In this document: positions 1-64,000 of the stretch, piece by piece
Layout of the letters: every line of letters starts with the position of its first letter
How positions within the stretch are numbered: position 1 is the stretch's first letter
DNA from: Erysipelotrichaceae bacterium
GTDB taxonomy: Bacteria > Bacillota_I > Bacilli_A > Erysipelotrichales > Erysipelotrichaceae
Reading direction: 5' to 3'
NCBI GenBank assembly: GCA_017454765.1
Contig: JAFTCJ010000024.1
Location: forward strand, 1 to 64,000
DNA: 64,000 nucleotides
Program-made: the position numbers and the translations under genes
The notes under the pieces: model-generated
Databases searched by the model: none
The model's input: only the letters and a program-made list of their open reading frames with translations
Told to the model about the DNA's origin: nothing

Positions 1-1
1 G

Positions 2-106
2 GCAATAGAAGATTATATCTATTACTACAACAATGATAGAATTAAAAGCAGATTAAAAGGCCTGACTCCTGCAGAATACAGGAATCAAGCCTTAACGAGT
101 TCTTAG
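2..106 (+). CDS. IS3-family transposase (OrfB), C-terminal fragment
   Basis: Frame 2 gives 34 codons ending at TAG (104-106). The peptide contains DYIYYYNNDRIKSRLKGLTP and then AEYRNQALTSS. This is the usual C-terminus of the IS3/IS150 rve integrase (Y-YN--RI--KL-G-TP--YR). The catalytic DDE residues would lie upstream of the window, so whether the element is active cannot be judged. The stop is followed at once by the presumed terminal inverted repeat, as expected for the 3' end of OrfB. Confidence 0.8.
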   Translation, partial: AIEDYIYYYNNDRIKSRLKGLTPAEYRNQALTSS

Positions 107-115
107 AACTTAACG

Positions 116-140
116 TGTCCAAATAATGGGGGTCAGTTCA
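116..140. repeat. right terminal inverted repeat of the IS3-family element
   Basis: TGTCCAAATAATGGGGGTCA plus TTCA, directly after the transposase stop. Its reverse complement starts TGAACTGACCCC, the TG...CA-bounded, GACCCC-containing end typical of IS150-group elements. The matching left repeat is not in the window. Confidence 0.65.
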
Positions 141-154
141 GAACCGATTCTTTT

Positions 155-1072
155 CTATTCTTCAAACAGGATGTCCGGATAGGTTCCGTCGTCTTTGAGT
201 GCCTGTATCTTGGCAACGACGCTCGGTTTGTCTTCCTTGTAGGTGACACCGAACCAGGAATCTTCGGAGGTCAGGACCTTGACTCTGCATTCACCCTCAT
301 TAACCATGACACCGACGTGGTTGGGAAGTAATGCTTCGTACTTGAGCGGGTTCTTGTCGATGCCGATCGGCAGTTCATAAGTGAAGATCTTCTGCAGCTT
401 GGCGATGACGCTCGGGTGGAAGCCCCAGAAGTTCATGGAGACAGGAGTGCCCAGTTCCAGATCTTTGTATTCGCCGTCTTCTTCATATACGACACCGTCA
501 TGATTGTCGTTCCATTTGATGTTCATGACTTCCTTGATGTTGGTAAGATAGCCTTCCTCGTTCTTCTGGCAGACACCTCTGGTAACGGTCCCGTTGTCGC
601 TTAAGGTATTCTCGACTTTATATCCGACCATGCAGTAGGTGTTCTCATCGATTCCGTTGCGGAAGAAATCGATGACCTTGACGAATGCGTCCTTGCCATA
701 GAAGTCATCGGCGTTGCAGACGATGAAGGGATCATCTTTCAGGATGTTCCTGCAGGACAGCAGCGCATGGGTCGTGCCCCAGGGTTTGACTCTTTCCAGA
801 GGGATCGTGACATCATCGGGGATGTCCTTAAGATCCTGGAAGGCATATTCGACTTCGATATAGGGCCTGATCTTTCTGATCAGTGATTCTTCAAATGCTT
901 CCTGATGTTCTTTTTTGATGATCAGTACGATCTTCTTGAATCCGGCTCTGATCGCATCGAAAATGGTGAATTCGATGATCGGCTCGTTGTGGTTTCCGAC
1001 ACCGTCGATCTGTTTGAGTCCACCGTAGCGGGATCCCATGCCGGCAGCCAAAATGACAAGCGTTTCTTTCAT
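155..1072 (-). CDS. sugar-phosphate nucleotidyltransferase (NTP_transferase family)
   Basis: A 305-residue Rossmann-like nucleotidyltransferase. The nucleotide-binding signature LAAGMGSRYGGLK is at residues 8-20, PWGTTHAL at 97-104 and a metal-binding NADDFYG at 120-126. Family members join an NTP to a sugar 1-phosphate or related substrate. The true substrate is not evident; this subfamily is often only called nucleotidyltransferase family protein, and it is not a typical GalU, GlmU or RmlA. The start is ATG at 1070-1072 with a good Shine-Dalgarno (AGGAGG about 9 nt upstream). The gene is monocistronic and divergent from glpK, sharing a very compact promoter region. Its 3' end lies 15 bp from the IS3 end, and no convincing terminator is seen there, so insertion may have displaced it. 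Confidence 0.85.
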   Translation of the reverse strand: MKETLVILAAGMGSRYGGLKQIDGVGNHNEPIIEFTIFDAIRAGFKKIVLIIKKEHQEAFEESLIRKIRPYIEVEYAFQDLKDIPDDVTIPLERVKPWGTTHALLSCRNILKDDPFIVCNADDFYGKDAFVKVIDFFRNGIDENTYCMVGYKVENTLSDNGTVTRGVCQKNEEGYLTNIKEVMNIKWNDNHDGVVYEEDGEYKDLELGTPVSMNFWGFHPSVIAKLQKIFTYELPIGIDKNPLKYEALLPNHVGVMVNEGECRVKVLTSEDSWFGVTYKEDKPSVVAKIQALKDDGTYPDILFEE

Positions 1073-1098
1073 TGTAAAATCCTCCTGCTTTCGTAAAT

Positions 1099-1108
1099 AT
1101 TATATAAT
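1099..1108. promoter_or_regulatory. overlapping divergent -10 boxes (nucleotidyltransferase / glpK)
   Basis: ATTATATAAT is a perfect 10-bp palindrome. It holds TATAAT on the plus strand (1103-1108, toward glpK) and TATAAT on the minus strand (1104-1099, toward the nucleotidyltransferase), overlapping by 2 bp. Both transcripts would have leaders of about 20 nt with Shine-Dalgarno sites (AAGGAG before glpK, AGGAGG before the other gene). The two promoters cannot be occupied at once. No strong -35 was found for either. Confidence 0.65.
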
Positions 1109-1138
1109 GAATTCAGAGACACAAGGAGACAAAATAAT

Positions 1139-2608
1139 ATGGAAAAATATGTCTTAGCTATCGATCAGGGAACGACCAGCACCAGAGCGATCGTTTTTGA
1201 CAGCGATCAGAAAGTCGTCAAGGTCGCTCAGAAGGAGATCACCAATTTCTTCCCGAAACCGGGCTGGGTCGAACAGGATGCCAATGAGATCTGGCTTTCC
1301 ACACTGGCCGTCATGGCCCAGATCTTTGACGGCGGGCAGATCAAACCGGAACAGATCGTTTCGATCGGTATTTCCAATCAGCGTGAGACCAGCGTCGTCT
1401 GGGATAAAGAGACAGGTCTGCCGGTCTATCATGCGATCGTATGGCAGTCCCGCCAGACTTCCGATATCGTCAACAAGCTCAAGGAAGACGGCTATGAGCC
1501 GATGATCAAGGAAAAGACCGGACTGGTCCTGGATCCTTACTTCTCCGCTTCCAAGATCAAGTGGATCAGGGACAATGTGGAGGGAGTGAAGGACAATCCC
1601 AATCTTCTCTTCGGTACGATCGATACGTTCCTGTTATGGAAATTCACCTGCGGTGAGGTCCATGCGACGGATGTGACCAATGCATCAAGGACCTTGCTGT
1701 TCAATATTCATACACTTAACTGGGACGATGAACTGCTGGATCTGTTTGAGATCCCGAGGTCCATGCTGCCGGAGATCAAGGATACATCCGGATTCTTCGG
1801 CTACATCGACCCGCGTCACTTCTTCAACCGTACCTGTCCGATCACGGCACTGGTGGGTGACCAGCAGGCAGCGCTGTTTGGTGAATCGTGCTTTGAAAAG
1901 TCCAATGTCAAGAATACCTACGGAACAGGCGGATTCATCCTGGTCAATACCGGTGATGAGGCGATCATTTCCAAGTACGGACTGCTTTCGACAGTTGCCT
2001 GGAAGATCGGTGATGAAGTGAAATATGCCCTGGAGGGTTCGATCTTCGTATCCGGTTCACTGATTCAGTGGTTAAGAGATGAGATGAAGTTCGTCGTGGA
2101 GGCCAAGGATTCCGAAGAACTGGCCAGAACGGTGGAAGATGCCGGCGGCGTCATCGTCGTTCCAGCGTTCACGGGACTGGGTGCACCTTACTGGAACAAC
2201 CAGTGCAAGGGTGCCATCTTCGGTCTGACCAGAGGTTCCAGCAGAGGCCATATCGCCAGAGCCTGCATTGAGGCGATGGCTTATCAGTCCAAGGATCTGA
2301 TCAGGGTCATGGAAGAGGATCTGCATGAGAAGATCCCGTTCATCAAGGTCGACGGCGGTGCCAGCGTCAACAAGCTGCTGGTGCAGTTCCAGTCGGATAT
2401 CCTGGAGATCCCGGTCATCAGACCGGTCCTGGCAGAGACGACGGCTCTTGGTGCGGCGAGACTGTCGGGTCTGACTGTGGATTTCTATCACTTCGAGGAT
2501 TTCAGGGATGAGGAGACACAGCGCTACGAACCTCAGATGGATCATGAGGAAGTGATGGAGCGTTACGACAGATGGCTGAAGGCCGTCAAGGCGACTCAGG
2601 AGTTCTAG
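1139..2608 (+). CDS. glpK: glycerol kinase
   Basis: Phosphorylates glycerol to sn-glycerol 3-phosphate in the cytoplasm. The protein has 489 residues, close to the family norm of about 500. The FGGY-kinase ATP motif DQGTTSTRAIVFD is near residues 9-21, and the C-terminal signature DGGASVNKLLVQFQSD near 405-420. His227 in the segment RHFFNRTCPI aligns with the loop histidine that HPr phosphorylates in Gram-positive glycerol kinases (for example Enterococcus YHFYG), followed by the conserved GDQQAALFGE; PTS control is therefore likely (inference). ATG at 1139 follows AAGGAG and TATAAT at 1103-1108. No glpF or glpO neighbour is present. The next gene starts 2 nt downstream, so co-transcription is likely. 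Confidence 0.95.
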   Translation: MEKYVLAIDQGTTSTRAIVFDSDQKVVKVAQKEITNFFPKPGWVEQDANEIWLSTLAVMAQIFDGGQIKPEQIVSIGISNQRETSVVWDKETGLPVYHAIVWQSRQTSDIVNKLKEDGYEPMIKEKTGLVLDPYFSASKIKWIRDNVEGVKDNPNLLFGTIDTFLLWKFTCGEVHATDVTNASRTLLFNIHTLNWDDELLDLFEIPRSMLPEIKDTSGFFGYIDPRHFFNRTCPITALVGDQQAALFGESCFEKSNVKNTYGTGGFILVNTGDEAIISKYGLLSTVAWKIGDEVKYALEGSIFVSGSLIQWLRDEMKFVVEAKDSEELARTVEDAGGVIVVPAFTGLGAPYWNNQCKGAIFGLTRGSSRGHIARACIEAMAYQSKDLIRVMEEDLHEKIPFIKVDGGASVNKLLVQFQSDILEIPVIRPVLAETTALGAARLSGLTVDFYHFEDFRDEETQRYEPQMDHEEVMERYDRWLKAVKATQEF

Positions 2609-2609
2609 G

Positions 2610-3236
2610 ATGAAGGTATTGTTCATCAACGGTTCACCGCATCCAAAGGGAACGACCTGTCATGCCCTGAATGAAGTTGAGAAGATACTGAATGAGCAAG
2701 GCATCGAAACGATCTGGTGCAATGTACCTGCCGATATACCTTCCTGCATGGCCTGCAACTATTGTCATAAGGAAAGACAGGGCTGCATCAGAAAGGATGC
2801 GGTCAATGACTGTTATGCATTGCTGGATGAGGCAGACGGTCTGATCGTCGGCTCGCCGGTCTATTATGCGGGACCCAGCGGTTCCCTGCTGTCTTTCCTG
2901 GACAGGCTCTTCTATTCCTATCCCAACAAGAAGAAATTCAATATGATGGCAGCTGCCGCTGTCTCCAATTCCAGAAGGGCAGGCAATATCACATCAAACG
3001 ATGTGATACTCAAGTTCTTCTCGATCTCCGGCATGAACGTCATCACTTCCACTTACTGGAACGATCCCCACGGCTTTACGCCCGAGGATCTGGAAAAGGA
3101 TGAAGAGGCCTTGCAGACGATGCGCAATCTGGGAAGGAATATGGCGTATTATCTCAAGATGAGACAGCTGGCAAAAGAAAACGGGCTGAAGGAGCCCGAG
3201 ATCGAAAAGAGTCATTCGACACATTTTATCCGATAA
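2610..3236 (+). CDS. flavodoxin-like NAD(P)H-dependent oxidoreductase with a Cys cluster
   Basis: A 208-residue flavodoxin-fold protein of the NADPH-dependent FMN reductase / iron-sulfur flavoprotein superfamily. The FMN phosphate loop NGSPHPKGTT is at residues 7-16. C46-x2-C49-x2-C52-x6-C59 resembles the compact cysteine motif of iron-sulfur flavoproteins and of many Bacillota oxidoreductases. SPVYYAGPSGSLLSFLDR is the usual second flavin-contact segment. Whether the cysteines bind an Fe-S cluster here is unknown. The start is ATG at 2610, 1 nt after the glpK stop, so it is probably in the glpK transcript; the physiological link is unclear. A bidirectional hairpin follows. Confidence 0.82.
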   Translation: MKVLFINGSPHPKGTTCHALNEVEKILNEQGIETIWCNVPADIPSCMACNYCHKERQGCIRKDAVNDCYALLDEADGLIVGSPVYYAGPSGSLLSFLDRLFYSYPNKKKFNMMAAAAVSNSRRAGNITSNDVILKFFSISGMNVITSTYWNDPHGFTPEDLEKDEEALQTMRNLGRNMAYYLKMRQLAKENGLKEPEIEKSHSTHFIR

Positions 3237-3267
3237 AAAAAGAGATCCGGGAGCTAATCCCGGATCT
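3234..3267. terminator. bidirectional terminator between the oxidoreductase and the sirtuin gene
   Basis: AGATCCGGGA (3243-3252), loop GCTAA, TCCCGGATCT (3258-3267): a 10-bp G+C-rich stem. On the minus strand it is followed by a run of seven T (complement of 3235-3241), making a strong terminator for the sirtuin gene. The plus side has only TTTA. The stem overlaps the sirtuin stop codon. Confidence 0.85.
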
Positions 3268-3967
3268 TTAACTGTTCAAAGGTTTTTACCAGATCGTCGT
3301 GGATGACGATGTCGCATTGCGAATCATAGGAAGTCGCATCCCGGTTGATGATGGCCAGCGTGTCACCGCGGAAGTAGCGGATGAAAGAGGCAGCCGGATA
3401 GACGACCAGGGAGGTGCCGCAGACCACCATCAGATCGGCATTGGCGATCGCCGTGATCGCACCGGTGATGACATCTTCATCCAGTCCTTCCTCATAGAGG
3501 ACGACATCGGGTTTGATCACCGCTCCGCAATGATCGCATCTGGGTACGCCTGTTGTGTTCAGGATGTAGTCCAGATCAAAGAACTTGCCGCAGCGGCTGC
3601 AGTAGTTTCTCAAGACAGAGCCGTGCAGCTCATAGACTTTCTTTGAACCTGCAGCCTGATGCAGTCCGTCGATGTTCTGGGTGACAACGGATACGTCTTT
3701 GTAATCCTGCAGTCTGGCAATGAATTTATGGGCGTAGTTGGGTTTTGCGTCCGGGTAAAGCATCTTTTCCCGGTAGAATTCAAAGAAGTCCTCCGTCTTA
3801 TATTCATAGAAGGTATGTGAAAGCATCTCTTCGGCACGGTAGACGTTCTTGTAGAGTCCGGTCGCCGAACGGAAGTCGGGGATGCCCGAGGCTGTCGACA
3901 TGCCTGCACCGGAGAAGAAGACGATCTTGTTTGCGTGATCTAACGCTTCCTGTATTTTGTTTATCAT
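3254..3967 (-). CDS. Sir2-family NAD-dependent protein deacylase (sirtuin)
   Basis: A 237-residue sirtuin that removes acyl groups from lysines using NAD+, releasing nicotinamide. GAGMSTASGIPDFRS (residues 20-34) is the NAD-binding signature. VTQNIDGLHQAAG and the following ELHGS supply the QNID motif and the catalytic His. CSRCG plus CDHCG give the four zinc cysteines. The start is ATG at 3965-3967, only 8 nt after a TATAAT box and without a Shine-Dalgarno, so the mRNA looks leaderless. A monocistronic unit convergent with the oxidoreductase. An extension in another frame at 3986 was not chosen because the family begins at MINKIQEAL. Confidence 0.92.
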   Translation of the reverse strand: MINKIQEALDHANKIVFFSGAGMSTASGIPDFRSATGLYKNVYRAEEMLSHTFYEYKTEDFFEFYREKMLYPDAKPNYAHKFIARLQDYKDVSVVTQNIDGLHQAAGSKKVYELHGSVLRNYCSRCGKFFDLDYILNTTGVPRCDHCGAVIKPDVVLYEEGLDEDVITGAITAIANADLMVVCGTSLVVYPAASFIRYFRGDTLAIINRDATSYDSQCDIVIHDDLVKTFEQLKIRD

Positions 3968-3975
3968 ATAACTTT

Positions 3976-3981
3976 ATTATA
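3976..3981 (-). promoter_or_regulatory. -10 box of the sirtuin gene (leaderless type)
   Basis: TATAAT on the minus strand, 8 nt before the ATG. With the usual 6-7 nt from -10 to +1 the transcript would start 0-2 nt before the start codon. No Shine-Dalgarno is present and no clear -35. Confidence 0.65.
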
Positions 3982-4010
3982 CTCATTTTTGGTGTTATTA
4001 TTTTGATACA

Positions 4011-4120
4011 GAAACATCAGGGCAGGGTGAAATTCCCTGATCGGCGGTATACCCCGCGAGCAGAAGGCAGAACCTGTGGGATTCAGGTGGCGACTGTATA
4101 GTCAGGATGAGAGAGGTTCT
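4011..4120 (+). ncRNA. FMN riboswitch (RFN element)
   Basis: Conserved RFN blocks are recognisable in order: ATCAGGGCAGGGTGAAATTC (4017-4036), CCTGATCGGCGGTATACCCC (4037-4056) then GCGAGC, GAACCTGTGGGATTCAGGTG (4070-4089) then GCGACTGTATAGTC, and AGGATGAGAGAGG (4104-4116). This matches the FMN aptamer nearly base for base, apart from the variable P3 loop. The only Shine-Dalgarno-like sequence for ribU, GAGAGG at 4111-4116, lies in the 3' strand of the closing helix. No terminator hairpin separates the aptamer from the start codon, so control is probably translational: FMN binding hides the ribosome site. Confidence 0.95.
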
Positions 4121-4126
4121 TTTATT

Positions 4127-4720
4127 TTGAAAAAGTATTTAAGTGTCAAGAATATCAGTTCGATCGCCGTTTTAGGCGCTCTTGGAGCCGTACTGATGCT
4201 GTTCGATTTTCCGATCTCCTTTATTGCGCCAAGCTTTTACAAGCTGGATCTGGGGGATCTGCCCTGTTTGATCGGTGCTTTCGCTCTGGGTCCCGTCCCG
4301 GCACTGTTCATTCAGATCGTCAAGATCATCGTGAAACTGCTTCTCAAGCCGACATCGACGGCTTTTGTCGGTGAGATCGCGGCTTTCTGTTTCTCAACTG
4401 TCTTCTGTGTGAGTGCAGCACTCATTTATCAGAGAGACAAGACCCGTAAAGGAGCGATCAAAGCGATGATCATTGCTACGATCGTCATGGCTCTTGCGGC
4501 GGCAGCCGGGAATTATCTGTTCATCATTCCTGCCTATGTGAATATGTATAACATGCCTCTGGAGGCGATCATCTCCATGGGCCAGGCGATCTTCCCGATG
4601 ATCAGATATAAGTTTGATTTCGTCTTATACTGTGTGCTGCCGTTCAACCTGATCAAGGCCTGTATCGTCGACATACTGACTTTTGTTTTGTACAAGCGTA
4701 TTTCACCGTTGCTGAAATGA
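4127..4720 (+). CDS. ribU: riboflavin ECF-transporter substrate-binding subunit RibU
   Basis: A polytopic membrane protein of about 197 residues. From the start LKKYLSVKNISSIAVLGALG it shows about six hydrophobic segments and the RibU-like stretch FDFPISFIAPSFYKLDLGDL, followed by LIGAFALGPVPA. It binds riboflavin outside the cell and delivers it with the shared EcfA/A'/T module, which is not in this window. I place the start at TTG (4127): the only longer reading uses a GTG at 4076 inside the riboswitch, and no in-frame ATG lies near. GAGAGG sits 10 nt upstream of the TTG. The FMN riboswitch directly ahead confirms a flavin role. The gene ends in a terminator. Confidence 0.93.
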   Translation: MKKYLSVKNISSIAVLGALGAVLMLFDFPISFIAPSFYKLDLGDLPCLIGAFALGPVPALFIQIVKIIVKLLLKPTSTAFVGEIAAFCFSTVFCVSAALIYQRDKTRKGAIKAMIIATIVMALAAAAGNYLFIIPAYVNMYNMPLEAIISMGQAIFPMIRYKFDFVLYCVLPFNLIKACIVDILTFVLYKRISPLLK

Positions 4721-4721
4721 G

Positions 4722-4748
4722 AAAATGCCTATAATATGGGCATTTTTG
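4722..4748 (+). terminator. terminator after ribU
   Basis: AAATGCC (4723-4729), loop of 9 nt, GGCATTT (4739-4745) followed by TTG. The A and T tracts flank the stem. Modest stability, but in the right place. Confidence 0.6.
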
Positions 4749-4773
4749 CGCTGATTTGACTGCTTTTGTGATG

Positions 4774-4802
4774 TTTAACTTTATTGATTGTTGTGGTATA
4801 AT
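4774..4802 (+). promoter_or_regulatory. promoter of the 461-residue protein-cmk-der operon
   Basis: TTTAAC (4774-4779), 17-bp spacer, TATAAT (4797-4802). The predicted +1 is near 4809, giving a leader of about 23 nt with GGAGG (4820-4824) before the GTG at 4832. This is a conventional leadered transcript. Confidence 0.75.
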
Positions 4803-4831
4803 TTTTAGGTACAAATTTTGGAGGTTTTGTT

Positions 4832-6217
4832 GTGGCTAGATTGACAAGAACACAAAAATATGCGGAACTGAGAGATTCTCTTTCCAATGACAAAGAATCT
4901 TCTTTGCAGACGAAGGATCTTTCTGATTATGAAGATAGATTAAACAGTATTTCTGAATTATTATCTCCGCTGACACAGAAAGATGAAGACAAGCCGGTCT
5001 ATGCACCGCCGGCAGACAACGATCCGAAGTATACCTGGACCGATTTTGAAGAAACACCGGTTGATGATCTCTTGAATTCTTTCAAGAATAATGAGATCGA
5101 TCAGCAGCTGCAGAACATCGCCAATGAAAGCAATGTTTATAATTCCGTAAAGGACAGCACCGTCAGACCTGCTCCTCAGGAGATTAAGGTTCCTGATACA
5201 AAGCCTCTGATCAATGAACCGGTCTATGAAGCACCGGTTATCGATACGCCGATCATCGATCTGCCCAAAGAAGATATCAAACCTCTGATCGATGAGGATC
5301 TTTATATGAATCCGCAGTATTCCGATCCGTTCAGTTTCGATGAGGCTGAAAAAGAGACAAAAGCTCCGGCAGAAGAAAAACCTCAGTACAGTGCTCCGGA
5401 AGCACCTCAGCAGAATGATTTCCCGGGCTACTATCATCCGCAGCAGCCGGATCTTCCCGAACTTTCCACTGAGGAAGTCGAGAAGCCCGCAGCACCGCAG
5501 CAGAACTACATCAATCTGGCTCCGAATGTCGAGACAGTCGACGGAAGCGAAGCAGACAACCACCCCGTACAGCACAATGAGGAACAGGTCAGTTCTTATA
5601 TCAGTTCCATGATTGACGAGGTCGGTGAATATAACAAGAAGAACGGTGATATGACGATCACGCAGATCACCAACAATATGGTCAACGAGATCAGACATCC
5701 TGAGGATGTCAAACAGGACTTTGAAGTTCCTTCTTTCGAAGAAGAGATCGCAGCTCCTGTTTCCGAGAATCCTGCAGAAGATGAGGAATTCTCCAATACT
5801 GTTTCCATGGAGATCGCCAAGATCATGGATGAGATCGAAGTGACCGGTGAAAAACCTCAGGTGACAGCTGCTCCGATCGAAGAAGCAGTGATCGAACCGG
5901 TTGAAGAAGCAGTTGTTGAACAGGCTCCTGTCGAGGAGCATCCGGTCCTTGCCAAGGCGCTCGAAGAAGAAAAGGAAGAAGAAGTCGTTGAGATCAAGAA
6001 TCTCAAGGAACTTGAAGCTGAACCGGTCAGGGATACGATTTCCAATACGATCCCGTTTGTCGTGACGACGGAAGGTGATGAGGAAGAGATCGAAGATGAC
6101 GACGAGGAAGGTTCCAACACGATCCTGAATATCATCCTGATCATCCTGATCATCGTCTTAGTCGCCGTACTGGGTCTGATCGTGTTCTATATCCTGAAGA
6201 CGAAGGGTATTATTTAA
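4832..6217 (+). CDS. acidic, C-terminally anchored membrane protein of unknown function
   Basis: 461 residues from a GTG start (GGAGG 7 nt upstream). It shows no signal peptide. A short basic head (MARLTRTQKYAELRD) is followed by a very long, Glu/Asp/Pro-rich, low-complexity region (about 35-425) with several PVYEAPVIDTP-like stretches. One hydrophobic helix comes at about 430-455 (ILNIILIILIIVLVAVLGLI), then KTKGII. The predicted topology is an extended cytoplasmic domain hung on a tail anchor. I do not recognise a catalytic domain. The cmk ATG overlaps its stop by 1 nt and der follows directly, so it shares a transcript with nucleotide metabolism and ribosome assembly genes. A cell-envelope or division scaffold is possible but unproven. 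Confidence 0.8.
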   Translation: MARLTRTQKYAELRDSLSNDKESSLQTKDLSDYEDRLNSISELLSPLTQKDEDKPVYAPPADNDPKYTWTDFEETPVDDLLNSFKNNEIDQQLQNIANESNVYNSVKDSTVRPAPQEIKVPDTKPLINEPVYEAPVIDTPIIDLPKEDIKPLIDEDLYMNPQYSDPFSFDEAEKETKAPAEEKPQYSAPEAPQQNDFPGYYHPQQPDLPELSTEEVEKPAAPQQNYINLAPNVETVDGSEADNHPVQHNEEQVSSYISSMIDEVGEYNKKNGDMTITQITNNMVNEIRHPEDVKQDFEVPSFEEEIAAPVSENPAEDEEFSNTVSMEIAKIMDEIEVTGEKPQVTAAPIEEAVIEPVEEAVVEQAPVEEHPVLAKALEEEKEEEVVEIKNLKELEAEPVRDTISNTIPFVVTTEGDEEEIEDDDEEGSNTILNIILIILIIVLVAVLGLIVFYILKTKGII

Positions 6218-6885
6218 TGAAGAAGATCAATATCGCCATTGACGGACCCAGCGCTGCCGGCAAATCGACGATCGCCGATGTCCTGTCTGAAAGACTGGGA
6301 TATACGCATCTTGATACCGGAGCAATGTACAGGGCAGTCGCTCTGAACGCTGTCCGTAAAGAAATAGCGCTGGATGATGAAGAAAACATCGTAGCGATGA
6401 TCGCCGATATGAAACTTGAGATGCTGTCAGACGGAAGTGTCATCCTGGAAGGGGAAGATGTTTCCGAAGCGATCCGCACCGATGAGATCTCAATGGCGGC
6501 ATCCGATGTTTCAAAACTGGAAGGCTGCCGCTCGGCTTTAGTCGCCATGCAGCAGAAGATCTGCGAAGCAGGCGGATACATCCTTGACGGAAGAGATATC
6601 GGTACTGTTGTATTAAAGGATGCGCCGGTCAAGATCTACCTGGTCGCCACACCGGAGGCCAGGGCAGAGCGCAGAGTCAAGCAGAATCTGGAAAAGGGAC
6701 TGGAAGCGGATTATGAGACGATTCTGGAGGATATCATCAAAAGAGATTACCAGGATACGCACCGCGAACATTCACCGCTGACCAAGGCTGAGGATGCGAT
6801 CGAGATCGATACGTCCTATATGAGTATCGATGAAGTGGCAGATGCGGTCATGGAGATCGTGGAAAGCTGTTTAGGAGAAGAATAA
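6217..6885 (+). CDS. cmk: cytidylate kinase
   Basis: Transfers phosphate from ATP to CMP/dCMP. 222 residues, the normal length. The P-loop GPSAAGKST is at residues 10-18, then LDTGAMYRAVAL (CMP site), GRDIGTVVL (Gly-Arg-Asp of the CMP-binding domain) and RAERRVKQ of the lid. The start is ATG overlapping the upstream stop by 1 nt (TAATG). der follows with no gap. The cmk-der pair is common in Bacillota. Confidence 0.96.
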   Translation: MKKINIAIDGPSAAGKSTIADVLSERLGYTHLDTGAMYRAVALNAVRKEIALDDEENIVAMIADMKLEMLSDGSVILEGEDVSEAIRTDEISMAASDVSKLEGCRSALVAMQQKICEAGGYILDGRDIGTVVLKDAPVKIYLVATPEARAERRVKQNLEKGLEADYETILEDIIKRDYQDTHREHSPLTKAEDAIEIDTSYMSIDEVADAVMEIVESCLGEE

Positions 6886-8196
6886 ATGATAGATGGAACT
6901 GTCGCAATCGTTGGTAGACCCAATGTCGGTAAGTCGACAGTTTTTAATAGGATGCTGGAGGAAAGAGTGGCGATCGTCGAAGATACGCCCGGTGTCACCA
7001 GAGACAGAATCTACGGTGACTGTGAATGGCTTTCCAAGACTTATCGGCTGATCGATACCGGTGGTATTCAGATCGAAGATGTGCCGTTTCAGAAAGAGAT
7101 CAATGCCCAGGTTGATATCGCGATCGAAGAAGCGGATGTCATCATCTTCCTGACTGACGGCAGAAGCGGTCTGACCAGCGATGATGAATATATCGCCAGA
7201 CTCCTGCAGAAATCGAAAAAACCGGTCATACTTGCTGTCAACAAGATCGATGATCAGACGATGATCAACGATATCTATGAATACTATTCACTGGGCATGG
7301 GCGATCCGATCGCCGTTTCCGGCATACACGGTATCGGTATCGGTGATCTTCTGGACAGAGTCACGGAACTGATGCCGGAAAAAAGTATCGAAGAGTATGA
7401 AGGCATGATCCGGTTTGCGATCATCGGCAGGCCCAATGTCGGCAAGTCTTCTCTGACCAACGCTTTCCTGAAGCAGGAAAGAGTCATCGTTTCCGATATC
7501 GAAGGAACGACCAGAGACGCCATCGATACGGTGTTTGAAGCAAACGGCAAGAATTATGTCGTCATCGATACGGCAGGTATCAGAAAAAGAGGAAAGATCT
7601 ACGAGAATGTCGAGAAGTATTCCGTCCTGAGAGCCAAGGCGGCGATCGAAAGAAGCGATCTGGCACTGGTATTGCTGGATGGATCGACAGGCATCATCGA
7701 ACAGGACAAGCATGTCGCCGGACTGGCACATGAGGCCAAAAAGGGTGTCATCATCGTCTACAACAAATGGGATCTTGTCGAAAAGGATGACAAAACCATG
7801 TCGAATATCACCAAGGAGATCAGAAAGCAGTTCGTCTATCTGGACTATGCACCGATCGCATTCGTTTCCGCCAAGGACAGCAAGCGTATCGATACACTGC
7901 TCCCCTTGATCGATCTGGTCTATGAGAATCTCAACAGACGCATCAAGACCAATGTGCTGAACGAGGTCATCCTGGATGCCCAGCTGGCCAATCCGGCCAA
8001 ACCGCATAACGGGAAGAAGTTCAAGATCTATTATGCATCCCAGGTTTCGACAGCGCCCTGCACGATCGTACTGTTTGTCAACGATCCGGAACTGCTGCAT
8101 TTCTCCTATGAACGTTATCTGGAGAATAAATTAAGAGAAGCCTTCGGTTTTGAAGGCATCCCGATCAATATCGTTGCCAGAAAAAGATCAGAATAA
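6886..8196 (+). CDS. der: ribosome-assembly GTPase Der (EngA)
   Basis: 436 residues with two tandem G domains and a C-terminal KH-like domain, the Der architecture. The first P-loop GRPNVGKST is near residues 10-18, with DTPGVTRD and NKID. The second GRPNVGKSS is near 182-190, with [11 protein letters not shown] and NKWD. It acts in 50S subunit maturation. It starts at the base after the cmk stop and ends in a bidirectional hairpin. Confidence 0.97.
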
Positions 8197-8197
8197 A

Positions 8198-8228
8198 AAA
8201 AGAAAACCAGATTGATTCTGGTTTTCTT
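8198..8228. terminator. bidirectional terminator between der and nagA
   Basis: AAGAAAACCAGA (8200-8211), loop TTGAT, TCTGGTTTTCTT (8217-8228): a 12-bp stem. On the minus strand it is followed by a T run (complement of the A run 8195-8201). It overlaps the nagA stop codon (8227-8229). Confidence 0.85.
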
Positions 8229-9438
8229 ATGAGATCTTGTAAGACAGGAATTCGTGATTGATCAGATCTGTGTCTTTTTCATGATCATATACTTTCCGGC
8301 CGCCGTTGTAGGTATACAGGACGTTGAATTTCCTGTCGATGACGACGAAGTCCGCGTCTTTTCCTTTTGCCAGGCTTCCTTTGTTTCTGAAGCCGAATTT
8401 CATGGCCGGATTGTAGCAGGCCATCCTTAATGCATCTTCCAGGGTGATACCGCAGTTTTCGACGATATTCTTGATGCCGTAAATGACCGGTTTGGAGGAA
8501 CCGCTCAGGGAACCGTGTTCATCCAGGACAAATCCTTTTCTGTTGACATGCATGATCTCGTCGTGACGCCGGTATTTGCCTTTCGGCAGTCCTTCGAAAT
8601 TGGAAGAATCGGAGATCATCATGATCCTGTCGTGTGGTTTGAGCCTGAAGATCAGTTTCAGCATGTTGTTGCATACATGCATGCTGTCACAGATCAGTTC
8701 GCAGGATACACGATCATCCATCAGAGCAGCACCCAGCCCGCCGATATTGCGGTGATGGATGCCCACCATGACATTGCAGGTATGGGTCGAGATGTCGACC
8801 CCTCTGTCAAAGGCCGCAAAGGCTTCTTCCGACTTGGAATCGGTATGAGTCATTGCGACTTTGACACCGTTTTTCAATAAGAGTTTTGTGCCTTTGTCGG
8901 CATTCTTGAGTTCCGGTGCCATGCCCATCTCCATGAGATTCTTTCCGCAGATGTCGATACACTTCTTTAGATAATCCAGATCAACAGGATCGGGGACATA
9001 GCGTATGCCGCCTTCGCCGGTTCTGTTGAGGAAAGGGCCTTCGAAGTTGATGCCCACAGCTGTCGCACCGTCAAATTCCTTGCCGACGATGTGATCGGAC
9101 AGGGTCTTGAGTACATCCAGCGATTCCTGATCGGCCTTGGTCGAAAAGATCGTTGCCAGAACACTGGTTACGCCTTTGGCAGCCAGATTCTTGAGATAGT
9201 GTCTGTTGTTGGCAATGCGGATATGGTCGCTCTCGCCGTAGGGGTTGTATCCGCCGGATGCGTGGTTGTGCGTATCAAAGATACCGGGAATGATCAGATT
9301 ATTTCCATAGTCAAAATCGGCATCTTTCTTTTCGGTGCTTATCTCGATGATCTTTCCGTCTTTTACAGTGATAGAGCCGTCGATCTTTCCGTTTTCGGTA
9401 TAGATGTTACGGCATCTGTATACAGTTTCTTTTTTCAT
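8227..9438 (-). CDS. nagA: N-acetylglucosamine-6-phosphate deacetylase
   Basis: An amidohydrolase of 403 residues that converts GlcNAc-6-P to glucosamine-6-P plus acetate. The HxH metal motif lies in FDTHNHASGG (H57, H59). Further metal or active-site segments are INFEGPFLNRTGEGG, VAMTHTDSKSEE, STHTCNVM and MMISDSSNFEG. It is last in the PTS operon: its ATG overlaps the IIB stop by 1 nt. The pairing with a mannose-family PTS suggests import of N-acetylated amino sugars as 6-phosphates. nagB is not nearby. The HNHASGGYNPYGE segment differs somewhat from classic NagA (HxHG), so a related acetylated sugar phosphate is an alternative. Confidence 0.88.
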   Translation of the reverse strand: MKKETVYRCRNIYTENGKIDGSITVKDGKIIEISTEKKDADFDYGNNLIIPGIFDTHNHASGGYNPYGESDHIRIANNRHYLKNLAAKGVTSVLATIFSTKADQESLDVLKTLSDHIVGKEFDGATAVGINFEGPFLNRTGEGGIRYVPDPVDLDYLKKCIDICGKNLMEMGMAPELKNADKGTKLLLKNGVKVAMTHTDSKSEEAFAAFDRGVDISTHTCNVMVGIHHRNIGGLGAALMDDRVSCELICDSMHVCNNMLKLIFRLKPHDRIMMISDSSNFEGLPKGKYRRHDEIMHVNRKGFVLDEHGSLSGSSKPVIYGIKNIVENCGITLEDALRMACYNPAMKFGFRNKGSLAKGKDADFVVIDRKFNVLYTYNGGRKVYDHEKDTDLINHEFLSYKIS

Positions 9439-9923
9439 TATAATCCCGCTTTTTTCAGAAGGGCAAGGAAGTCTTCCTTGGCGTCTGTGGGGATCATCTG
9501 TGTCTCCAGGACACCGCCGCGCAGATCGGCGATCTCACGGTAGATCGCAGCATCTTCCGGAGTGGCAGAGATCGATCTGGTCACCATCTTGAAATCGGTT
9601 CCGGGCATCGGTGCAGCATTGCCGACATTGACCCGTTCGATCTCCAGGCCTTTCTTCAGCAGTTCTAGGCAGTCACTGGGATATTTGCAGATGACGAATT
9701 TCTTTTCATCGGGATTTTCTTTGTCATAGCTGATCAGTTCATCGATGGTCATGATCAGTACTTTTTCTCCTTTGCAGGCCAAAGGAAGAGCCATTTTCTG
9801 AATGGGGTCGGCTGCGACTTTGTCGTTGCAGACGATGATCGCATCAGCCGAAACATTGGAACGCCACATGACGGCGACCTGGCCATGGATGAGGCGGTTG
9901 TCGATTCTTAAATGAGTTATCAT
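9438..9923 (-). CDS. PTS mannose/fructose/sorbose-family IIB component
   Basis: 161 residues, the usual IIB length for this family. The phosphorylation-site motif RIDNRLIHGQV is at the N-terminus, with His13 as the predicted phosphoryl acceptor. It passes phosphate from IIA to sugar carried by IIC/IID at the membrane. The order on the minus strand is IIC, IID, stem-loop, IIB, nagA. GGAGAA lies shortly upstream of the ATG. The gap before it (63 bp) carries a terminator-like hairpin. Confidence 0.93.
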   Translation of the reverse strand: MITHLRIDNRLIHGQVAVMWRSNVSADAIIVCNDKVAADPIQKMALPLACKGEKVLIMTIDELISYDKENPDEKKFVICKYPSDCLELLKKGLEIERVNVGNAAPMPGTDFKMVTRSISATPEDAAIYREIADLRGGVLETQMIPTDAKEDFLALLKKAGL

Positions 9924-9941
9924 AACATTCTCCGTTCTAAG

Positions 9942-9975
9942 AAAAAGGAACCATGAAAAATCACAGTTCCTTTTT
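9942..9975 (-). terminator. intra-operon stem-loop between IID and IIB
   Basis: AAAAAGGAAC (9942-9951), a 14-nt loop, GTTCCTTTTT (9966-9975). On the minus strand the stem ends in TTTTT, so it can act as a partial terminator or as a 3'-end stabiliser of the IIC-IID message. It lies between genes that belong to one functional unit. Confidence 0.6.
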
Positions 9976-9986
9976 CACTTTTCAGA

Positions 9987-10799
9987 TTAGCCGATGATGC
10001 CGGCTGCGCCTAATACGAAGGCGATGCAGGCAAGGATCAGAATAGCGGTTGTCGGTTTCAGCTTCTTCTGTTTGATCATCCAGTAGCAGAATGCGACAAC
10101 ACAGATCGGGAGCAGGTAAGGAAGAATACCGTCGAGTGTATCCTGAAGGACGACTTCCTTGACTGTGCCGTTGATCTCTTTGGTGTAGGCAAGTGTCAGG
10201 CCGATGCCGACCATGGAAGGAACGAATCCGCCGACGACCATCAGACCGAGGATCTGGGCAGCTTCCTGCAGTCTCGCGAAGGAAGTGTCACCGCTGATAT
10301 CCTGGATGATGGATACGGAACGCTTGTAGCCGAACTTGAAGAGCGGGAATCTCAAAGCCCACAGGATCAGGAACGGGATCAGCAGCACCGGAAGTGACAG
10401 GAAGGATCCGTCAGCTGCCAGAGATGCTGCCAGGATGTAGGCGATCGGTTTGACCAGAACGGCCTGTACGGTATCACCGATACCGGCCATCGGTCCCATC
10501 AGAGCGACTTTCAGGCTGTCTGCGGTCTCTGTCTGATAGTCTTCTTCCAGAGCAACGCAGGCACCAAGGATCGCTTCAGAAGCACCCGGGTGAGTGTTGT
10601 AGAACTGCAGATGGGATTTCAGACGTTCACAGACTTCTTCATCCGTATCATAGAGTTCTTTCAGAACAGGGATCATTTCATAGGCAAAGCCTGTAGCCTG
10701 CATTCTTTCATAGTTCCAGCACCATTCATGAGTGAATGCTGCACGGGATGCTGCGGCTTTTAATGCCTTTTCGGATAGTTTCTTATTTGTCCGTGCCAT
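9987..10799 (-). CDS. PTS mannose/fructose/sorbose-family IID component
   Basis: A 270-residue membrane subunit. The long hydrophilic N-terminal part contains WCWNYERMQATGFAYEMIPV and AILGACVALEEDY. It is followed by GPMAGIGDTVQAVLVKPI, the IID hallmark, and several hydrophobic C-terminal segments ending at ILACIAFVLGAAGIIG. It forms the sugar channel with IIC. The start is ATG at 10797-10799 with GGAGG upstream, 3 nt after the IIC stop, so the two are translationally close. Confidence 0.94.
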   Translation of the reverse strand: MARTNKKLSEKALKAAASRAAFTHEWCWNYERMQATGFAYEMIPVLKELYDTDEEVCERLKSHLQFYNTHPGASEAILGACVALEEDYQTETADSLKVALMGPMAGIGDTVQAVLVKPIAYILAASLAADGSFLSLPVLLIPFLILWALRFPLFKFGYKRSVSIIQDISGDTSFARLQEAAQILGLMVVGGFVPSMVGIGLTLAYTKEINGTVKEVVLQDTLDGILPYLLPICVVAFCYWMIKQKKLKPTTAILILACIAFVLGAAGIIG

Positions 10800-10802
10800 T
10801 GC

Positions 10803-11534
10803 TTAGTCCTCCCTCTTTAATTTGAAGCAGTAGACATACGCGATGCAGACACCCAGGATCGCAAGACCCAGCGTCTGCATGCCGAGGAATGCAAACATGA
10901 CATAGCCGACCAGCATAGCCCACCAGTATTTCTTGATATCCATATAGGACAGAAGAAGAGCGAAACCGACTGCCGGAAGTACGCAGCTGACAGCATTAAG
11001 GCCAGCTTCGACCCATGAATACTGCTCAATGAAGTCCATGATGATCTGGTATTTGTCGATGACCAGCAGACCAAGGAATACAGGAACGAAGTTGGTTGAC
11101 ATGATTGTGAGAGGCATGCCAAGCAGGTGCCATCTTTCAACGCCCTTGATGTCGTTGTTGGCAGCAGCTTTATCACATAAATGGTTGAGAGGGATTGCCA
11201 TAAAGCCCTGAATGATGTCGAACCAGGAGCCCAGCATTGCGACGACCGTACCGACCAGGATGCCCTGATTGTAGTCACCGCCGTTTGCGGCAACGACAGT
11301 TCCGAAGACTGCACCCATGGAATAAGACGGAACGACTGCACCGCCGTAGGTGTAGAAGCCTAAAGCCATCAGGGCACAGGCAGCACCGATCTGCAGACCG
11401 AGCTGCGGATTGCCGATGATGACACCGGTGACTGTACCCAGAACCAGCGGGTTATACCAGCCGGAGAAGACATAACTACACAAGACAATGAGACATGAAG
11501 CCAGCGCTATCAAAAACGCCGTAGTTACATTCAT
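10803..11534 (-). CDS. PTS mannose/fructose/sorbose-family IIC component
   Basis: A polytopic membrane permease of about 243 residues. I start it at MNVTTAFLIALASCLIVLC (ATG 11532-11534), which has AGGAGG about 8 nt upstream and begins directly with the first membrane helix. A longer in-frame reading to 11582 adds a basic, unsupported stretch. LVLGTVTGVIIGNPQLGLQI is the family core motif. It is first gene of the IIC-IID-IIB-nagA unit. No IIA gene is in the window, so IIA must be supplied from elsewhere. Confidence 0.92.
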   Translation of the reverse strand: MNVTTAFLIALASCLIVLCSYVFSGWYNPLVLGTVTGVIIGNPQLGLQIGAACALMALGFYTYGGAVVPSYSMGAVFGTVVAANGGDYNQGILVGTVVAMLGSWFDIIQGFMAIPLNHLCDKAAANNDIKGVERWHLLGMPLTIMSTNFVPVFLGLLVIDKYQIIMDFIEQYSWVEAGLNAVSCVLPAVGFALLLSYMDIKKYWWAMLVGYVMFAFLGMQTLGLAILGVCIAYVYCFKLKRED

Positions 11535-11605
11535 AAATCTTTTCCTCCTATAGATGATTTTGGACCGTCGGTAACCCCTCATGTACCGGCAGATTCCTTA
11601 TATCT

Positions 11606-11611
11606 ATTATA
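11606..11611 (-). promoter_or_regulatory. probable -10 box of the PTS operon
   Basis: TATAAT on the minus strand, giving a leader of about 65 nt before the IIC start. No good -35 is seen (ATATTT at 17 bp) and no -24/-12 sigma-54 element, although sigma-54 control is common for this PTS family elsewhere. The rest of the 11535-11768 gap holds this leader and the next terminator; I see nothing else in it. Confidence 0.5.
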
Positions 11612-11725
11612 AATGAAGGGAAAATCACAAATATGAAATATCGTACCGTAAAAATGCGAAAAACAGCAAAAAGAAATCATGACTGAAAATTCTTTCATAG
11701 CAAAGAAGGCAAATTATAGTAAAAC

Positions 11726-11758
11726 ATTAAAAAAGAACAGGAATCTGTATTCCTGTTC
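11726..11758 (-). terminator. terminator of the penicillin-binding protein gene
   Basis: GAACAGGAAT (11735-11744), loop CTGT, ATTCCTGTTC (11749-11758): a perfect 10-bp stem. On the minus strand it is followed by TTTTTT. Confidence 0.85.
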
Positions 11759-11768
11759 CTGTATCTGT

Positions 11769-14700
11769 TTACTGCGGAGGTGCGGCTGCCGAAATCGTGA
11801 TGCAGGCCTGTGACTGGGACCCTGCAGGAGTGACACAGACCTGAACTCTGGATCCGCCGATACCTGCATCAAAGGAGGTATCTTCGGTCGCACCGGTGAT
11901 GACTTCGCCGGTATCGGAGGTGATTGTAAAGAAATACGGAGGAAGGGCTCCGCCGGAATAAATTGCCGTCCAGTGCGGGAACCAGATTCTGCCGGCTGCA
12001 TAGGTCGTTTCACCGTAGTCGTTGGTTGTTGACAGGTCGCAGGACTCACCGACACAGATGCCGTTTTCTCCGGCTCCGATTCCGAACGATACCCAAACAG
12101 TACCGCCGTCATAAGTACCGTTGAGATTGGCGATGCCTCCGGCAATGTATTTCTTATTCTGTGAAGCGATGCTTGCGGCTTCTGATACAGATACCAGAGG
12201 ATGTTCCTGAAGTGCCTTCTTGGCGATATATCCGGTCACGGAAGGATAACCTCCGCCCGGTGCAGCATAAGGATATGCACCTTTGGTGTGTGTGAACTCG
12301 GTGACACTGTCAGGCATCTCCAGCGGTGTATACGGATCGTATTCACCGAGATGATGGTCGATCAGTTCATCCAGGATCTTGGATACGATCTTGGACTTCG
12401 TGTTCTCCTGATATTCATAGGTCGTGAAGTAGGCTTTTTCTTCCAGTTTGTCATAACCTGTCCAGCAGGAGATCGTGTACTTGTTTGTCTGCATGACAAG
12501 CCATGAGTCTTTGGTCGCTCCTTTCGGGATGTGGTAATCAACTCCCGAATCGCCCCAGTCCGTCGTTCCGGTCTTGCCGTAGAGCGGATAATCTCTGCCC
12601 CTCTTGCAATACCACATCAGAGAAGAGTAGGATCCGGACATGTTGTATTCTTCCAGATAAGCGACCATCCAGGCTGTCGCATCGGAGATGGCCTGGGTAC
12701 CTTTGGTATCGGCAACGAAGTTTTCTCTGCCGTCGTTGTACTCAATGTAGTCAACGGTATGCGGACGGATGTATCGGCCACCGTTGATAAACATGGCGTG
12801 TGCTCCTGCCAGCTGCAACGGTGTGACCAGACATCTGTTTCCGCCGATCGCAAACTGCAGGTCGAAATCGGAATAATCGAAATTGAATCCGATCGAATTG
12901 AGATAATCGACGACATATTCTTCGCCTTTTTCTTCGACAACTGCTGCCAGTGCCTGAACAGCCGGTGTGTTCTGGGAACGTCCCAGAGCTTCCGTCATCA
13001 GCATGTCTCCGTAATATGTATGATCGTAGTTGGAGATCAAAACATTTCCTCCGTAGAGGTAGTAGGGCATATCGGTGAAAGTATGCGATGTCGCGTAACC
13101 TAAAGCCTCGATACATAACGCATAGTCAATGACCGGTTTGATCGATGATCCCGGATTGAGGTAGGCGTGTGTCGCCCGGTTGAACTCCCTGGCTTTTTCA
13201 GTCTCGCCTCTGCCGCCGCCCAATGCTTCGATGGCACCGTTCTGGTTGTTCATGAGGACGATGGCACTCTGGCACAGATCGTTCGGGAATTCCAGTCCGA
13301 CATACTCTGCTTCATTCTGCATGTCGTAGATGTATTCCTGCATGTAGGGATTCATGTTGGTGTGGATCTCCATGCCGACGTAGTAAGGTGATTCACCGGT
13401 GACTTCTTCGACTTCATCGATGACGGCATCGATATATTCCTGATACTTCTCGTTGATGTCCTGAAAGTTGTCGGAGACACCTGCCAGCATGTCTTCGATC
13501 CTTATGGATTTGGCCAGATCGGCTTCTTTTTCGGAGATGTATCCGTGCATGACCATCAGATCCAGTACTTCGGCTCTGCGTTCATATGCGTTCTGCAGGT
13601 ATTCGCTGTCGGGATCGAGATAGTAGTTGTCGTATTTATGAAGGTCGTTATACGGGTTGTAGGTATTCGGAGAGTTGATCAGTCCGGCCAGGAAGGCGGA
13701 TTCGCTCAGATTGAGGTTTTCCGCAGACTTGCCGAAGTAGTACTGAGCCGCTTTCTCCACACCGCGGATGTTGTTGCCGTAATTGACCTTGTTGATATAC
13801 ATGGCGATGATTTCCTGTTTGGTGGTTTCCGTAAAGTTTTCCAGTTCCAGGGACAGGACGATCTCCTGCATCTTACGCTTGATACCGGACATACCGGATC
13901 TGGCGGCGATGGTGGATTCATCATCGGCATCGATGGAGAAGTAGGAGTTCTTCACCAGCTGCATGGTGATGGTCGATCCGCCCTGAGAGAAGTCTCTCGT
14001 GCGCAGGTTGGCCAGAGCCGCCTTAGTGAAACGCGGGATATCAAAGCCCGGATGTTCAAAGAATCGGGAGTCCTCGATGGCCAGGAAGGCATCGATCAGA
14101 CAGTTGGGCATGCGTTCGTAACTGATATTCTCACGCAGATACATTCCGATCTCCATGATCTTGTTGTCATCGGAGTCGTAGATCGTGGAGGAATCCGGAG
14201 AGACCAGGTCGGATACCTTGAGTTCCGGTTTGTCTTCACAGAGTTTGTAGGCAAAATAGAAAGCTGCACCGGCTCCGCAAAGGCACAGGAAAAGGACGAT
14301 GCACATCAGGATCGCCATGATCAAAGTGATGACTTTTGCTTTGGGCCTGGGCTGTTTTTCTTTCTTGACCCTGACAGGTCTTTCTTTCCTGACTCTGACG
14401 GGTTTTTCTTTTTTCTCTTTAACGGGTTTTTCTTTTTTCACTTTTTCCGTTTTCTCAATCTTCTCTTTTCGGATTTCTTCTTTTTTTTCTTTTCTGTCTT
14501 TGTTTTTTTCTTTGAGTTCTTCCTGTTTCTTCTTCAGACTATTCAGAAATGATGCTTTAGGTTTGCTGCTTTTTTTGGAAGTCTCGTTTCCGCCTGCCTG
14601 TATTTCTCTGACATCACTGTCACTCAGCAGTGTTGTCTCGGCACTTCCGGCAATATAAACACTGGGAGAATCATGAGAAAGATACTCCCTTTTTTCCTGA

Positions 14701-14774
14701 TGCTTCAGGGCTCTTTTTCTGATCTGATTGATACCGCGCTCCTGCGATTCGTTAAGTTCGATTTCCTGTTTCAT
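11769..14774 (-). CDS. class A penicillin-binding protein (glycosyltransferase-transpeptidase, PBP1A type)
   Basis: A bifunctional peptidoglycan synthase of 1001 residues. A cytoplasmic N-terminal region (about 1-147) is rich in Lys/Glu repeats such as KEKPVRVRKERPVRVKKEKQ. One membrane helix lies at about 148-175. The GT51 domain has EDSRFFEHPGFDIPRF near 233 and RDFSQGGSTITMQLVKN. The transpeptidase domain has SSIK (near 541), SQN (near 599) and KTGT (near 733). A long C-terminal tail (about 850-1001) is rich in Gly/Thr/Ser and not recognised. The ATG lies 11 nt from a TATAAT box without a Shine-Dalgarno. Divergent from the aminopeptidase. An envelope enzyme acting outside the membrane. Confidence 0.94.
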   Translation of the reverse strand: MKQEIELNESQERGINQIRKRALKHQEKREYLSHDSPSVYIAGSAETTLLSDSDVREIQAGGNETSKKSSKPKASFLNSLKKKQEELKEKNKDRKEKKEEIRKEKIEKTEKVKKEKPVKEKKEKPVRVRKERPVRVKKEKQPRPKAKVITLIMAILMCIVLFLCLCGAGAAFYFAYKLCEDKPELKVSDLVSPDSSTIYDSDDNKIMEIGMYLRENISYERMPNCLIDAFLAIEDSRFFEHPGFDIPRFTKAALANLRTRDFSQGGSTITMQLVKNSYFSIDADDESTIAARSGMSGIKRKMQEIVLSLELENFTETTKQEIIAMYINKVNYGNNIRGVEKAAQYYFGKSAENLNLSESAFLAGLINSPNTYNPYNDLHKYDNYYLDPDSEYLQNAYERRAEVLDLMVMHGYISEKEADLAKSIRIEDMLAGVSDNFQDINEKYQEYIDAVIDEVEEVTGESPYYVGMEIHTNMNPYMQEYIYDMQNEAEYVGLEFPNDLCQSAIVLMNNQNGAIEALGGGRGETEKAREFNRATHAYLNPGSSIKPVIDYALCIEALGYATSHTFTDMPYYLYGGNVLISNYDHTYYGDMLMTEALGRSQNTPAVQALAAVVEEKGEEYVVDYLNSIGFNFDYSDFDLQFAIGGNRCLVTPLQLAGAHAMFINGGRYIRPHTVDYIEYNDGRENFVADTKGTQAISDATAWMVAYLEEYNMSGSYSSLMWYCKRGRDYPLYGKTGTTDWGDSGVDYHIPKGATKDSWLVMQTNKYTISCWTGYDKLEEKAYFTTYEYQENTKSKIVSKILDELIDHHLGEYDPYTPLEMPDSVTEFTHTKGAYPYAAPGGGYPSVTGYIAKKALQEHPLVSVSEAASIASQNKKYIAGGIANLNGTYDGGTVWVSFGIGAGENGICVGESCDLSTTNDYGETTYAAGRIWFPHWTAIYSGGALPPYFFTITSDTGEVITGATEDTSFDAGIGGSRVQVCVTPAGSQSQACITISAAAPPQ

Positions 14775-14785
14775 ATAACTATATT

Positions 14786-14791
14786 ATTATA
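14786..14791 (-). promoter_or_regulatory. -10 box of the penicillin-binding protein gene (near-leaderless)
   Basis: TATAAT on the minus strand, 11 nt before the ATG at 14774. The leader would be about 4-5 nt, too short for a ribosome-binding site, and none is present. Confidence 0.6.
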
Positions 14792-14810
14792 CTATATCCG
14801 GACTATAAAT

Positions 14811-14816
14811 GATAAT
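14811..14816 (+). promoter_or_regulatory. -10 box of the aminopeptidase operon (leaderless type)
   Basis: GATAAT, 8 nt before ATG 14825, no Shine-Dalgarno. An alternative TATAAA at 14804-14809 would give a leader of about 8 nt. Confidence 0.55.
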
Positions 14817-14824
14817 ATTAAGAC

Positions 14825-16582
14825 ATGTATAAGAACTCCTTAAACTCACTGAAAAAGGCCGTTTCAGACAACGGCATGGACCTGTATTACATGAACACGT
14901 CCGACTGTCACATGTCTGAATATGTGCCTGAATATTTCCGTACGATCGCTTATTTTTCAGGTTTCAGCGGATCAATGGCGACTCTTCTTGTCAGTCAGGA
15001 TGATGCCTGGATCTTTGTGGACGGCAGATATCACACACAGGCGGACAGGGAATGTGCAGAAAACGGCATCAGAGTGATGAAACTGGGCACGAAAGATACC
15101 GATGATCCTTTGACGTTCATTGAAAAGAATTTCAAAGGAAAAACGATCGGTCTGGACGGTACGAGGACCGGCGTTTCTTTTGCCAGAGCATTGAAGAAAA
15201 AGGGTGTCCGTATCATCAGCAAGGATATTTATTCCGATCTGATCGAAGACAGGGCGGCTTTGCCTCATGGCGAAGTATCAGAGCTTGACATCAGATATAC
15301 CGGTCTTTCCCGGAAAAAGAAGCTGGAGATGATCTCCTACTGTCTGGGTGACCACGCTCATATCGTCAACAATCTCGAATCGATCGCCTATCTGTTCAAT
15401 CTCAGAGGAAGCGACATCATCCATACACCGGTCTTTCTTTCCTATCTGGTGATCACGGACGGCGATTATTATCTGTTTGCGGATGTGGACCGTTTTTCGG
15501 AAGATCTTCTTGATTCTCTCTATGACGACGGAGTCATCATCAGATCCTATGATTCTTATTATGATTTCCTTTCTGAGATCAGAGGAAAGAAGATCATCAT
15601 CGATGAAAACAAGGTCAACTATGAGACTTATCTGAGGATCAGGGGAAGAGGAAACAGGATCTTAAATACCCGCTCGGTCATTGAGGATATGAAGGCGGTC
15701 AAGAATCCTGTCGAACAGGAGAACATGAGACTTGCCCACATCTATGACGGCGTGGCGATGTTGAGATTCCTGATGTGGCTTGATAGCGTTGACAAGAGCA
15801 CGGTCAGCGAAGCCGATGCAGCCAGAAAGATCGATTCTATCAGACTGGAATACAAGGCGAGGGATCTGAGCTTCCATTCGATTGTCGCCTACAATGAAAA
15901 TGCGGCGCAGATGCATTACTCGCCTTCTGATGACAGACCGGTGATGCTGGATAACAGCGGGATCCTGCTGTTTGACACCGGCGGGCATTACGATGAGGGA
16001 ACGACTGACGTCACCAGAACGGTGGCGCTGGGTGAAGTGAGCAATGAGATCAGAAAGTATTTCACGCTGGTGCTCAAATCGATGTTCAATCTGAGTGAAG
16101 TGAAGTTCCTGGAAGGCATGAACGGCAATCAGCTGGACATCCTGGCCAGGAAGGATCTGTGGGAAGAGGGGATCGATTACCGCTGCGGGACCGGACACGG
16201 TGTCGGCTATCTGCTGGCGGTACATGAATCTCCGCCCAATATCCGCTGGGGCCATACGGACAACGGCAGCGAACTGTGCGAACTGAAGCCGGGCATGATC
16301 TGTTCGGACGAGCCGGGTGTCTATTTCGAAGGAAAGTACGGCATCCGCTGTGAAAACATGGTCCTGGTCGTGAAAGACGAATACAACGAATACGGACAGT
16401 TTCTGCGTTTTAAGACACTGACACTGGTGCCGTTCGATCTGAATCTGATCGATAAAAAGTATCTGGATGAAAGAACAGTCAGGATCATCAACGCTTATCA
16501 TAAGCGGGTATATGATACACTGCTGCCGTACCTGAACGAGGAAGAGGCGGCATATCTGAAGAAGATTACGGGGGAATTATGA
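14825..16582 (+). CDS. Xaa-Pro aminopeptidase, M24B family (three-domain form)
   Basis: 585 residues. Two creatinase-type N-terminal domains (about 1-300) are followed by a pita-bread metallopeptidase domain. Metal and active-site segments are LLFDTGGHYDEGTTDVTRTV (two Asp), GTGHGVGYLLAVHESP (His) and SDEPGVYFEGKYGIRCEN (Glu, Glu). It removes N-terminal residues preceding proline. The long three-domain architecture resembles eukaryotic APP1-like and Bacillota homologues. It is the first gene of a tight operon: its stop overlaps the exonuclease start by 4 nt. It appears leaderless. A second, shorter M24B enzyme is encoded at 54958. Confidence 0.92.
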   Translation: MYKNSLNSLKKAVSDNGMDLYYMNTSDCHMSEYVPEYFRTIAYFSGFSGSMATLLVSQDDAWIFVDGRYHTQADRECAENGIRVMKLGTKDTDDPLTFIEKNFKGKTIGLDGTRTGVSFARALKKKGVRIISKDIYSDLIEDRAALPHGEVSELDIRYTGLSRKKKLEMISYCLGDHAHIVNNLESIAYLFNLRGSDIIHTPVFLSYLVITDGDYYLFADVDRFSEDLLDSLYDDGVIIRSYDSYYDFLSEIRGKKIIIDENKVNYETYLRIRGRGNRILNTRSVIEDMKAVKNPVEQENMRLAHIYDGVAMLRFLMWLDSVDKSTVSEADAARKIDSIRLEYKARDLSFHSIVAYNENAAQMHYSPSDDRPVMLDNSGILLFDTGGHYDEGTTDVTRTVALGEVSNEIRKYFTLVLKSMFNLSEVKFLEGMNGNQLDILARKDLWEEGIDYRCGTGHGVGYLLAVHESPPNIRWGHTDNGSELCELKPGMICSDEPGVYFEGKYGIRCENMVLVVKDEYNEYGQFLRFKTLTLVPFDLNLIDKKYLDERTVRIINAYHKRVYDTLLPYLNEEEAAYLKKITGEL

Positions 16583-17340
16583 AACTGATCAGCTGGAACG
16601 TAAACGGACTCAGGGCAGTCATGAGCAAGGGAAATCTGATCCCGTTCATCAACAGGGAGGATCCCGACATCATGGCTTTTCAGGAGACCAAGATGCAGGA
16701 GGAGCAGCTGGATTTCAATTTTGACGGTTATTTCCGTTATATGAATTCAGCCGAAAAGAAGGGCTATTCGGGAACGATGGTCCTGACCAAAGAAAGACCT
16801 TTGAGTGTCGAGTATGACTTTGAAGGGGAGGATCATCCCAAAGAGGGAAGGGTCATCACTCTGGAATATGAAGATTTCTATTTCGTCTGTGCCTATGTGC
16901 CCAATTCCAAGGACGGACTCAAGCGTCTGGATTACCGCATGCACTGGGAGGATGATCTCAGAAGGCATCTGATGAAACTGGATGAAAACAAACCGGTCAT
17001 CTATACCGGTGACCTTAATGTGGCTCACAACGAGATCGATCTGAAGAATCCGGATGACAATCATTTTTCCGCCGGTTTTTCCGATGAGGAAAGAGGAAAA
17101 TTCTCCGAATTGCTGGCAGCGGGATTCAGCGATTCCTTCAGACAGATCTATCCGGAAGAAGTCAAGTACTCGTGGTGGTCTTACAGGACCAGGGCCAGAG
17201 AAAGGAATGCGGGCTGGAGGATCGACTACTTCGTCGTTTCCGACCGGCTGATGGAAAGGGTCGCGGATTCCCTGATATATAATGAGATCGAAGGAAGCGA
17301 TCACTGTCCTGTGGGACTGATCTTAAAGGAGGATGAATAA
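16579..17340 (+). CDS. xth: exodeoxyribonuclease III (AP endonuclease)
   Basis: 253 residues, the ExoIII/APE1 family of base-excision repair. Motifs in order: SWNVNGLRAV (Asn), FQETKMQ (Glu metal ligand), YVPNSKDGLKRLDYR (Tyr), TGDLNVAHNEIDL (Asp/Asn), SWWSYRTRARERNAGWRIDY and SDHCPV (catalytic Asp-His). All key residues are present. It overlaps the upstream aminopeptidase by 4 nt, and its stop overlaps the next start by 1 nt (TAATG). Confidence 0.95.
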   Translation: MKLISWNVNGLRAVMSKGNLIPFINREDPDIMAFQETKMQEEQLDFNFDGYFRYMNSAEKKGYSGTMVLTKERPLSVEYDFEGEDHPKEGRVITLEYEDFYFVCAYVPNSKDGLKRLDYRMHWEDDLRRHLMKLDENKPVIYTGDLNVAHNEIDLKNPDDNHFSAGFSDEERGKFSELLAAGFSDSFRQIYPEEVKYSWWSYRTRARERNAGWRIDYFVVSDRLMERVADSLIYNEIEGSDHCPVGLILKEDE

Positions 17341-18683
17341 TGGATATCAGACAGTTTATCGAAGAGAATTTCGAGAATATGAAAGCCGATCTGAAGGAGC
17401 TTGTTTCATATAATTCGGTTTATTCCGAAGATGAAAAACCCTTCGGTTCGCAAAACCGCAAAGTCCTGGATGCAGCACTGAAGATGATGGAAGAAAAGGG
17501 ACTCAGGACCGAAAATCTAGATTATTATGCCGGATACGGCGAGACCGGTGAAGGCGATGAACTGATCGGTATCCTGGCACACCTGGATGTCGTTCCCTGC
17601 GGGGAAGGCTGGGATACGGATCCCTTTGAGATGGTCGAAAAGGACGGCATGGTCTACGGCAGAGGCGTTTCCGATGACAAGGGCGGAGCTGTAGCTTCGA
17701 TGTATGCCCTGAAGTACCTGATCGATGAGAAATATCCGTTCAGAAAGCGTGTGCGCCTGATACTGGGCTGCAACGAGGAGACCGGTTCGGCCTGCATCGC
17801 CCACTATGTGGAGAAGAAAGGCCAGATCGATTACGGTTTCACGCCTGACGGCAGCTTCCCGGGCATCTATGCCGAGAAGGGTATGTATGAGGCTGCAGTC
17901 GTGGCTCATAACAGCAGGATCATCGATATCTCGGGCGGCGAGGCTTCCAATGTCGTCTGCAAGAAGGTCAATGCTGTCGTTCCGAAAGGGTCTTTCGATG
18001 AAGAAAAGTTCAAGGCTTTCCTGGATGCGCACAACGTGAAATATGACATTAAGCACGAAAATAATGTGAAGATCACGGTCTATGGCGTGGCGGCACATGC
18101 ATCCATGCCGGATCTGGGCGTCAACGCGATCTCCCATCTGTTAGAAGCGTTGTATGCGGCTGATTTCGATGACAGCTTCGTGAAGTGGTTCCATGAACAT
18201 TTCGCTTTAACAGTGCACGGGGAACTGGCCGGTTTTGAAAAGATCGAAGACAAGGTATCGAACACATCCATCAACTTCGGTGTGATCCGCAAAAACGGCG
18301 ATGATATCGAAATGTCACTGGATATGCGTTTCCCGGTCATGACTGACAGTGCAAAGGTCTGTGAACTGATGAACTTCGCCGATCCGGACAATGAGCTGCG
18401 CATCGGGGAACTGGTCGAACCGCTTTACTTCGATATCAATACGCCGATGATCAGGGCCCTGAAGAAGGCTTACGAGGATGTCACCGGTGATCATGAAAGT
18501 GAGATGGAGGCCATCGGCGGCGGCACTTATGCCAAGGCAATCCACAACTGCATCGCCTTCGGCTGCGAGTTTGCGGGTGAGGACAATCACATCCACGATG
18601 CGAATGAATCCATGGTACTGGAGAACTTCAAAAAACAGGTCATGATCTACGTGGAAGCGATCAGGAATCTCAATGAAATATAG
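17340..18683 (+). CDS. pepV: M20-family dipeptidase (PepV-like)
   Basis: A cytoplasmic zinc dipeptidase of 447 residues. LAHLDVVPCGEGWDTDPFE carries the first metal His/Asp. GVSDDKGG supplies the bridging Asp, LGCNEETGS the catalytic and metal Glu residues, and GGTYAKAIHNCIAFG the C-terminal signature. The length and the internal lid insertion fit PepV of lactic acid bacteria. It is last gene of the aminopeptidase-exonuclease-dipeptidase operon and ends in a short strong terminator. Confidence 0.92.
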   Translation: MDIRQFIEENFENMKADLKELVSYNSVYSEDEKPFGSQNRKVLDAALKMMEEKGLRTENLDYYAGYGETGEGDELIGILAHLDVVPCGEGWDTDPFEMVEKDGMVYGRGVSDDKGGAVASMYALKYLIDEKYPFRKRVRLILGCNEETGSACIAHYVEKKGQIDYGFTPDGSFPGIYAEKGMYEAAVVAHNSRIIDISGGEASNVVCKKVNAVVPKGSFDEEKFKAFLDAHNVKYDIKHENNVKITVYGVAAHASMPDLGVNAISHLLEALYAADFDDSFVKWFHEHFALTVHGELAGFEKIEDKVSNTSINFGVIRKNGDDIEMSLDMRFPVMTDSAKVCELMNFADPDNELRIGELVEPLYFDINTPMIRALKKAYEDVTGDHESEMEAIGGGTYAKAIHNCIAFGCEFAGEDNHIHDANESMVLENFKKQVMIYVEAIRNLNEI

Positions 18684-18704
18684 AAGGCTGAGGCCTTCTT
18701 TTTT
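18682..18704 (+). terminator. terminator after pepV
   Basis: AGAAGGC (18682-18688), loop TGAG, GCCTTCT (18693-18699) followed by a T run. It abuts the TATAAT of the next gene (18707), so the end of one transcript and the promoter of the next share about 30 bp. Confidence 0.85.
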
Positions 18705-18706
18705 GT

Positions 18707-18712
18707 TATAAT
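18707..18712 (+). promoter_or_regulatory. -10 box of the HAD-pullulanase unit (leaderless type)
   Basis: TATAAT, 8 nt before ATG 18721. No Shine-Dalgarno and no recognisable -35. The -35 region is occupied by the preceding terminator stem. Confidence 0.65.
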
Positions 18713-18720
18713 GAAAGCGT

Positions 18721-19533
18721 ATGAAAAGCGTAAAACTAGCTCTGATCTATGACTTCGACAAGACCCTTTCTCCAAGGGACATGCAGGAGTTTCATTACAT
18801 CCGTTCGCTGGGTTATGAAGACCCCGCCGACTTCTGGAATGAGTGCGGTGTTTTCTCGAAAAAGCACAACTGCGACGGCATCCTTTCCTACATGTATCTG
18901 ATGGCGGCCAAGAACCCCGATCTGACAAAGAAGCAGCTGCTGGATGAGGGAAAGTACATCGAACTTTACAAGGGCGTTTCGACCTGGTTTGATCGGATCA
19001 ACGCCTACGGAAAAAAGCATCATGTGAATGTGGAGCACTACGTGATCTCCTCCGGCATCACCGATATCATCAAAGGCACCAGTATCGCCGGCAAATTCAA
19101 GAAGATCTATGCCTGCACCTATGCCTATGATGAAAAGGGCAGAGTGCTGTGGCCTTCCAGGGTCGTCAACTACACCATGAAGACCCAGTATCTTTTCCGT
19201 ATCAACAAGGGCGTTTTACTGGAGACCAACGATGAGGATCTCAACTCCTCCACGCCGGAATCACAGAAGTATATCCCGCTTGAGAACATGGTTTATTTCG
19301 GAGACGGAAGCACCGATGTTCCCAGCATGAAAGTGGTTGCGCAAAACGGCGGTACGACGATCGCTGTCTTCGGCGATGATTCCAAGCGCAACCGGGCTGA
19401 GCAGCTTTATACCGACAAGCGGGCGACGTTCTTCGTGAAGGCGGATTACTCCAAGGGCTCGAAGATCGAAAAGATCGTAGAGGGGATCATCGATTCTCTT
19501 GAAGCAAAGAACAGATTAGAAGATTACAGATGA
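18721..19533 (+). CDS. HAD-superfamily phosphatase, phosphoserine-phosphatase-like
   Basis: 270 residues. The HAD motif I YDFDKTLSP has D11 as nucleophile and D13 as general acid. Motif II is ISSGITD and motif IV is YFGDGSTDVPSM. The cap between them is helical (type C1). The substrate is unknown. It precedes pullulanase (4-nt overlap) and the glycogen genes, so a sugar-phosphate role is possible but only by context. Its start follows a TATAAT by 8 nt with no ribosome-binding site. Confidence 0.85.
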   Translation: MKSVKLALIYDFDKTLSPRDMQEFHYIRSLGYEDPADFWNECGVFSKKHNCDGILSYMYLMAAKNPDLTKKQLLDEGKYIELYKGVSTWFDRINAYGKKHHVNVEHYVISSGITDIIKGTSIAGKFKKIYACTYAYDEKGRVLWPSRVVNYTMKTQYLFRINKGVLLETNDEDLNSSTPESQKYIPLENMVYFGDGSTDVPSMKVVAQNGGTTIAVFGDDSKRNRAEQLYTDKRATFFVKADYSKGSKIEKIVEGIIDSLEAKNRLEDYR

Positions 19534-21224
19534 TGAGAGAATATTCTGAGGCTGATTTCGATATCAGGTCTTTAGGCTGTTTCTATACACCGGAAAAGAC
19601 CGTTTTCAGGGTTTTCGCTCCCGATTACGAGCGGATGGATCTGGTCATCGGTCCGCATTCCTATGAGATGCATAAAAAGGGTCTCTGTTTTGAGATCGCT
19701 TTTTCAGGGGATCTGGAACTGAGACGTTATCACTATGAAAGTGACAATGTCCGTTTCAAGGATCCTTTTTCTTATCTGTCGGTCAACGATGAATCGCTGG
19801 TCCTGAATGAAAAGAAATTCATCAGTGCCAGGATCGTTCCTCATGAGTATCACAGTCCGATCATCTATGAATGTTCGGTGAGGGATTTTTCCTCCGATCC
19901 TTCCTTTCCCGGTTCTTACCGGAAGAAGTTCCTGGCATTTACCCAGAGAGGTTTAAAGAGCGAAGAAGGAGAAAGTGTCGGTCTGGATTATCTCAGACAG
20001 CTGGGCATCACACACCTGCAGCTGTTGCCGGTATTTGATTTTGATGATGACAAGGGTGAATACAACTGGGGCTACAACCCCGTGGCCTACAACTACGTGA
20101 AGAGCGCCTATGTCAATGACGTGAATGACCCGTATGCCTTCATCAACGAACTGCGTCACACGGTCAATGTTCTGCATGAAAACGATATCCGGGTGGTCCT
20201 GGATGTGGTGTTCAACCATGTCTACCGCTACCGTTTCTTCGATCTGGGCAAGATGCTGGCGGGAAGACTGTACCGGCACAAGGCCGACGGAACGCTGGCG
20301 ATGGGCACGATGTGCGGCAATGAGATCAAGAGCGAAGATCCTTTTGTCAGGGCCTATATCGTGGAGATGATCGAACGTTATCTGCATCTGTTTGACATCG
20401 ACGGTGTCCGCATGGATCTGATGGGCATCAGTGACTATGAGACGGTGAATCTGATCTATCAGACACTGAGCGCAAAGAAGAAAGACTTCTTAGTATACGG
20501 GGAAGGCTGGAACATGGGCGATGCCCTGGATGAATCGGAAAGAGCTTCGATCAATAACGTTGAAAAGATGCCTCATATCTACATGTTCAACGATCATTTC
20601 CGGGAGACGATCATCCATTACGTTTCCGGAAACGACATGATCGAGGAAGAGGTCTGCAAGGTGCTTGGCGGGGATGAAGAGTACCTGGATGCGTATCATT
20701 CGCTCAACTATGTGGAGTGTCATGATGATTACACATTCTTTGACAGGATGATGATCTTCAAGTCGGAGGATCACGATCACATCATCGGCAGGCGCGCACG
20801 GCTGGCGATGGCACTGGTGATGATCGCCAAGGGCATCCCTTTCATCCATGCGGGACAGGAGTTCTTCCGCACGAAGAAAGGTATCCGCAACTCCTACAAT
20901 TCTCCCGATGAGATCAACGCCATCGACTGGGCAAGGAAGGACAGGAATCTGTCGACCTGCGAGTATCTCAGGGATCTGATACAGATCAGGAAGCTGTATC
21001 CGTCTTTCAGCGATCCTGAGGACAGATATATATTCGAGCACCGCGGCGGCTGTCTGATCTGCCGCAATTCGCAGCTGGTCATCTACATCAATCAGGATGA
21101 CAGCGAAGCGCTGCTTGAGAACGAGAATATCACGGCTGTCGTTTTCGACGGACAGAGAAAGTGCTTCAAAGATACTTCAACGGTATCGGTACCGCCTTTT
21201 TGTGTCGTGATATGTCAGTCTTAA
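19530..21224 (+). CDS. pulA: type I pullulanase (glycogen/pullulan debranching, GH13)
   Basis: 564 residues. Hydrolyses alpha-1,6 branches. YNWGYNP near residues 178-184 is the type I pullulanase signature. GH13 regions: VVLDVVFNH, DGVRMDLMG (nucleophile Asp near 296), YGEGW (acid/base Glu near 325) and VECHDDY. The N-terminal 110 residues resemble a CBM48-like module. The protein is shorter than many pullulanases (about 600-700) and has no signal peptide, so it is cytoplasmic. ATG 19530 overlaps the HAD stop by 4 nt; ATG 19533 is an alternative start. Stored glycogen turnover fits the glg genes that follow. Confidence 0.92.
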   Translation: MMREYSEADFDIRSLGCFYTPEKTVFRVFAPDYERMDLVIGPHSYEMHKKGLCFEIAFSGDLELRRYHYESDNVRFKDPFSYLSVNDESLVLNEKKFISARIVPHEYHSPIIYECSVRDFSSDPSFPGSYRKKFLAFTQRGLKSEEGESVGLDYLRQLGITHLQLLPVFDFDDDKGEYNWGYNPVAYNYVKSAYVNDVNDPYAFINELRHTVNVLHENDIRVVLDVVFNHVYRYRFFDLGKMLAGRLYRHKADGTLAMGTMCGNEIKSEDPFVRAYIVEMIERYLHLFDIDGVRMDLMGISDYETVNLIYQTLSAKKKDFLVYGEGWNMGDALDESERASINNVEKMPHIYMFNDHFRETIIHYVSGNDMIEEEVCKVLGGDEEYLDAYHSLNYVECHDDYTFFDRMMIFKSEDHDHIIGRRARLAMALVMIAKGIPFIHAGQEFFRTKKGIRNSYNSPDEINAIDWARKDRNLSTCEYLRDLIQIRKLYPSFSDPEDRYIFEHRGGCLICRNSQLVIYINQDDSEALLENENITAVVFDGQRKCFKDTSTVSVPPFCVVICQS

Positions 21225-21229
21225 TAGTG

Positions 21230-21235
21230 TATAAT
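21230..21235 (+). promoter_or_regulatory. -10 box of the glgCDAB operon
   Basis: TATAAT preceded directly by TG, 35 nt before the glgC ATG. This transcript has a real leader and a Shine-Dalgarno (GAGGAG), unlike the neighbouring HAD gene. No clear -35. Confidence 0.65.
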
Positions 21236-21244
21236 GAAATTAGT

Positions 21245-21269
21245 ATTAATAACGAGGAGTATTATTAAT
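21245..21269 (+). promoter_or_regulatory. A/T hairpin presenting the glgC Shine-Dalgarno
   Basis: ATTAATAA (21245-21252), loop CGAGGAGTA, TTATTAAT (21262-21269). The 8-bp A/T stem ends 1 nt before the ATG and places GAGGAG in the loop. It could modulate initiation or be a by-product of A/T-rich leader sequence. Confidence 0.5.
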
Positions 21270-21270
21270 C

Positions 21271-22425
21271 ATGAAAAAGAATAATATGGTAGCTATGATA
21301 CTTGCCGGAGGAAGGGGATCGCGTCTTTTTGATTTGACCAAAAAGGTCGCAAAACCGGCGGTCCACTTCGGCGGAAAGTATCGCATCATCGATTTTGCGT
21401 TGTCCAACTGCGCAAACTCGCACATCTCGACGGTAGGTGTTCTTGTGCAATACGAATCGATCCTGCTGAGTTCCTATTCCGCAAGAAGTTCTACCTGGGG
21501 CCTTGATTCCAAGGGCGGCGGTGTCTATGTCCTTTCTCCGAGAGAAAAGGATGAGACGGGTCTGGGCTTATATGCCGGTACGGCCGACGCCATCTACCAG
21601 AACCTGGACTTCCTCGATCAGGAGGAAGCAGACTATGTCCTGGTGCTGTCCGGTGACCACATCTACAAGATGGATTATGACAAGATGCTGAAGGCTCACC
21701 AGGAGGCGAATGCCGAAGCAACGATCGCTGTCATCGAAGTCCCGATGAAGGAAGCGAGCCGCTTCGGTATCATGAATACCGACAAGAACGACCGCATCGT
21801 TGAATTCGAAGAGAAACCGAAACAGCCGAAATCCAATCTGGCTTCCATGGGTGTCTACATCTTCTCCTACAAGTCTCTGAAGAAGTATCTGAAGGAAGAT
21901 GCGAAGAATCCGGATTCCGCACACGACTTCGGCAAGAACATCATCCCGGCTTATCTCAAGGACAATCTCAAGCTGCAGGCTTACCGTTTCAAGGGTTACT
22001 GGAAGGATGTCGGTACCATCGATTCCCTCTGGGAAGCAAACATGGATCTGTTAAAGGACAACTCCGGTCTTGATCTGTTTGATCCGGACTGGAAGATCTA
22101 TACCGATGATGCCAGCGCGACGCCGCAGTGCATCGGTTCCAAAGCAAAGATCGACAATGCCTTCATCACGCAGGGTGCCATCGTCAACGGCGATGTCAGC
22201 CATTCCGTCATTTTCTCCGGTGCGACAGTCGGCGAGGATGCCAAGGTAAGTGAATCGGTTATCATGAACAACGTCACAGTAGGAAAGGGCGCTAAACTGA
22301 CCAGATGTCTGGTAGCCGATGATGTCAGGATCCCTGAGGGCATGGTCCTTGGAAAGAAGAATTCCGATGAGATCCTGCTTGTATCAAAAGCCCTTATCGC
22401 AAAGGCAGGTGAAGAACATGAGTAA
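21271..22425 (+). CDS. glgC: glucose-1-phosphate adenylyltransferase, catalytic subunit
   Basis: Makes ADP-glucose from glucose-1-P and ATP, the committed step of glycogen synthesis. 384 residues. The N-terminal [13 protein letters not shown] motif, [14 protein letters not shown] (metal Asp), [24 protein letters not shown], then a left-handed beta-helix C-terminus. The start is ATG 21271 with GAGGAG. It overlaps glgD by 8 nt. In Bacillota GlgC works with GlgD as a heteromer. Confidence 0.96.
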
Positions 22426-23533
22426 AGTTTTAGGTATTCTGAATTTCGAACCTTCCTATGTCCATGTCAGAGGACTGGAAGACTTCCGTCCGATCTCTGC
22501 GACTTCCATTCTGGGAAGATACCGTGTCATCGACTTCATGCTGTCGAATTTCACCAATTCCGGCATCGAGGGCATCAAGGTCTTCATCAAGAACAGACCG
22601 CGTTCCACTGTCGAGCACGTCATGCATACCAGCTACAACCTCAACTCCAAGAGGGGCAAGATCCAGATGCTGCACGGCGATACCGATTACAGCAACAACG
22701 AGCTGTTCAATGTCGATATCCAGGCGTTCAAGACCTACATGGAATTCGTCGATGTCGAGAATCCTTCCTATGTGGTCATCGCTCCGTCGCATTTCATCTT
22801 CAAGCAGGATTTCAATGAGCTGCTTGAGTATCACATCAAATCAAAGAACGATATCACGATGCTGTATCAGAATGCGAACAATACGGATACCCAGTATCTG
22901 ATGGGCGACATCCTGACCATCGATGAGAAGAAGCGTGTCACCGGCTTCCACAAGAACAGGGGCAAATACAAGAAGGGCAATGTCTCACTGGAGACTTATG
23001 TCATGTCCGCACTGACCTTCAAGCAGCTGGTCGATGAAGCCAGCATGACTTCCAGTTTATATTCGCTTTCTGACATCGTGTCAGACTGCGTCAAGGTCAT
23101 GAAGATCGGTGCTTACCAGCACAAGGGCTTCTGCGCATGCATCTCAACCCTGAATGCATACTATGAAGCAAACATGGAGATCAAGAAAGAAAGAGAGCTG
23201 CTCAAGCTCATCAACGATGACTGGCCGATCTATACGATGACCAATGACTCCTGCCCGACCCTTTACAAGCCGGGTGCCAAAGTCACCGGTTCGATCGTAG
23301 CCAACGGCTGTCAGATCGAAGGAACTGTCATCAACTCCGTCATCGGCCGTAATGTCGTGGTCAGGGAAGGTGCCGTGATCAAGGATTCCGTCATCCTGCC
23401 TGATACGCTGATCGACAAGAATGTCAAGCTGGAGTGCGCTGTTGTCGACAGACTGTCCATCGTTACCCACATCAAGGAACTCAAGGGTACGAGAGAAGAA
23501 CCGATTTATATCAAGCGAGGAGACCGAATCTGA
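22418..23533 (+). CDS. glgD: glucose-1-phosphate adenylyltransferase, regulatory/non-catalytic subunit GlgD
   Basis: 371 residues, starting [20 protein letters not shown]. It is homologous to GlgC ([20 protein letters not shown], beta-helix C-terminus) but lacks the GGxGxRL nucleotide-binding loop, the hallmark of the GlgD subunit. Longer in-frame readings run inside glgC and are rejected. The start overlaps the glgC stop by 8 nt and the stop overlaps glgA by 1 nt. Confidence 0.93.
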
Positions 23534-24975
23534 TGATAAAAGTACTGTTTGTTTCTTTTGAATCACTGCCGTTTGTCAAGACAGGCGGCCTGGCAGATGT
23601 CGTTTACGCTTTGCCTAAGGCTTTGGACAAGAATGAATTTGAAGTCAGAGTCGTCATGCCGATGTTCAAATCCATCAAGGAAAAATACTATGAAGGTATG
23701 AAGTATCTGGATCATATCTATGTTCACAGCGGTTTCATCAACGAGGAAGCAAACATCTACTCTTATATCAATGAAGGTATTGAGTATCTTTTCATCGAGA
23801 ACGATACGTATTTCAACAGGGACGGCGTCTACGGCTATGCCGATGACGCCGCCCGTTTCTCTTTCTACAACATTGCCGTTGTGGAAATGATGATCAAGAT
23901 GGATTATTATCCGGATATCTGTCATGAGCACGACTATCATGCGGCTGTGCTGCCGGCTTTATGCAAGATCCGCTACAACGCGATCGAAAAGATCCGCAGC
24001 ATCAGACACATCCTGACGATCCACAATCTGGCTTATCAGGGCGAATATGACAAGCAGGTGCTCTTTGATTATCTGGCTTTTGATTACAAGTATTACGAGA
24101 ACGGCGATCTGCGTTTCAACGACTACTGTAACTTCATGAAGATCGGTATCGTCTTTGCCGATTTCGTGACGACGGTATCCAAGACCTATGCAAAGGAGAT
24201 CCAGACACCGGAGTTCGGCAACCGGCTCGATGTCATCCTGCAGTATCGGGGCAAGGATCTCTACGGTATCGTCAACGGCATCGATGTCGATTCTTTCAAT
24301 CCGGCCAAGGATGATCAGATCGAAAAGAAATATTCGATCCGCAATTATCTCGCCGGCAAGCGGGAAAACAAGCTTGCCCTGCAGAGGCAGCTTGGCCTGG
24401 CGGAAAGTGCCGAGACGATGCTGATAGGCATGGTGTCGAGACTGACGTTCCAGAAGGGTGCCGATATCTTCCTTAGTGCAATACAGGATATCCTGCATAA
24501 GGACGTGCAGATCGCAATACTGGGGACCGGTGAATCCAAGCATGAATATTCCTTCAAGATGCTGGAGAATGAAAACAGACACCGTTTCGTCTACTATTGC
24601 GGATATAACGAGAAACTGGCACATGAGATGTATGCCGGTCTGGATCTGCTGTGCATGCCTTCACTGTTTGAACCGTGCGGCATTTCCCAGCTGATCTCGA
24701 TGCGCTACGGCACTCTGCCGTTAGTCAGGGAGACTGGCGGTCTCAAGGATACCGTTGATCCGTTAAATGAATATGAGAATACAGGCAACGGTTTCTCTTT
24801 CGGTCCTTACTCGACAGAGGATTTCCTCAGGGTATTCAATTACGCCTATACCCAGTACTATGAGTATCCCGAAAGATGGAAGATGCTGGTGAAGAATGCA
24901 ATGAAGACGGATGTTTCTTTTGAAAGATCCGCCAGAGAATATGAAGAATTATACAGGAAGGTACTGACAAAATGA
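23533..24975 (+). CDS. glgA: glycogen synthase (ADP-glucose type, GT5)
   Basis: 480 residues, starting [28 protein letters not shown] (residues about 16-29) is the ADP-glucose-binding KxGGL motif. NGIDVDSFNP, MVSRLTFQKGADI and PSLFEPCGISQLI with the following RETGGLKDTV are GT5 C-domain motifs. It elongates alpha-1,4-glucan from ADP-glucose in the cytoplasm. ATG 23533 overlaps the glgD stop; longer readings lie inside glgD. It overlaps glgB by 4 nt. Confidence 0.96.
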   Translation: MIKVLFVSFESLPFVKTGGLADVVYALPKALDKNEFEVRVVMPMFKSIKEKYYEGMKYLDHIYVHSGFINEEANIYSYINEGIEYLFIENDTYFNRDGVYGYADDAARFSFYNIAVVEMMIKMDYYPDICHEHDYHAAVLPALCKIRYNAIEKIRSIRHILTIHNLAYQGEYDKQVLFDYLAFDYKYYENGDLRFNDYCNFMKIGIVFADFVTTVSKTYAKEIQTPEFGNRLDVILQYRGKDLYGIVNGIDVDSFNPAKDDQIEKKYSIRNYLAGKRENKLALQRQLGLAESAETMLIGMVSRLTFQKGADIFLSAIQDILHKDVQIAILGTGESKHEYSFKMLENENRHRFVYYCGYNEKLAHEMYAGLDLLCMPSLFEPCGISQLISMRYGTLPLVRETGGLKDTVDPLNEYENTGNGFSFGPYSTEDFLRVFNYAYTQYYEYPERWKMLVKNAMKTDVSFERSAREYEELYRKVLTK

Positions 24976-26837
24976 ATCTGGATTATTTCTTTTCCGGTCT
25001 GGATACGCAAGCCTATCAGTACATGGGCGTACATAAACTCGGCGATGGTGTCGAGTTTTATCTGTGGGCTCCCCATGCCAGAAATGTCGAAGTGTTCATG
25101 TCAAGAGACAACTTCAGTGTTTTCTATCCCTTTGAAAAGATCGATCAGAGGGGTATCTGGCATTGTGTGGTCGAGCACTGCGAACCGATCTATTCCTACC
25201 GTTACCGCATCACGGCACCTGAGGGTTACTATATCTACAAATCGGATCCGTATGCATTTTATTCGGAATTGAGACCGGACAATGCTTCGGTCATGTATGA
25301 TCTTTCCTATTTCCAGTTTACCGATAAGGAATATATGGAGAAGCGTCACTTCTCCTATGAGAATCCTTTGAACATCTATGAGATCCACGTCAACGGTTTC
25401 AAACATGACGGCAGGCTCACGACATACAGGGAACTGAAAGAGACACTGATCCCTTATGTCAAACAGACGGGCTTCACCCATATCGAAATGATGCCGATCG
25501 TCGAGCATCCGTATGACGGCTCCTGGGGTTATCAGGCGACCGGTTTCTTCTCGGCGACGAGCCGCTACGGCACGCCCTATGATCTGATGGATTTCATCAA
25601 TGAATGTCACCTCAACAACATCGGTGTCATCCTGGATGTCGCCTATGTCCATTTTGCGACGGACGGCTTCGGTCTGGGCAATTTTGACGGACAGGCCTGT
25701 TATGAATACAAGACAGAGGACATGCAGCGTTCGCAATGGGGTTCCTACCAGTTCGACCTGGGTTCCGGTCCGGTCATCTCCTATCTGATGTCATCGGCGA
25801 ATTTCTTCCTCAATGAATTTCATTTTGACGGACTGCGCATGGATGCGGTGTCCAATATCATCTTCCATGAGGGAAACAAGAACATCGGTGAGAATCAGTC
25901 CGGTCTGTCTTTCGTCAAGCGTTTCAATTACACGATCAAGAAGGAACATCCCGATGTCCTGCTGATCGCGGAAGATTCGACCGATTATCCGAAAGTCACC
26001 GTCCCAACGATGTACGAGGGCCTGGGCTTTGACTACAAGTGGGATCTGGGCTGGATGAATGATACGCTCAAGTACTATGCGATGGATCCGGAGTTCCGTC
26101 AGTATCATCACAACATGCTGACATTCTCGATGGCTTATTTCTATTCGGAGAAATTCATCCTGCCTCTGTCACACGATGAGGTCGTCCACTCCAAGAAGAC
26201 GATCGTCGACAAGATGTGGGGCAACTACGAGACCCAGTTTGCCCAATGCCGCAACCTCTTCTTATACATGTTCACCCATCCGGGCAAGAAGCTCAACTTC
26301 CTGGGCAATGATATTGCGATGTATCGGGAATTCGATGAAACAAGGGGCATGGACTGGGATCTTCTGCAGTATCCGGCACACGATTCATTCAACCGTTTCT
26401 TCCGTGATCTGTGTCAGATCTACAACGCCTACAAGGTGTTCAGCTGCTACGACTATGATCCTTCTTCCTTCCGCTGGATCGATGCGGACAACTACAGACA
26501 GTCCGTCTACATCTATACCAGATACGAAGAGGATTACTGTTTCCTGATCGTGCTCAACATGAAGCCGATCTCCTACACCAATTACCGAATCGGCGTGCCT
26601 TACAGAGGCGTCTATACCGAGATCATCAATACGGAGAAGGATATCTACAACGGCTGCAACATGTGCAATTTCAAGCCGATCCGTTCACACAAAATCAAAT
26701 CACACGGTCTGCCCAATTCGATCGAGATCGATCTGGCTCCGTATGCCGGTGTGATGTTTGCGGTGAAGGCAGGCAGGAAGACGGCTTTCTTTGAAGACCC
26801 CGACGTCATGAAACGCAGGGCTTCGGAAGCTGCGTAG
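24972..26837 (+). CDS. glgB: 1,4-alpha-glucan branching enzyme (GH13)
   Basis: 621 residues. CBM48-like N-terminus (FYLWAPHARNVEV), then the GH13 barrel: EMMPIVEHPYDGSWGYQATG, GVILDVAYVHFATD, DGLRMDAVSNI (nucleophile Asp near 290), LLIAEDST (acid/base Glu near 332) and LPLSHDEVVHSKKTI. It introduces alpha-1,6 branches into glycogen. It is last in glgCDAB, with a 4-nt overlap to glgA and a strong terminator behind. Confidence 0.95.
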   Translation: MNLDYFFSGLDTQAYQYMGVHKLGDGVEFYLWAPHARNVEVFMSRDNFSVFYPFEKIDQRGIWHCVVEHCEPIYSYRYRITAPEGYYIYKSDPYAFYSELRPDNASVMYDLSYFQFTDKEYMEKRHFSYENPLNIYEIHVNGFKHDGRLTTYRELKETLIPYVKQTGFTHIEMMPIVEHPYDGSWGYQATGFFSATSRYGTPYDLMDFINECHLNNIGVILDVAYVHFATDGFGLGNFDGQACYEYKTEDMQRSQWGSYQFDLGSGPVISYLMSSANFFLNEFHFDGLRMDAVSNIIFHEGNKNIGENQSGLSFVKRFNYTIKKEHPDVLLIAEDSTDYPKVTVPTMYEGLGFDYKWDLGWMNDTLKYYAMDPEFRQYHHNMLTFSMAYFYSEKFILPLSHDEVVHSKKTIVDKMWGNYETQFAQCRNLFLYMFTHPGKKLNFLGNDIAMYREFDETRGMDWDLLQYPAHDSFNRFFRDLCQIYNAYKVFSCYDYDPSSFRWIDADNYRQSVYIYTRYEEDYCFLIVLNMKPISYTNYRIGVPYRGVYTEIINTEKDIYNGCNMCNFKPIRSHKIKSHGLPNSIEIDLAPYAGVMFAVKAGRKTAFFEDPDVMKRRASEAA

Positions 26838-26866
26838 AACACTTATCCGTTCATCAGTTATTTCAC

Positions 26867-26894
26867 AGGAATCCGTTTTACGGATTCCTTTTTT
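26867..26894 (+). terminator. terminator of the glycogen operon
   Basis: AGGAATCCGT (26867-26876), loop TTT, ACGGATTCCT (26880-26889) followed by TTTTT: a 10-bp stem. Confidence 0.9.
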
Positions 26895-26934
26895 GAGAAA
26901 GATGCTTCATGTATTTTGCTTACCATCGTACCGT

Positions 26935-26940
26935 TATAAT
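26935..26940 (+). promoter_or_regulatory. -10 box of the PPC-CobW-uppP unit (leaderless type)
   Basis: TATAAT, 9 nt before ATG 26950. No Shine-Dalgarno in between. Confidence 0.6.
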
Positions 26941-26949
26941 GTTAAAATA

Positions 26950-27354
26950 ATGGATGTGAAAGAAACAGCAGTCAGACTGAAAAGAGGTACGGATCTGAAG
27001 AAGGCGATCGAAGATCTCTGCAAGGAAAAAGGCATAGATACGGCGATCGTTCTTTCCGGTGTGGGCTCTTTGTATGAGGCGAAGTTCCGGCTGGCGAAGG
27101 CGGAGTCTTTCTTTGAGAAGAAGGAAGATTATGAGATCGTCTCACTGACGGGAACGGTGAGCCGCGGCAAAGCGCATATCCACATCTCGATGTCTGATGA
27201 AACAGGGGCAACGATCGGCGGACATCTGCTTTACGGCTGTCTGGTCGATACGACCTGCGAGCTGGTTCTGGGCATCCTGGAAGAGTATGATTCTTTGCGG
27301 GAATACGATCCCGAAACGGGATATGATGAGATCCGTTTCATAGAAAGAAGGTAA
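26950..27354 (+). CDS. PPC/DUF296-domain protein
   Basis: 134 residues from ATG 26950 (MDVKETAVRLKRGTDLKKA). A compact single-domain protein with the PPC (DUF296) pattern: AIVLSGVGSLYEAKFRL, VSLTGTVSRGKAHIHIS, and GGHLLYGCLVDTTCELVLG with the metal-site-like H-x-H and G-G-H-L residues. Bacterial members are trimeric and of uncertain role; the plant fusions bind DNA through an added AT-hook, which is absent here. It is first in a unit with two G3E GTPases (next ATG overlaps or follows by 5 nt), so a link to metal handling is suggested by context only. A TTG reading from 26893 is rejected. Confidence 0.85.
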   Translation: MDVKETAVRLKRGTDLKKAIEDLCKEKGIDTAIVLSGVGSLYEAKFRLAKAESFFEKKEDYEIVSLTGTVSRGKAHIHISMSDETGATIGGHLLYGCLVDTTCELVLGILEEYDSLREYDPETGYDEIRFIERR

Positions 27355-27359
27355 TGTTC

Positions 27360-28346
27360 ATGATCAATGTTTATATTGTTTCCGGTTTCTTGGGTGCCGG
27401 CAAGACGACATTCATTCAGAAGCTTCTGAATGAGAAGAAATTTGACAAGGTAATGCTGCTGGAAAATGAATTCGGCGAGGTCGGTGTCGATTCCGCTTTT
27501 TTTGATAAATCGCTGCAGATCAGGGAGATCAATAATGGCTGTATCTGCTGCTCGCTGCAGGGTGATTTTGAAGATGCCCTGGAGGAGATCGAAGAGATGG
27601 GCGTCAGCGATCTGCTGATCGAACCCTCCGGTGTCGGCAAGCTTTCCGAGATCATCAATACGGTGAAGGAAGATCCCGATTTCCGTATCGTTTCCCATAT
27701 CTGTATCGTCGATGTCAAGACCTGCAGAAAGTATCATATCAATTTCAAGGAATACTTCAACGATCAGGTCAAGGCAGCCAATGCGATCATCCTTTCCCAT
27801 ACCGATGTGGCGGATGAGGAAACGATCGATCAGGCGATCGATATCGTAAAGGAACTTAATGAGGAAGCTGAGATCGTATCAAAACCGGTTTCCGATTATC
27901 CGATCGATGAACTGCTGGATATCATCGTATCCGGCGGCGATATCCTGCCTGAATTTGATGAAGAGGAAGAACATCACCATCATCACCACCATGACGACGA
28001 AGATGAAGATGAGGAACATGAACATCATCATGAACACCATCATGATCACGAACATCATCACCACCATCATCATGACGACGATGACGAGGATGAGCCGTTC
28101 AGGAATCTGGTTCTGTATCCGGAATACAGATTCACAAAAGAAGAACTGGAAGAGATCTTCACCAAGATCCCCGAGGACATCATCCGTATCAAAGGCTATG
28201 TATTGGGTGAGGAAGAGACTTATTATTTCAACTACGTGCTGAATGAATATCACATCTTCACGGGAGAAGAAAGAGAAAAGGCTCTGGTCTCGATCATCGG
28301 CACTGAGATCGACCACGATTATTTCAAGGAGCTCTTCCATGACTAA
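27360..28346 (+). CDS. G3E/COG0523 (CobW family) GTPase with a His-rich metal-binding loop
   Basis: About 328 residues. The Walker A SGFLGAGKTTF is at the N-terminus, followed by LENEFGEVGVD and the metal-chaperone signature NNGCICCSL (CxCC), EPSGVGK and LSHTDVAD. A stretch of about 45 residues near 205-245 is mostly His, Asp and Glu, with runs of seven His. The C-terminal CobW_C domain follows (EELEEIFTKIPEDIIRIKG). COG0523 proteins insert or allocate Zn, Co, Ni or Fe. The start is ATG 27360 (AGAAGG 8-9 nt upstream); ATG 27354 is an alternative. It overlaps the next GTPase by 8 nt. Confidence 0.92.
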   Translation: MINVYIVSGFLGAGKTTFIQKLLNEKKFDKVMLLENEFGEVGVDSAFFDKSLQIREINNGCICCSLQGDFEDALEEIEEMGVSDLLIEPSGVGKLSEIINTVKEDPDFRIVSHICIVDVKTCRKYHINFKEYFNDQVKAANAIILSHTDVADEETIDQAIDIVKELNEEAEIVSKPVSDYPIDELLDIIVSGGDILPEFDEEEEHHHHHHHDDEDEDEEHEHHHEHHHDHEHHHHHHHDDDDEDEPFRNLVLYPEYRFTKEELEEIFTKIPEDIIRIKGYVLGEEETYYFNYVLNEYHIFTGEEREKALVSIIGTEIDHDYFKELFHD

Positions 28347-29268
28347 ACCGGTCTATGTGTTCTCCGGTTTTCTTGATTCAGGCAAGACACAGGCGATCAA
28401 GGAGACTTTATACAATCCCCGTTTCAACGAAGGCGAATCGACACTGATCCTTTGTTTTGAACGTGGCGATGTGGAGTATGATGAGAAGTTTCTGAAGTTC
28501 ACCAATACCCAGGTCCTCTATATGGATTCGATCAGGGATCTGACGATCGAGAAACAGAAGCAGATAGACAAGGAATATGACTTTGAGCGCGTCTTCATCG
28601 AACTCAACGGCATGGAGGACGACAATATCCTCTATGACACAGGCTTCATCTCCAAGTGGGAACTGGCACAGACACTGACGACGATCGACGCGTCGAAGTT
28701 CCAGCTTTATCTGAGCAATATGCGCCAGTTTCTGTACAATCATGTGGTCAATGCGGAAGTCGTGATTCTCAACCGTTCGGATGATGTGGACAAGCGTTAT
28801 CTGCGCAACAATCTCAAATCGATCAATCAGTATATCGAACTGATCTTCGAGGACAAGGACGGCAATGTCTCCAAACAGATCGAAGATGAACTCTTCGATA
28901 CCAGCAAACCTCTGGAGATCTCGGATATCGATTACGGTCTCTGGTTCATGGATGCGATCGACAATCCGCAGAAATATGACAAGGTACAGCTGACGATCAA
29001 GGCGAAATACGCCGGTGAGATCGACGAGTATGACAATGTGGTGATCATGGGCCGCAAGGCGATGGTGTGCTGTGCCAACGACATCACGGATATCGCTTTG
29101 CCCTGTATCGGCATCCATCCGGAAGATATCGACAAGGACAAATACTACACACTGAAAGGAGAGGCCCGCTGCATCGAGAATGAAGAGGGCATGGAAATGT
29201 GTGCATTGAATGTGAAGAGTTACAAAGAGGCACAGGCGCCCAAGGATGAACTCGTGACATTCAACTAG
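28339..29268 (+). CDS. second CobW-like GTPase with a CC-containing C-terminal extension
   Basis: 309 residues from ATG 28339. The N-terminus has a P-loop, VFSGFLDSGKTQ, but no CxCC motif. IELNGMEDD and VILNRSDDVD stand where CobW proteins have E-PSG and the N/T-K-D guanine motif. The C-terminal 90 residues (from KVQLTIKAKYAGEIDEYDNV) carry GRKAMVCCANDITDIALPCI and a beta-rich KYYTLKGEARC pattern. This recalls the CC-x-D segment at the end of DUF1980/TIGR03943 proteins, the usual partners of CobW in Bacillota. It is probably a partner GTPase fused to that domain (inference). Longer readings upstream are rejected because they lie within the first GTPase. Confidence 0.8.
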   Translation: MTKPVYVFSGFLDSGKTQAIKETLYNPRFNEGESTLILCFERGDVEYDEKFLKFTNTQVLYMDSIRDLTIEKQKQIDKEYDFERVFIELNGMEDDNILYDTGFISKWELAQTLTTIDASKFQLYLSNMRQFLYNHVVNAEVVILNRSDDVDKRYLRNNLKSINQYIELIFEDKDGNVSKQIEDELFDTSKPLEISDIDYGLWFMDAIDNPQKYDKVQLTIKAKYAGEIDEYDNVVIMGRKAMVCCANDITDIALPCIGIHPEDIDKDKYYTLKGEARCIENEEGMEMCALNVKSYKEAQAPKDELVTFN

Positions 29269-29276
29269 GAGGTTTT

Positions 29277-30113
29277 ATGAATATTTTAAAAGCAATACTC
29301 TTCGGCATCATCGAAGGCATCACCGAGTGGATGCCGGTGTCATCGACTGCCCACATGAAGATACTGAATGCGTTCTTTCCTCTGGATGTTTCGCCGGAGT
29401 TCTATGATGTGTTTGAAGTCGTCATCCAGCTGGGTGCCATTCTGGCCCTGGTTCTGATCTTCTTCAATAAGATCTGGCCCTTCGGCAGATCGAGAAATCC
29501 GCTGGGGGAGGGCATCCTTTCCTATATCAGGAAGGACAAGTTCTTCCTGTGGATCAAGATCGTCATCGCCTGTCTGCCGGTCATCATCTTTGAACTGCTG
29601 CTGGACGATCTGTTCACTTTCATCAACGAAAAGAACGAGATGATCTTCATCGGCATCGCCCTGATCCTGGTGGGCATCGTCTTCATCGTTGTGGAGTTTC
29701 TGATCAAAGGCAAGAAGTTTGCGATCGATTCCACCAGACAGATCACCTGCCTGCAGGCACTGATCATCGGTCTGGCACAGCTGATCGCAGCGATCTTCCC
29801 GGGCGTTTCCCGTTCCGGTGCGACGATCATCGCTTCGCTGCTGCTGGGGATCTCAAGACCTGCGGCAACGGAATTCACGTTTGAAGTTGCGATCCCGGTC
29901 ATGTTCGGAGCGAGCCTGATGGAAGTGCTGAAGTTCTCGGGTTCCGTATCATTCGCCGAGATCCTGACGCTGATCGTAGGGTGTGTGAGTGCCTTTGCGG
30001 TATCGCTGTTCATGATCCGCTTCGTCTTGAACTACATCAAGAAGAATACGTTTACGATCTTCGGCATCTACCGTATCCTGATGGGTCTGATCATCCTGAT
30101 TTTCTTAAGGTAA
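29277..30113 (+). CDS. uppP: undecaprenyl-diphosphatase (BacA type)
   Basis: 278 residues, polytopic. Signature segments GIIEGITEWMPVSSTAHM (Glu-rich first motif) and GVSRSGATIIASLLLGISRP (Ser/Arg motif) are complete. It recycles undecaprenyl pyrophosphate to the lipid carrier used for peptidoglycan and teichoic acids, and gives bacitracin tolerance. AGGAGG sits before the ATG, 8 nt after the preceding stop. The next gene starts 1 nt downstream of its stop. Confidence 0.96.
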   Translation: MNILKAILFGIIEGITEWMPVSSTAHMKILNAFFPLDVSPEFYDVFEVVIQLGAILALVLIFFNKIWPFGRSRNPLGEGILSYIRKDKFFLWIKIVIACLPVIIFELLLDDLFTFINEKNEMIFIGIALILVGIVFIVVEFLIKGKKFAIDSTRQITCLQALIIGLAQLIAAIFPGVSRSGATIIASLLLGISRPAATEFTFEVAIPVMFGASLMEVLKFSGSVSFAEILTLIVGCVSAFAVSLFMIRFVLNYIKKNTFTIFGIYRILMGLIILIFLR

Positions 30114-30114
30114 T

Positions 30115-31281
30115 ATGAACTATACACTGCTGTCCGCCATATTCTTGGAAGGAATATTGTCTTTCTTCTCTCCCTGCGTCCTGCCGCTGATCCCTTTATA
30201 CATGTCTTATCTGGCAGGAGACCATAAGCAGAGTGATGAAGAAGGCAATGTGATCTACGATACGAAGAGAGTGTTTCTGACGACACTTTTCTTTGTTGCG
30301 GGTATCAGTCTGACTTTTGTGCTGCTCGGGGTATCTTTCTCTTATGTTTCGGTATTTCTGGACCGGTTCAAGGAAGTCATATCGATCATCGGCGGTACTT
30401 TACTGGTATTGTTTGGCTTGCATGAATGCGGGATCATCCACATCGATTTTCTGAACAGGGAACTCAAGCCGAAGATCGATCTGAAGCTGCAGCAGATGAA
30501 CTTCTTCAAGGCTTTCCTGCTGGGCTTTGTCTTCTCACTGGGCTGGTCGCCCTGTATCGGTCCGATGCTGGCGAACGCCCTGCTGATGGCAGCGACTGAT
30601 CAGTCCGGTTATCTTTATATCATCGCCTATGCGCTGGGTCTGGTCATCCCGTTTCTGATCACCGGTTTATTTACCGGTAAAGTCCTGAATTTCATCAATC
30701 AGAAAAAGAAGATCATGACTTATGTCATGAAGATCGCCGGTGTTGTTCTGCTGTGTTTCGGATTCTATATGATCTATGACGGAGCCAAGAAGATCGATCA
30801 GGCCAAGAAGATGAGCGAAAACACAGCTTCTTCCAATGAGGAAGCACAGGATATCGGTGCCTATCTGTACAATTATGAATTTAAGGATTCAGATGGAAAT
30901 ATAATCAGACTTTCGGATTATGAGGGAAGCTACATCTTCCTGAACTTCTCGGCGACCTGGTGCACGTACTGCAAAATGGAGATGCAGGATTACGAAGCTT
31001 TCTCAAAAAACAATGATGTGAAGTGTTTCTATATCATGTCACCGATCAATGAAAACAACGGACAAAGCGATATTGACGCTTTCTTAAAGGAAAATGATAT
31101 CAGTCTGCCGGTCATCATCGATGAAGAGGGCGTGATGTTCTACTACTGCGGCATCAGTTCCTATCCGACGACTTATGTGATCTCACCGGAAGGTTATTTC
31201 ATCTGTTATGCCAACGGTGCGATGTCGGAGGAGGGATTCAAGGGCCTGCTGGATTATGCCGTGCAGATCAATGAGGAATAA
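30115..31281 (+). CDS. CcdA-type thiol-disulfide transporter fused to a thioredoxin-like domain
   Basis: 388 residues. The N-terminal half has about six membrane helices with the two CcdA/DsbD cysteines in FFSPCVLPLIPLYMSYLAG and GWSPCIGPMLANAL. After a short linker (about 235-255) comes an extracellular TlpA/ResA-like thioredoxin domain with NFSATWCTYCKMEM (active site CTYC) and a cis-Pro in SSYPTTYVIS. It moves reducing power from cytoplasmic thioredoxin to proteins outside the membrane. No cytochrome c genes are near, so envelope protein repair is more likely than cytochrome maturation. It is co-directional with uppP, with 1 nt between. Confidence 0.9.
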   Translation: MNYTLLSAIFLEGILSFFSPCVLPLIPLYMSYLAGDHKQSDEEGNVIYDTKRVFLTTLFFVAGISLTFVLLGVSFSYVSVFLDRFKEVISIIGGTLLVLFGLHECGIIHIDFLNRELKPKIDLKLQQMNFFKAFLLGFVFSLGWSPCIGPMLANALLMAATDQSGYLYIIAYALGLVIPFLITGLFTGKVLNFINQKKKIMTYVMKIAGVVLLCFGFYMIYDGAKKIDQAKKMSENTASSNEEAQDIGAYLYNYEFKDSDGNIIRLSDYEGSYIFLNFSATWCTYCKMEMQDYEAFSKNNDVKCFYIMSPINENNGQSDIDAFLKENDISLPVIIDEEGVMFYYCGISSYPTTYVISPEGYFICYANGAMSEEGFKGLLDYAVQINEE

Positions 31282-31304
31282 AAAAATCCCGGTCTAGCCG
31301 GGAT
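31281..31304. terminator. bidirectional terminator between the CcdA-thioredoxin gene and the GDPD gene
   Basis: ATCCCGG (31286-31292), loop TCTAG, CCGGGAT (31298-31304). On the minus strand a T run (complement of 31280-31286) follows. It overlaps the GDPD stop codon. Confidence 0.8.
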
Positions 31305-32118
31305 ATCTGTCTTTCGGTATGAAAGAGTCGAAGATGAAGCACCCGTAGAGGTGTTTTATTTTTTCATATTCCTCCTGCGACTGGACAGTCCAGGCGACAC
31401 ATTCCGCCTTGCACAGTCTTGAGACAAGCTGGAAGGAGATGTTGTCACAGTGCTTGCAGTCGTAGGCGATATAGTCAGGCCGGTTGTAGAAGTTGGTCAG
31501 CAGATTGGTCAGTATGAATTTGATATGAAAGGGAAGATCGGAATCCTTGTTTCTCAGATAGTCATAGGAAAGCTGTCCGCGGACGATCTGCGGTTCATTC
31601 ATACGCAGATAGCGGACAACGGAGGGATTGAAGGATTCCATATTGTAGAGTCCTTCGTAATTTCGCATCATTTCCACGGTCTTCTGCGTCGTTTCGATAT
31701 AGCGTCCTTCCGGCTTGATCTCGATGATCAGAGGCGTATCCGGTCTGAGGACTTTCAGTACTTCGGCAAACAGCGGGATCCTTTCCTCGCTGTTCAAAAG
31801 GGGATAGCCGAGCAGTTCCTCATAGGTACAGTCGGTCAGTTTCCTGTCAATGCCGGTCATGCGAAGCAATGAGACATCATGGAAGACGACCAGCTGATCA
31901 TCCGCTGTCAGCTGCAGATCCAGTTCGATGCCGTAGTCGTTTTCAACGGCTTTTTGAAAGGCGGACAGTGAGTTTTCCGGATAGGTCACATTGTCGTAGA
32001 GACCGCGGTGGGCGATGAATTTTTGTTCATAGGGTCTCATCTTTGCTTTGCGGGAGGTGTCGGGATAGATCGCCATCAGATAAAGCACGATGAATATAAT
32101 CAGTATTTTTATCAGCAT
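31294..32118 (-). CDS. glycerophosphodiester phosphodiesterase, membrane anchored
   Basis: 274 residues. An N-terminal hydrophobic segment (MLIKILIIFIVLYLMAIYP) acts as signal anchor. The GDPD TIM barrel follows: FIAHRGLYDN (catalytic His, Arg), YPENSLSAF, ELDLQLTADDQLVVFHD (metal Glu/Asp and the second His) and IIEIKPEG. It hydrolyses glycerophosphodiesters, perhaps lipid or teichoic acid fragments, at the outer face. Its ATG is 6 nt from TATAAT, with no Shine-Dalgarno. The tuf terminator lies directly upstream. Confidence 0.9.
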   Translation of the reverse strand: MLIKILIIFIVLYLMAIYPDTSRKAKMRPYEQKFIAHRGLYDNVTYPENSLSAFQKAVENDYGIELDLQLTADDQLVVFHDVSLLRMTGIDRKLTDCTYEELLGYPLLNSEERIPLFAEVLKVLRPDTPLIIEIKPEGRYIETTQKTVEMMRNYEGLYNMESFNPSVVRYLRMNEPQIVRGQLSYDYLRNKDSDLPFHIKFILTNLLTNFYNRPDYIAYDCKHCDNISFQLVSRLCKAECVAWTVQSQEEYEKIKHLYGCFIFDSFIPKDRYPG

Positions 32119-32124
32119 ACTTTT

Positions 32125-32152
32125 ATTATATGAAAAAACCTCCTTTTGACAG
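32125..32152 (-). promoter_or_regulatory. promoter of the GDPD gene inside the tuf terminator (leaderless type)
   Basis: TATAAT on the minus strand at 32130-32125, 6 nt before the ATG. A candidate -35, CTGTCA (32152-32147, four of six matches, 16-bp spacer), falls in the loop of the tuf terminator hairpin. No Shine-Dalgarno. Confidence 0.55.
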
Positions 32153-32162
32153 GAGGTTTTTT
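32133..32162 (-). terminator. terminator of tuf / the str operon
   Basis: AAAAAACCTCC (32133-32143), 8-nt loop, GGAGGTTTTTT (32152-32162): an 11-bp stem with the T tract on the minus strand. Confidence 0.9.
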
Positions 32163-32186
32163 ATTTGTTTTTGATCTAAACTAAGA

Positions 32187-33371
32187 TTATTTGATGATCT
32201 TGGTAACGGAGCCGGAACCGACAGTTCTGCCGCCTTCACGGATAGAGAACTTTGTTCCCTCTTCCAGAGCGATCGGAGCGATCAGTTCAACAGACATTTC
32301 GACGTGGTCACCAGGCATAACCATTTCAGCACCGCCTAAATCCTTGACGATACCGGTTACGTCGGTTGTACGGAAATAGAACTGCGGACGGTAGTTGGCA
32401 ACAAACGGAGTATGTCTGCCGCCTTCATCCTTTGTTAATACGTAGACCTGAGCCTGGAACTGAGTATGAGGAGTAACAGAACCCGGTTTTGCCAGGACCT
32501 GGCCTCTTTCAACTTCGTTACGGTTGATACCACGGAGCAGAGCACCGATGTTGTCACCGGCTTCAGCCTGGTCAAGCTGCTTGTGGAACATTTCCAGACC
32601 GGTAATGACAGTGTTTCTGGTTTCTCTTAAGCCGACGATTTCAGCCGGATCGTTCAGGTGAGCGACACCACGCTCAACTCTGCCTGTAGCAACGGTACCA
32701 CGACCGGAGATCGTGAAGACGTCTTCTACTGACATTAAGAACGGCTTGTCCATTTCTCTTGCCGGAGAAGCGATGTAAGAATCGCATGCATCCATCAGTT
32801 CGTCGATTGCAGGAGTCCATTCAGGATCGCCTTCGAGAGCCTTTAATGCGGAGCCGCGGATAACCGGAGTATCATCACCCGGGAAATCGTATTCATCAAG
32901 AAGTTCTCTGACTTCCATTTCGACTAAGTCGATCAGTTCAGGATCGTCGACCATGTCGCACTTGTTCAGGAATACAACGATGTAAGGAACACCGACCTGT
33001 CTGGCTAACAGGATGTGCTCACGGGTCTGGGGCATCGGTCCGTCGTTAGCAGCAACGACCAGGATCGCACCGTCCATCTGTGCAGCACCGGTGATCATGT
33101 TCTTGATATAGTCGGCATGTCCCGGGCAGTCAACATGAGCATAGTGTCTCTTAGCTGTCTTGTACTCAACGTGAGCTGTATTGATCGTGATACCACGAGC
33201 CTTCTCTTCAGGTGCAGAGTCGATCTGGTTGTAATCTCTGAAGTCAGCCAGACCTTTTTCAGCAAGTCTCTTGGTAATAGCAGCTGTTAAAGTTGTTTTG
33301 CCATGGTCGATATGACCGATGGTACCGATATTGACGTGTTCCAGGGAACGGTCAAACTTTTCTTTTGCCAT
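32187..33371 (-). CDS. tuf: translation elongation factor EF-Tu
   Basis: 394 residues, canonical. [14 protein letters not shown] (P-loop), [12 protein letters not shown] (switch I), [20 protein letters not shown] (switch II) and NKCDMVDD; domains II and III are complete, ending SVTKIIK. It brings aminoacyl-tRNA to the ribosome. A 64-bp gap separates it from fusA and carries AGGAGG; the TAGCAATTGCTA palindrome (33428-33439) spans the fusA stop. It is last gene of rpsL-rpsG-fusA-tuf. Confidence 0.99.
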
Positions 33372-33435
33372 CTTAAGTAATTTCCTCCTAATTTAACAAT
33401 ACTATTTTAAGATAAAACATGTCTTTTAGCAATTG

Positions 33436-35529
33436 CTATCTCATGTTTTTCTTGGCAATTTCCTCGGCCATTGCAGCGGATACTTCCGCGTAATGATCCA
33501 TCTGCATCATGTAGTTGCCGCGGCCCTGTGTATAGGATCTCAGGTCCGTTGCATAACCGAACATCTGTGACAGAGGGATGTATGCGCGGATGACGACTGC
33601 ATTGCCTCTTTCTTCCTGTTCGTTGATGTGTCCGCGGCGTTTCGTGACATCGCCCATGACGGTGCCGAGGTATTCGACAGGGACGATGATCTCGACATCC
33701 ATGATCGGTTCAAGGATGACCGGGTCACATTTTCTGGCTGCTTCTTTCAGCGCCAGGGACGCTGCTGTTTTGAAGGCCATTTCCGAAGAGTCTACTTCGT
33801 GATACGAGCCGTCAAACAGCGTGGCTTTGATGTCGACGACCGGATAGCCGGCGATGAGGCCGTTTTCCAGTGCCGCTTTCAAGCCTTCCATTGTCGGTTT
33901 GATGTATTCTCTGGGAACTGTGCCGCCGACAACGGCATCGATGAATTCGAATCCTTTGCCTTTTTCGTTCGGCTCAAAGCGGATCCAGACATGTCCGTAC
34001 TGGCCTTTGCCGCCGGTCTGTCTGACGAATTTGCCTTCGCATTCGGCTGCCTTGCGGATTGTTTCGCGGTAGGCGACCTGCGGTTTGCCGACGTTGCATT
34101 CGACGTGGAATTCACGTTTCATACGGTCAACGATGATATCCAGGTGGAGTTCTCCCATACCGGCGATGATCGTCTGTCCGGTCTCTTCGTCGGTATATGT
34201 CCTGAAGGTCGGGTCTTCTTCCGCCAGCTTGCCTAAGGCAATGTCCATCTTGTCGGAGTCGGCCTTTGTCTTGGGCTCGACTGACATCTGGATGACCGGC
34301 TCGGGGAAGACCATCGATTCCAGGATGATCGGATGTTTTTCATCACAGAGGGTATCACCCGTTGTCGTATTCTTCAGTCCAACTGCTGCCGCAATGTCAC
34401 CGGCATCGACTTCTTCGATATCGGCGCGGTGATTTGCGTGCATCTGCACGAGTCTTCCGAATCTTTCCTTGGTATCTTTCGTTGCATTGAGCACATAAGA
34501 TCCGGCACTCGCCACTCCGGAGTAGACTCTGAAGTAGGTGAGTCTTCCGACGAACGGGTCAGTCATGACCTTGAACGCCAGAGCTGAGAACGGTTCGCTG
34601 TCGCTCGGATGTCTTTCCGACTCATCTCCGAACTTGGTCGTACCTTTGATTGCCGGTACGTCAAGCGGAGAGGGGAGGTACTCGACGATCGCGTCAAGCA
34701 GCAGCTGAATACCCTTGTTCTTGTAGGCCGAACCGCACAGTACAGGGAAGAATTCCGAGGTCAGTACGGCTTTTCTGATCGCGCTCTTGATCAGAGGGAT
34801 CTCAGGATCATCACCATTTAGGAAGACTTCCATGAGATCATCGTCGAAATCACAGAGTTTTTCGATCAGTTCGTTTCGAAGCAGTTCCGCATCATCTTTG
34901 TACTGATCTTCGATCTCACCGACCGTGATATCCGTTCCCTGATCGTTGGGATACATGTACTGTTTCCTTTCGACCAGATCGATGATACCGCGGAAGGTAT
35001 TTTCGGCACCGACCGGCATCTGTATGGCAGCCGCATTGGCGGCCAGCTTTTCTCCGATCGAGCGCACCGACATCATGAAGTCAGCACCTGTTGCGTCCAT
35101 TTTATTGGCGAAGACGATCCTCGGGACTTCGTAGTTCGAGGCCTGTCTCCACACTGTTTCTGTCTGCGGTTCCACACCTGCCTTGGAATCCAGGACCGTG
35201 ACTGCACCGTCCAGAACTCTTAAGGAACGTTCAACTTCCACTGTGAAGTCGACATGTCCCGGCGTATCGATGATGTTGATCCTTGTCTTTGGCAGCTGGT
35301 TGCGGGAACCCGGCCAGAACGTTGTCGTTGCGGCAGAGGTGATCGTGATACCTCTTTCCTGTTCCTGTTCCATCCAGTCCATCTGGGCTGCACCATCGTG
35401 TGTTTCACCGATCTTATGTGTTTTACCGGTAAAGAAAAGGATTCTCTCGGTACAGGTCGTCTTGCCTGCATCGATGTGCGCCATGATGCCAATATTTCTA
35501 GTGTTTTCTAAAGCATATTGACGTGCCAT
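33436..35529 (-). CDS. fusA: translation elongation factor EF-G
   Basis: 697 residues, normal length. [16 protein letters not shown] (P-loop), [30 protein letters not shown]; domains II-V follow with [15 protein letters not shown] and the C-terminal domain V. GTP-driven translocation factor. It lies 21 nt downstream of rpsG. Confidence 0.99.
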
Positions 35530-35550
35530 AACGTTGTTTCCTTTCTGCGA

Positions 35551-36021
35551 TTACCAGCGATAATGAGCAAATGCTTTGTTTGCTTCTGCCATCTTATGAG
35601 TATCGTCTTTCTTCTTGACAGACTGACCGACACCATTCGATGCATCAATGATTTCAGCGGCTAATCTTTCTTCCATCTTCTTTTCCGATCTTAATCTGGA
35701 ATAGTTGACGATCCATCTGAGACCGAGAGTGAGTCTTCTCTCATCGGATACTTCAACCGGAACCTGGTAGTTTGCGCCACCGACTCTTCTTAATTTCAGT
35801 TCGAGTTCAGGCATGACATTGTCCAATGCTTTTTCAAATACTTCCATCGGCTGCTGGCCTGTCTTCTTTTCTACGATATCGAATGCATTGTAGAGGATGT
35901 TCTGTGCGACACCTTTTTTACCGTCTAACATGATCTTGTTGATTAAACGTGTCACAAGCTTGGAATTGTAGATCGGGTCTACCAATACATCTCGTTTTGC
36001 TATATGTCCTTTTCTTGGCAT
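35551..36021 (-). CDS. rpsG: 30S ribosomal protein S7
   Basis: 156 residues, starting [40 protein letters not shown] and the ALRWIV-like [10 protein letters not shown] segment are typical of S7. Nucleates assembly of the 30S head. It lies in the usual str order, 20 nt after rpsL, with AAGGAG upstream. Confidence 0.99.
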
Positions 36022-36041
36022 TTTTAATCTCCTTTCATGTT

Positions 36042-36452
36042 TTACTTAGGTTTCTTGGCACCGTATAATGAACGGCCCTGCATTCTGTTTTCAACACCGG
36101 CACAGTCCAGAGTGCCTCTGATGATGTGGTAACGGACACCAGGTAAATCCTTTACACGTCCGCCACGGATCATGACAACCGAGTGTTCCTGCAGGTTGTG
36201 TCCGATACCCGGAATATAAGCCGTAACTTCCATACCGTTTGATAAACGAACACGGGCATACTTTCTTAAAGCTGAGTTAGGCTTCTTCGGGGTCATCGTA
36301 CCGACACGGGTGCAGACGCCTCTTTTCTGCGGGGAAGCCAGATCAATAGGACGGTTCTTCAATGAGTTATATCCCTTATTCAAAGCCGGAGCCTTTGACT
36401 TGAAAGTTCTCGCTGTTCTGCCTTTTCTTACTAACTGATTGATTGTTGGCAT
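36042..36452 (-). CDS. rpsL: 30S ribosomal protein S12
   Basis: 136 residues. The decoding-site segments [20 protein letters not shown] and [20 protein letters not shown] are intact. The lysine at the classic streptomycin-resistance position in TPKKPNS (K43 type) is unaltered. First gene of the str operon, with AAGGAG before the ATG at 36452 and a structured leader upstream. Confidence 0.99.
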
Positions 36453-36474
36453 GTTATCTCCTTTCTTTCACTAT

Positions 36475-36530
36475 GCACACTTTAACAGGTGTGCCACAAA
36501 TCTGACTTAATGATGGATCCTTTCGGATCC
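36475..36530 (-). promoter_or_regulatory. two hairpins in the str-operon leader
   Basis: Just upstream of the rpsL ribosome-binding site are GCACAC (36475-36480), 8-nt loop, GTGTGC (36489-36494). Further up is GGATCC (36515-36520), a 4-nt loop that reads GAAA in the transcript, and GGATCC (36525-36530). Both lie inside the predicted leader. They may be protein- or ribosome-sensing elements; no known family was recognised. Confidence 0.5.
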
Positions 36531-36542
36531 GTCAGCTTTATA

Positions 36543-36571
36543 ATCATAACAAAACAAAAGAGCCAAATCAA
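36543..36571 (-). promoter_or_regulatory. promoter of the str operon
   Basis: On the minus strand TTGATT (36571-36566), 17-bp spacer, TATGAT (36548-36543). This gives a leader of about 85 nt before rpsL. Confidence 0.7.
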
Positions 36572-36593
36572 GCATAAAATGCTTATTTTATGC
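36572..36593. repeat. inverted repeat abutting the str-operon -35 box
   Basis: GCATAAAA (36572-36579), 6 nt, TTTTATGC (36586-36593): a perfect 8-bp dyad that begins 1 bp from the -35 hexamer. Possible operator or A/T-rich upstream element. The rest of the 36453-36759 gap (36594-36720) holds no other structure I can support. Confidence 0.5.
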
Positions 36594-36721
36594 ATATTTT
36601 TCAGATTCACGGCATCAGTCGTGCCATATCTGAGAGAATCAGCTGTTTTTCACAGTTCTGTCATGGAGACATCATATCATAATCACGGCAGTATTTGACG
36701 TTTTTTGCGTTTGCGGACTGC

Positions 36722-36727
36722 TATAAT
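36722..36727 (+). promoter_or_regulatory. -10 box of the pncB-nadE-nadD operon
   Basis: TATAAT. TTGACG at 36695-36700 is 21 bp away, too far for a standard -35. A leader of about 25 nt reaches the Shine-Dalgarno-linked ATG at 36760. ATG 36736, exactly 8 nt downstream, is in the same frame. Confidence 0.6.
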
Positions 36728-36759
36728 AAAAATGGATGAAGACCTTTAAGGAGGTGCCT

Positions 36760-37968
36760 ATGGAACAGATCATCAAGAGCCTGCTGGAAAACGATTTATA
36801 CAAGTTTTCAATGGGACAGGCGATCTATCATCAGTTTTCGGACTATAAGACGACATGGTCTTTCAAATGCCGCAACGAGAATGTCCGCTTTTCTGAAGAA
36901 ATGGTCGAGGAGATCAGGAATCAGATCAGGATGTTCTGTACGCTCCGCTTTACGGAAGATGAACTGGAATATCTCAACAATATCCGCTGGATCAAGGGCA
37001 GCTATGTTGATTTCCTGAGACTCTGGCAGCCCCGCTATGAGGATTATCTCATCGAGCGCACGGATGAGGGACAGCTGATCGTGGAGACCAGCGGCACCTG
37101 GCTGAATACGTCATTATACGAAGTTCCGACGCTGGCGATCATCAACGAAGTCTATTTCCGCATGAACTATGATTATGACAAGCTGATCGCCGAATTCAAG
37201 ACAAAGGCGAAGGAGAAGTGTGAGAAGATCGCCGATGGGACCTACAAACTGGCTTCGTTCTCCGAATTCGGTCTGAGAAGAAGGCTTTCGTCGGAAGCAC
37301 AGGAATACATCGTACAGGAACTGAAAAACTATTCCAACGAAGAGACCAGATACGTGGGCACTTCCAATGTCTATCTGGCAAAGAAATATCATCTGACACC
37401 GGTCGGCACGATGGCTCATGAATGGGTCATGTGTGTCGGACAGGGCGATCATAAACACAATCCGGCTTATTCCAACTATTACGCACTCAATGCCTGGGTC
37501 AGGGAATACAGCGTCCTGAACGGTACGGCACTGACCGATACGATCACGACTGACTGTTTCCTCAAGGACTTCCAGCTGACGTTCGCGACACTGTTCTCCG
37601 GTGTGCGGCACGACAGCGGCGATCCGATCACCTGGGGCGATGTGATACTGGCACATTATGAAAGACTCGGCGTCGATGCCAGGGAGAAGACACTGCTGTT
37701 CTCCGACAGCCTCAACTTTGATAAGGCGACGAAGATCTATGAGCATTTCAAAGGCAAGTGCAAGGTGGCCTTCGGTATCGGCACCTATCTGTCCAATGAC
37801 ACCTGTGTCGATCCGCTGAACATCGTCATGAAGGTGACCAAGTGCAACGGACAGGATGTGGCCAAGATCTCCGATGTGGAGGGCAAGTCCATGTGCAAGA
37901 ATCAGGAATATGTCGATTATCTGGCCAGAAGTATTGACTGGCGGATGCGAAACGAGGTGGTGAAATGA
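36760..37968 (+). CDS. pncB: nicotinate phosphoribosyltransferase
   Basis: 402 residues from ATG 36760. Converts nicotinate and PRPP to nicotinate mononucleotide. SLLENDLYKFSMGQAIYHQF is the N-terminal signature. SEFGLRRRLSSEAQ, GTMAHEWVM (catalytic His region), FSGVRHDSGDPITWG and LFSDSLNFDKA are conserved. AAGGAGG lies 5 nt before this ATG, and family members begin near here. An 8-residue longer form from ATG 36736 is possible by leaderless initiation. First of three NAD-salvage genes; overlaps nadE by 4 nt. Confidence 0.96.
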   Translation: MEQIIKSLLENDLYKFSMGQAIYHQFSDYKTTWSFKCRNENVRFSEEMVEEIRNQIRMFCTLRFTEDELEYLNNIRWIKGSYVDFLRLWQPRYEDYLIERTDEGQLIVETSGTWLNTSLYEVPTLAIINEVYFRMNYDYDKLIAEFKTKAKEKCEKIADGTYKLASFSEFGLRRRLSSEAQEYIVQELKNYSNEETRYVGTSNVYLAKKYHLTPVGTMAHEWVMCVGQGDHKHNPAYSNYYALNAWVREYSVLNGTALTDTITTDCFLKDFQLTFATLFSGVRHDSGDPITWGDVILAHYERLGVDAREKTLLFSDSLNFDKATKIYEHFKGKCKVAFGIGTYLSNDTCVDPLNIVMKVTKCNGQDVAKISDVEGKSMCKNQEYVDYLARSIDWRMRNEVVK

Positions 37969-38723
37969 AATTTGATGCTTACAGGGAAACAGACAGGATC
38001 ATTCAATTTGTCAGGGACTATTACAAGGAAAACAATCTGAAGGGTGCCGTGCTGGGCATCTCCGGCGGCAAGGATTCCGGTGTCGTTGCCGGTATCATGT
38101 GCAAGGCCATCGGTGCGGAAAACGTCGTCGGTCTGACACTTCCGTGTCATTCCCGTGAAGCCGACCGCAATGATGCCCTGCTGGTGGCGGAGCGTTTCGG
38201 TTTCGAGATGATGAACATCGATCTGACGAATGTCTTTGATGCATTCAAGGAAGAAGCGATGAAACTGGGTGTCTTCACTGCCGATGAAGTGAAGAATTCC
38301 GACATCAACCTCAAGCCGCGTCTGAGAATGGCGAGCGTCTACTACATGGCTGCGCTCATGAGTGCGGTCAAAGGCGGGACCTACATCGTTCCGGGCACTT
38401 CCAATGCCTGTGAGCTTTATGTCGGCTATTTCACCAAGGGCGGCGACTCGGTCTATGATATCGCGCCGATCTATTCACTGACGGTCGATGAGGTCATCCA
38501 GGTCGGTGAAGTGCTGGGCGTCCCGGAGAAGGTATTGTACAGAACACCGGATGACGGCATCTCCGGACTCAGCGATGAGGACAAACTGGGCGTGAAATAT
38601 GAAGACATCGGCAAGCTCATCCGCGGTGAAAACATCGACGAGAGGGAAAGAGAGAAGATCGAACTCCTCCATCACCGTGCCCGTCATAAATTCAATACTC
38701 CGATCTACAAATACGAGAAATGA
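37965..38723 (+). CDS. nadE: NH3-dependent NAD+ synthetase
   Basis: 252 residues. LGISGGKDSGVVAGIMC is the ATP-pyrophosphatase loop of this family. RMASVYYMAALMSAVKGGTY, PGTSNACELYVGYFTKGGD and RTPDDGISGLSDEDKLGVKY complete the signature. Amidates nicotinate adenine dinucleotide to NAD+. It lacks a glutaminase domain, so it uses ammonia directly. Overlaps pncB by 4 nt and nadD by 4 nt. Confidence 0.96.
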   Translation: MKFDAYRETDRIIQFVRDYYKENNLKGAVLGISGGKDSGVVAGIMCKAIGAENVVGLTLPCHSREADRNDALLVAERFGFEMMNIDLTNVFDAFKEEAMKLGVFTADEVKNSDINLKPRLRMASVYYMAALMSAVKGGTYIVPGTSNACELYVGYFTKGGDSVYDIAPIYSLTVDEVIQVGEVLGVPEKVLYRTPDDGISGLSDEDKLGVKYEDIGKLIRGENIDEREREKIELLHHRARHKFNTPIYKYEK

Positions 38724-39295
38724 AGCGGGTAGGAATCTATTGCGGCTCCTTCAACCCCGTCCATAAGGGACATATGAAGATCGCAAGAAGATGCATCAGC
38801 CAGGGTCTGACCGATGAAGTGTGGATCATCGCCACCGGTGAATACTGGGAGAAGAAGGATCTGCTTCCTTTCAAAGATCGGATCGCCATGCTGAAGCTGG
38901 TCGCAGGGAAGGGCATCCTCATTGACGAGACCTACAATGAGCTTCCTTACACCTATCAGATCTTCAGGCAGCTGAAGGAAGAGCATCCCGATCATGAATT
39001 TCATCTGATCCTGGGAGCGGACAATCTGCCCCGGTTCACGCAGTGGCGCAATTACGAAGAACTGCTGGAATACGGTTTCATCATCCTTCCCAGAGATGAG
39101 ATCGGTACCAGGCAGATCCGCAAGATCATGAAGGATATGGATAAGGAAGACTATGAGATCCTGAAGATGAAACCGATCGATATTTCCTCGACCTTCATCC
39201 GGGAGAATATGGATGACCATGAAAAGATCAGATATATGATCGATCGAAAAGTATATGACTATCTGAAAGATATGGAGAAAACACATGCAGCATGA
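38720..39295 (+). CDS. nadD: nicotinate-nucleotide adenylyltransferase
   Basis: 191 residues. GIYCGSFNPVHKGHMKIARR with the HxGH motif, LGADNLPRFTQWRNYEEL and DISSTFIRENMD (the IS-T-IR signature) identify the family. Joins nicotinate mononucleotide to AMP. With pncB and nadE the three genes cover nicotinate to NAD+. The start overlaps the nadE stop (ATGA). Overlaps the next gene by 11 nt. Confidence 0.96.
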   Translation: MKRVGIYCGSFNPVHKGHMKIARRCISQGLTDEVWIIATGEYWEKKDLLPFKDRIAMLKLVAGKGILIDETYNELPYTYQIFRQLKEEHPDHEFHLILGADNLPRFTQWRNYEELLEYGFIILPRDEIGTRQIRKIMKDMDKEDYEILKMKPIDISSTFIRENMDDHEKIRYMIDRKVYDYLKDMEKTHAA

Positions 39296-40316
39296 AATCA
39301 CTGAAAGACATCCTTTACTGGATGAAAAGGGTCATCTGATCGAGACCGGCTATGCCAAAAGCCTGATCCTGGACTATGACCGCAAAGCGATCAAAGCCAA
39401 CGGAATGAGGATCAAGGAGTGGGACTACTATCTGATCTGTAATGATGAGTTCGCCCTGGCACTGACTGTTGACGACAATTCCTACATGGCACTGGATTCG
39501 ATCTCCCTGATCGACTTCCGCATCCCCTGGGAACACACCAATTCACCGATGAAGGCTTTCACGATGGGCAACCGGAACTTTCCGGCATCTTCCGTTTCGG
39601 GAGATGTGAAAGGCGAAGGTAAGAACTATGCCATCGAGTTCCTGCATGAAGGGGATCAGAGAGTATTAAGATTCCATATGGATGATTTCATGGACGGCAA
39701 ACCGATCAGCGGTGAAGTCAGACTGGACAAAAAAGATGATGATTCAATGGTCATCGTCACCCCTTACAGGGAAAGCAAGGTCCATTTCTACTACAATCAG
39801 AAGATCAACTGCATGCCGGCAGAGGGCAAAGTGACGTTTGATGGAAAAGACTATGTCTTTGATAAGAAAAACAGCTTCGGAACTCTGGACTGGGGCAGAG
39901 GTGTCTGGACCTACAAGAACACCTGGTACTGGGGATCGGCTTCCGGTATGGCTGAGGGAAAGCGTTTCGGCTTCAATATCGGCTACGGTTTCGGCGATAC
40001 TTCCGCTGCCAGCGAGAACATGCTGTTCTATGACGGCAAGGCACACAAGCTTTCACAGGTGACGTTCAATATCCCGATGAAGGACGGCAAGGAAGACTAC
40101 ATGTCTCCCTGGACATTCACAAGTGATGACGGACGTTTCGAGATGGATTTTGTTCCGGTGCTTGACAGAGCATCCAATACCGATTTCGTGATCCTCGGTT
40201 CAAACCAGCATCAGGTCTTCGGAAGGTTCTCAGGCAAGGCAATACTGGATGACGGTAAGGCCGTTGAGATCAGAGACTTTATGGGCTTTGCGGAAAAAGT
40301 AAGTAATAAATGGTAA
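39285..40316 (+). CDS. DUF2804-family protein
   Basis: 343 residues, starting MQHEITERHPLLDEKGHLIE. The conserved DUF2804 features are present: an N-terminal LLDEKGHLIETGYAKS, the TLDWGRGVWTYKNTWYWGSA core and a beta-rich fold resembling lipocalin-like sheets. Function unknown. Translationally coupled to nadD by an 11-nt overlap, so it is the fourth cistron of the NAD-salvage operon here; a functional link is only suggested. No signal peptide. Confidence 0.85.
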   Translation: MQHEITERHPLLDEKGHLIETGYAKSLILDYDRKAIKANGMRIKEWDYYLICNDEFALALTVDDNSYMALDSISLIDFRIPWEHTNSPMKAFTMGNRNFPASSVSGDVKGEGKNYAIEFLHEGDQRVLRFHMDDFMDGKPISGEVRLDKKDDDSMVIVTPYRESKVHFYYNQKINCMPAEGKVTFDGKDYVFDKKNSFGTLDWGRGVWTYKNTWYWGSASGMAEGKRFGFNIGYGFGDTSAASENMLFYDGKAHKLSQVTFNIPMKDGKEDYMSPWTFTSDDGRFEMDFVPVLDRASNTDFVILGSNQHQVFGRFSGKAILDDGKAVEIRDFMGFAEKVSNKW

Positions 40317-40320
40317 AGAA

Positions 40321-40343
40321 AAAGGGAAGCAATGCTTCCCTTT
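40321..40343. terminator. bidirectional terminator between the DUF2804 gene and pepC
   Basis: AAAGGGAAGC (40321-40330), loop AAT, GCTTCCCTTT (40334-40343): a 10-bp stem. On the minus strand TTTTTCTTT continues. Confidence 0.88.
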
Positions 40344-40347
40344 GACA

Positions 40348-41682
40348 TTATTCAGCCAGTGAGCCGAACGGATCCCACGGATCGAGGACCGTCGGCTTTT
40401 TCTTTAAAGCCGCCAGCTGTTTCTTGTTGAGATACTTCTTGTGAACGACAGCTTCAAAGACGTATCTGTCGAACCACGTATCGGAGGCGATGAAGTAGCC
40501 TTTGATCCCGGCTTTCTCACCCCAGGAGTTTTCAATCTTCCAGCGGGTCGGCTGATTCTTGACGAGGTTGACACCGGTGAATACCATGGCGTGGTTCATG
40601 GCTGATTCGCCCGTTTCCAGCATCTCCGCCTTGCTGAGCTCGAGATCCATATGGAAGGTGTTTTCATAATCGAAGCTGGTGTCGTTCCATAAGCCGGCAT
40701 CCCTGTCGACATCCTTGCCGCAGTCGCAGCCAAACCACACGATCTGTTTGTCTTTCAGCTGTTTCAGGATCAGATCCTTGAAATCCTTGATCGGCAGGTT
40801 CAGGAAGAAGACTTCATTCTTTGTGCCGGCGACATTGCCCAGATATTTGACGGTGTAGGTATGATAGAAAGGCTTGTCGGGAGTCGGGCCGTTGATGATG
40901 CCGACATAGTCATCAAGATCCTCGCCCAGATATTTCTCATACATCTGAAGCGGTGTGACGTTGTAATGGGCGTGATACTTGTCTTTGGAATCATAGTATT
41001 CGAATGTGAAGGATTTCGGCGGAACGCCGAAGCAGTCACATAAGAGATCATAGCACTGATGCAGGCAGGTATCTTTCAGCTGTCTGATCTCGTCGTCGTT
41101 CTGTGCTTTCTTCATGTCGGCGACGAATCTTCTTAAGCGGCGGTTGATGATGCGGTTCATGTCTGCAGTGTGGGAGGACTGGAAAGTCTCGGGCATAGCC
41201 GTCTTGGGACAGATGCCGTACTTTTTGACCAGAGAGACCATCATGTCCCACTGGCCGCCGTCACCGATCGCTGTCTTGAGCAGATAGCGGGATGTCTCAC
41301 TGTCAAGCGGTGCATCTTTTTCGCTGATCATGCATTCCATGAAGTAGTTGATCTTTTCCAGCTTGTCGTAGAAGGCGATATAGTTCTGAGAGAGTTCAAA
41401 CTGTTCCTTGATGTCATATTTCTTCGCCAGCATCTCTCTTAACAGTGTCATCGAGGAGAAGAGCCAGCATCTTCCCGAATGCATCTGATCGGTGACCGGT
41501 AAGGTCTTGATGTCGATCGAAAAGAGATTGGGATTTTCGCTTCTTCCTTCCAGAGGTCTGGAGATCTTGGCGATGGAGTTTTCCGTCAGCGCATTTCGGA
41601 TGATGCGGGAACGCTCATCTTTCAGATAGGATTCATTGAGTATTGTTACGGTTTTCGGGGAAATTGCTTCCAGTTTACGCAT
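40348..41682 (-). CDS. pepC: aminopeptidase C (bleomycin-hydrolase family, C1B)
   Basis: A cytoplasmic cysteine aminopeptidase of 444 residues. [18 protein letters not shown] carries the active-site Cys in the Q/H-x-G-x-C-W context; [13 protein letters not shown] gives the His and [17 protein letters not shown] the Asn. Length and order match PepC of lactic acid bacteria. AAGGAAA lies 8 nt before the ATG, a leadered transcript. Divergent from uvrB with 64 bp between starts. Confidence 0.95.
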
Positions 41683-41730
41683 AGGATTTTCCTTCTTTCT
41701 GAAACTATCTTATCATTATTTGCGATGTCG

Positions 41731-41736
41731 TATAAT
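41731..41736 (+). promoter_or_regulatory. -10 box of uvrB (leaderless or near-leaderless)
   Basis: TATAAT, 10 nt before ATG 41747; the intervening bases (AAAAGTGATT) contain no Shine-Dalgarno. Confidence 0.6.
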
Positions 41737-41746
41737 AAAAGTGATT

Positions 41747-43720
41747 ATGGAAGAGAAGTTATTTAAACTGAGATCAGAATATAAACCGATGGGCGATCAG
41801 CCCTCAGCGATCGACTCGCTGGTGGAAGGATTGAGGCAGGGGAAACACGAACAGGTCCTTCTGGGTGCGACCGGTACCGGAAAGACTTTTACGATCGCCA
41901 ACGTGATCGAAAGGATCAACAAGCCGACCCTGGTCTTTGCCCACAACAAGACGCTGGCGGGGCAGCTGTATTCGGAATTCAAGGCACTGTTCCCGGAGAA
42001 TGCGGTGGAATACTTCATTTCCAACTTTGATTTCTATCAGCCTGAAGCATACATGCCCAAGACGGATACTTATATTGAGAAGAATGCCGTCACCAACGAT
42101 GAGATCGACATGCTGAGGATGTCGGCATACAACTCGCTTCTGGAGAGAAGAGACGTCATCGTGGTGGCTTCGGTCGCCTGCATCTATGCCGGAAGCAATC
42201 CCGAGGACTATAAGGAGATGTTTTTCTCACTGAAGGTCGGAGAGATCATCGATCGTCAGGATCTGATCAAGAGACTGGTGATCATGCAATACCAGCGCAA
42301 TGACATCGATACCTTGAGAGGCACGTTCTCGGTCAAGGGCGACGTCATCGAAGTCCGTCCGGGTCATACCGACCGTTTCTATATCCGCATCGAGATGTTC
42401 GATGACGAGGTGGAACGGATCACCGAGATCGATCCGGTCACCAAGAACGTCCTCAACGGCTATACGGTCTATTCCTTCTTCCCGGCAAGCGGCTATGCCA
42501 GAAACAGGGAAGATCTGCTGATCGCCTGCGACAACATCGAAAAGGAACTGGAAGAAAGACTGGAGTATTTCAAGCAGCAGAACAAGCCGGTGGAATATGA
42601 GAGACTGGAACAGCGCTGCCGTTACGATATCGAGGCTTTGAGAGAGATGGGCATGTGCTCGGGCATCGAGAACTATGCGATGCATATCGACCACCGTATC
42701 CCGGGACAGAGGCCCTACAATCTGTTTGATTATTTCGGAGATGATTTCCTGATCGTCGTCGATGAGTCGCATGTCTCCCTGCCTCAGATCAGAGGCATGT
42801 ACAACGGCGACCATCAGAGAAAACTGACACTGGTGGAATATGGTTTCCGTCTGCCCAGTGCACTGGAAAACAGGCCGATGACATTTGAAGAGTGGGAGGA
42901 GCTCAACGCTCCGCGCATCTACATGTCGGCAACGCCCGGTGATTATGAACTGGAACGCAGCGGCAAGCCGATCGAACAGCTGATCAGACCGACCGGTCTG
43001 CTGGATCCGCTGGTGGAGGTCAGGCCGACTTCCGGTCAGATCGATGATCTGATGGAAAAGATCCGCAGAAACATCGAAAATAACGAAAGGACCCTGGTCA
43101 CGACGCTGACGGTCAAGATGGCTGAAGATCTCAGTGATTATCTCAAGAAGGCAAACTTCAAGGTGGCCTATCTTCATCATGAGACCAAGACCCTGGAAAG
43201 AAGTGAGATCATCCATGATCTGCGCGCCGGCAAATATGATGTGCTGGTCGGCATCAACCTGTTAAGAGAAGGTCTGGACCTGCCGGAAGTGTCGCTGATC
43301 GCGATACTGGATGCGGACAAGGAAGGTTTCCTGAGAAGCTCGCGTTCCCTGATCCAGACGATCGGCAGAGCCGCCAGAAACGAACACGGCCGGGTCATCA
43401 TGTACGCCGATCAGATGACGGATTCCATGAATACGGCGATCGAAGAGACCAAGAGAAGAAGGGCGATCCAGGAAGCGTTCAACAAAGAAAACAACATCAC
43501 GCCGCGCTCGATCCGCAAGGAACTCAATGAAGTCATCCATTCGAAAGAGACCAGAGAGATGGCGAAGAAGTACCGTGAGAAGCATGCGCATTCAAAGAAG
43601 GAAAAGGAGAAGCTGATGGCTTCGATCGAGGCAGAGATGAGACAGGCCGCAAAACAGCTCAATTTCGAACGGGCTGCGGAATTAAGGGATATTTTATATG
43701 AACTCAGAGATGAAAAGTAA
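41747..43720 (+). CDS. uvrB: excinuclease ABC subunit B
   Basis: 657 residues from ATG 41747 ([20 protein letters not shown]). Walker [24 protein letters not shown] (damage-binding hairpin region), [15 protein letters not shown] (DEAD-like box), ATPGDYEL, helicase motifs V/VI ([28 protein letters not shown]) and the C-terminal UvrC-binding UVR motif ([20 protein letters not shown]). Nucleotide-excision repair. A longer reading from 41636 overlaps divergent pepC and is rejected. Confidence 0.97.
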
Positions 43721-44300
43721 GTTAAAGAAATGGATCTTGACCATGATCGGGATCGCATTGCTTGGTGCAGGGGTCGCTCTGGCGACCGTTCCCCAGCTTG
43801 GCACAGACCCGCTGGCCGGTTTCAATGAAGCGCTCTCACGCATCAGCGGCATTTCGCTTGGCAGGATGACGAGCCTGGTCGAACTTGCGATGATCCTTTT
43901 CTGTTTCCTGTTCTATAGGGAATGTATCGGCATCGGTACGCTGCTGTCGATGTTCCTGGTCCAGTTTCCGATCGATTTTGTTTCTGTGATGCTGGGAAAA
44001 CCGGCATCGCTGTTTTCCGGGATCCTGATGATCCTGGCGGGAACCGTGCTGATCGCCTTGGGCGCCGAACTGATCATGTACGGAAAACTGGGCATGGGTC
44101 CCTATGAGGCCTTCATTTCAACGATCGGGAAACTGACGAAGATGAAATTCTCCTTTGCCAAATATCTCTGTGACGGATCGTTCCTGGTCCTGACGGCACT
44201 GCTGAAGGGATATGTGGGCATCGGCACGATCATCATCTTTGTCTTATGTCCCAAACTGATGGAAGTGATCGAAAATATCCTGAAGCATTATGATCTCTGA
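43698..44300 (+). CDS. YczE/YyaS/YitT-family integral membrane protein
   Basis: 200 residues with five or six membrane segments. It has the family's internal duplication: [20 protein letters not shown] resembles [20 protein letters not shown]. Function is unknown in the family. The start overlaps the end of uvrB by 23 nt, with AAGGGA about 8 nt before the ATG, so it is co-transcribed with uvrB. Its stop lies inside the terminator stem. Confidence 0.8.
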
Positions 44301-44315
44301 AAAGAGATCTTTTTA
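44292..44315 (+). terminator. terminator after the uvrB operon
   Basis: GATCTCT (44292-44298), GAAA loop, AGAGATC (44303-44309) followed by TTTTTATT. A GNRA-type tetraloop. Confidence 0.88.
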
Positions 44316-44349
44316 TTGAGATAAAAAAGACACACCATAAAATGTGTTA

Positions 44350-44355
44350 TATAAT
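44350..44355 (+). promoter_or_regulatory. -10 box of the rapZ operon (leaderless type)
   Basis: TATAAT, exactly 6 nt before ATG 44362 (GAACTT between). The expected +1 coincides with the A of the start codon. Confidence 0.65.
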
Positions 44356-44361
44356 GAACTT

Positions 44362-45207
44362 ATGAAAAAACTGGTACTGATAAGCGGTATTTCCGGTGCG
44401 GGAAAATCAACGGCTTCCAATATTCTGGAGGATATGGGTTATACCTGTATCGACCAGTATCCCGTTGAACTGCTGCCGGATCTGCTGGAACTGATCAAGA
44501 AAGACGATACGATCAAATACGATCAGGTGGCGCTGACCATCGGTTTGAGCGACCTGGACAAGTTTTCCAATCTGCTGGCCAATTCGGATTTCAATCCAAA
44601 GCTGATCCTGCTGGATGCCAAGAAGGATACGATCATCAATAGATACAAATTCACAAGGCGTGTCCATCCTTTGGTTGTTTCCAATACGGCATCGACACTG
44701 GAAGAAGCGGTCGAGATCGAAAAGGGCATCCTCAACAAATACAAGAAGCGCAGCGTCCATATCATCGATACGGCAAGTCTCAACACCAAGCAGCTCAAAG
44801 CGATGCTTGACAAGATACTGGAGTACAACGACTTCAACAATCTGGCGATCACCTTTGAATCTTTCGGTTTCAAGAACGGAGTTCCCGATGATGCGGATGT
44901 CGTTCTGGATGTCAGGATGCTGGAGAATCCGTTCTATGTGCCCAGGCTCAAAAACAAGACCGGCAACGACAAACCGGTACGTGACTATGTCATGAATTCC
45001 AAGCTGACGCAGCGTTACATCAAGAAGACGACGGCATATCTGGATTTCATGTTCAAGGCCTACGATAACGAAGAGAAGAGGCACCTGACGATCTGCGTGG
45101 GCTGCACCGGCGGTCAGCATCGTTCAGTCACCATCGCCAATTATCTTTATGCCTACTATAAAGAGAAATATATGTGCTATCTGAAGCACAGGGAGCTGAA
45201 AGCATGA
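44362..45207 (+). CDS. rapZ: RapZ-family nucleotide-binding protein (RNase adapter homologue)
   Basis: 281 residues from ATG 44362 (MKKLVLISGISGAGKSTASN). P-loop at the N-terminus, DARMLENPFYVP-like VLDVRMLENPFYVPRLKNKT, and the C-terminal ICVGCTGGQHRSVTIANYL signature. In E. coli RapZ directs sRNA decay; Bacillota homologues (YvcJ) bind nucleotides and their role is less clear. It heads rapZ-yvcK-whiA, the standard Bacillota cluster, and overlaps yvcK by 4 nt. Confidence 0.95.
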   Translation: MKKLVLISGISGAGKSTASNILEDMGYTCIDQYPVELLPDLLELIKKDDTIKYDQVALTIGLSDLDKFSNLLANSDFNPKLILLDAKKDTIINRYKFTRRVHPLVVSNTASTLEEAVEIEKGILNKYKKRSVHIIDTASLNTKQLKAMLDKILEYNDFNNLAITFESFGFKNGVPDDADVVLDVRMLENPFYVPRLKNKTGNDKPVRDYVMNSKLTQRYIKKTTAYLDFMFKAYDNEEKRHLTICVGCTGGQHRSVTIANYLYAYYKEKYMCYLKHRELKA

Positions 45208-46130
45208 AAGACGTTGTAGCGATCGGCGGCGGTCATGGACTTTCAGCCATTTTGAACGGCATCAGGAACATCGATGATATCAGGATCTCGGCGATCGTAA
45301 CGGTGGCCGATGACGGCGGTTCCACGGGAAGACTGAGAAAGCGTTATACGATTCCGGCCATGGGCGATGTCAGGAACGTCATCCTGGCGCTGTCCGATTC
45401 CGAGCCTCTGCTGCACGAACTGATGAACTACCGTTTTGAGGGAGAGGACAACATGGATATTGCCGGCCATTCTTTGGGCAATCTGATCCTGACGGCCCTC
45501 ACCAATATGACGGGTTCTTTCAACGAGGCGATCCGCATCACTTCAGCGATGCTGCAGGTCAAGGGCAACATCATTCCTTCCACACTGCAGAACGTGACTC
45601 TGTTTGCGATGATGGATGATGAGACGATCGTCAAGGGAGAAGCCAATATCCCCAGTCTCATCCATAATATCGAAAAGGTCTTCTATCAGAATGAGGTGGA
45701 GGCCAATGTCGAGGCGATCGAAGCCATTCACGGTGCCGACCTGATCATTTACGGGATCGGTTCCTTATATACATCCATCCTGCCCAATACGATCATTCCG
45801 GGCATCAATCAGGCACTGCATGAGACGCAGGCGAAGCGTCTTTACATCGCCAACTGCATGACCCAGTCCAATGAAACATACAACTATGATCTGAAGGATC
45901 ATCTGGATGCTTTCGCAAAGCATGATACGCCGGTCGATATGGTCCTGATCCATTCCGATCCGATCCCCGATTTCATCAGGGAAAGATACACAAGGCAGAA
46001 TTCGACCGAAGTCCTGGATCACGGCAACTGCGGTATCCCGGTCTTTTCCCGTCATCTGCTGAAATTTGACAACAATCTGGTCAGACATGATCCGAAGCTG
46101 ATCGAAGAGGCGATCAGGAATCTTTTATAA
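45204..46130 (+). CDS. yvcK: YvcK-family protein (gluconeogenesis/morphogenesis factor)
   Basis: 308 residues from ATG 45204 (MKDVVAIGGGHGLSAILNGI). VTVADDGGSTGRLRKRY, GDVRNVILALSD, AGHSLGNLILTAL and YGIGSLYTSILPN are conserved in the UPF0052/CofD-like family. In Bacillus YvcK binds UDP-GlcNAc and links carbon metabolism to cell-wall synthesis. The upstream reading from 45174 lies in rapZ and is rejected. Followed by whiA with a 1-nt overlap. Confidence 0.95.
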   Translation: MKDVVAIGGGHGLSAILNGIRNIDDIRISAIVTVADDGGSTGRLRKRYTIPAMGDVRNVILALSDSEPLLHELMNYRFEGEDNMDIAGHSLGNLILTALTNMTGSFNEAIRITSAMLQVKGNIIPSTLQNVTLFAMMDDETIVKGEANIPSLIHNIEKVFYQNEVEANVEAIEAIHGADLIIYGIGSLYTSILPNTIIPGINQALHETQAKRLYIANCMTQSNETYNYDLKDHLDAFAKHDTPVDMVLIHSDPIPDFIRERYTRQNSTEVLDHGNCGIPVFSRHLLKFDNNLVRHDPKLIEEAIRNLL

Positions 46131-47071
46131 TGTCATTCACAACCGATATCAAACAGGAAATCGCCAATGTCAGCCTGGAGAAGCACTGTCAGAGGGCGCA
46201 GCTTGCCGCCCTGATGCAGCTCACCAGTTCTTTGACGATCTCCAAAGGGGGAATGGGTCTTCTGGTCAGGAGCGAATCGGTCATCAGCTGCAAGCGGACG
46301 ATGTATCTTCTCAAGAAACTCTATGATGCCGATACGACCCTGCAGGTGGCAAAGAAGACCAATCTCAAGAAAAACAATGTCTATACCATAGAGATCGAAA
46401 AGAACGGAAGGATGATTTTAGAGGATTTGGGTCTCTACTCACAGAGAGGCCTGGAATCTCATCCGTCCTACGATGTCATCATGCGCAACTGCTGTGCAGC
46501 GGCTTATCTGGCCGGTGCTTTTCTGGCGTACGGTTCCTGCAACGATCCGCACAATGCCAACTATCATCTGGAGATCTCCTTACAGGAGATCGAGTTTGCG
46601 AATTTCATCGTCAAGCTGATCTCCCGTTTCGACATGAAGGCCAAGACCGTGAAAAGGCGCAGCCGCTATGTCGTCTATCTGAAGAAGGCGGATTATGTTT
46701 CCGGTTTCCTGGCGCTGATCGGTGCTCACGATGCGATGATGCGTTTTGAGGATGAAAGGATCGCCAGAGACCTGAAGAATTCACTCAGCCGCATCGACAA
46801 CTGTGAGATCGCCAATGTCGAAAAAAGCATCCGCGCCGGACAGAAGCAGATCGCCAATATCGAAAAGATCAGGGAATACGGAAAATTGGAAAAACTGCCG
46901 GAAAAGCTGCGCAATGTAGCCGAGATACGGACCCGTTATCCGGAAGCCTCACTGCTGGAGCTTTGCGATGCCTACCAGAAGAATTACGGAGAGCTCGTCT
47001 CCAAATCGGGTATGAAGCATCGTCTCAATAAGATCGAATCCTATGCGGATTCTTTGGAGGAACGTTCATGA
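46130..47071 (+). CDS. whiA: DNA-binding protein WhiA
   Basis: 313 residues. N-terminal LAGLIDADG-like fold (GMGLLVRSESVISCKRTMYL, CCAAAYLAGAFLAYGSCNDP) and a C-terminal helix-turn-helix (LLELCDAYQKNYGELVSKSGMKHRLNKI). It regulates sporulation in Streptomyces and division and nucleoid organisation in Bacillus. Context rapZ-yvcK-whiA is textbook. Overlaps the SDR gene by 4 nt. Confidence 0.96.
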   Translation: MSFTTDIKQEIANVSLEKHCQRAQLAALMQLTSSLTISKGGMGLLVRSESVISCKRTMYLLKKLYDADTTLQVAKKTNLKKNNVYTIEIEKNGRMILEDLGLYSQRGLESHPSYDVIMRNCCAAAYLAGAFLAYGSCNDPHNANYHLEISLQEIEFANFIVKLISRFDMKAKTVKRRSRYVVYLKKADYVSGFLALIGAHDAMMRFEDERIARDLKNSLSRIDNCEIANVEKSIRAGQKQIANIEKIREYGKLEKLPEKLRNVAEIRTRYPEASLLELCDAYQKNYGELVSKSGMKHRLNKIESYADSLEERS

Positions 47072-47853
47072 AAGTCATACTTGTCACCGGTGCGTCAAGC
47101 GGCATCGGTAAGGAATTTGCGCGTCAGTTTGCCTACAGAGGCTATAATCTGTTTCTGGTCGCCAGAAGGGAAGAACTCTTAAAACAGATCAAGGAAGAGT
47201 TTGAAGAAGAATACGAGGTAAGTGTCGACTACCTGGCCTGTGACATCGCCAAAGATCCCAAGCAGGTCTACGATGTCTGTAAGGAAAGAGGTCATGAAGT
47301 CACGGTATTAATCAACAATGCCGGTTTCGGCGATTATCTGAGTTTTGTGAATGCCGATCTGAAGAAGCTGCAGGACATGGTGGATCTCAATGCCAAAGCT
47401 CTGATGTCTTTAACATATTACTTTGTGAAGGATATGAAGGAAAACGGCTACGGTCACATCATCAATACCGGATCGGTCGCTTCTTTCATGCCCGGTCCCT
47501 ATATGGCAGTCTATTATGCGACCAAGGCCTTTGTGATGAGTTTCTCGATGGCTTTGAGGGAGGAACTGAAGGAATACAACATCAAGGTCTCCGTCCTGTG
47601 TCCGGGTCCGACGAAATCCGATTTCTGGAATGTGGCCGATGCCGGCAATACGGCGATGAACACTTCCGTCTTTTCCAGAACTGTCACCGATGTCGCCAAG
47701 ACCGGCTACAGTCTGTTTGAATCGGGAAAGGCTTATGCGATCGACGGTTTCCTCAACAAGACGCTGATCGCTTTCGCCAGACATCTGCCGCTGGAATACT
47801 GTGCCAGGGCTGTCGGTTTCGTCCAGAGAAAGGTAAAAGGAAAAGCCGGCTAG
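47068..47853 (+). CDS. short-chain dehydrogenase/reductase
   Basis: 261 residues, classical SDR. TGASSGIGKEFARQ (cofactor loop), NNAGFGDY, the catalytic Ser in NTGSVAS and YYATK (Tyr, Lys). The residue Arg after LVAR in the second strand suggests NADPH. Substrate unknown; the long C-terminus (RTVTDVAKTGYSLFESGKAY) is shared with YqjQ/DltE-like SDRs. Fourth gene of the rapZ unit. It ends in CTAG, which is also the stop on the opposite strand for the convergent methyltransferase. Confidence 0.9.
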   Translation: MKVILVTGASSGIGKEFARQFAYRGYNLFLVARREELLKQIKEEFEEEYEVSVDYLACDIAKDPKQVYDVCKERGHEVTVLINNAGFGDYLSFVNADLKKLQDMVDLNAKALMSLTYYFVKDMKENGYGHIINTGSVASFMPGPYMAVYYATKAFVMSFSMALREELKEYNIKVSVLCPGPTKSDFWNVADAGNTAMNTSVFSRTVTDVAKTGYSLFESGKAYAIDGFLNKTLIAFARHLPLEYCARAVGFVQRKVKGKAG

Positions 47854-48623
47854 GCGGCTTTGCGGTAGATATCGATCAGGAAGCAGAAACTGATGTCTGT
47901 TTCAGTGATCTGCTTGAGTTTGTCTTTGTCATTCTGAGAAGTGGTGTTGCAGTAAGGGGTCATCATGAACAGATTCATGAGATCTTCCTGCGGCACTTTT
48001 TCTTTGCGGGAAACGGATATCTCTTTTAAAAATTTCAGTCCTTCGATCTCGATTCTGGAAGCATCATTGAGGTATGGTTTTTCATAGAGGATCTCCTTGA
48101 GCTCAAGAAGATGTCTCTCATCCGGTCTGACCAGGATGAAGGAACCATCATCCTTCAGGATGCGGCAGATCTCTTCCTTGGCGATCGGGGCAAAGATGGT
48201 GATGACCTGATCGGCACAGCGATCTGCCAGAGGTGTTCTGAAGATCGATGAAAGCAGATACACGGTGCTCTTGTCGGCCCTGGAGGCGATCTTGAGACCG
48301 GACTTGCTTAAGTCGATGCCGGTCTTGTCTTTGCACTTGAAGAAAGCTGTATAATATCCTTCCCCGCAGGCCAGATCCACCAGGGAATCATCTTCATTCA
48401 GCAGATCGTTGACCTCATCTCTCAGGAAATCATAGTATCCTTTTTCCAGAAAAGCTTTCCTGGCTCTGATCATGTCGGGATTGTCGCCGCTTTTCTGGGA
48501 ATTTTTCAGACTGAGATTGAGATAGCCTTCTCTGGCGATATCAAAGCTGTGTCTGTTTTCGCAGGCATATGTTTTTTCGTATTTCGTCAGTTTTTGAAGA
48601 CAGACGGGGCAGAGGATGTCCAT
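47850..48623 (-). CDS. RlmA-type 23S rRNA (guanine-N1)-methyltransferase
   Basis: 257 residues from ATG 48621-48623. N-terminal zinc finger MDILCPVCLQKL...YACENRHSFD (C5, C8, C21, H25), then AREGYLNLSL, the diagnostic RlmA start. The SAM-binding motif I is VDLACGEGYYTAFF. RlmAI methylates G745 and RlmAII G748; Gram-positive homologues are usually the latter. Position specificity is not determinable. A reading extended to 48776 runs through gmk and is rejected. The ATG is 6 nt from TATAAT. Convergent with the SDR gene, sharing CTAG. Confidence 0.88.
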   Translation of the reverse strand: MDILCPVCLQKLTKYEKTYACENRHSFDIAREGYLNLSLKNSQKSGDNPDMIRARKAFLEKGYYDFLRDEVNDLLNEDDSLVDLACGEGYYTAFFKCKDKTGIDLSKSGLKIASRADKSTVYLLSSIFRTPLADRCADQVITIFAPIAKEEICRILKDDGSFILVRPDERHLLELKEILYEKPYLNDASRIEIEGLKFLKEISVSRKEKVPQEDLMNLFMMTPYCNTTSQNDKDKLKQITETDISFCFLIDIYRKAA

Positions 48624-48629
48624 ATCAAT

Positions 48630-48658
48630 ATTATATAGGATTGTTTTTGTTGTAGAAT
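48630..48658. promoter_or_regulatory. 41-bp divergent promoter region, rlmA-like gene / gmk
   Basis: The two start codons are separated by only 41 bp (48624-48664). Minus strand: TATAAT 48635-48630, 6 nt before its ATG. Plus strand: TAGAAT 48653-48658, 6 nt before the gmk ATG. Neither has a Shine-Dalgarno. The -35 position of each promoter falls on or next to the -10 of the other. Confidence 0.65.
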
Positions 48659-48664
48659 AAGTAT

Positions 48665-49231
48665 ATGGAAAAAGGACTGTTAATCGTATACAGCGGAGTA
48701 AGCGGCGTCGGCAAGGGAACGATCCTTTCGAAGCTGATGCCGATGGAAGATCTGAATCTGGCTTATTCCGTCTCAATGACGACCAGAGCGCCGAGAGAAG
48801 GGGAAGTCGAGGGTGTCAATTATTTCTTCGTGACCAAGAAGAGATTCTTGGAAGCGGTGAAGAACGGTGAACTGCTCGAACACGCCCGTTTCGTCGGCAA
48901 TGATTACGGAACGCCGAAAGAATATGTGGAGAAGATGAGGGAAGAAGGCAAGAACGTACTTCTGGAGATTGAGATCAGGGGAGCCAAGCAGGTGATGAAG
49001 AAGTGTCCGGATGCCTTATCAATTTACATCGTTCCGCCTTCCATCGAAGAGCTGGAAAGAAGGCTCAGAGAGAGGAACTCGGAGGATGAAGAGACGATCA
49101 TGAAGAGGATCTCCAAGGCAAAAAAGGAGATGAAGGATATCGACTTCTATGAGCATGTCGTCTGCAACGACGACCTCGATCTGGCAGTGAATGAGATCCG
49201 TGAGATCATATTAAAAGAGATGAACAAGTAA
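48665..49231 (+). CDS. gmk: guanylate kinase
   Basis: 188 residues. YSGVSGVGKGTIL (P-loop), SVSMTTRAPREGEVEGVNYFF (GMP site), HARFVGNDYGTPKEYVE and LLEIEIRGAKQV. Converts GMP to GDP. Slightly shorter than the usual 200-205 residues but complete. Apparently leaderless. The stop is inside the terminator. rpoZ, its usual neighbour, is not here. Confidence 0.95.
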   Translation: MEKGLLIVYSGVSGVGKGTILSKLMPMEDLNLAYSVSMTTRAPREGEVEGVNYFFVTKKRFLEAVKNGELLEHARFVGNDYGTPKEYVEKMREEGKNVLLEIEIRGAKQVMKKCPDALSIYIVPPSIEELERRLRERNSEDEETIMKRISKAKKEMKDIDFYEHVVCNDDLDLAVNEIREIILKEMNK

Positions 49232-49248
49232 CAGTTCATCTCTTTTTT
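49216..49248. terminator. terminator between gmk and the PHP gene
   Basis: AGAGATGAAC (49216-49225), 8-nt loop, GTTCATCTCT (49234-49243) and a T run to 49248. A 10-bp stem enclosing the gmk stop; it can also work on the minus strand (TTTTAA after the stem). Confidence 0.88.
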
Positions 49249-50083
49249 ACAGTTTGTGGAAGATCGGCTGCATCTTTTCAAAGGTGCAGAAGTATTCATA
49301 ACCCAGATCTTTTAAGATGGCCTGGGACCTGGCGATATCGGTGCCCAGCTGTCCCTTGCGGTGGGAATCGGATCCGATGGTGATGATCTCTCCGCCTAAA
49401 GAGCGGTAGATCTTCAGGATCTCTCTGCATGGGGTAAGATCGCCGATGGGGAAGCGCACACTGGAAGTGTTGAGTTCGATCCCTTTCTTGTCGGCTATGA
49501 CGACTTTGAGGATCTCATAGACGAGGTCGACGAAGTCAGACAGGGGACAGACACCCTGGGGATCATAGCGGTTGAAGGCATCCAGATGCCCGACGACGCT
49601 GTAGTCTTTGTAGGCATTGACGGTCCTAAGGATCTCTTCGTAATAAATGCGGTTGTATTCTTTCTGGGTCTTTCCTTCACGGAATTCGGGAAGGTGGATC
49701 TCGATGTTGTCGACCTGATGATTGGAATGGATGACGAAGTCCATCGGGTATCTGTTGAACAGATCCTGATATTCCTTTAATGCGCACATCTGCAGTCCGA
49801 ATTCCAGGCCTTTGCGGATGGTGATTTGATCGCTGTATTTTTCCTGCATCTTTTCGATCTTGGCAAAATAGGCGGGATAGTCGGTATTTCTTTCGGGTGA
49901 ACCGTCGGCCTTATGGCGGGGACAGTCTCCCGGAGCACCGTGGTCGAGTTTGACATTGTAGTCGACGTGGTCGGTAAAACAGATCTCATCAAGACCCATA
50001 GCGATTGCATCCAGGACCACTTCTTCCATGTCGTAATCTGAATCATCGGAAAATTCCGTATGTACGTGATAGTCTGCCAGCAT
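49247..50083 (-). CDS. PHP-domain phosphatase, histidinol-phosphatase (HisJ/HisK) type
   Basis: 278 residues from ATG 50081-50083 (MLADYHVHTEFSDDSDYDME). PHP motifs: YHVHTEFS (two His), ICFTDHVDY (Asp-His), GLEFGLQ (Glu), FVIHSNHQVD (His) and the C-terminal GSDSHRKGQLG (Asp-His). A trinuclear metal site. It resembles histidinol phosphatases but no his genes are in the window, so a phosphoesterase on another substrate is possible. TATAAT 6 nt upstream, no Shine-Dalgarno. Confidence 0.88.
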   Translation of the reverse strand: MLADYHVHTEFSDDSDYDMEEVVLDAIAMGLDEICFTDHVDYNVKLDHGAPGDCPRHKADGSPERNTDYPAYFAKIEKMQEKYSDQITIRKGLEFGLQMCALKEYQDLFNRYPMDFVIHSNHQVDNIEIHLPEFREGKTQKEYNRIYYEEILRTVNAYKDYSVVGHLDAFNRYDPQGVCPLSDFVDLVYEILKVVIADKKGIELNTSSVRFPIGDLTPCREILKIYRSLGGEIITIGSDSHRKGQLGTDIARSQAILKDLGYEYFCTFEKMQPIFHKL

Positions 50084-50089
50084 AGTTTC

Positions 50090-50095
50090 ATTATA
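50090..50095 (-). promoter_or_regulatory. -10 box of the PHP phosphatase gene (leaderless type)
   Basis: TATAAT on the minus strand with GAAACT between it and the ATG, exactly 6 nt. Confidence 0.65.
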
Positions 50096-50111
50096 ATTCA
50101 GGGAAGGGGGA

Positions 50112-50141
50112 AACAAAAGAAAAAGTGCCTTGCGGCACTTC
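50112..50141 (-). terminator. terminator of rpsD
   Basis: AAGTGCC (50123-50129), loop TTGC, GGCACTT (50134-50140). On the minus strand TTTTTCTTTTG follows. Confidence 0.88.
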
Positions 50142-50151
50142 AGTTTCCCGA

Positions 50152-50757
50152 TTATCTGTTGTAGTATTCGATAACGAGCAGTTCGTTGATCTCCTGATTG
50201 AGTTCTTTTCTTTCAGGGTATCTGACGTACTTGCCTTTACGGGCTTCTTTGTCTACTTCGACGAAATCCTTGAATGAAGCCGTGGACTCGAGGTTTGCAG
50301 CTACGAACTCGTTGTTCTTGTAGTTGTCTTTGAGTTCAATGACGGATCCGGGTTTGATCTGGCATGAAGGAATATCGACCTTCTTGCCGTCTACCAGTAC
50401 ATGACCGTGAGAGACGATCTGTCTGGCCTGTTTTCTCGTGCTGGCAAAGCCCATGCGGTATACAAGATTGTCGAGTCTTGATTCCAGCATGACGAACAGG
50501 TTGGTACCCGTGACACCTTTCTTCTTGACGGCCTTGACGTAAGTGTTGTAGAACTGCTTCTCGCTCAAGCCGTACATGTGTCTCAGTTTCTGCTTTTCTG
50601 CTTTCTGCAGACCGTAGTTGGACTGTTTGACACGTCTGGTCAGGGAACCGTGCTGTCCCGGAATGTAGGGTCTCTTAGCTAATTCTTCACCGGTTTCGAG
50701 AACCGAGAAGTTCAGACGTCTGGATAATCTCCAAGTAGGACCTGTGTTTCTTGACAT
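50152..50757 (-). CDS. rpsD: 30S ribosomal protein S4
   Basis: 201 residues, starting MSRNTGPTWRLSRRLNFSVL. RPYIPGQHG, KQKLRHMYGLSEKQF and the S4 RNA-binding domain (MLESRLDNLVYRMGFASTRK, HGHVLVDGKKVDIPS). It nucleates 30S assembly. It stands alone, outside the alpha operon, as in many Bacillota, and has its own autoregulatory-looking leader. AAGGAGG lies before the ATG; the 13-residue longer reading to 50796 is rejected. Confidence 0.98.
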   Translation of the reverse strand: MSRNTGPTWRLSRRLNFSVLETGEELAKRPYIPGQHGSLTRRVKQSNYGLQKAEKQKLRHMYGLSEKQFYNTYVKAVKKKGVTGTNLFVMLESRLDNLVYRMGFASTRKQARQIVSHGHVLVDGKKVDIPSCQIKPGSVIELKDNYKNNEFVAANLESTASFKDFVEVDKEARKGKYVRYPERKELNQEINELLVIEYYNR

Positions 50758-50908
50758 AAGTTTTCTCCTCCTTAAGTAAGTACAGGTGTAAATCATTGCC
50801 GTGTGTGTCCGTATTCGATGTTCGCCAATAGCGCCTGGCTACTTGTCTCCCATATGGGTACTGACGCGTGGGCGGCAACTTTACATGCTGCTATAAAAAT
50901 TTATGTGC
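50758..50908 (-). ncRNA. structured rpsD leader (probable S4 autoregulatory element)
   Basis: About 150 nt of leader between the promoter and rpsD. A 6-bp long-range stem (TTGCCG 50796-50801 with CGGCAA 50873-50878) encloses two hairpins: GCCA/TGGC (50824-50839) and GTC...CCCATATGGG...GAC (50845-50865). Bacillota rpsD messages are known to be repressed by S4 through such a leader. The fit to the published fold was not checked. Confidence 0.65.
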
Positions 50909-50914
50909 TTAAAT

Positions 50915-50943
50915 ATTATCGCAAATCGGTCTGTATAAGTCAA
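50915..50943 (-). promoter_or_regulatory. promoter of rpsD
   Basis: On the minus strand TTGACT (50943-50938), 17-bp spacer, GATAAT (50920-50915). Near consensus; gives a leader of about 150 nt. Confidence 0.85.
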
Positions 50944-50972
50944 TTGAAAAATGCCTGCTTTAATAGTAAAAT
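50944..50972 (+). promoter_or_regulatory. promoter of ezrA (leaderless type)
   Basis: TTGAAA (50944-50949), 17-bp spacer, TAAAAT (50967-50972), 8 nt before ATG 50981. No Shine-Dalgarno beyond GGA. Its -35 directly abuts the rpsD -35, forming TCAATTGA. Confidence 0.75.
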
Positions 50973-50980
50973 GGACCTGT

Positions 50981-52684
50981 ATGAAAACAGAGTATCTTTT
51001 AATATCGGCCGGAGTTCTGCTGACGATCACCTTCATCACGATATTCTTCACAGCGAAAAAGACAAGAAAAAAGAATCTGAAGAAACAGCTGGATGATCTC
51101 TATGTCCGTTTTAATTCGGTCAAGACGGTACCGCTGGCTTTCAAACTGAACAAGGCCCAGACGATGGCCAGACGCAGCGAGGAGATGTCGGCTTCCGTAG
51201 AGAGTTACTATAAGAAATACGAAGAGACAGAGAAACACATCAACGAGATCCAGGATATGCTGAACGACGTTGATGACAATCTGGATACGGTGAAATACAA
51301 GGATGCGCTTTCGATGATGGCGGATGTTTCTTCTCATCTGAGCCAGTGCGAAAATGAAGTCAAGAACATCGATGATTATCTGGAAGAGTTCTCGAAAAAA
51401 GAAAACATTCAGCGTGAGTATTCTTCCAAGCTGAAAGAGAAATACCGTGTCGTCAAGACGACGATCAATAAGAATTCACAGCTTCTTTCCATCACCTTTG
51501 ACGGTTTCCAGGAGAAACTGAAAGAGTGTGAGGAGCTTTTCTCATCCTCGGAAGAAATGATATATGCGAATGACTACGGTCAGGCGCAGGCGGATCTGGA
51601 ACATATCGACGATCTGCTGGAAGAGATCAAGGCTTCAGCCAATGCGGTGCCCAAGCTTGTCAAGGATACCAAGGGTGTTTTGCCGCTGATGCTGGATGAG
51701 ACCAAGAGGGAACTGGCTCTGACCAAACAGAGAGGTGTCTATATCGACCATCTTGAGATCGATAAGAAGCTCGAGCAGATCGAAAACGATCTCAATAACG
51801 ACGTCAAGGAACTGATGGCCGCCAGGACGGAAGGTATCAAAGCCAGAGTGGCACAGGCCAAGGACATCATCAACGGGCTCAACGAACAGCTGACCGATGA
51901 GAACAAGGCCTTCAGGCTGGCATCCGAGACCAATGACAGGGCTCTGGAACATCTGGGCGACATGGAGAAGGTCGAAAATTATGTGCGTGTGGCCTATGAC
52001 AAGGATTCCGCGCGTTTCGGTCTGGAAGACCTCAGGGAACTGCTGAAGCAGATGCGCGAAAATATCGAACGCTACCGTAAGGATTATGAGACGATCAACG
52101 GCGATCTTGCGTCGGCGATGAAGCCGGCATCCGAGATCCTGGAAGATGCTGAACAGCTCGAGCAGCAGATCGAAGCGGATATGAAGACACTGTACTCCTA
52201 CAAGTCGACGATCGACAAGTCGACGGACGGAGAAGACAGGGCGTCCACACAGCTGACGAAGCTGCAGCTGGTGGTTTCGGAAGTCGAGACCAAACTGGCT
52301 GAATATGCATTGCCCAGTATCGATGATTCCTACAAGAACGATCTGAAGAAATCAAGGGATTATATCGAGCAGATCAGAGGACTGATCTCCCAGATCCCGA
52401 TCAATATCAGCGAACTGAATGCGAAGCTGGATGAAGCGATCGATTTTGTCTACAAGTTCTACAACAACATCAACAATGTTGTCGGAATGGGCATCATGGT
52501 GGAGAATGCGATCGTGTTCGGAAACAAGTACCGTTCCACTTATCCGGAGATTGACAGGGAGCTGTCCAAGGCTGAATTCCAGTATCTCAACGGTGAGTAT
52601 ACGAAGGCTTTGAAGACAGCCATCTCCTGCATGGAGACCCTCTTCCCGGAAAATGCGGATGAAAAAATCATGGAGAATGCCTGA
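50981..52684 (+). CDS. ezrA: septation ring formation regulator EzrA
   Basis: 567 residues from ATG 50981 (MKTEYLLISAGVLLTITF), the family's usual length of about 560-570. One N-terminal membrane helix (about 4-24) is followed by KKTRKK and a long spectrin-like series of coiled coils to the C-terminus. EzrA restrains FtsZ ring formation and links division to PBP1. The following cysteine desulfurase and thiI reproduce the Bacillota ezrA-nifZ-thiI order, which supports the call despite low sequence conservation. The 10-residue longer reading from 50951 is rejected; its start precedes the -10. Confidence 0.92.
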   Translation: MKTEYLLISAGVLLTITFITIFFTAKKTRKKNLKKQLDDLYVRFNSVKTVPLAFKLNKAQTMARRSEEMSASVESYYKKYEETEKHINEIQDMLNDVDDNLDTVKYKDALSMMADVSSHLSQCENEVKNIDDYLEEFSKKENIQREYSSKLKEKYRVVKTTINKNSQLLSITFDGFQEKLKECEELFSSSEEMIYANDYGQAQADLEHIDDLLEEIKASANAVPKLVKDTKGVLPLMLDETKRELALTKQRGVYIDHLEIDKKLEQIENDLNNDVKELMAARTEGIKARVAQAKDIINGLNEQLTDENKAFRLASETNDRALEHLGDMEKVENYVRVAYDKDSARFGLEDLRELLKQMRENIERYRKDYETINGDLASAMKPASEILEDAEQLEQQIEADMKTLYSYKSTIDKSTDGEDRASTQLTKLQLVVSEVETKLAEYALPSIDDSYKNDLKKSRDYIEQIRGLISQIPINISELNAKLDEAIDFVYKFYNNINNVVGMGIMVENAIVFGNKYRSTYPEIDRELSKAEFQYLNGEYTKALKTAISCMETLFPENADEKIMENA

Positions 52685-53788
52685 GTGAAAGTATATCTGG
52701 ATGCCGTTTCCACGACCGCTCTGGATGAGAAGGTCAGGGAGACTTATCAAAAACTATTGGATGAATATTACTGCAATAGCGATGCCTTGTATGATGACGG
52801 CGTCGCTATTTATGATATGCAGGAAAAATCGAGACAGCTGATCTGTTCGATGTTCGGCGTGAAGAAGGATGAACTGATCTTCACTTCCGGTGCCTCTGAA
52901 GCGAATTCCCTGGCGATCAAGGGACTGGCTTTAAAACACAGGGACAGGAAACATCTGGTCACTTCGATCTATGAGCATTCTTCCGTCTACAACAGTTTCC
53001 GGCAGCTGGAAGAGGATTTCGGTTTTGAAGTGACTTATCTGAATCCGGATGAAGATGGGCATATTACTGCCGAAGCCGTGAAGAACGCATTGAGAAATGA
53101 TACGCTGCTGGTATCGATCATGCAGGTCAATAACGAGATCGGTGCCGTCAACGACATCGGATCGATCGCAGCCATCGTCAAGAAACATCCGGGTACCTAC
53201 TTCCACTGCGACATGACGCAGGGTGTCGGCAAGATCGGTCTTGACTTAAGTAATATCGATATGGCTTCTTTCTCCGCACACAAGATCCACGGTCTCAAGG
53301 GCTCCGGTGCACTGATCAAGAAGGAGTTCGTACAGCTGCTTCCTCTGATCTCCGGAGGACAGCAGGAATACTCCTTAAGAGGCGGCACATCAAATGCACT
53401 GGTCAACATCGTTCTGGCCAGGACCTTGAGGATCGCTCTGGAAAACAGGGAGAAGTACCACGATCATCTGCTGCAGCTGCATGATCGCCTGCACGACGGT
53501 CTCAAGGACCTGGTGAAGATCAATTACGATAAAGGCCTGGTCACGCTGATGAATATCGATACGCCGATCCCTTCGGAAGTATTGCTGAACGCGCTGAACG
53601 AAAGAGGGATCATGGTCTCTTCGAAATCGACCTGCGGTTCCAGAAAGAACGAACCCAACCGGACTTTGCACGCCATGGGTTATGATGAGGATCATGCGAT
53701 CAGGGTCTCGTTTGACTATACCAACACGATCGAAGAGATCGATTATTTCATTGACAATCTGAAGGAGATATTGAAACAGTATGCCTGA
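52685..53788 (+). CDS. cysteine desulfurase (NifS/IscS-like, NifZ type)
   Basis: 367 residues, PLP-dependent class V. GTG start directly after the ezrA stop. FTSGASEANSLAIKGL, MQVNNEIGAVNDI, SFSAHKIHGLKGSGAL (PLP lysine) and the mobile catalytic Cys in SSKSTCGSRKNEPNRTLHAMG. In Bacillus the equivalent NifZ hands sulfur to ThiI for s4U in tRNA; thiI follows with an 8-nt overlap. Confidence 0.94.
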   Translation: MKVYLDAVSTTALDEKVRETYQKLLDEYYCNSDALYDDGVAIYDMQEKSRQLICSMFGVKKDELIFTSGASEANSLAIKGLALKHRDRKHLVTSIYEHSSVYNSFRQLEEDFGFEVTYLNPDEDGHITAEAVKNALRNDTLLVSIMQVNNEIGAVNDIGSIAAIVKKHPGTYFHCDMTQGVGKIGLDLSNIDMASFSAHKIHGLKGSGALIKKEFVQLLPLISGGQQEYSLRGGTSNALVNIVLARTLRIALENREKYHDHLLQLHDRLHDGLKDLVKINYDKGLVTLMNIDTPIPSEVLLNALNERGIMVSSKSTCGSRKNEPNRTLHAMGYDEDHAIRVSFDYTNTIEEIDYFIDNLKEILKQYA

Positions 53789-54983
53789 AATGAATTATGA
53801 TCACATCGTTGTCAGATACGGTGAGCTTTCCACCAAGGGCAAAAACAGGAAGGATTTCACCAGACAGCTGACTTCCAATATCAGAAAAAGACTGAAGGAT
53901 CATGAAAAGCTGACTTACAATACACTTCATGACGGTCTTTTCATCAAGCTTAACGGCGAGGATTATGAAACGATCAGGGAGAAACTGAAGGATGTCTTCG
54001 GATACAGCTATTTCTCCGGTGCGATCAGAGTGGAAAAGGATATCGACAAGGTCAAGGAGGTATCCCTGGATCTGGCCAGAAAGCACAATATCAGAACCTT
54101 CAAGATCGCGACAAAAAGACATGACAAGTCTTTTCCGCTTCGTTCAGACGACATCAACAGAGCACTGGCCGGGAATATCTTACATAATACCGATCTGACA
54201 GTAGACGTCCATGATCCCGATCTGATGATCTATGTATCGGTGGACAAGGATTTCATCTATGTCATGGATGAGAAGATCAAGGGTGCCGGTGGTTATCCGA
54301 CAGGCATCAACGGCATGGCGATGGTCATGATGTCGGGCGGAATCGATTCACCGGTCGCTGCCTATCTGACGATGAAAAGGGGGCTCAGGATCGAGTGTAT
54401 CCATTTCGCTTCCCAGCCTTATACTTCAAAACAGGCACTGGATAAGGTGCTGACACTGGCGGAAAAACTTTCCGTATCCCAGGAAGAGATCAATGTGCAC
54501 ATCATTCCGTTTACCGATCTGCAGCTGGCGATCTACAAAACAGTCGATGAGCCTTACTGCATCACGATCATGCGCCGGATGATGTACCGCATCGCCGACC
54601 GTATCTGTAAGGAAAGAAAGATCAGGGTCATCACCAACGGCGAATCGATCGGACAGGTCGCATCGCAGACACCGGAATCGATCTCTGTCATCGGCAAGGT
54701 CGCCGATACGCTGATCTTAAGGCCCTTGTGCATGATGGATAAGCTGGAGATCATCGATATCGCCAAGCGGATAGATACCTATGAAACTTCGATCCTGCCG
54801 TATGAGGACTGCTGCACGATCTTCGATCCGAAGAATCCGGTCACGAAGCCGAGGGAAGACAAGTGTCTTTACTTTGAGTCACTGTTTGATTATGAAAAAC
54901 TGGTCGACGAATGCGTCGCCAATGACAATATCGTAAACGTATCGTATAGAAAGGCAGATGAAGAAGATGAATCGATATTCTAA
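53781..54983 (+). CDS. thiI: tRNA 4-thiouridine synthase ThiI
   Basis: 400 residues: ferredoxin-like N-domain, THUMP domain (about 60-165), then the PP-loop adenylating domain with VMMSGGIDSPVAAYLTMKRG. There is no C-terminal rhodanese domain, as usual in Bacillota, where sulfur comes straight from the partner desulfurase. CCTIFDPKNPVTKP near the C-terminus is typical. Modifies U8 of tRNA. Overlaps both neighbours. Confidence 0.96.
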   Translation: MPEMNYDHIVVRYGELSTKGKNRKDFTRQLTSNIRKRLKDHEKLTYNTLHDGLFIKLNGEDYETIREKLKDVFGYSYFSGAIRVEKDIDKVKEVSLDLARKHNIRTFKIATKRHDKSFPLRSDDINRALAGNILHNTDLTVDVHDPDLMIYVSVDKDFIYVMDEKIKGAGGYPTGINGMAMVMMSGGIDSPVAAYLTMKRGLRIECIHFASQPYTSKQALDKVLTLAEKLSVSQEEINVHIIPFTDLQLAIYKTVDEPYCITIMRRMMYRIADRICKERKIRVITNGESIGQVASQTPESISVIGKVADTLILRPLCMMDKLEIIDIAKRIDTYETSILPYEDCCTIFDPKNPVTKPREDKCLYFESLFDYEKLVDECVANDNIVNVSYRKADEEDESIF

Positions 54984-56211
54984 ACGTCGTGAAGAGCTCT
55001 TAAACAGACTGGAAGGCAATGTTGCCGTACTGTTGTTTTCATCAAAGGCGCCGATGCGCTCGGAAGATGAAGCTTATGATTTTTCCGTCAACCGCAATTT
55101 CTTTTATCTGACGGGTCTGGACAAGGAAGAGATGGCTTTGCTGATGTATCGCATCAACGGCATTCTCAGACAGTCGCTGTTTATCCTTCCTTATGATGAA
55201 ACACTGGCCAGATGGGTCGGCGGAAGGATGTCAAAGGAAGAGGCAGCGCAGATATCCGGGATCGAAGATGTCAGAGATGCATCCGAACTGGATCAGAGCG
55301 TCGCAAGCATCTTAAACAGAGTCAGAGGAAACGGCGACCTTTCTTTCCATCTGGATTTCTGGCATTACACGATGGATCAGGAGGCAACAGAGGGATCCCG
55401 TTATGCACAGAAACTGAAAGAGAATTATCCGTATCTTGAACTGAGTGATATTTATCCCCATCTGTGCGAGATGAGACTGATCAAGGATGAGGATGAAGTG
55501 GAAGAGATCCGCAAGGCGATCCACATCACCAATCTGGGCATCAGACAGATGATGCGCAGCAGCAGACCCGGTCTCAACGAGATGACGATGGAGGGCGTCT
55601 TCAATTTTGTACTGGCACAGTCATTGTGCCGCAACACAGCCTTCAAGACCATCGCTGCCAGCGGTGAAAGGGCGACGATCTTACATTATTCGGACAATGA
55701 TCACTATATGAAAGACGGAGAGCTCTTCTTATGCGATCTGGGCGCCAGCCACGGCTACTACTGTGCCGATATTTCCCGTACCTTCCCGGTCAACGGCAAA
55801 TTCTCTGAGAGGCAGAAAGAGCTTTATCAGCTGGTACTGAATGCGCAGAAGATCGTCGAAGAAAACGCAAAGCCGGGTGTGAAAGTCAGGGATCTCAATC
55901 AGATGGTCGTTGACTATTACAGATCGGAACTGCCGAAACACGAACTGGCTGATGATGTCAGCGAGTACTATTTCCACAGTGTCTCCCATCATCTGGGTCT
56001 GGATACTCATGATGTGGACGGCGGCAAGGGCGCAGTCCTAAAAGCCGGAAACGTCATCACCAACGAGCCCGGTCTCTATATATCCGATGAGGGCATCGGT
56101 ATCAGGATCGAGGATGATCTTCTGATCACGGAAGAGGGATGCGAAGTCCTTTCCAAAGAGATTATCAAGCAGATCGATGATATCGAAAACTATATGAAAA
56201 GCGGTCAGTGA
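54958..56211 (+). CDS. Xaa-Pro aminopeptidase, M24B family (AMP_N form)
   Basis: 417 residues. N-terminal AMP_N domain (SVNRNFFYLTGLDKEEMALL) followed by the M24 catalytic domain: FLCDLGASHGYYCADISRTF (two metal Asp), HSVSHHLGLDTHD (His), ITNEPGLYIS (Glu) and GIRIEDDLLI (Glu). Removes a residue N-terminal to Pro. The start is ATG 54958 or ATG 54967 (MNRYSKRREELL); the only ribosome site is AAGG at 54951. It overlaps thiI by 26 nt and ends the ezrA operon. Distinct from the 585-residue enzyme at 14825. Confidence 0.92.
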   Translation: MKKMNRYSKRREELLNRLEGNVAVLLFSSKAPMRSEDEAYDFSVNRNFFYLTGLDKEEMALLMYRINGILRQSLFILPYDETLARWVGGRMSKEEAAQISGIEDVRDASELDQSVASILNRVRGNGDLSFHLDFWHYTMDQEATEGSRYAQKLKENYPYLELSDIYPHLCEMRLIKDEDEVEEIRKAIHITNLGIRQMMRSSRPGLNEMTMEGVFNFVLAQSLCRNTAFKTIAASGERATILHYSDNDHYMKDGELFLCDLGASHGYYCADISRTFPVNGKFSERQKELYQLVLNAQKIVEENAKPGVKVRDLNQMVVDYYRSELPKHELADDVSEYYFHSVSHHLGLDTHDVDGGKGAVLKAGNVITNEPGLYISDEGIGIRIEDDLLITEEGCEVLSKEIIKQIDDIENYMKSGQ

Positions 56212-56226
56212 TTGACCGCTTTTTTC
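56197..56226 (+). terminator. terminator of the ezrA-thiI operon
   Basis: GCGGTCA (56201-56207), loop GTGAT, TGACCGC (56213-56219) followed by seven T, with an A run ahead. Strong. Confidence 0.9.
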
Positions 56227-56239
56227 TGTATATTCTTTT

Positions 56240-57862
56240 TTATTGACACTGATCAGAATAGATTTTCTGAAGTTTCTGATTGGCTTCAAGGATCTTTTTC
56301 TGATTGACCTTGCAGATGCTGCGGTCATAGGTATAGACGCCGTTGATCTCTCCTTCGACATCACTGATCTGGGTCATGATGCAGGCGACCAGACCGTTTC
56401 TGATGGAAGGGATGACCATCTTCTCATGCATCTCGATGATCTTGTCAGTGAGTGATTCCTCTGAGTCAGTCTTGCCATATCCCCAGGTAGTTCCTTTTTC
56501 CGGGCGGTGATCATCGATCTGTCTGATGAAGCCGCCGCATTCCGAGAGAAACAGCATCTTCTCTTTTGCTTCCAGTACCTTGTTGCGGAAATAGATATGG
56601 TAGGAATCGAAGTCCGAATGATCATCGAAGAACCAGCCGGATGTGGAATCAAAGAAGCGTCCGGGATCGGCCTGTTTCAAAGTATCATAAGTTTCTGAAG
56701 CGGCCTGCTGGCCCCAGCCTTCATTGTAGATGGTGTAGCCGATGATGGAAGGATGGGATTTGAGATGATTGATCGTTTCGATCGAATGATTCAGGAAGAA
56801 ATCATAGCGTTTCTGATCCTTGATCGGACATCTGATCTTCGTGATGCCGATGGTGGGTAATATCGTATCCCTGAAGAAACGGTAAGGTCCTGAATTGACC
56901 ATATCCTGGATGACCAGGATGCCGTGTTTGTCACAATAGTAGTAGAAGGCTTCCGGTTCGACTTTGATGTGTTTGCGCAGACAGTTGAAACCGAGCTGCC
57001 TGATGTTCAGGATATCTGTTTCATAGTCTTCAGGTCTTTCCGGCAGGAAGATGCCTGTTTCAAAATAACCCTGGTCCAGCAGTCCGTTGATGAAGACGGG
57101 CTTGTCATTCAGATAGAAGCGCTGATATCCGTTGACTTTTCTTTCTTCGATCTTCCTCAAGGCAAAATAAGATGTGATCTCATCTTTGTCTGTCGATATC
57201 TTCAGTGAATAAAGATAAGGATCTTCTGTGCTCCAGAGACGGGGATCATCAATACGGATCGTGATGTCTTTGTCATGAAAAGTCTTTGAGAATCCTTCAA
57301 ATTCCACTTTGAAACTGTCACTTGCGGAATCGATATGAAGATGCAGCTCATCCGCTGTTGTTGTGATCCTGAGATCATCGATGCCTTTTGTGTCATAGGC
57401 TTCGATCCAGACGCTCTGCCAGATGCCTGATACCGGTGTGTACCACATGCCGGAAGGCTTCGCGCATTGCTTGCCGTAAGGATAAAAGAAGTCAAGATCA
57501 TCCTTCACTTCCACTTTCAGCGTATTTTCTGTTTTGATCAGGGATGTGATGTCAGCGGAAAAAGGAAGATAGCCGCCTTCGTGATGGACGATATGTTTTT
57601 CGTTGAGATAGACATCTGCGATCTGATCGACAGCGCCGAAATGCAGGATGACTTTGTCGTTTTCACTGTAAAAACCTTTCGGAAGCGAGAAGGTCTTCGT
57701 ATATACCAGTTCATTGAGCTGTCCTTCATATCCTGACAGTTCTGATTCAGGGGGGAAGGGAACTTCGATCTTTTGGTCGTTGAGTGTCCATTCTCCGCAA
57801 AGGGAAAAGAAAGACTTTCTTTGTAACAGGGGTCTTGGATAATATGTCTGATACGCGTTCAT
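56240..57862 (-). CDS. glycoside hydrolase family 2 protein
   Basis: 540 residues. Jelly-roll sugar-binding N-domain (VDQIADVYLNEKHIVHHEGG), an immunoglobulin-like domain, then a TIM barrel. LGFNCLRKHIKVEPEAFYYY, IIGYTIYNEGWGQ (acid/base Glu) and FLSECGGF (nucleophile Glu) are GH2 landmarks. It lacks the extra C-terminal domains of large beta-galactosidases, and no signal peptide is seen, so it acts inside the cell on imported glycosides. Beta-glucuronidase, galactosidase or mannosidase activity cannot be told apart. TAGAAT lies 6 nt before the ATG. Divergent from a small membrane protein. Confidence 0.88.
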   Translation of the reverse strand: MNAYQTYYPRPLLQRKSFFSLCGEWTLNDQKIEVPFPPESELSGYEGQLNELVYTKTFSLPKGFYSENDKVILHFGAVDQIADVYLNEKHIVHHEGGYLPFSADITSLIKTENTLKVEVKDDLDFFYPYGKQCAKPSGMWYTPVSGIWQSVWIEAYDTKGIDDLRITTTADELHLHIDSASDSFKVEFEGFSKTFHDKDITIRIDDPRLWSTEDPYLYSLKISTDKDEITSYFALRKIEERKVNGYQRFYLNDKPVFINGLLDQGYFETGIFLPERPEDYETDILNIRQLGFNCLRKHIKVEPEAFYYYCDKHGILVIQDMVNSGPYRFFRDTILPTIGITKIRCPIKDQKRYDFFLNHSIETINHLKSHPSIIGYTIYNEGWGQQAASETYDTLKQADPGRFFDSTSGWFFDDHSDFDSYHIYFRNKVLEAKEKMLFLSECGGFIRQIDDHRPEKGTTWGYGKTDSEESLTDKIIEMHEKMVIPSIRNGLVACIMTQISDVEGEINGVYTYDRSICKVNQKKILEANQKLQKIYSDQCQ

Positions 57863-57868
57863 ACCTTC

Positions 57869-57888
57869 ATTCTAACATAGGTTATAAT
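57869..57888. promoter_or_regulatory. back-to-back -10 boxes, GH2 gene / small membrane protein
   Basis: Minus strand TAGAAT (57874-57869), 6 nt before the GH2 ATG, with only GAAGGT between. Plus strand TATAAT (57883-57888), followed by a leader with GGGAGG for the gene at 57910. The boxes are 8 bp apart. Confidence 0.6.
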
Positions 57889-57909
57889 GATTAAAGAGGG
57901 AGGATCTTC

Positions 57910-58224
57910 ATGAAAAGAACAGTGATATCTCTTGTATCCGGTCTGGTTCTGACTCTGGCGGGAATGCTGTGGAATTATCTGAGTTACAGGGAAGACAAAT
58001 GGCTGCGGCTCGCTTACAACATGTTTGGCGGTGAGATCACGATACAGTCCGGATTCGGTCTGCGCCTGGTGCATATTTATTCCATGAGGCCGGAGAAGGG
58101 TGATTCGATCTCCCTGAGATTCGATCCGATCAGTTTTCTCGTGTGTCTGATCGTCCTGTCTTTCCTTGTATATGTCATTCTGACAGTCATCGTAAAGATC
58201 AGAAGAGGCGCTTATACAGAATAA
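57910..58224 (+). CDS. small two-helix membrane protein, unknown
   Basis: 104 residues. Membrane helices at about 5-24 and 77-96 (FLVCLIVLSFLVYVILTVIV), joined by an extracellular loop of about 50 residues with WLRLAYNMFGGEITIQSGFG, and ending KIRRGAYTE. Not recognised. AGAGGGAGG lies 6-7 nt before the ATG. It is a single gene flanked by its own promoter and terminator. Confidence 0.75.
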   Translation: MKRTVISLVSGLVLTLAGMLWNYLSYREDKWLRLAYNMFGGEITIQSGFGLRLVHIYSMRPEKGDSISLRFDPISFLVCLIVLSFLVYVILTVIVKIRRGAYTE

Positions 58225-58231
58225 GTTTCAG

Positions 58232-58261
58232 ATCAATGATGCGGAATCATTGATTTTTTTA
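58232..58261 (+). terminator. terminator after the small membrane protein
   Basis: ATCAATGAT (58232-58240), loop GCGGA, ATCATTGAT (58246-58254) followed by a run of T to 58261. Confidence 0.88.
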
Positions 58262-58313
58262 TTATTCATCAAAAGAGTCGGACAGGAAAAAGGAATATCG
58301 GCTGACTTGCCTG

Positions 58314-58319
58314 TATAAT
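58314..58319 (+). promoter_or_regulatory. -10 box of the NlpC/P60-type gene (leaderless type)
   Basis: TATAAT preceded by TG, 8 nt before ATG 58328; no Shine-Dalgarno in AGTGATAT. Confidence 0.65.
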
Positions 58320-58327
58320 AGTGATAT

Positions 58328-59674
58328 ATGCAGGAACGTTTTAAAGAGATGATCCGGAAAAACATCGTTGCCATCATTCTGGTGTTGGTTCTTTTCGGAC
58401 TGCTTTATGACAGGATGACGCAGAAGGTCTCCATGAGCGACAGTCATACGGAAGGCGGAAACATCATTATTGTTCTTGATAAGGAAGGCCAGTGTTATAT
58501 CGGCGATGACCTGGATGACGCCGAATGGGTGAAAAGCGATGAAGAAGGCGTCTGCGTTTTACCGATGATCGATAAAGGAAACATCTACATCAGAAACAAG
58601 TATGATCATCTCTGTGAGATCATCGAAGATCAGAAGTTCAGCTATGTCGACAGTTTTGAGATCACTTCGGGAAAAGCTTATCTGGCGATCGGCGGATCGG
58701 AAAAGATCTCTTATGAATCATCCTGTACGGGCCTTGTCGAATCTCCGGTCACTTTTTCCTGCAAAGATAAAGCGGTTGCTTCGGTGGATTCCGACGGAAC
58801 GATACACGGTTTAGGCAAGGGCACGACCGTATGTACAGCCGCCTATGGCGACAAGGAAGATTCTGTTGAGGTCGTGGTGACGGATCTGATCACTCCGATG
58901 GCTGCGGAATTCGATATGGAGAAGCCTTTCCTTTCCTGCGGTGTGTTCTCCAAGGAAGACAATGACCTTCTGGATGAGATCCTGTTCTCCAGGGTCGAAA
59001 AGGCGGGCTATCAGACAAGGGCCGGTGCCGTGGCAGCCGGCAGGTTTTTAGCAATGGAGTTCCCGTACCGCATCAATTACTTTACCGAAAACGGACGTCT
59101 GGGTTCCTGCAGGGAAAAGATCGTTGACGGTGAGGGCCGCTATTATCACCGCGGTCTGTATCTGGATCCTTCCCGTTTCGAAAACATCGACATGAATTAC
59201 ACGATGTCCGGACCGGCGCCCTGGGGCTGCACGATTTTTGAATATTCTTATGAAAGACATGCGGCAAACGGACTGGACTGCAGCGGATCGATGACCTGGA
59301 TCCTGGTCCAGGCGGGATTCGATCCGGGAGACATCGGTGCAGGTATCACCTCCTGGTGTCCGGCGATGTCCGATCTCGGCAAAAGATACTGGCTGGCAGA
59401 TGCGTATGATGACGGATCGTTGAGAGTCGGAGATCTGCTCAGCGGCGGTGACGGAGGACCGGAAGGAGGCGGACATATCGCCATGTGTGTCGGCATCGAC
59501 AAGGACGGATATGTCTATGTGGCCGAAGAGCTCGGTTATCATTACTACTGGGGATTCATGATACGCAAATATGACCGCAGTGAACTGCTTCGCTATTTCT
59601 ACTGGCGGGTCGACATGGATGAATTCTACGGTGTGGACGGCAATCTGACAGATTACTGGATCGATGAATCCTAA
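58328..59674 (+). CDS. membrane-anchored Ig-like/NlpC-P60-type cell-wall protein
   Basis: 448 residues. An N-terminal membrane anchor (about 10-31, NIVAIILVLVLFGLLYDRM). A BIG2-like Ig fold at about 115-190 (CKDKAVASVDSDGTIHGLGK, GTTVCTAAYGD). The C-terminal domain looks like an NlpC/P60 cysteine peptidase: NGLDCSGSMTWILVQAGFD (catalytic Cys), GDLLSGGDGGPEGGGHIAMC (His) and a third polar residue nearby. It probably cuts or remodels peptidoglycan outside the cell. The GGDGGPEGGGH insertion before the His is unusual. Followed 44 nt later by the sugar kinase gene. Confidence 0.82.
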   Translation: MQERFKEMIRKNIVAIILVLVLFGLLYDRMTQKVSMSDSHTEGGNIIIVLDKEGQCYIGDDLDDAEWVKSDEEGVCVLPMIDKGNIYIRNKYDHLCEIIEDQKFSYVDSFEITSGKAYLAIGGSEKISYESSCTGLVESPVTFSCKDKAVASVDSDGTIHGLGKGTTVCTAAYGDKEDSVEVVVTDLITPMAAEFDMEKPFLSCGVFSKEDNDLLDEILFSRVEKAGYQTRAGAVAAGRFLAMEFPYRINYFTENGRLGSCREKIVDGEGRYYHRGLYLDPSRFENIDMNYTMSGPAPWGCTIFEYSYERHAANGLDCSGSMTWILVQAGFDPGDIGAGITSWCPAMSDLGKRYWLADAYDDGSLRVGDLLSGGDGGPEGGGHIAMCVGIDKDGYVYVAEELGYHYYWGFMIRKYDRSELLRYFYWRVDMDEFYGVDGNLTDYWIDES

Positions 59675-59718
59675 ATGATAAAGATCAAGACAAGCATATT
59701 TTTTGAAGGAGACTGACA

Positions 59719-60891
59719 ATGATCTGTGAAACAAAATTCAGGGAAATATACGGCAAAGATGCGGAATTTCTTTTATTCTGCCCTTACCGCATTTCACCTT
59801 TGGGAGCCCATATCGATCATCAGGACGGCATCATCAACGGGCTGGCGATCGGCAAGGGCATCTATATTGCCTGCAGTCCCAAGAAGAACGGCATCATCGA
59901 ACTGCACAGCGTGAATTTTCCGAAAAGAGCGCAGTTCCATATCGACGATATCGAAGATCAGAAAGTGGGAGACTGGGCCGATTACCTGAGAGGTGTCACC
60001 AGGGAACTGAAGCAGAAGCATCAGCTGAAATACGGTCTTTGCGGCGTGATCGAAGGACAGCTGCCTGTCGGCGGCCTGTCATCATCCGCAGCCGTCACCA
60101 TCGTTTTCCTCAGTGCTCTGGCAAAGATCAACGGGATCCGTCTCGATCCGTGGGATCTGATCATGATGGCCAAGGCTGCCGAAAACAACTATGTCGGTGT
60201 CAAGTGCGGCAAGCTCGACCAGTGCTGCGAAGTACTGAGCAGGAAAGAGAAGCTGCTGTATCTGGACTGTAAAGATGATTCATATGAGCTGATCGATCTG
60301 AATCCGGATATGAAACCGTTCAGGATCGCGATCTTCTTTTCCGGTCTGCAGCGGTCTCTGGCCAATTCCGATTACAATCTGCGGCAGGATGAATGCAAAG
60401 CGGCTGCTTATTCACTGATGGCCTATGCCGGAATGAAATACGGCAAGTTTGCAGATGCCAAACTCAGGGATGTTCCTGCTGAAGTGTTTGAAACATACAA
60501 GGATCAGCTGCCTTTGAATTTCAGGAAAAGAGCCGTTCACTTCTTCGGTGAGATCGACAGAGCAAGAAGAGGTGCTGAAGCATTCAGAAACGGAGATCTG
60601 GAAGAATACGGAAAACTGATCTTCGAATCTGGAAAAAGCAGCATCGTCAATTATGAATGCGGCTGCAGGGAACTGATCAGTCTCTATGACATCATGACTC
60701 AGACTGAGGGCATTTACGGCGGCAGGTTTTCCGGCGCGGGCTTCAAGGGCTGCTGCATGGCTCTCATCGATCCTGAAAGAGAGGAAGAGATCTGCAAGAG
60801 AGTCTCAGAGGAATATCTGAAGATCTATCCGGAACTCAAAGACAGTTACACTTGCTGCATCTGTGACAGCAGTGACGGGGTGAAATTATGA
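59719..60891 (+). CDS. GHMP sugar 1-kinase, galacturonokinase-like
   Basis: 390 residues of the galactokinase clan. Instead of the galactokinase GEHxDY motif it has CPYRISPLGAHIDHQDG (residues 21-37; R24, H31, D33). This closely resembles plant galacturonokinase. PVGGLSSSAAV (116-126) is the ATP loop, CGKLDQCC (163-170; D167) the catalytic Asp region, and YGGRFSGAGFKGCCMAL motif 3. The predicted reaction is phosphorylation of an aldose, perhaps galacturonic acid, at C1 by ATP. The Shine-Dalgarno GAAGGAG lies before ATG 59719. It overlaps a nucleotidyltransferase gene by 4 nt, which fits a kinase-plus-pyrophosphorylase salvage route. Substrate is inferred from similarity only. Confidence 0.83.
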   Translation: MICETKFREIYGKDAEFLLFCPYRISPLGAHIDHQDGIINGLAIGKGIYIACSPKKNGIIELHSVNFPKRAQFHIDDIEDQKVGDWADYLRGVTRELKQKHQLKYGLCGVIEGQLPVGGLSSSAAVTIVFLSALAKINGIRLDPWDLIMMAKAAENNYVGVKCGKLDQCCEVLSRKEKLLYLDCKDDSYELIDLNPDMKPFRIAIFFSGLQRSLANSDYNLRQDECKAAAYSLMAYAGMKYGKFADAKLRDVPAEVFETYKDQLPLNFRKRAVHFFGEIDRARRGAEAFRNGDLEEYGKLIFESGKSSIVNYECGCRELISLYDIMTQTEGIYGGRFSGAGFKGCCMALIDPEREEEICKRVSEEYLKIYPELKDSYTCCICDSSDGVKL

Positions 60892-61607
60892 AATGCATCA
60901 TCCTGGCGGCCGGTTATGCGACCAGGCTCTATCCGCTGACGGAAAACTTTCCCAAACCGTTACTGGAAGTGGCAGGAAAAACGATACTGGATCGCCTGAT
61001 CGATGATATCGATGCGTATATCGATGAGTTTATCCTTGTCAGCAATCATAAGTTCTTTGATCAGTTCTCTGACTGGGTCAAAGAAAGAAAGATCACCGTG
61101 ATCGACGACGGTTCGATCAGAAACGAAGAAAGACTGGGTGCCGTAAGGGATCTGGAGCTTGCGGTCAATGCATCTCAGATCGAAGAAGATTGCATGGTCA
61201 TGGCCGGAGACAATCTGCTGGATTTTTCTCTGAAGAGTTTCATCGGTTTCTTTCAGGAAAAGGATTGTTCCTGTGTCATGTGCCATGAAGAAAACAGGAT
61301 CGAGGCTTTGAGAAAAACGGCAGTCATCACAACGGATGGGGATCATAAGATCCTGACATATGAAGAAAAGCCTGAACAGCCGAAGGGAAATCTGGCTGTT
61401 CCGCCGTTTTATATCTATAAAGCCAAAGATATCGTCAGAGTATCTGAAGCTTTGCAAGACGGATGTTCCTATGATGCACCGGGATCGTTTGCCGTCTGGC
61501 TTTCGGGAAGAAGCGACATGTATGCCTATCCGATGCCGGGCAGAAGATATGATATCGGCGATCTGAAGAGTTATCAGAATGTCTGTGAACTGTTTGAAGA
61601 GCACTGA
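60888..61607 (+). CDS. sugar-1-phosphate nucleotidyltransferase
   Basis: 239 residues, RmlA/GalF-like NTP_transferase. LAAGYATRLYPLTENFPKPL is the nucleotide and Lys motif, VMAGDNLLDFS the metal Asp, YEEKPEQPKGNLAVPPFYIY and RRYDIGDLKSYQNV the C-terminal part. It lacks a hexapeptide acyltransferase domain. With the overlapping kinase it would convert a free sugar to an NDP-sugar; which sugar and nucleotide are unknown. Confidence 0.88.
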   Translation: MKCIILAAGYATRLYPLTENFPKPLLEVAGKTILDRLIDDIDAYIDEFILVSNHKFFDQFSDWVKERKITVIDDGSIRNEERLGAVRDLELAVNASQIEEDCMVMAGDNLLDFSLKSFIGFFQEKDCSCVMCHEENRIEALRKTAVITTDGDHKILTYEEKPEQPKGNLAVPPFYIYKAKDIVRVSEALQDGCSYDAPGSFAVWLSGRSDMYAYPMPGRRYDIGDLKSYQNVCELFEEH

Positions 61608-61610
61608 AAA

Positions 61611-62012
61611 ATGAAGAGGAAAGTATTGTTTGTCTGCTGGGGCAATATCTGCCGCAGTGTGATGGCGGAATATATCTGCAAGCAGATGAGACCTGAGATC
61701 GATTGTGAATCGAGAGCTGTCTCGAATGATGCGACAGGCTGCGACATCTATCCGGCTGCCAAACGCTGTCTGGACAGGCACGGAATCGCTTATCAGAAAC
61801 ATCGTGCCAGAAGGGTCAGCCAGGCTGATTATGAGGCATTTGATGAGATCTACGTGATGGACGAGCTCAACATGCGCTATATCAAAAGGATCATCGATGA
61901 TCATGATCGCAAGATACTGATGCTGTGTGATGATGAGATCGAAGATCCCTGGTATACAGACCGTTTTGATCTGGTTTATGATCAGATCCTGGAAGGGATC
62001 AGATCGTTATAG
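61611..62012 (+). CDS. low-molecular-weight protein tyrosine phosphatase
   Basis: 133 residues, slightly shorter than the usual 145-155. The P-loop is VCWGNICRSVMAEYIC (C-x5-R, with the canonical Cys and Arg) and the general-acid Asp is in IEDPWYT. Phosphatases of this type often control polysaccharide export kinases; the partner kinase is not in the window. It lies 3 nt after the nucleotidyltransferase, so it is in the same transcript. Confidence 0.92.
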   Translation: MKRKVLFVCWGNICRSVMAEYICKQMRPEIDCESRAVSNDATGCDIYPAAKRCLDRHGIAYQKHRARRVSQADYEAFDEIYVMDELNMRYIKRIIDDHDRKILMLCDDEIEDPWYTDRFDLVYDQILEGIRSL

Positions 62013-62014
62013 AA

Positions 62015-62038
62015 AAAAGGTTTCGTCTGAAACCTTTT
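62015..62038. terminator. bidirectional terminator, phosphatase / zinc-ribbon gene
   Basis: AAAAGGTTTC (62015-62024), loop GTCT, GAAACCTTTT (62029-62038): a 10-bp stem usable on both strands. Confidence 0.88.
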
Positions 62039-62396
62039 ATAATACGTTGTTGTCGATGTTCTCAGAGATCTCTTCTTCGGGGATATCGTAACTCTGGTCG
62101 TCCATCGCTTCTTTCTTCTCGTTTCTGTCGATGAAGTATTCGGCAGCGGCGATTGCTGTTCCAAGTGCGATCAGAATGAGACCGGCGCCGAATTCCACGA
62201 CCGGTTTTGTTTTCTTCCAGAGTCTCTGGGCATTATTATTTATCGTTCTTTTCATATCTTCTTTTTCCTTTATTTGGACTTCATTGCCGCAATACAGGCA
62301 GATCCATCTATCTTTTTCCTCACTGAAACCTTCCTGTTTGCTCAATTCAGCACCGCAGAAAGGGCATAAATACTGTTTTTTCACCTGATTTTCCAT
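62037..62396 (-). CDS. zinc-ribbon, single-helix membrane protein, unknown
   Basis: 119 residues from ATG 62394-62396 (MENQVKKQYLCPFCGAELSK). CPFCG and CLYCG form a zinc ribbon (four Cys, about residues 11-38). A basic segment, a membrane helix (VVEFGAGLILIALGTAIAAA, about 69-88) and an acidic tail follow. AGAGGTG lies 6-7 nt before the ATG; a GTG at 62403-62405 is an alternative start. No specific family recognised. Confidence 0.78.
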   Translation of the reverse strand: MENQVKKQYLCPFCGAELSKQEGFSEEKDRWICLYCGNEVQIKEKEDMKRTINNNAQRLWKKTKPVVEFGAGLILIALGTAIAAAEYFIDRNEKKEAMDDQSYDIPEEEISENIDNNVL

Positions 62397-62416
62397 ATCA
62401 AACACCTCTTGGAATC

Positions 62417-62422
62417 ATTATA
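62417..62422 (-). promoter_or_regulatory. -10 box of the zinc-ribbon protein gene
   Basis: TATAAT on the minus strand, with a leader of about 14 nt and a ribosome-binding site. No -35 at standard spacing. Confidence 0.55.
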
Positions 62423-62445
62423 ACAGACTTTTTATTCAAAAATAG

Positions 62446-62474
62446 TTGACGGTCATATGAACCTATGATATAAT
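62446..62474 (+). promoter_or_regulatory. near-consensus promoter of the 62503-64000 operon
   Basis: TTGACG (62446-62451), 17-bp spacer, TATAAT (62469-62474). It is one of the best-matching sigma-70-type promoters in the window, with AAGGAGG (62487-62493) before the first ATG. Confidence 0.9.
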
Positions 62475-62502
62475 CAAATTACCATAAAGGAGGTAGAAAA
62501 CA

Positions 62503-62661
62503 ATGATGATGTTATTAATGATTTTGTTTATATACGCATTATTTATCATTTTTGCATTAATTATCGGTCTTTTCAGGATCTGTTTCTATCTCAGCCCATT
62601 AGGTTTACTGATGATGTTCCTGTTCAGACCAAGAAGAAGAATCAGAAGATTTTATTACTAA
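62503..62661 (+). CDS. 52-residue membrane peptide with an Arg-rich tail
   Basis: ATG at 62503-62505, TAA at 62659-62661. MMMLLMILFIYALFIIFALI is followed by IGLFRICFYLSPLGLLMMFL and FRPRRRIRRFYY: one or two hydrophobic segments and a basic C-terminus (cytoplasmic by the positive-inside rule). AAGGAGG is 9 nt upstream and a near-consensus promoter precedes it, so it is very likely translated. It resembles no family I know. The LURP-one-like gene begins 30 nt downstream with its own AGGAGGAG. Confidence 0.8.
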   Translation: MMMLLMILFIYALFIIFALIIGLFRICFYLSPLGLLMMFLFRPRRRIRRFYY

Positions 62662-62690
62662 AGAAATAATTATGTAGGAGGAGACAAACA

Positions 62691-63188
62691 ATGAAATACT
62701 ATCTGAAAGAAAACTTCCGTCTCCTCCATGCGGATGGTCAGTTATATAACGAAGCTGGAGAGGAAGTTTATACCTATAAGAACAAGAACGTGTTCTTCCC
62801 GAGGATCGATCTGTGCAAATACGGCATCAATATCGGTCATATCAAAGAACAGTTCAGATGGTTCCTGGATCATTTCGATATCGTTTACGGTGCTGAAACA
62901 GTAGGCACACTCGAAGAAAAGCTGCGTTTCCTGGGAAGCGAGATGTGGATCCATGAGCTCGGCTGGAGGATCGAGGGAGATATCTTCTCCATGAACTACG
63001 ATGTCTATAATGAAAACGATGAAGTGATCGCTGTCGTCGATCAGGAAATATTCAGGATGACACAGCGTTTCTACATCGATATCTATGATGAAGACAATGA
63101 AGAACTGATCGTCCTGCTGGTCCTGGCAGTCAATCAGTTCGACAAGAACAAGAAAGCAGCAGCAGCTGCTGCAGCAAGCGCACATTAA
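62691..63188 (+). CDS. LURP-one-related (tubby/scramblase-like) protein
   Basis: 165 residues. A beta-barrel LOR pattern: LLHADGQLYNEAGEEVYTYK, LGWRIEGDIFSMNYDVYNEN and VIAVVDQEIFRMTQRFYIDI followed by LVLLVLAVNQ. Bacterial LURP-one proteins have no firm function; the fold is related to phospholipid scramblases and tubby domains. It ends in an alanine run (KKAAAAAAASAH) coded by mixed GCA/GCT codons. AGGAGGAG lies before the ATG. Second gene of the operon. Confidence 0.85.
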   Translation: MKYYLKENFRLLHADGQLYNEAGEEVYTYKNKNVFFPRIDLCKYGINIGHIKEQFRWFLDHFDIVYGAETVGTLEEKLRFLGSEMWIHELGWRIEGDIFSMNYDVYNENDEVIAVVDQEIFRMTQRFYIDIYDEDNEELIVLLVLAVNQFDKNKKAAAAAAASAH

Positions 63189-63203
63189 ATAAAGGAGAGA
63201 TTT

Positions 63204-63773
63204 ATGCAGACAAAGATGATTCCCGGAACGAATATTGAATACGGCAGCAATGAAGATGCGTTTTCGGTCTTACGGCCGATGATCGAGATCACAGGCGGTT
63301 TCTCATTAAGCCAGATCTGCCGGATCACTGATCTACAGACTTCCACGATACAGAACTGGGTCAAAAGAGGCTATGTGCCAAGACCCGAACACAAGAAGTA
63401 TTATGAAAGACATCTGTCGAGGATCCTTCTGATTTCGGCGCTGAGAGAATGCATGAACATCGAAGACATCGGTGAACTGATGCGTCTGATCAACGGTGAT
63501 ACGGATGATGAATCCGATGATATCATCTCGGAAACAGCCCTCTATGATAATTTCTGCAAGGCTGTCAAAGGCCTTGAGGAATTCTCCCTGGACCATGAGA
63601 CGATCGATGAGACGATCAATGCGATCCTGGAAAAAGAGGAAGAAAGCGTCAGGGAAAGACTCAGTATGGCTTTAAAGGTCATGGTCTATGCCTATATTTC
63701 GGGAATCTGTCTGCAGCAGATCAATGACAATCTGCACAGACTGAGAGGTGAAGATAATGAAAAAACAGTTTAA
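63204..63773 (+). CDS. DUF1836-family putative regulator
   Basis: 189 residues. SLSQICRITDLQTSTIQNWV then KRGYVPRPEHKKYYERHLSR is the MerR-like winged-helix region of DUF1836, followed by MRLINGDTDDESDDIISETA, also diagnostic. Likely a DNA-binding protein, although the family has no proven targets. GGAGAG is 7 nt before the ATG and the gap to the upstream gene is 15 nt. It overlaps the next start by 17 nt. Confidence 0.88.
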   Translation: MQTKMIPGTNIEYGSNEDAFSVLRPMIEITGGFSLSQICRITDLQTSTIQNWVKRGYVPRPEHKKYYERHLSRILLISALRECMNIEDIGELMRLINGDTDDESDDIISETALYDNFCKAVKGLEEFSLDHETIDETINAILEKEEESVRERLSMALKVMVYAYISGICLQQINDNLHRLRGEDNEKTV

Positions 63774-64000
63774 GTTCGGGCTGCTGCTGATGATCATCAG
63801 CATGGCGGTCCTGGTATTCCTGTGCCAGTATTTGCTGTTCATCCCGCTGAATTTCCATTCCGCGGCCTTCCTGTTTGAACTGCTGGTCCTGGCCGGGATC
63901 ATATATCTGTTTCTGGCATTCAAGAAGATGACAGACAGAAAGAAGGGCCATAACGGGATCCTGATCTATTTCCCGCTGACTGTACTGGCTGCCTTCCTGA
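63757..64000 (+). CDS. membrane protein, N-terminal part only
   Basis: 81 codons are visible from ATG 63757, open to the window edge. MKKQFKFGLLLMIISMAVLV, then AAFLFELLVLAGIIYLFLAF, then GILIYFPLTVLAAFL: at least three hydrophobic segments. AGAGGTG stands 6 nt upstream inside the DUF1836 gene, whose end it overlaps by 17 nt. Fourth gene of the operon; family not recognised. Confidence 0.75.
   Translation, partial: MKKQFKFGLLLMIISMAVLVFLCQYLLFIPLNFHSAAFLFELLVLAGIIYLFLAFKKMTDRKKGHNGILIYFPLTVLAAFL

Follow-up and report, generated by a model that had tools for sequence, protein, structure and literature searches.

A galacturonokinase-type kinase and its partner nucleotidyltransferase: a probable galacturonate-activation module in an Erysipelotrichaceae genome and its relatives

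The plant galacturonokinase GalAK (Arabidopsis At3g10700) was reportedly described by Yang et al. in 2009, as we know from papers that cite it. Excerpts of PMC6329318 and PMC5609113 indicate that the accompanying nucleotidyl transfer is carried out in plants by a broad UDP-sugar pyrophosphorylase. The Arabidopsis version of this enzyme uses galacturonate-1-phosphate with a Km of 1.3 mM (excerpt of PMC5609113); hence, the second step is known in plants. A different arrangement is seen in the zebrafish protein DrGKUP, in which, according to another excerpt of PMC3938481, a glucuronate 1-kinase from a different branch of the GHMP kinases is fused to a short bacterial-type pyrophosphorylase in one protein; the pyrophosphorylase tree of that source includes proteins of Butyrivibrio, Prevotella and Dorea. 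No bacterial galacturonokinase is named in the titles among the literature matches listed. The gene pair analyzed here, from an Erysipelotrichaceae genome, shares features with each of these systems. With GalAK (as represented by a presumed plant sequence) its kinase has in common the motif GAHIDHQ, the C-terminal FSGAGF and GCC elements and, less surely, the side of the galactokinase split on which it falls; with DrGKUP, the coupling of a putative uronate 1-kinase to a short pyrophosphorylase-like protein; and with the galactokinase GalK, the fold and three GHMP domains. It differs from GalAK in being bacterial and in having a dedicated short nucleotidyltransferase (NTase) as its partner, and from GalK in displaying GAHxDH rather than GEHxDY, in forming a separate clade and in having an NTase rather than gal genes alongside.

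Within the window (the whole 64,000-nucleotide stretch that was analyzed), the kinase gene occupies positions 59719–60891 of the forward strand and specifies 390 residues; its assignment as a galacturonokinase-type GHMP kinase draws on the ORF, Pfam profiles, the tree and the predicted fold. The NTase gene (60888–61607, forward strand, 239 residues) begins with an ATG that, in our ORF reading, overlaps the kinase stop as ATGA, and was delineated through its ORF, its PF00483 match, its position beside the kinase in related loci and an alignment of 10 NTases. Matches over the curated Pfam cut-offs are PF10509, PF00288 and PF08544 in the kinase, PF00483 (84.3 bits) in the NTase and PF01451 (81 bits) in the low-molecular-weight phosphatase (LMW-PTP) that follows at 61611–62012 on the same strand. 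As only 3 bases separate its start from the NTase stop, the LMW-PTP is probably co-transcribed with the pair in this genome. All three ORFs, on the forward strand, lie where the initial annotation had placed them. Scans of 57800–62800 returned 6 promoters against 7.3 expected and 7 terminators against 3.8 expected, none of the latter being scored just after 62012. By eye, an A/T-rich inverted repeat that the scan did not score lies directly behind the LMW-PTP stop (62013–62040) and could terminate the transcript. On the other side, 44 bases 5' of the kinase, an ORF at 58328–59674 codes for a Big_2 domain protein whose CHAP match stays below threshold, and belongs to the same inserted stretch (see below).

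The kinase translation shows the motif PYRISPLGAHIDHQ and, in its C-terminal part, GGRFSGAGFKGCC. Alignment columns place the sugar-site motif GAHIDHQ, which replaces GEHxDY, at residues 29–35 (59803–59823, forward strand), and the claim that the protein carries the motif of plant galacturonokinase instead of the galactokinase one can thus be read directly from the translation. We aligned 87 family members with 20 galactokinases, the former comprising the window kinase, L002, L003, L102, L104, L112, L113 and 80 loci from a genome scan with the patterns LG[AS]HIDHQ or GFKGCCM, these being the best 80 of at least 555 relatives (at least 592 stretches). The Glu of the galactokinase motif, present in 20/20 galactokinases and which we take to hold galactose O6, is replaced by Ala in 85 of the 87 family members and by Ser in the other 2, while the motif Tyr (again 20/20) is His in all 87, counts that are biased because 80 of the 87 were fetched by motif-containing patterns. 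Three relatives obtained through plain protein searches, L003 (67% identity), L112 (46%) and L113 (40%), retain GAHIDHQ or GAHVDHQ. As judged from the alignment, we regard it as confirmed that the substitution is more than chance; Ala in place of this Glu is, we presume, a feature of galacturonokinase (GalAK). Apart from these Glu-to-Ala and Tyr-to-His changes, the catalytic and sugar-site residues are retained; Arg24, His31, Asp33 and Asp167 are common to the family (n=87) and the galactokinases (n=20). At residue 219, where 20/20 galactokinases have a sugar-site Tyr, 45 of the 87 members have Tyr and 42 have Phe, the latter including all 26 rows labelled Bacteroidota. This split may mark two substrates; hence, the sugars used may differ within the kinase family.

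Profile and structure comparisons place the kinase close to the galactokinases. It scores below all five NCBIfam galactokinase cut-offs, the nearest being TIGR00131 (221.2 versus 226.65), and the three relatives scored (L003, L002 and L072) likewise fall under all five. The predicted structure, built from 26 family sequences (pLDDT 92.7), has the galactokinase fold and superimposes on human GALK1 with a TM of 0.86 at approximately 27% identity and on the Lactococcus lactis structure 1pie with a TM of 0.89; identity to Escherichia coli GalK is 28.5%. A further candidate from the superfamily, the D-glycero-D-manno-heptose 7-phosphate kinase HddA, was rejected, as its model NF049969 gives only 19.9 bits against a cut-off of 600.

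For the phylogenetic placement we used a tree of 49 rows, consisting of 27 of the 86 fetched family rows, the window kinase, 20 galactokinases and one plant row, and a second tree of 42 rows from which two long rows were left out. The plant row is a presumed sequence of the Arabidopsis galacturonokinase, with 424 residues, which we take to be the length of the plant enzyme. The initial annotation had proposed kinship with plant galacturonokinases as opposed to bacterial galactokinases, and one half of this stands: the galactokinases form a separate clade (100/100 in the 49-row tree), and the second tree has the same split. The place of the presumed plant row is less sure. It falls on the family side in the first tree, where a topology that forces it into the galactokinases still passes the AU test (p-AU 0.266); in the second it stands next to the family as a whole, but with weak support (76/15). 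An AU test on the second tree constrained this row to group with 10 arbitrarily chosen galactokinases out of the 20, and its tiny p value is uninformative. Pairwise comparisons lean the same way as the trees: identity between the presumed plant sequence and the window kinase is 38.8%, and the plant sequence gives 146–271 bits against the 86 fetched family rows versus 98–132 bits against the 20 galactokinases. At the columns diagnostic for the family it agrees in 37 of 79, and at those diagnostic for galactokinases in 5 of 32 (33 of 73 and 5 of 29, respectively, after removal of the columns covered by the fetch patterns). Together, these sequence comparisons support the view that the kinase is of the galacturonokinase type, apart from the true galactokinases.

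The NTase is the usual companion of this kinase. Using tblastn with a threshold of at least 100 bits, we recovered it in 76 of 80 loci (the best 80 of at least 555 relatives), which upholds the suggestion that the overlapping NTase gene is a conserved partner. In 74 of the 76 its start lies no more than 150 bases from the kinase end (it is farther away in L077 and L087), and the match is partial in L023 and L087. Three of the four loci devoid of it (L024, L044 and L061) stop at most 300 bases from the kinase; in the fourth and only one with room for it (L093:10001-12456), a UDP-glucose dehydrogenase gene sits directly 3' of the kinase. None of 17 galactokinase loci from the same order has the NTase, as far as their flanks of up to about 1.5 kb reach. 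Hence, the kinase-NTase module is real and conserved. In the alignment of 10 NTases, the N-terminal, GDN and EKP segments are conserved, with exceptions in L104 and L089. Among the top-scoring NCBIfam models for the NTase of the window are those of the AglF-type UTP--glucose-1-phosphate uridylyltransferases (95.4 bits) and the RmlA-type NTases (74.7 bits). These scores are far below the respective cut-offs of 400 and 320, no NCBIfam equivalog cut-off is reached, and, unlike those enzymes, the NTase has a uronate-type kinase as its partner gene. A single-sequence structure prediction for the NTase was unusable (pLDDT 38).

Beyond the pair itself, the recurrent neighbors are genes of uronate metabolism. 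Of the same best 80 of at least 555 relatives, at least 36 have a UDP-glucuronate-4-epimerase-type gene no farther than about 2.1 kb away, and at least 17 have a UDP-glucose dehydrogenase no farther than about 2.3 kb away, both counts being lower bounds because contigs end nearby. In the SDR epimerase of L003, the only one checked in this respect, an Arg aligns with Arg185 of the Bacillus cereus UDP-glucuronate 4-epimerase, a residue that binds the carboxylate according to an excerpt of PMC12338863. The gene order in L003, epimerase-kinase-NTase-dehydrogenase, recurs beside capsule genes on a Lactococcus garvieae plasmid, in which the kinase is annotated as two ORFs. Related settings are seen in L113, with a dehydrogenase, an epimerase-family protein and a sugar transferase, and in L112, with CpsB/CapC, Wzz-type and sugar-transfer ATP-grasp genes. 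In the Bacillota-rich loci L022–L049, no Pfam family occurs in more than 2 of the 61 other neighbors scanned, and housekeeping genes are among them, a variety which argues against a fixed polysaccharide context. In 13 loci (L050:777-2132 and 12 similar ones, as grouped by clusters with Pfam assignment of one member) a phosphoglucose-isomerase-family gene lies upstream of the pair.

The initial annotation had also drawn in the LMW-PTP as a member of the system and a nearby GH2 enzyme (56240–57862, reverse strand; defined by solved relatives and same-genus synteny) as a source of its sugar, and neither role is upheld by synteny. Among 36 genomes of the genus (own included), 30 have the DUF1836 marker, and we fetched 8 regions, one of them only 3.5 kb long. 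GH2, LMW-PTP and DUF1836 are found in conserved order in all 8, and neither the kinase, the NTase nor the CHAP ORF was found in any of them; L134 and L136, whose identities match, may be near copies of one another, and it is safer to count seven independent cases. Both the LMW-PTP and the GH2 gene are hence older flanks. Further, the LMW-PTP signature occurs in none of the 80 related loci (1.25 Mb; best 80 of at least 555 relatives). The GH2 enzyme has as its nearest solved relatives 7sf2 (an unnamed GH2) and the beta-D-galactofuranosidase 9j6n, and is thus closer to beta-galactofuranosidase than to glucuronidase; an assignment as glucuronidase was rejected at 105.8 bits against a cut-off of 544 for the NCBIfam beta-glucuronidase model. 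The nearest same-genus genome, L135, aligns up to 58154 and resumes at 61608, leaving the forward-strand stretch 58155–61607 (CHAP/Big_2 ORF, kinase and NTase) as an insertion slot with no counterpart there. In L135 different ORFs fill this slot between GH2 and LMW-PTP (L135:4129-6001), and it therefore looks like a site of gene exchange. The spread of the kinase is patchy in both order and phylum. An order-wide search of 196 genomes at 1e-40 gave 19 matches: its own, one at 67% (G107) and 17 at 29–34%, which we take as ordinary galactokinases. Ten other genomes of the genus had no match at this threshold, and a phylum-wide search of 392 genomes at 1e-70 gave 3 matches, own included. From this patchiness and the insertion slot we infer that the pair travels between genomes as an accessory cassette.

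The host assembly (1.71 Mb) is only 72% complete, so absences from it are weak evidence. Contig C14 codes for a UDP-glucose dehydrogenase (74% identical to that of L025) and, adjoining it, a UDP-glucuronate-4-epimerase-type protein (65% identical to that of L003). The idea that the pair by-passes UDP-glucose dehydrogenase therefore finds no support in the host's own gene content. Interpretation of these two C14 genes as a capsule locus was dropped, no matched ORF among the 10 upstream ORFs scanned being a capsule gene. On contig C19, glucuronate isomerase, tagaturonate reductase and KDPG aldolase score over their cut-offs, and a dehydratase and a sugar-acid kinase match below theirs. Because of these hexuronate-breakdown genes, free uronate is a plausible metabolite of the host. 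UxaC, for which the best-scoring model is named glucuronate isomerase, is present in 3/3 other kinase genomes, a weak link since it also turns up in 7/14 controls. In the 72% complete assembly we found no second kinase copy (E 0.001), no galT (TIGR00209) and no GH28 polygalacturonase; a GH28 enzyme of the host itself was accordingly set aside as the galacturonate source.

The pair is also seen in three viral contigs of IMG/VR. The kinase is 50% identical to that of the window in two of them, with the NTase 0.4 kb (L002/L103) and 1.75 kb (L102) further on; in the third (L104) it is 34% identical and the NTase lies 0.8 kb on, on the opposite strand. The 179.7-kb contig of L103 has a tail-sheath gene elsewhere (PHROGs), and genes for a DnaB-type helicase and an NAD-dependent ligase lie on that of L104. 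No terminase was matched in the viral records (PF17289 searched in three, PF03237 in two), which leaves their IMG/VR class as the main ground for regarding L104 and L102 as viral. Neither epimerase nor dehydrogenase was found in the viral stretches examined. By eye, the pair on the contig of L103 and L115 follows two glycosyltransferase-like ORFs (L002:1025-4805), and on the short contig L102 (L102:591-7460) the kinase is preceded by an ORF with a reverse-transcriptase-like YMDD segment and separated from the NTase by a transposase-like one. The L002 kinase has no match in PHROGs, and the window kinase none at E ≤ 0.001 in a library of predicted viral structures. In INPHARED, 9 phage records are 25–30% identical to the window kinase and 7 are 28–30% identical to the L002 kinase; the L002 NTase has no match there.

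Taking these sequence features together, we think it probable that the kinase and the NTase constitute a module that salvages a free hexuronic acid in two steps, the likeliest substrate being D-galacturonic acid. The kinase would phosphorylate galacturonate at C1 with ATP, the Ala30 that stands in for the galactokinase Glu making room for the C6 carboxylate and Arg24, His31, Asp33 and Asp167 being retained. The NTase would then couple galacturonate-1-phosphate to a nucleotide, most likely UTP, yielding UDP-galacturonate. Going by gene content, this product would join the UDP-glucuronate/UDP-galacturonate pool that supplies capsule or other surface glycans, the same pool that is filled de novo by UDP-glucose dehydrogenase and UDP-glucuronate 4-epimerase. 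As carriers already have this de novo route, the need for salvage is not obvious. That redundancy, apparent in capsule-type loci with the complete de novo route, together with the Tyr/Phe split at residue 219, would suit a kinase for another sugar—a rarer uronic acid or a free capsule-pathway intermediate—whose NTase makes an unusual NDP-sugar. However, the pair also occurs by itself among varied genes and on viral contigs in whose examined stretches neither epimerase nor dehydrogenase was found, and His31, Asp33 and Asp167 of the galactokinases are retained; we accord this reading a rather low probability.

The same module could instead serve D-glucuronic acid, converting it via glucuronate-1-phosphate to UDP-glucuronate, from which the linked epimerase would form UDP-galacturonate. 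The linked epimerase and dehydrogenase suit either acid, the best model for the host UxaC bears the name of glucuronate isomerase, and the UxaC family acts on both glucuronate and galacturonate, which we count on this side. Yet in the 49-row tree the family sits, if not securely, with the presumed plant galacturonate enzyme, and the plant- and fish-type glucuronokinases differ greatly in sequence, according to an excerpt of PMC3938481, from the kinase for galacturonate, making glucuronate an unlikely substrate. Still less can be said for a divergent galactokinase or broad sugar-1-kinase with a uridylyltransferase of its own in lieu of the GalT step of the Leloir pathway. The fold, the best NCBIfam models (with TIGR00131 missed by a few bits) and the lack of a galT match in the 72% complete assembly would accord with it, but both the Glu and the Tyr of GEHxDY are replaced in 87/87 family members, galactokinases form a separate clade in both trees, and the recurrent neighbors are uronate rather than galactose genes; we judge it very unlikely. 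As for the initially envisaged operon of kinase, NTase and phosphatase, fed by the GH2 enzyme and by-passing UDP-glucose dehydrogenase, the 3-base spacing and likely co-transcription in the host speak for it. Against it stand the same-genus synteny, which marks phosphatase and GH2 as older flanks, the different type of the GH2 enzyme and the dehydrogenase and epimerase already present in the host genome, and we give it almost no credence.

Returning to galacturonate salvage, a wider scenario can be offered tentatively. The pair may be a mobile cassette for galacturonate activation that is widespread among the Clostridia and Bacteroidales of gut and rumen and for whose kinase the nearest database models are those of galactokinase. 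Phages carrying it might make UDP-galacturonate from the free sugar of their hosts to glycosylate their virions or the cell surface, and the plant galacturonokinase might have descended from such a bacterial gene.

Judging from its sequence and contexts, the cassette, which many bacteria of gut and rumen share with a few viral contigs, probably converts free galacturonate, a sugar acid of pectin, to an activated precursor of surface sugars. If so, many of these bacteria could, besides burning free galacturonate, build it directly into surface sugars of their own. A family scoring just under a galactokinase cut-off would then be something else, and its kinase is easily mistaken for an ordinary galactokinase. 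In an excerpt of a rumen study (PMC6784887), galactokinase is among the enzymes whose expression indicated the sugar used; near-galactokinase proteins of this kind could mislead such galactokinase-based inference of sugar use. Lastly, a plant-type kinase with its own dedicated NTase would offer a handy route to UDP-galacturonate.
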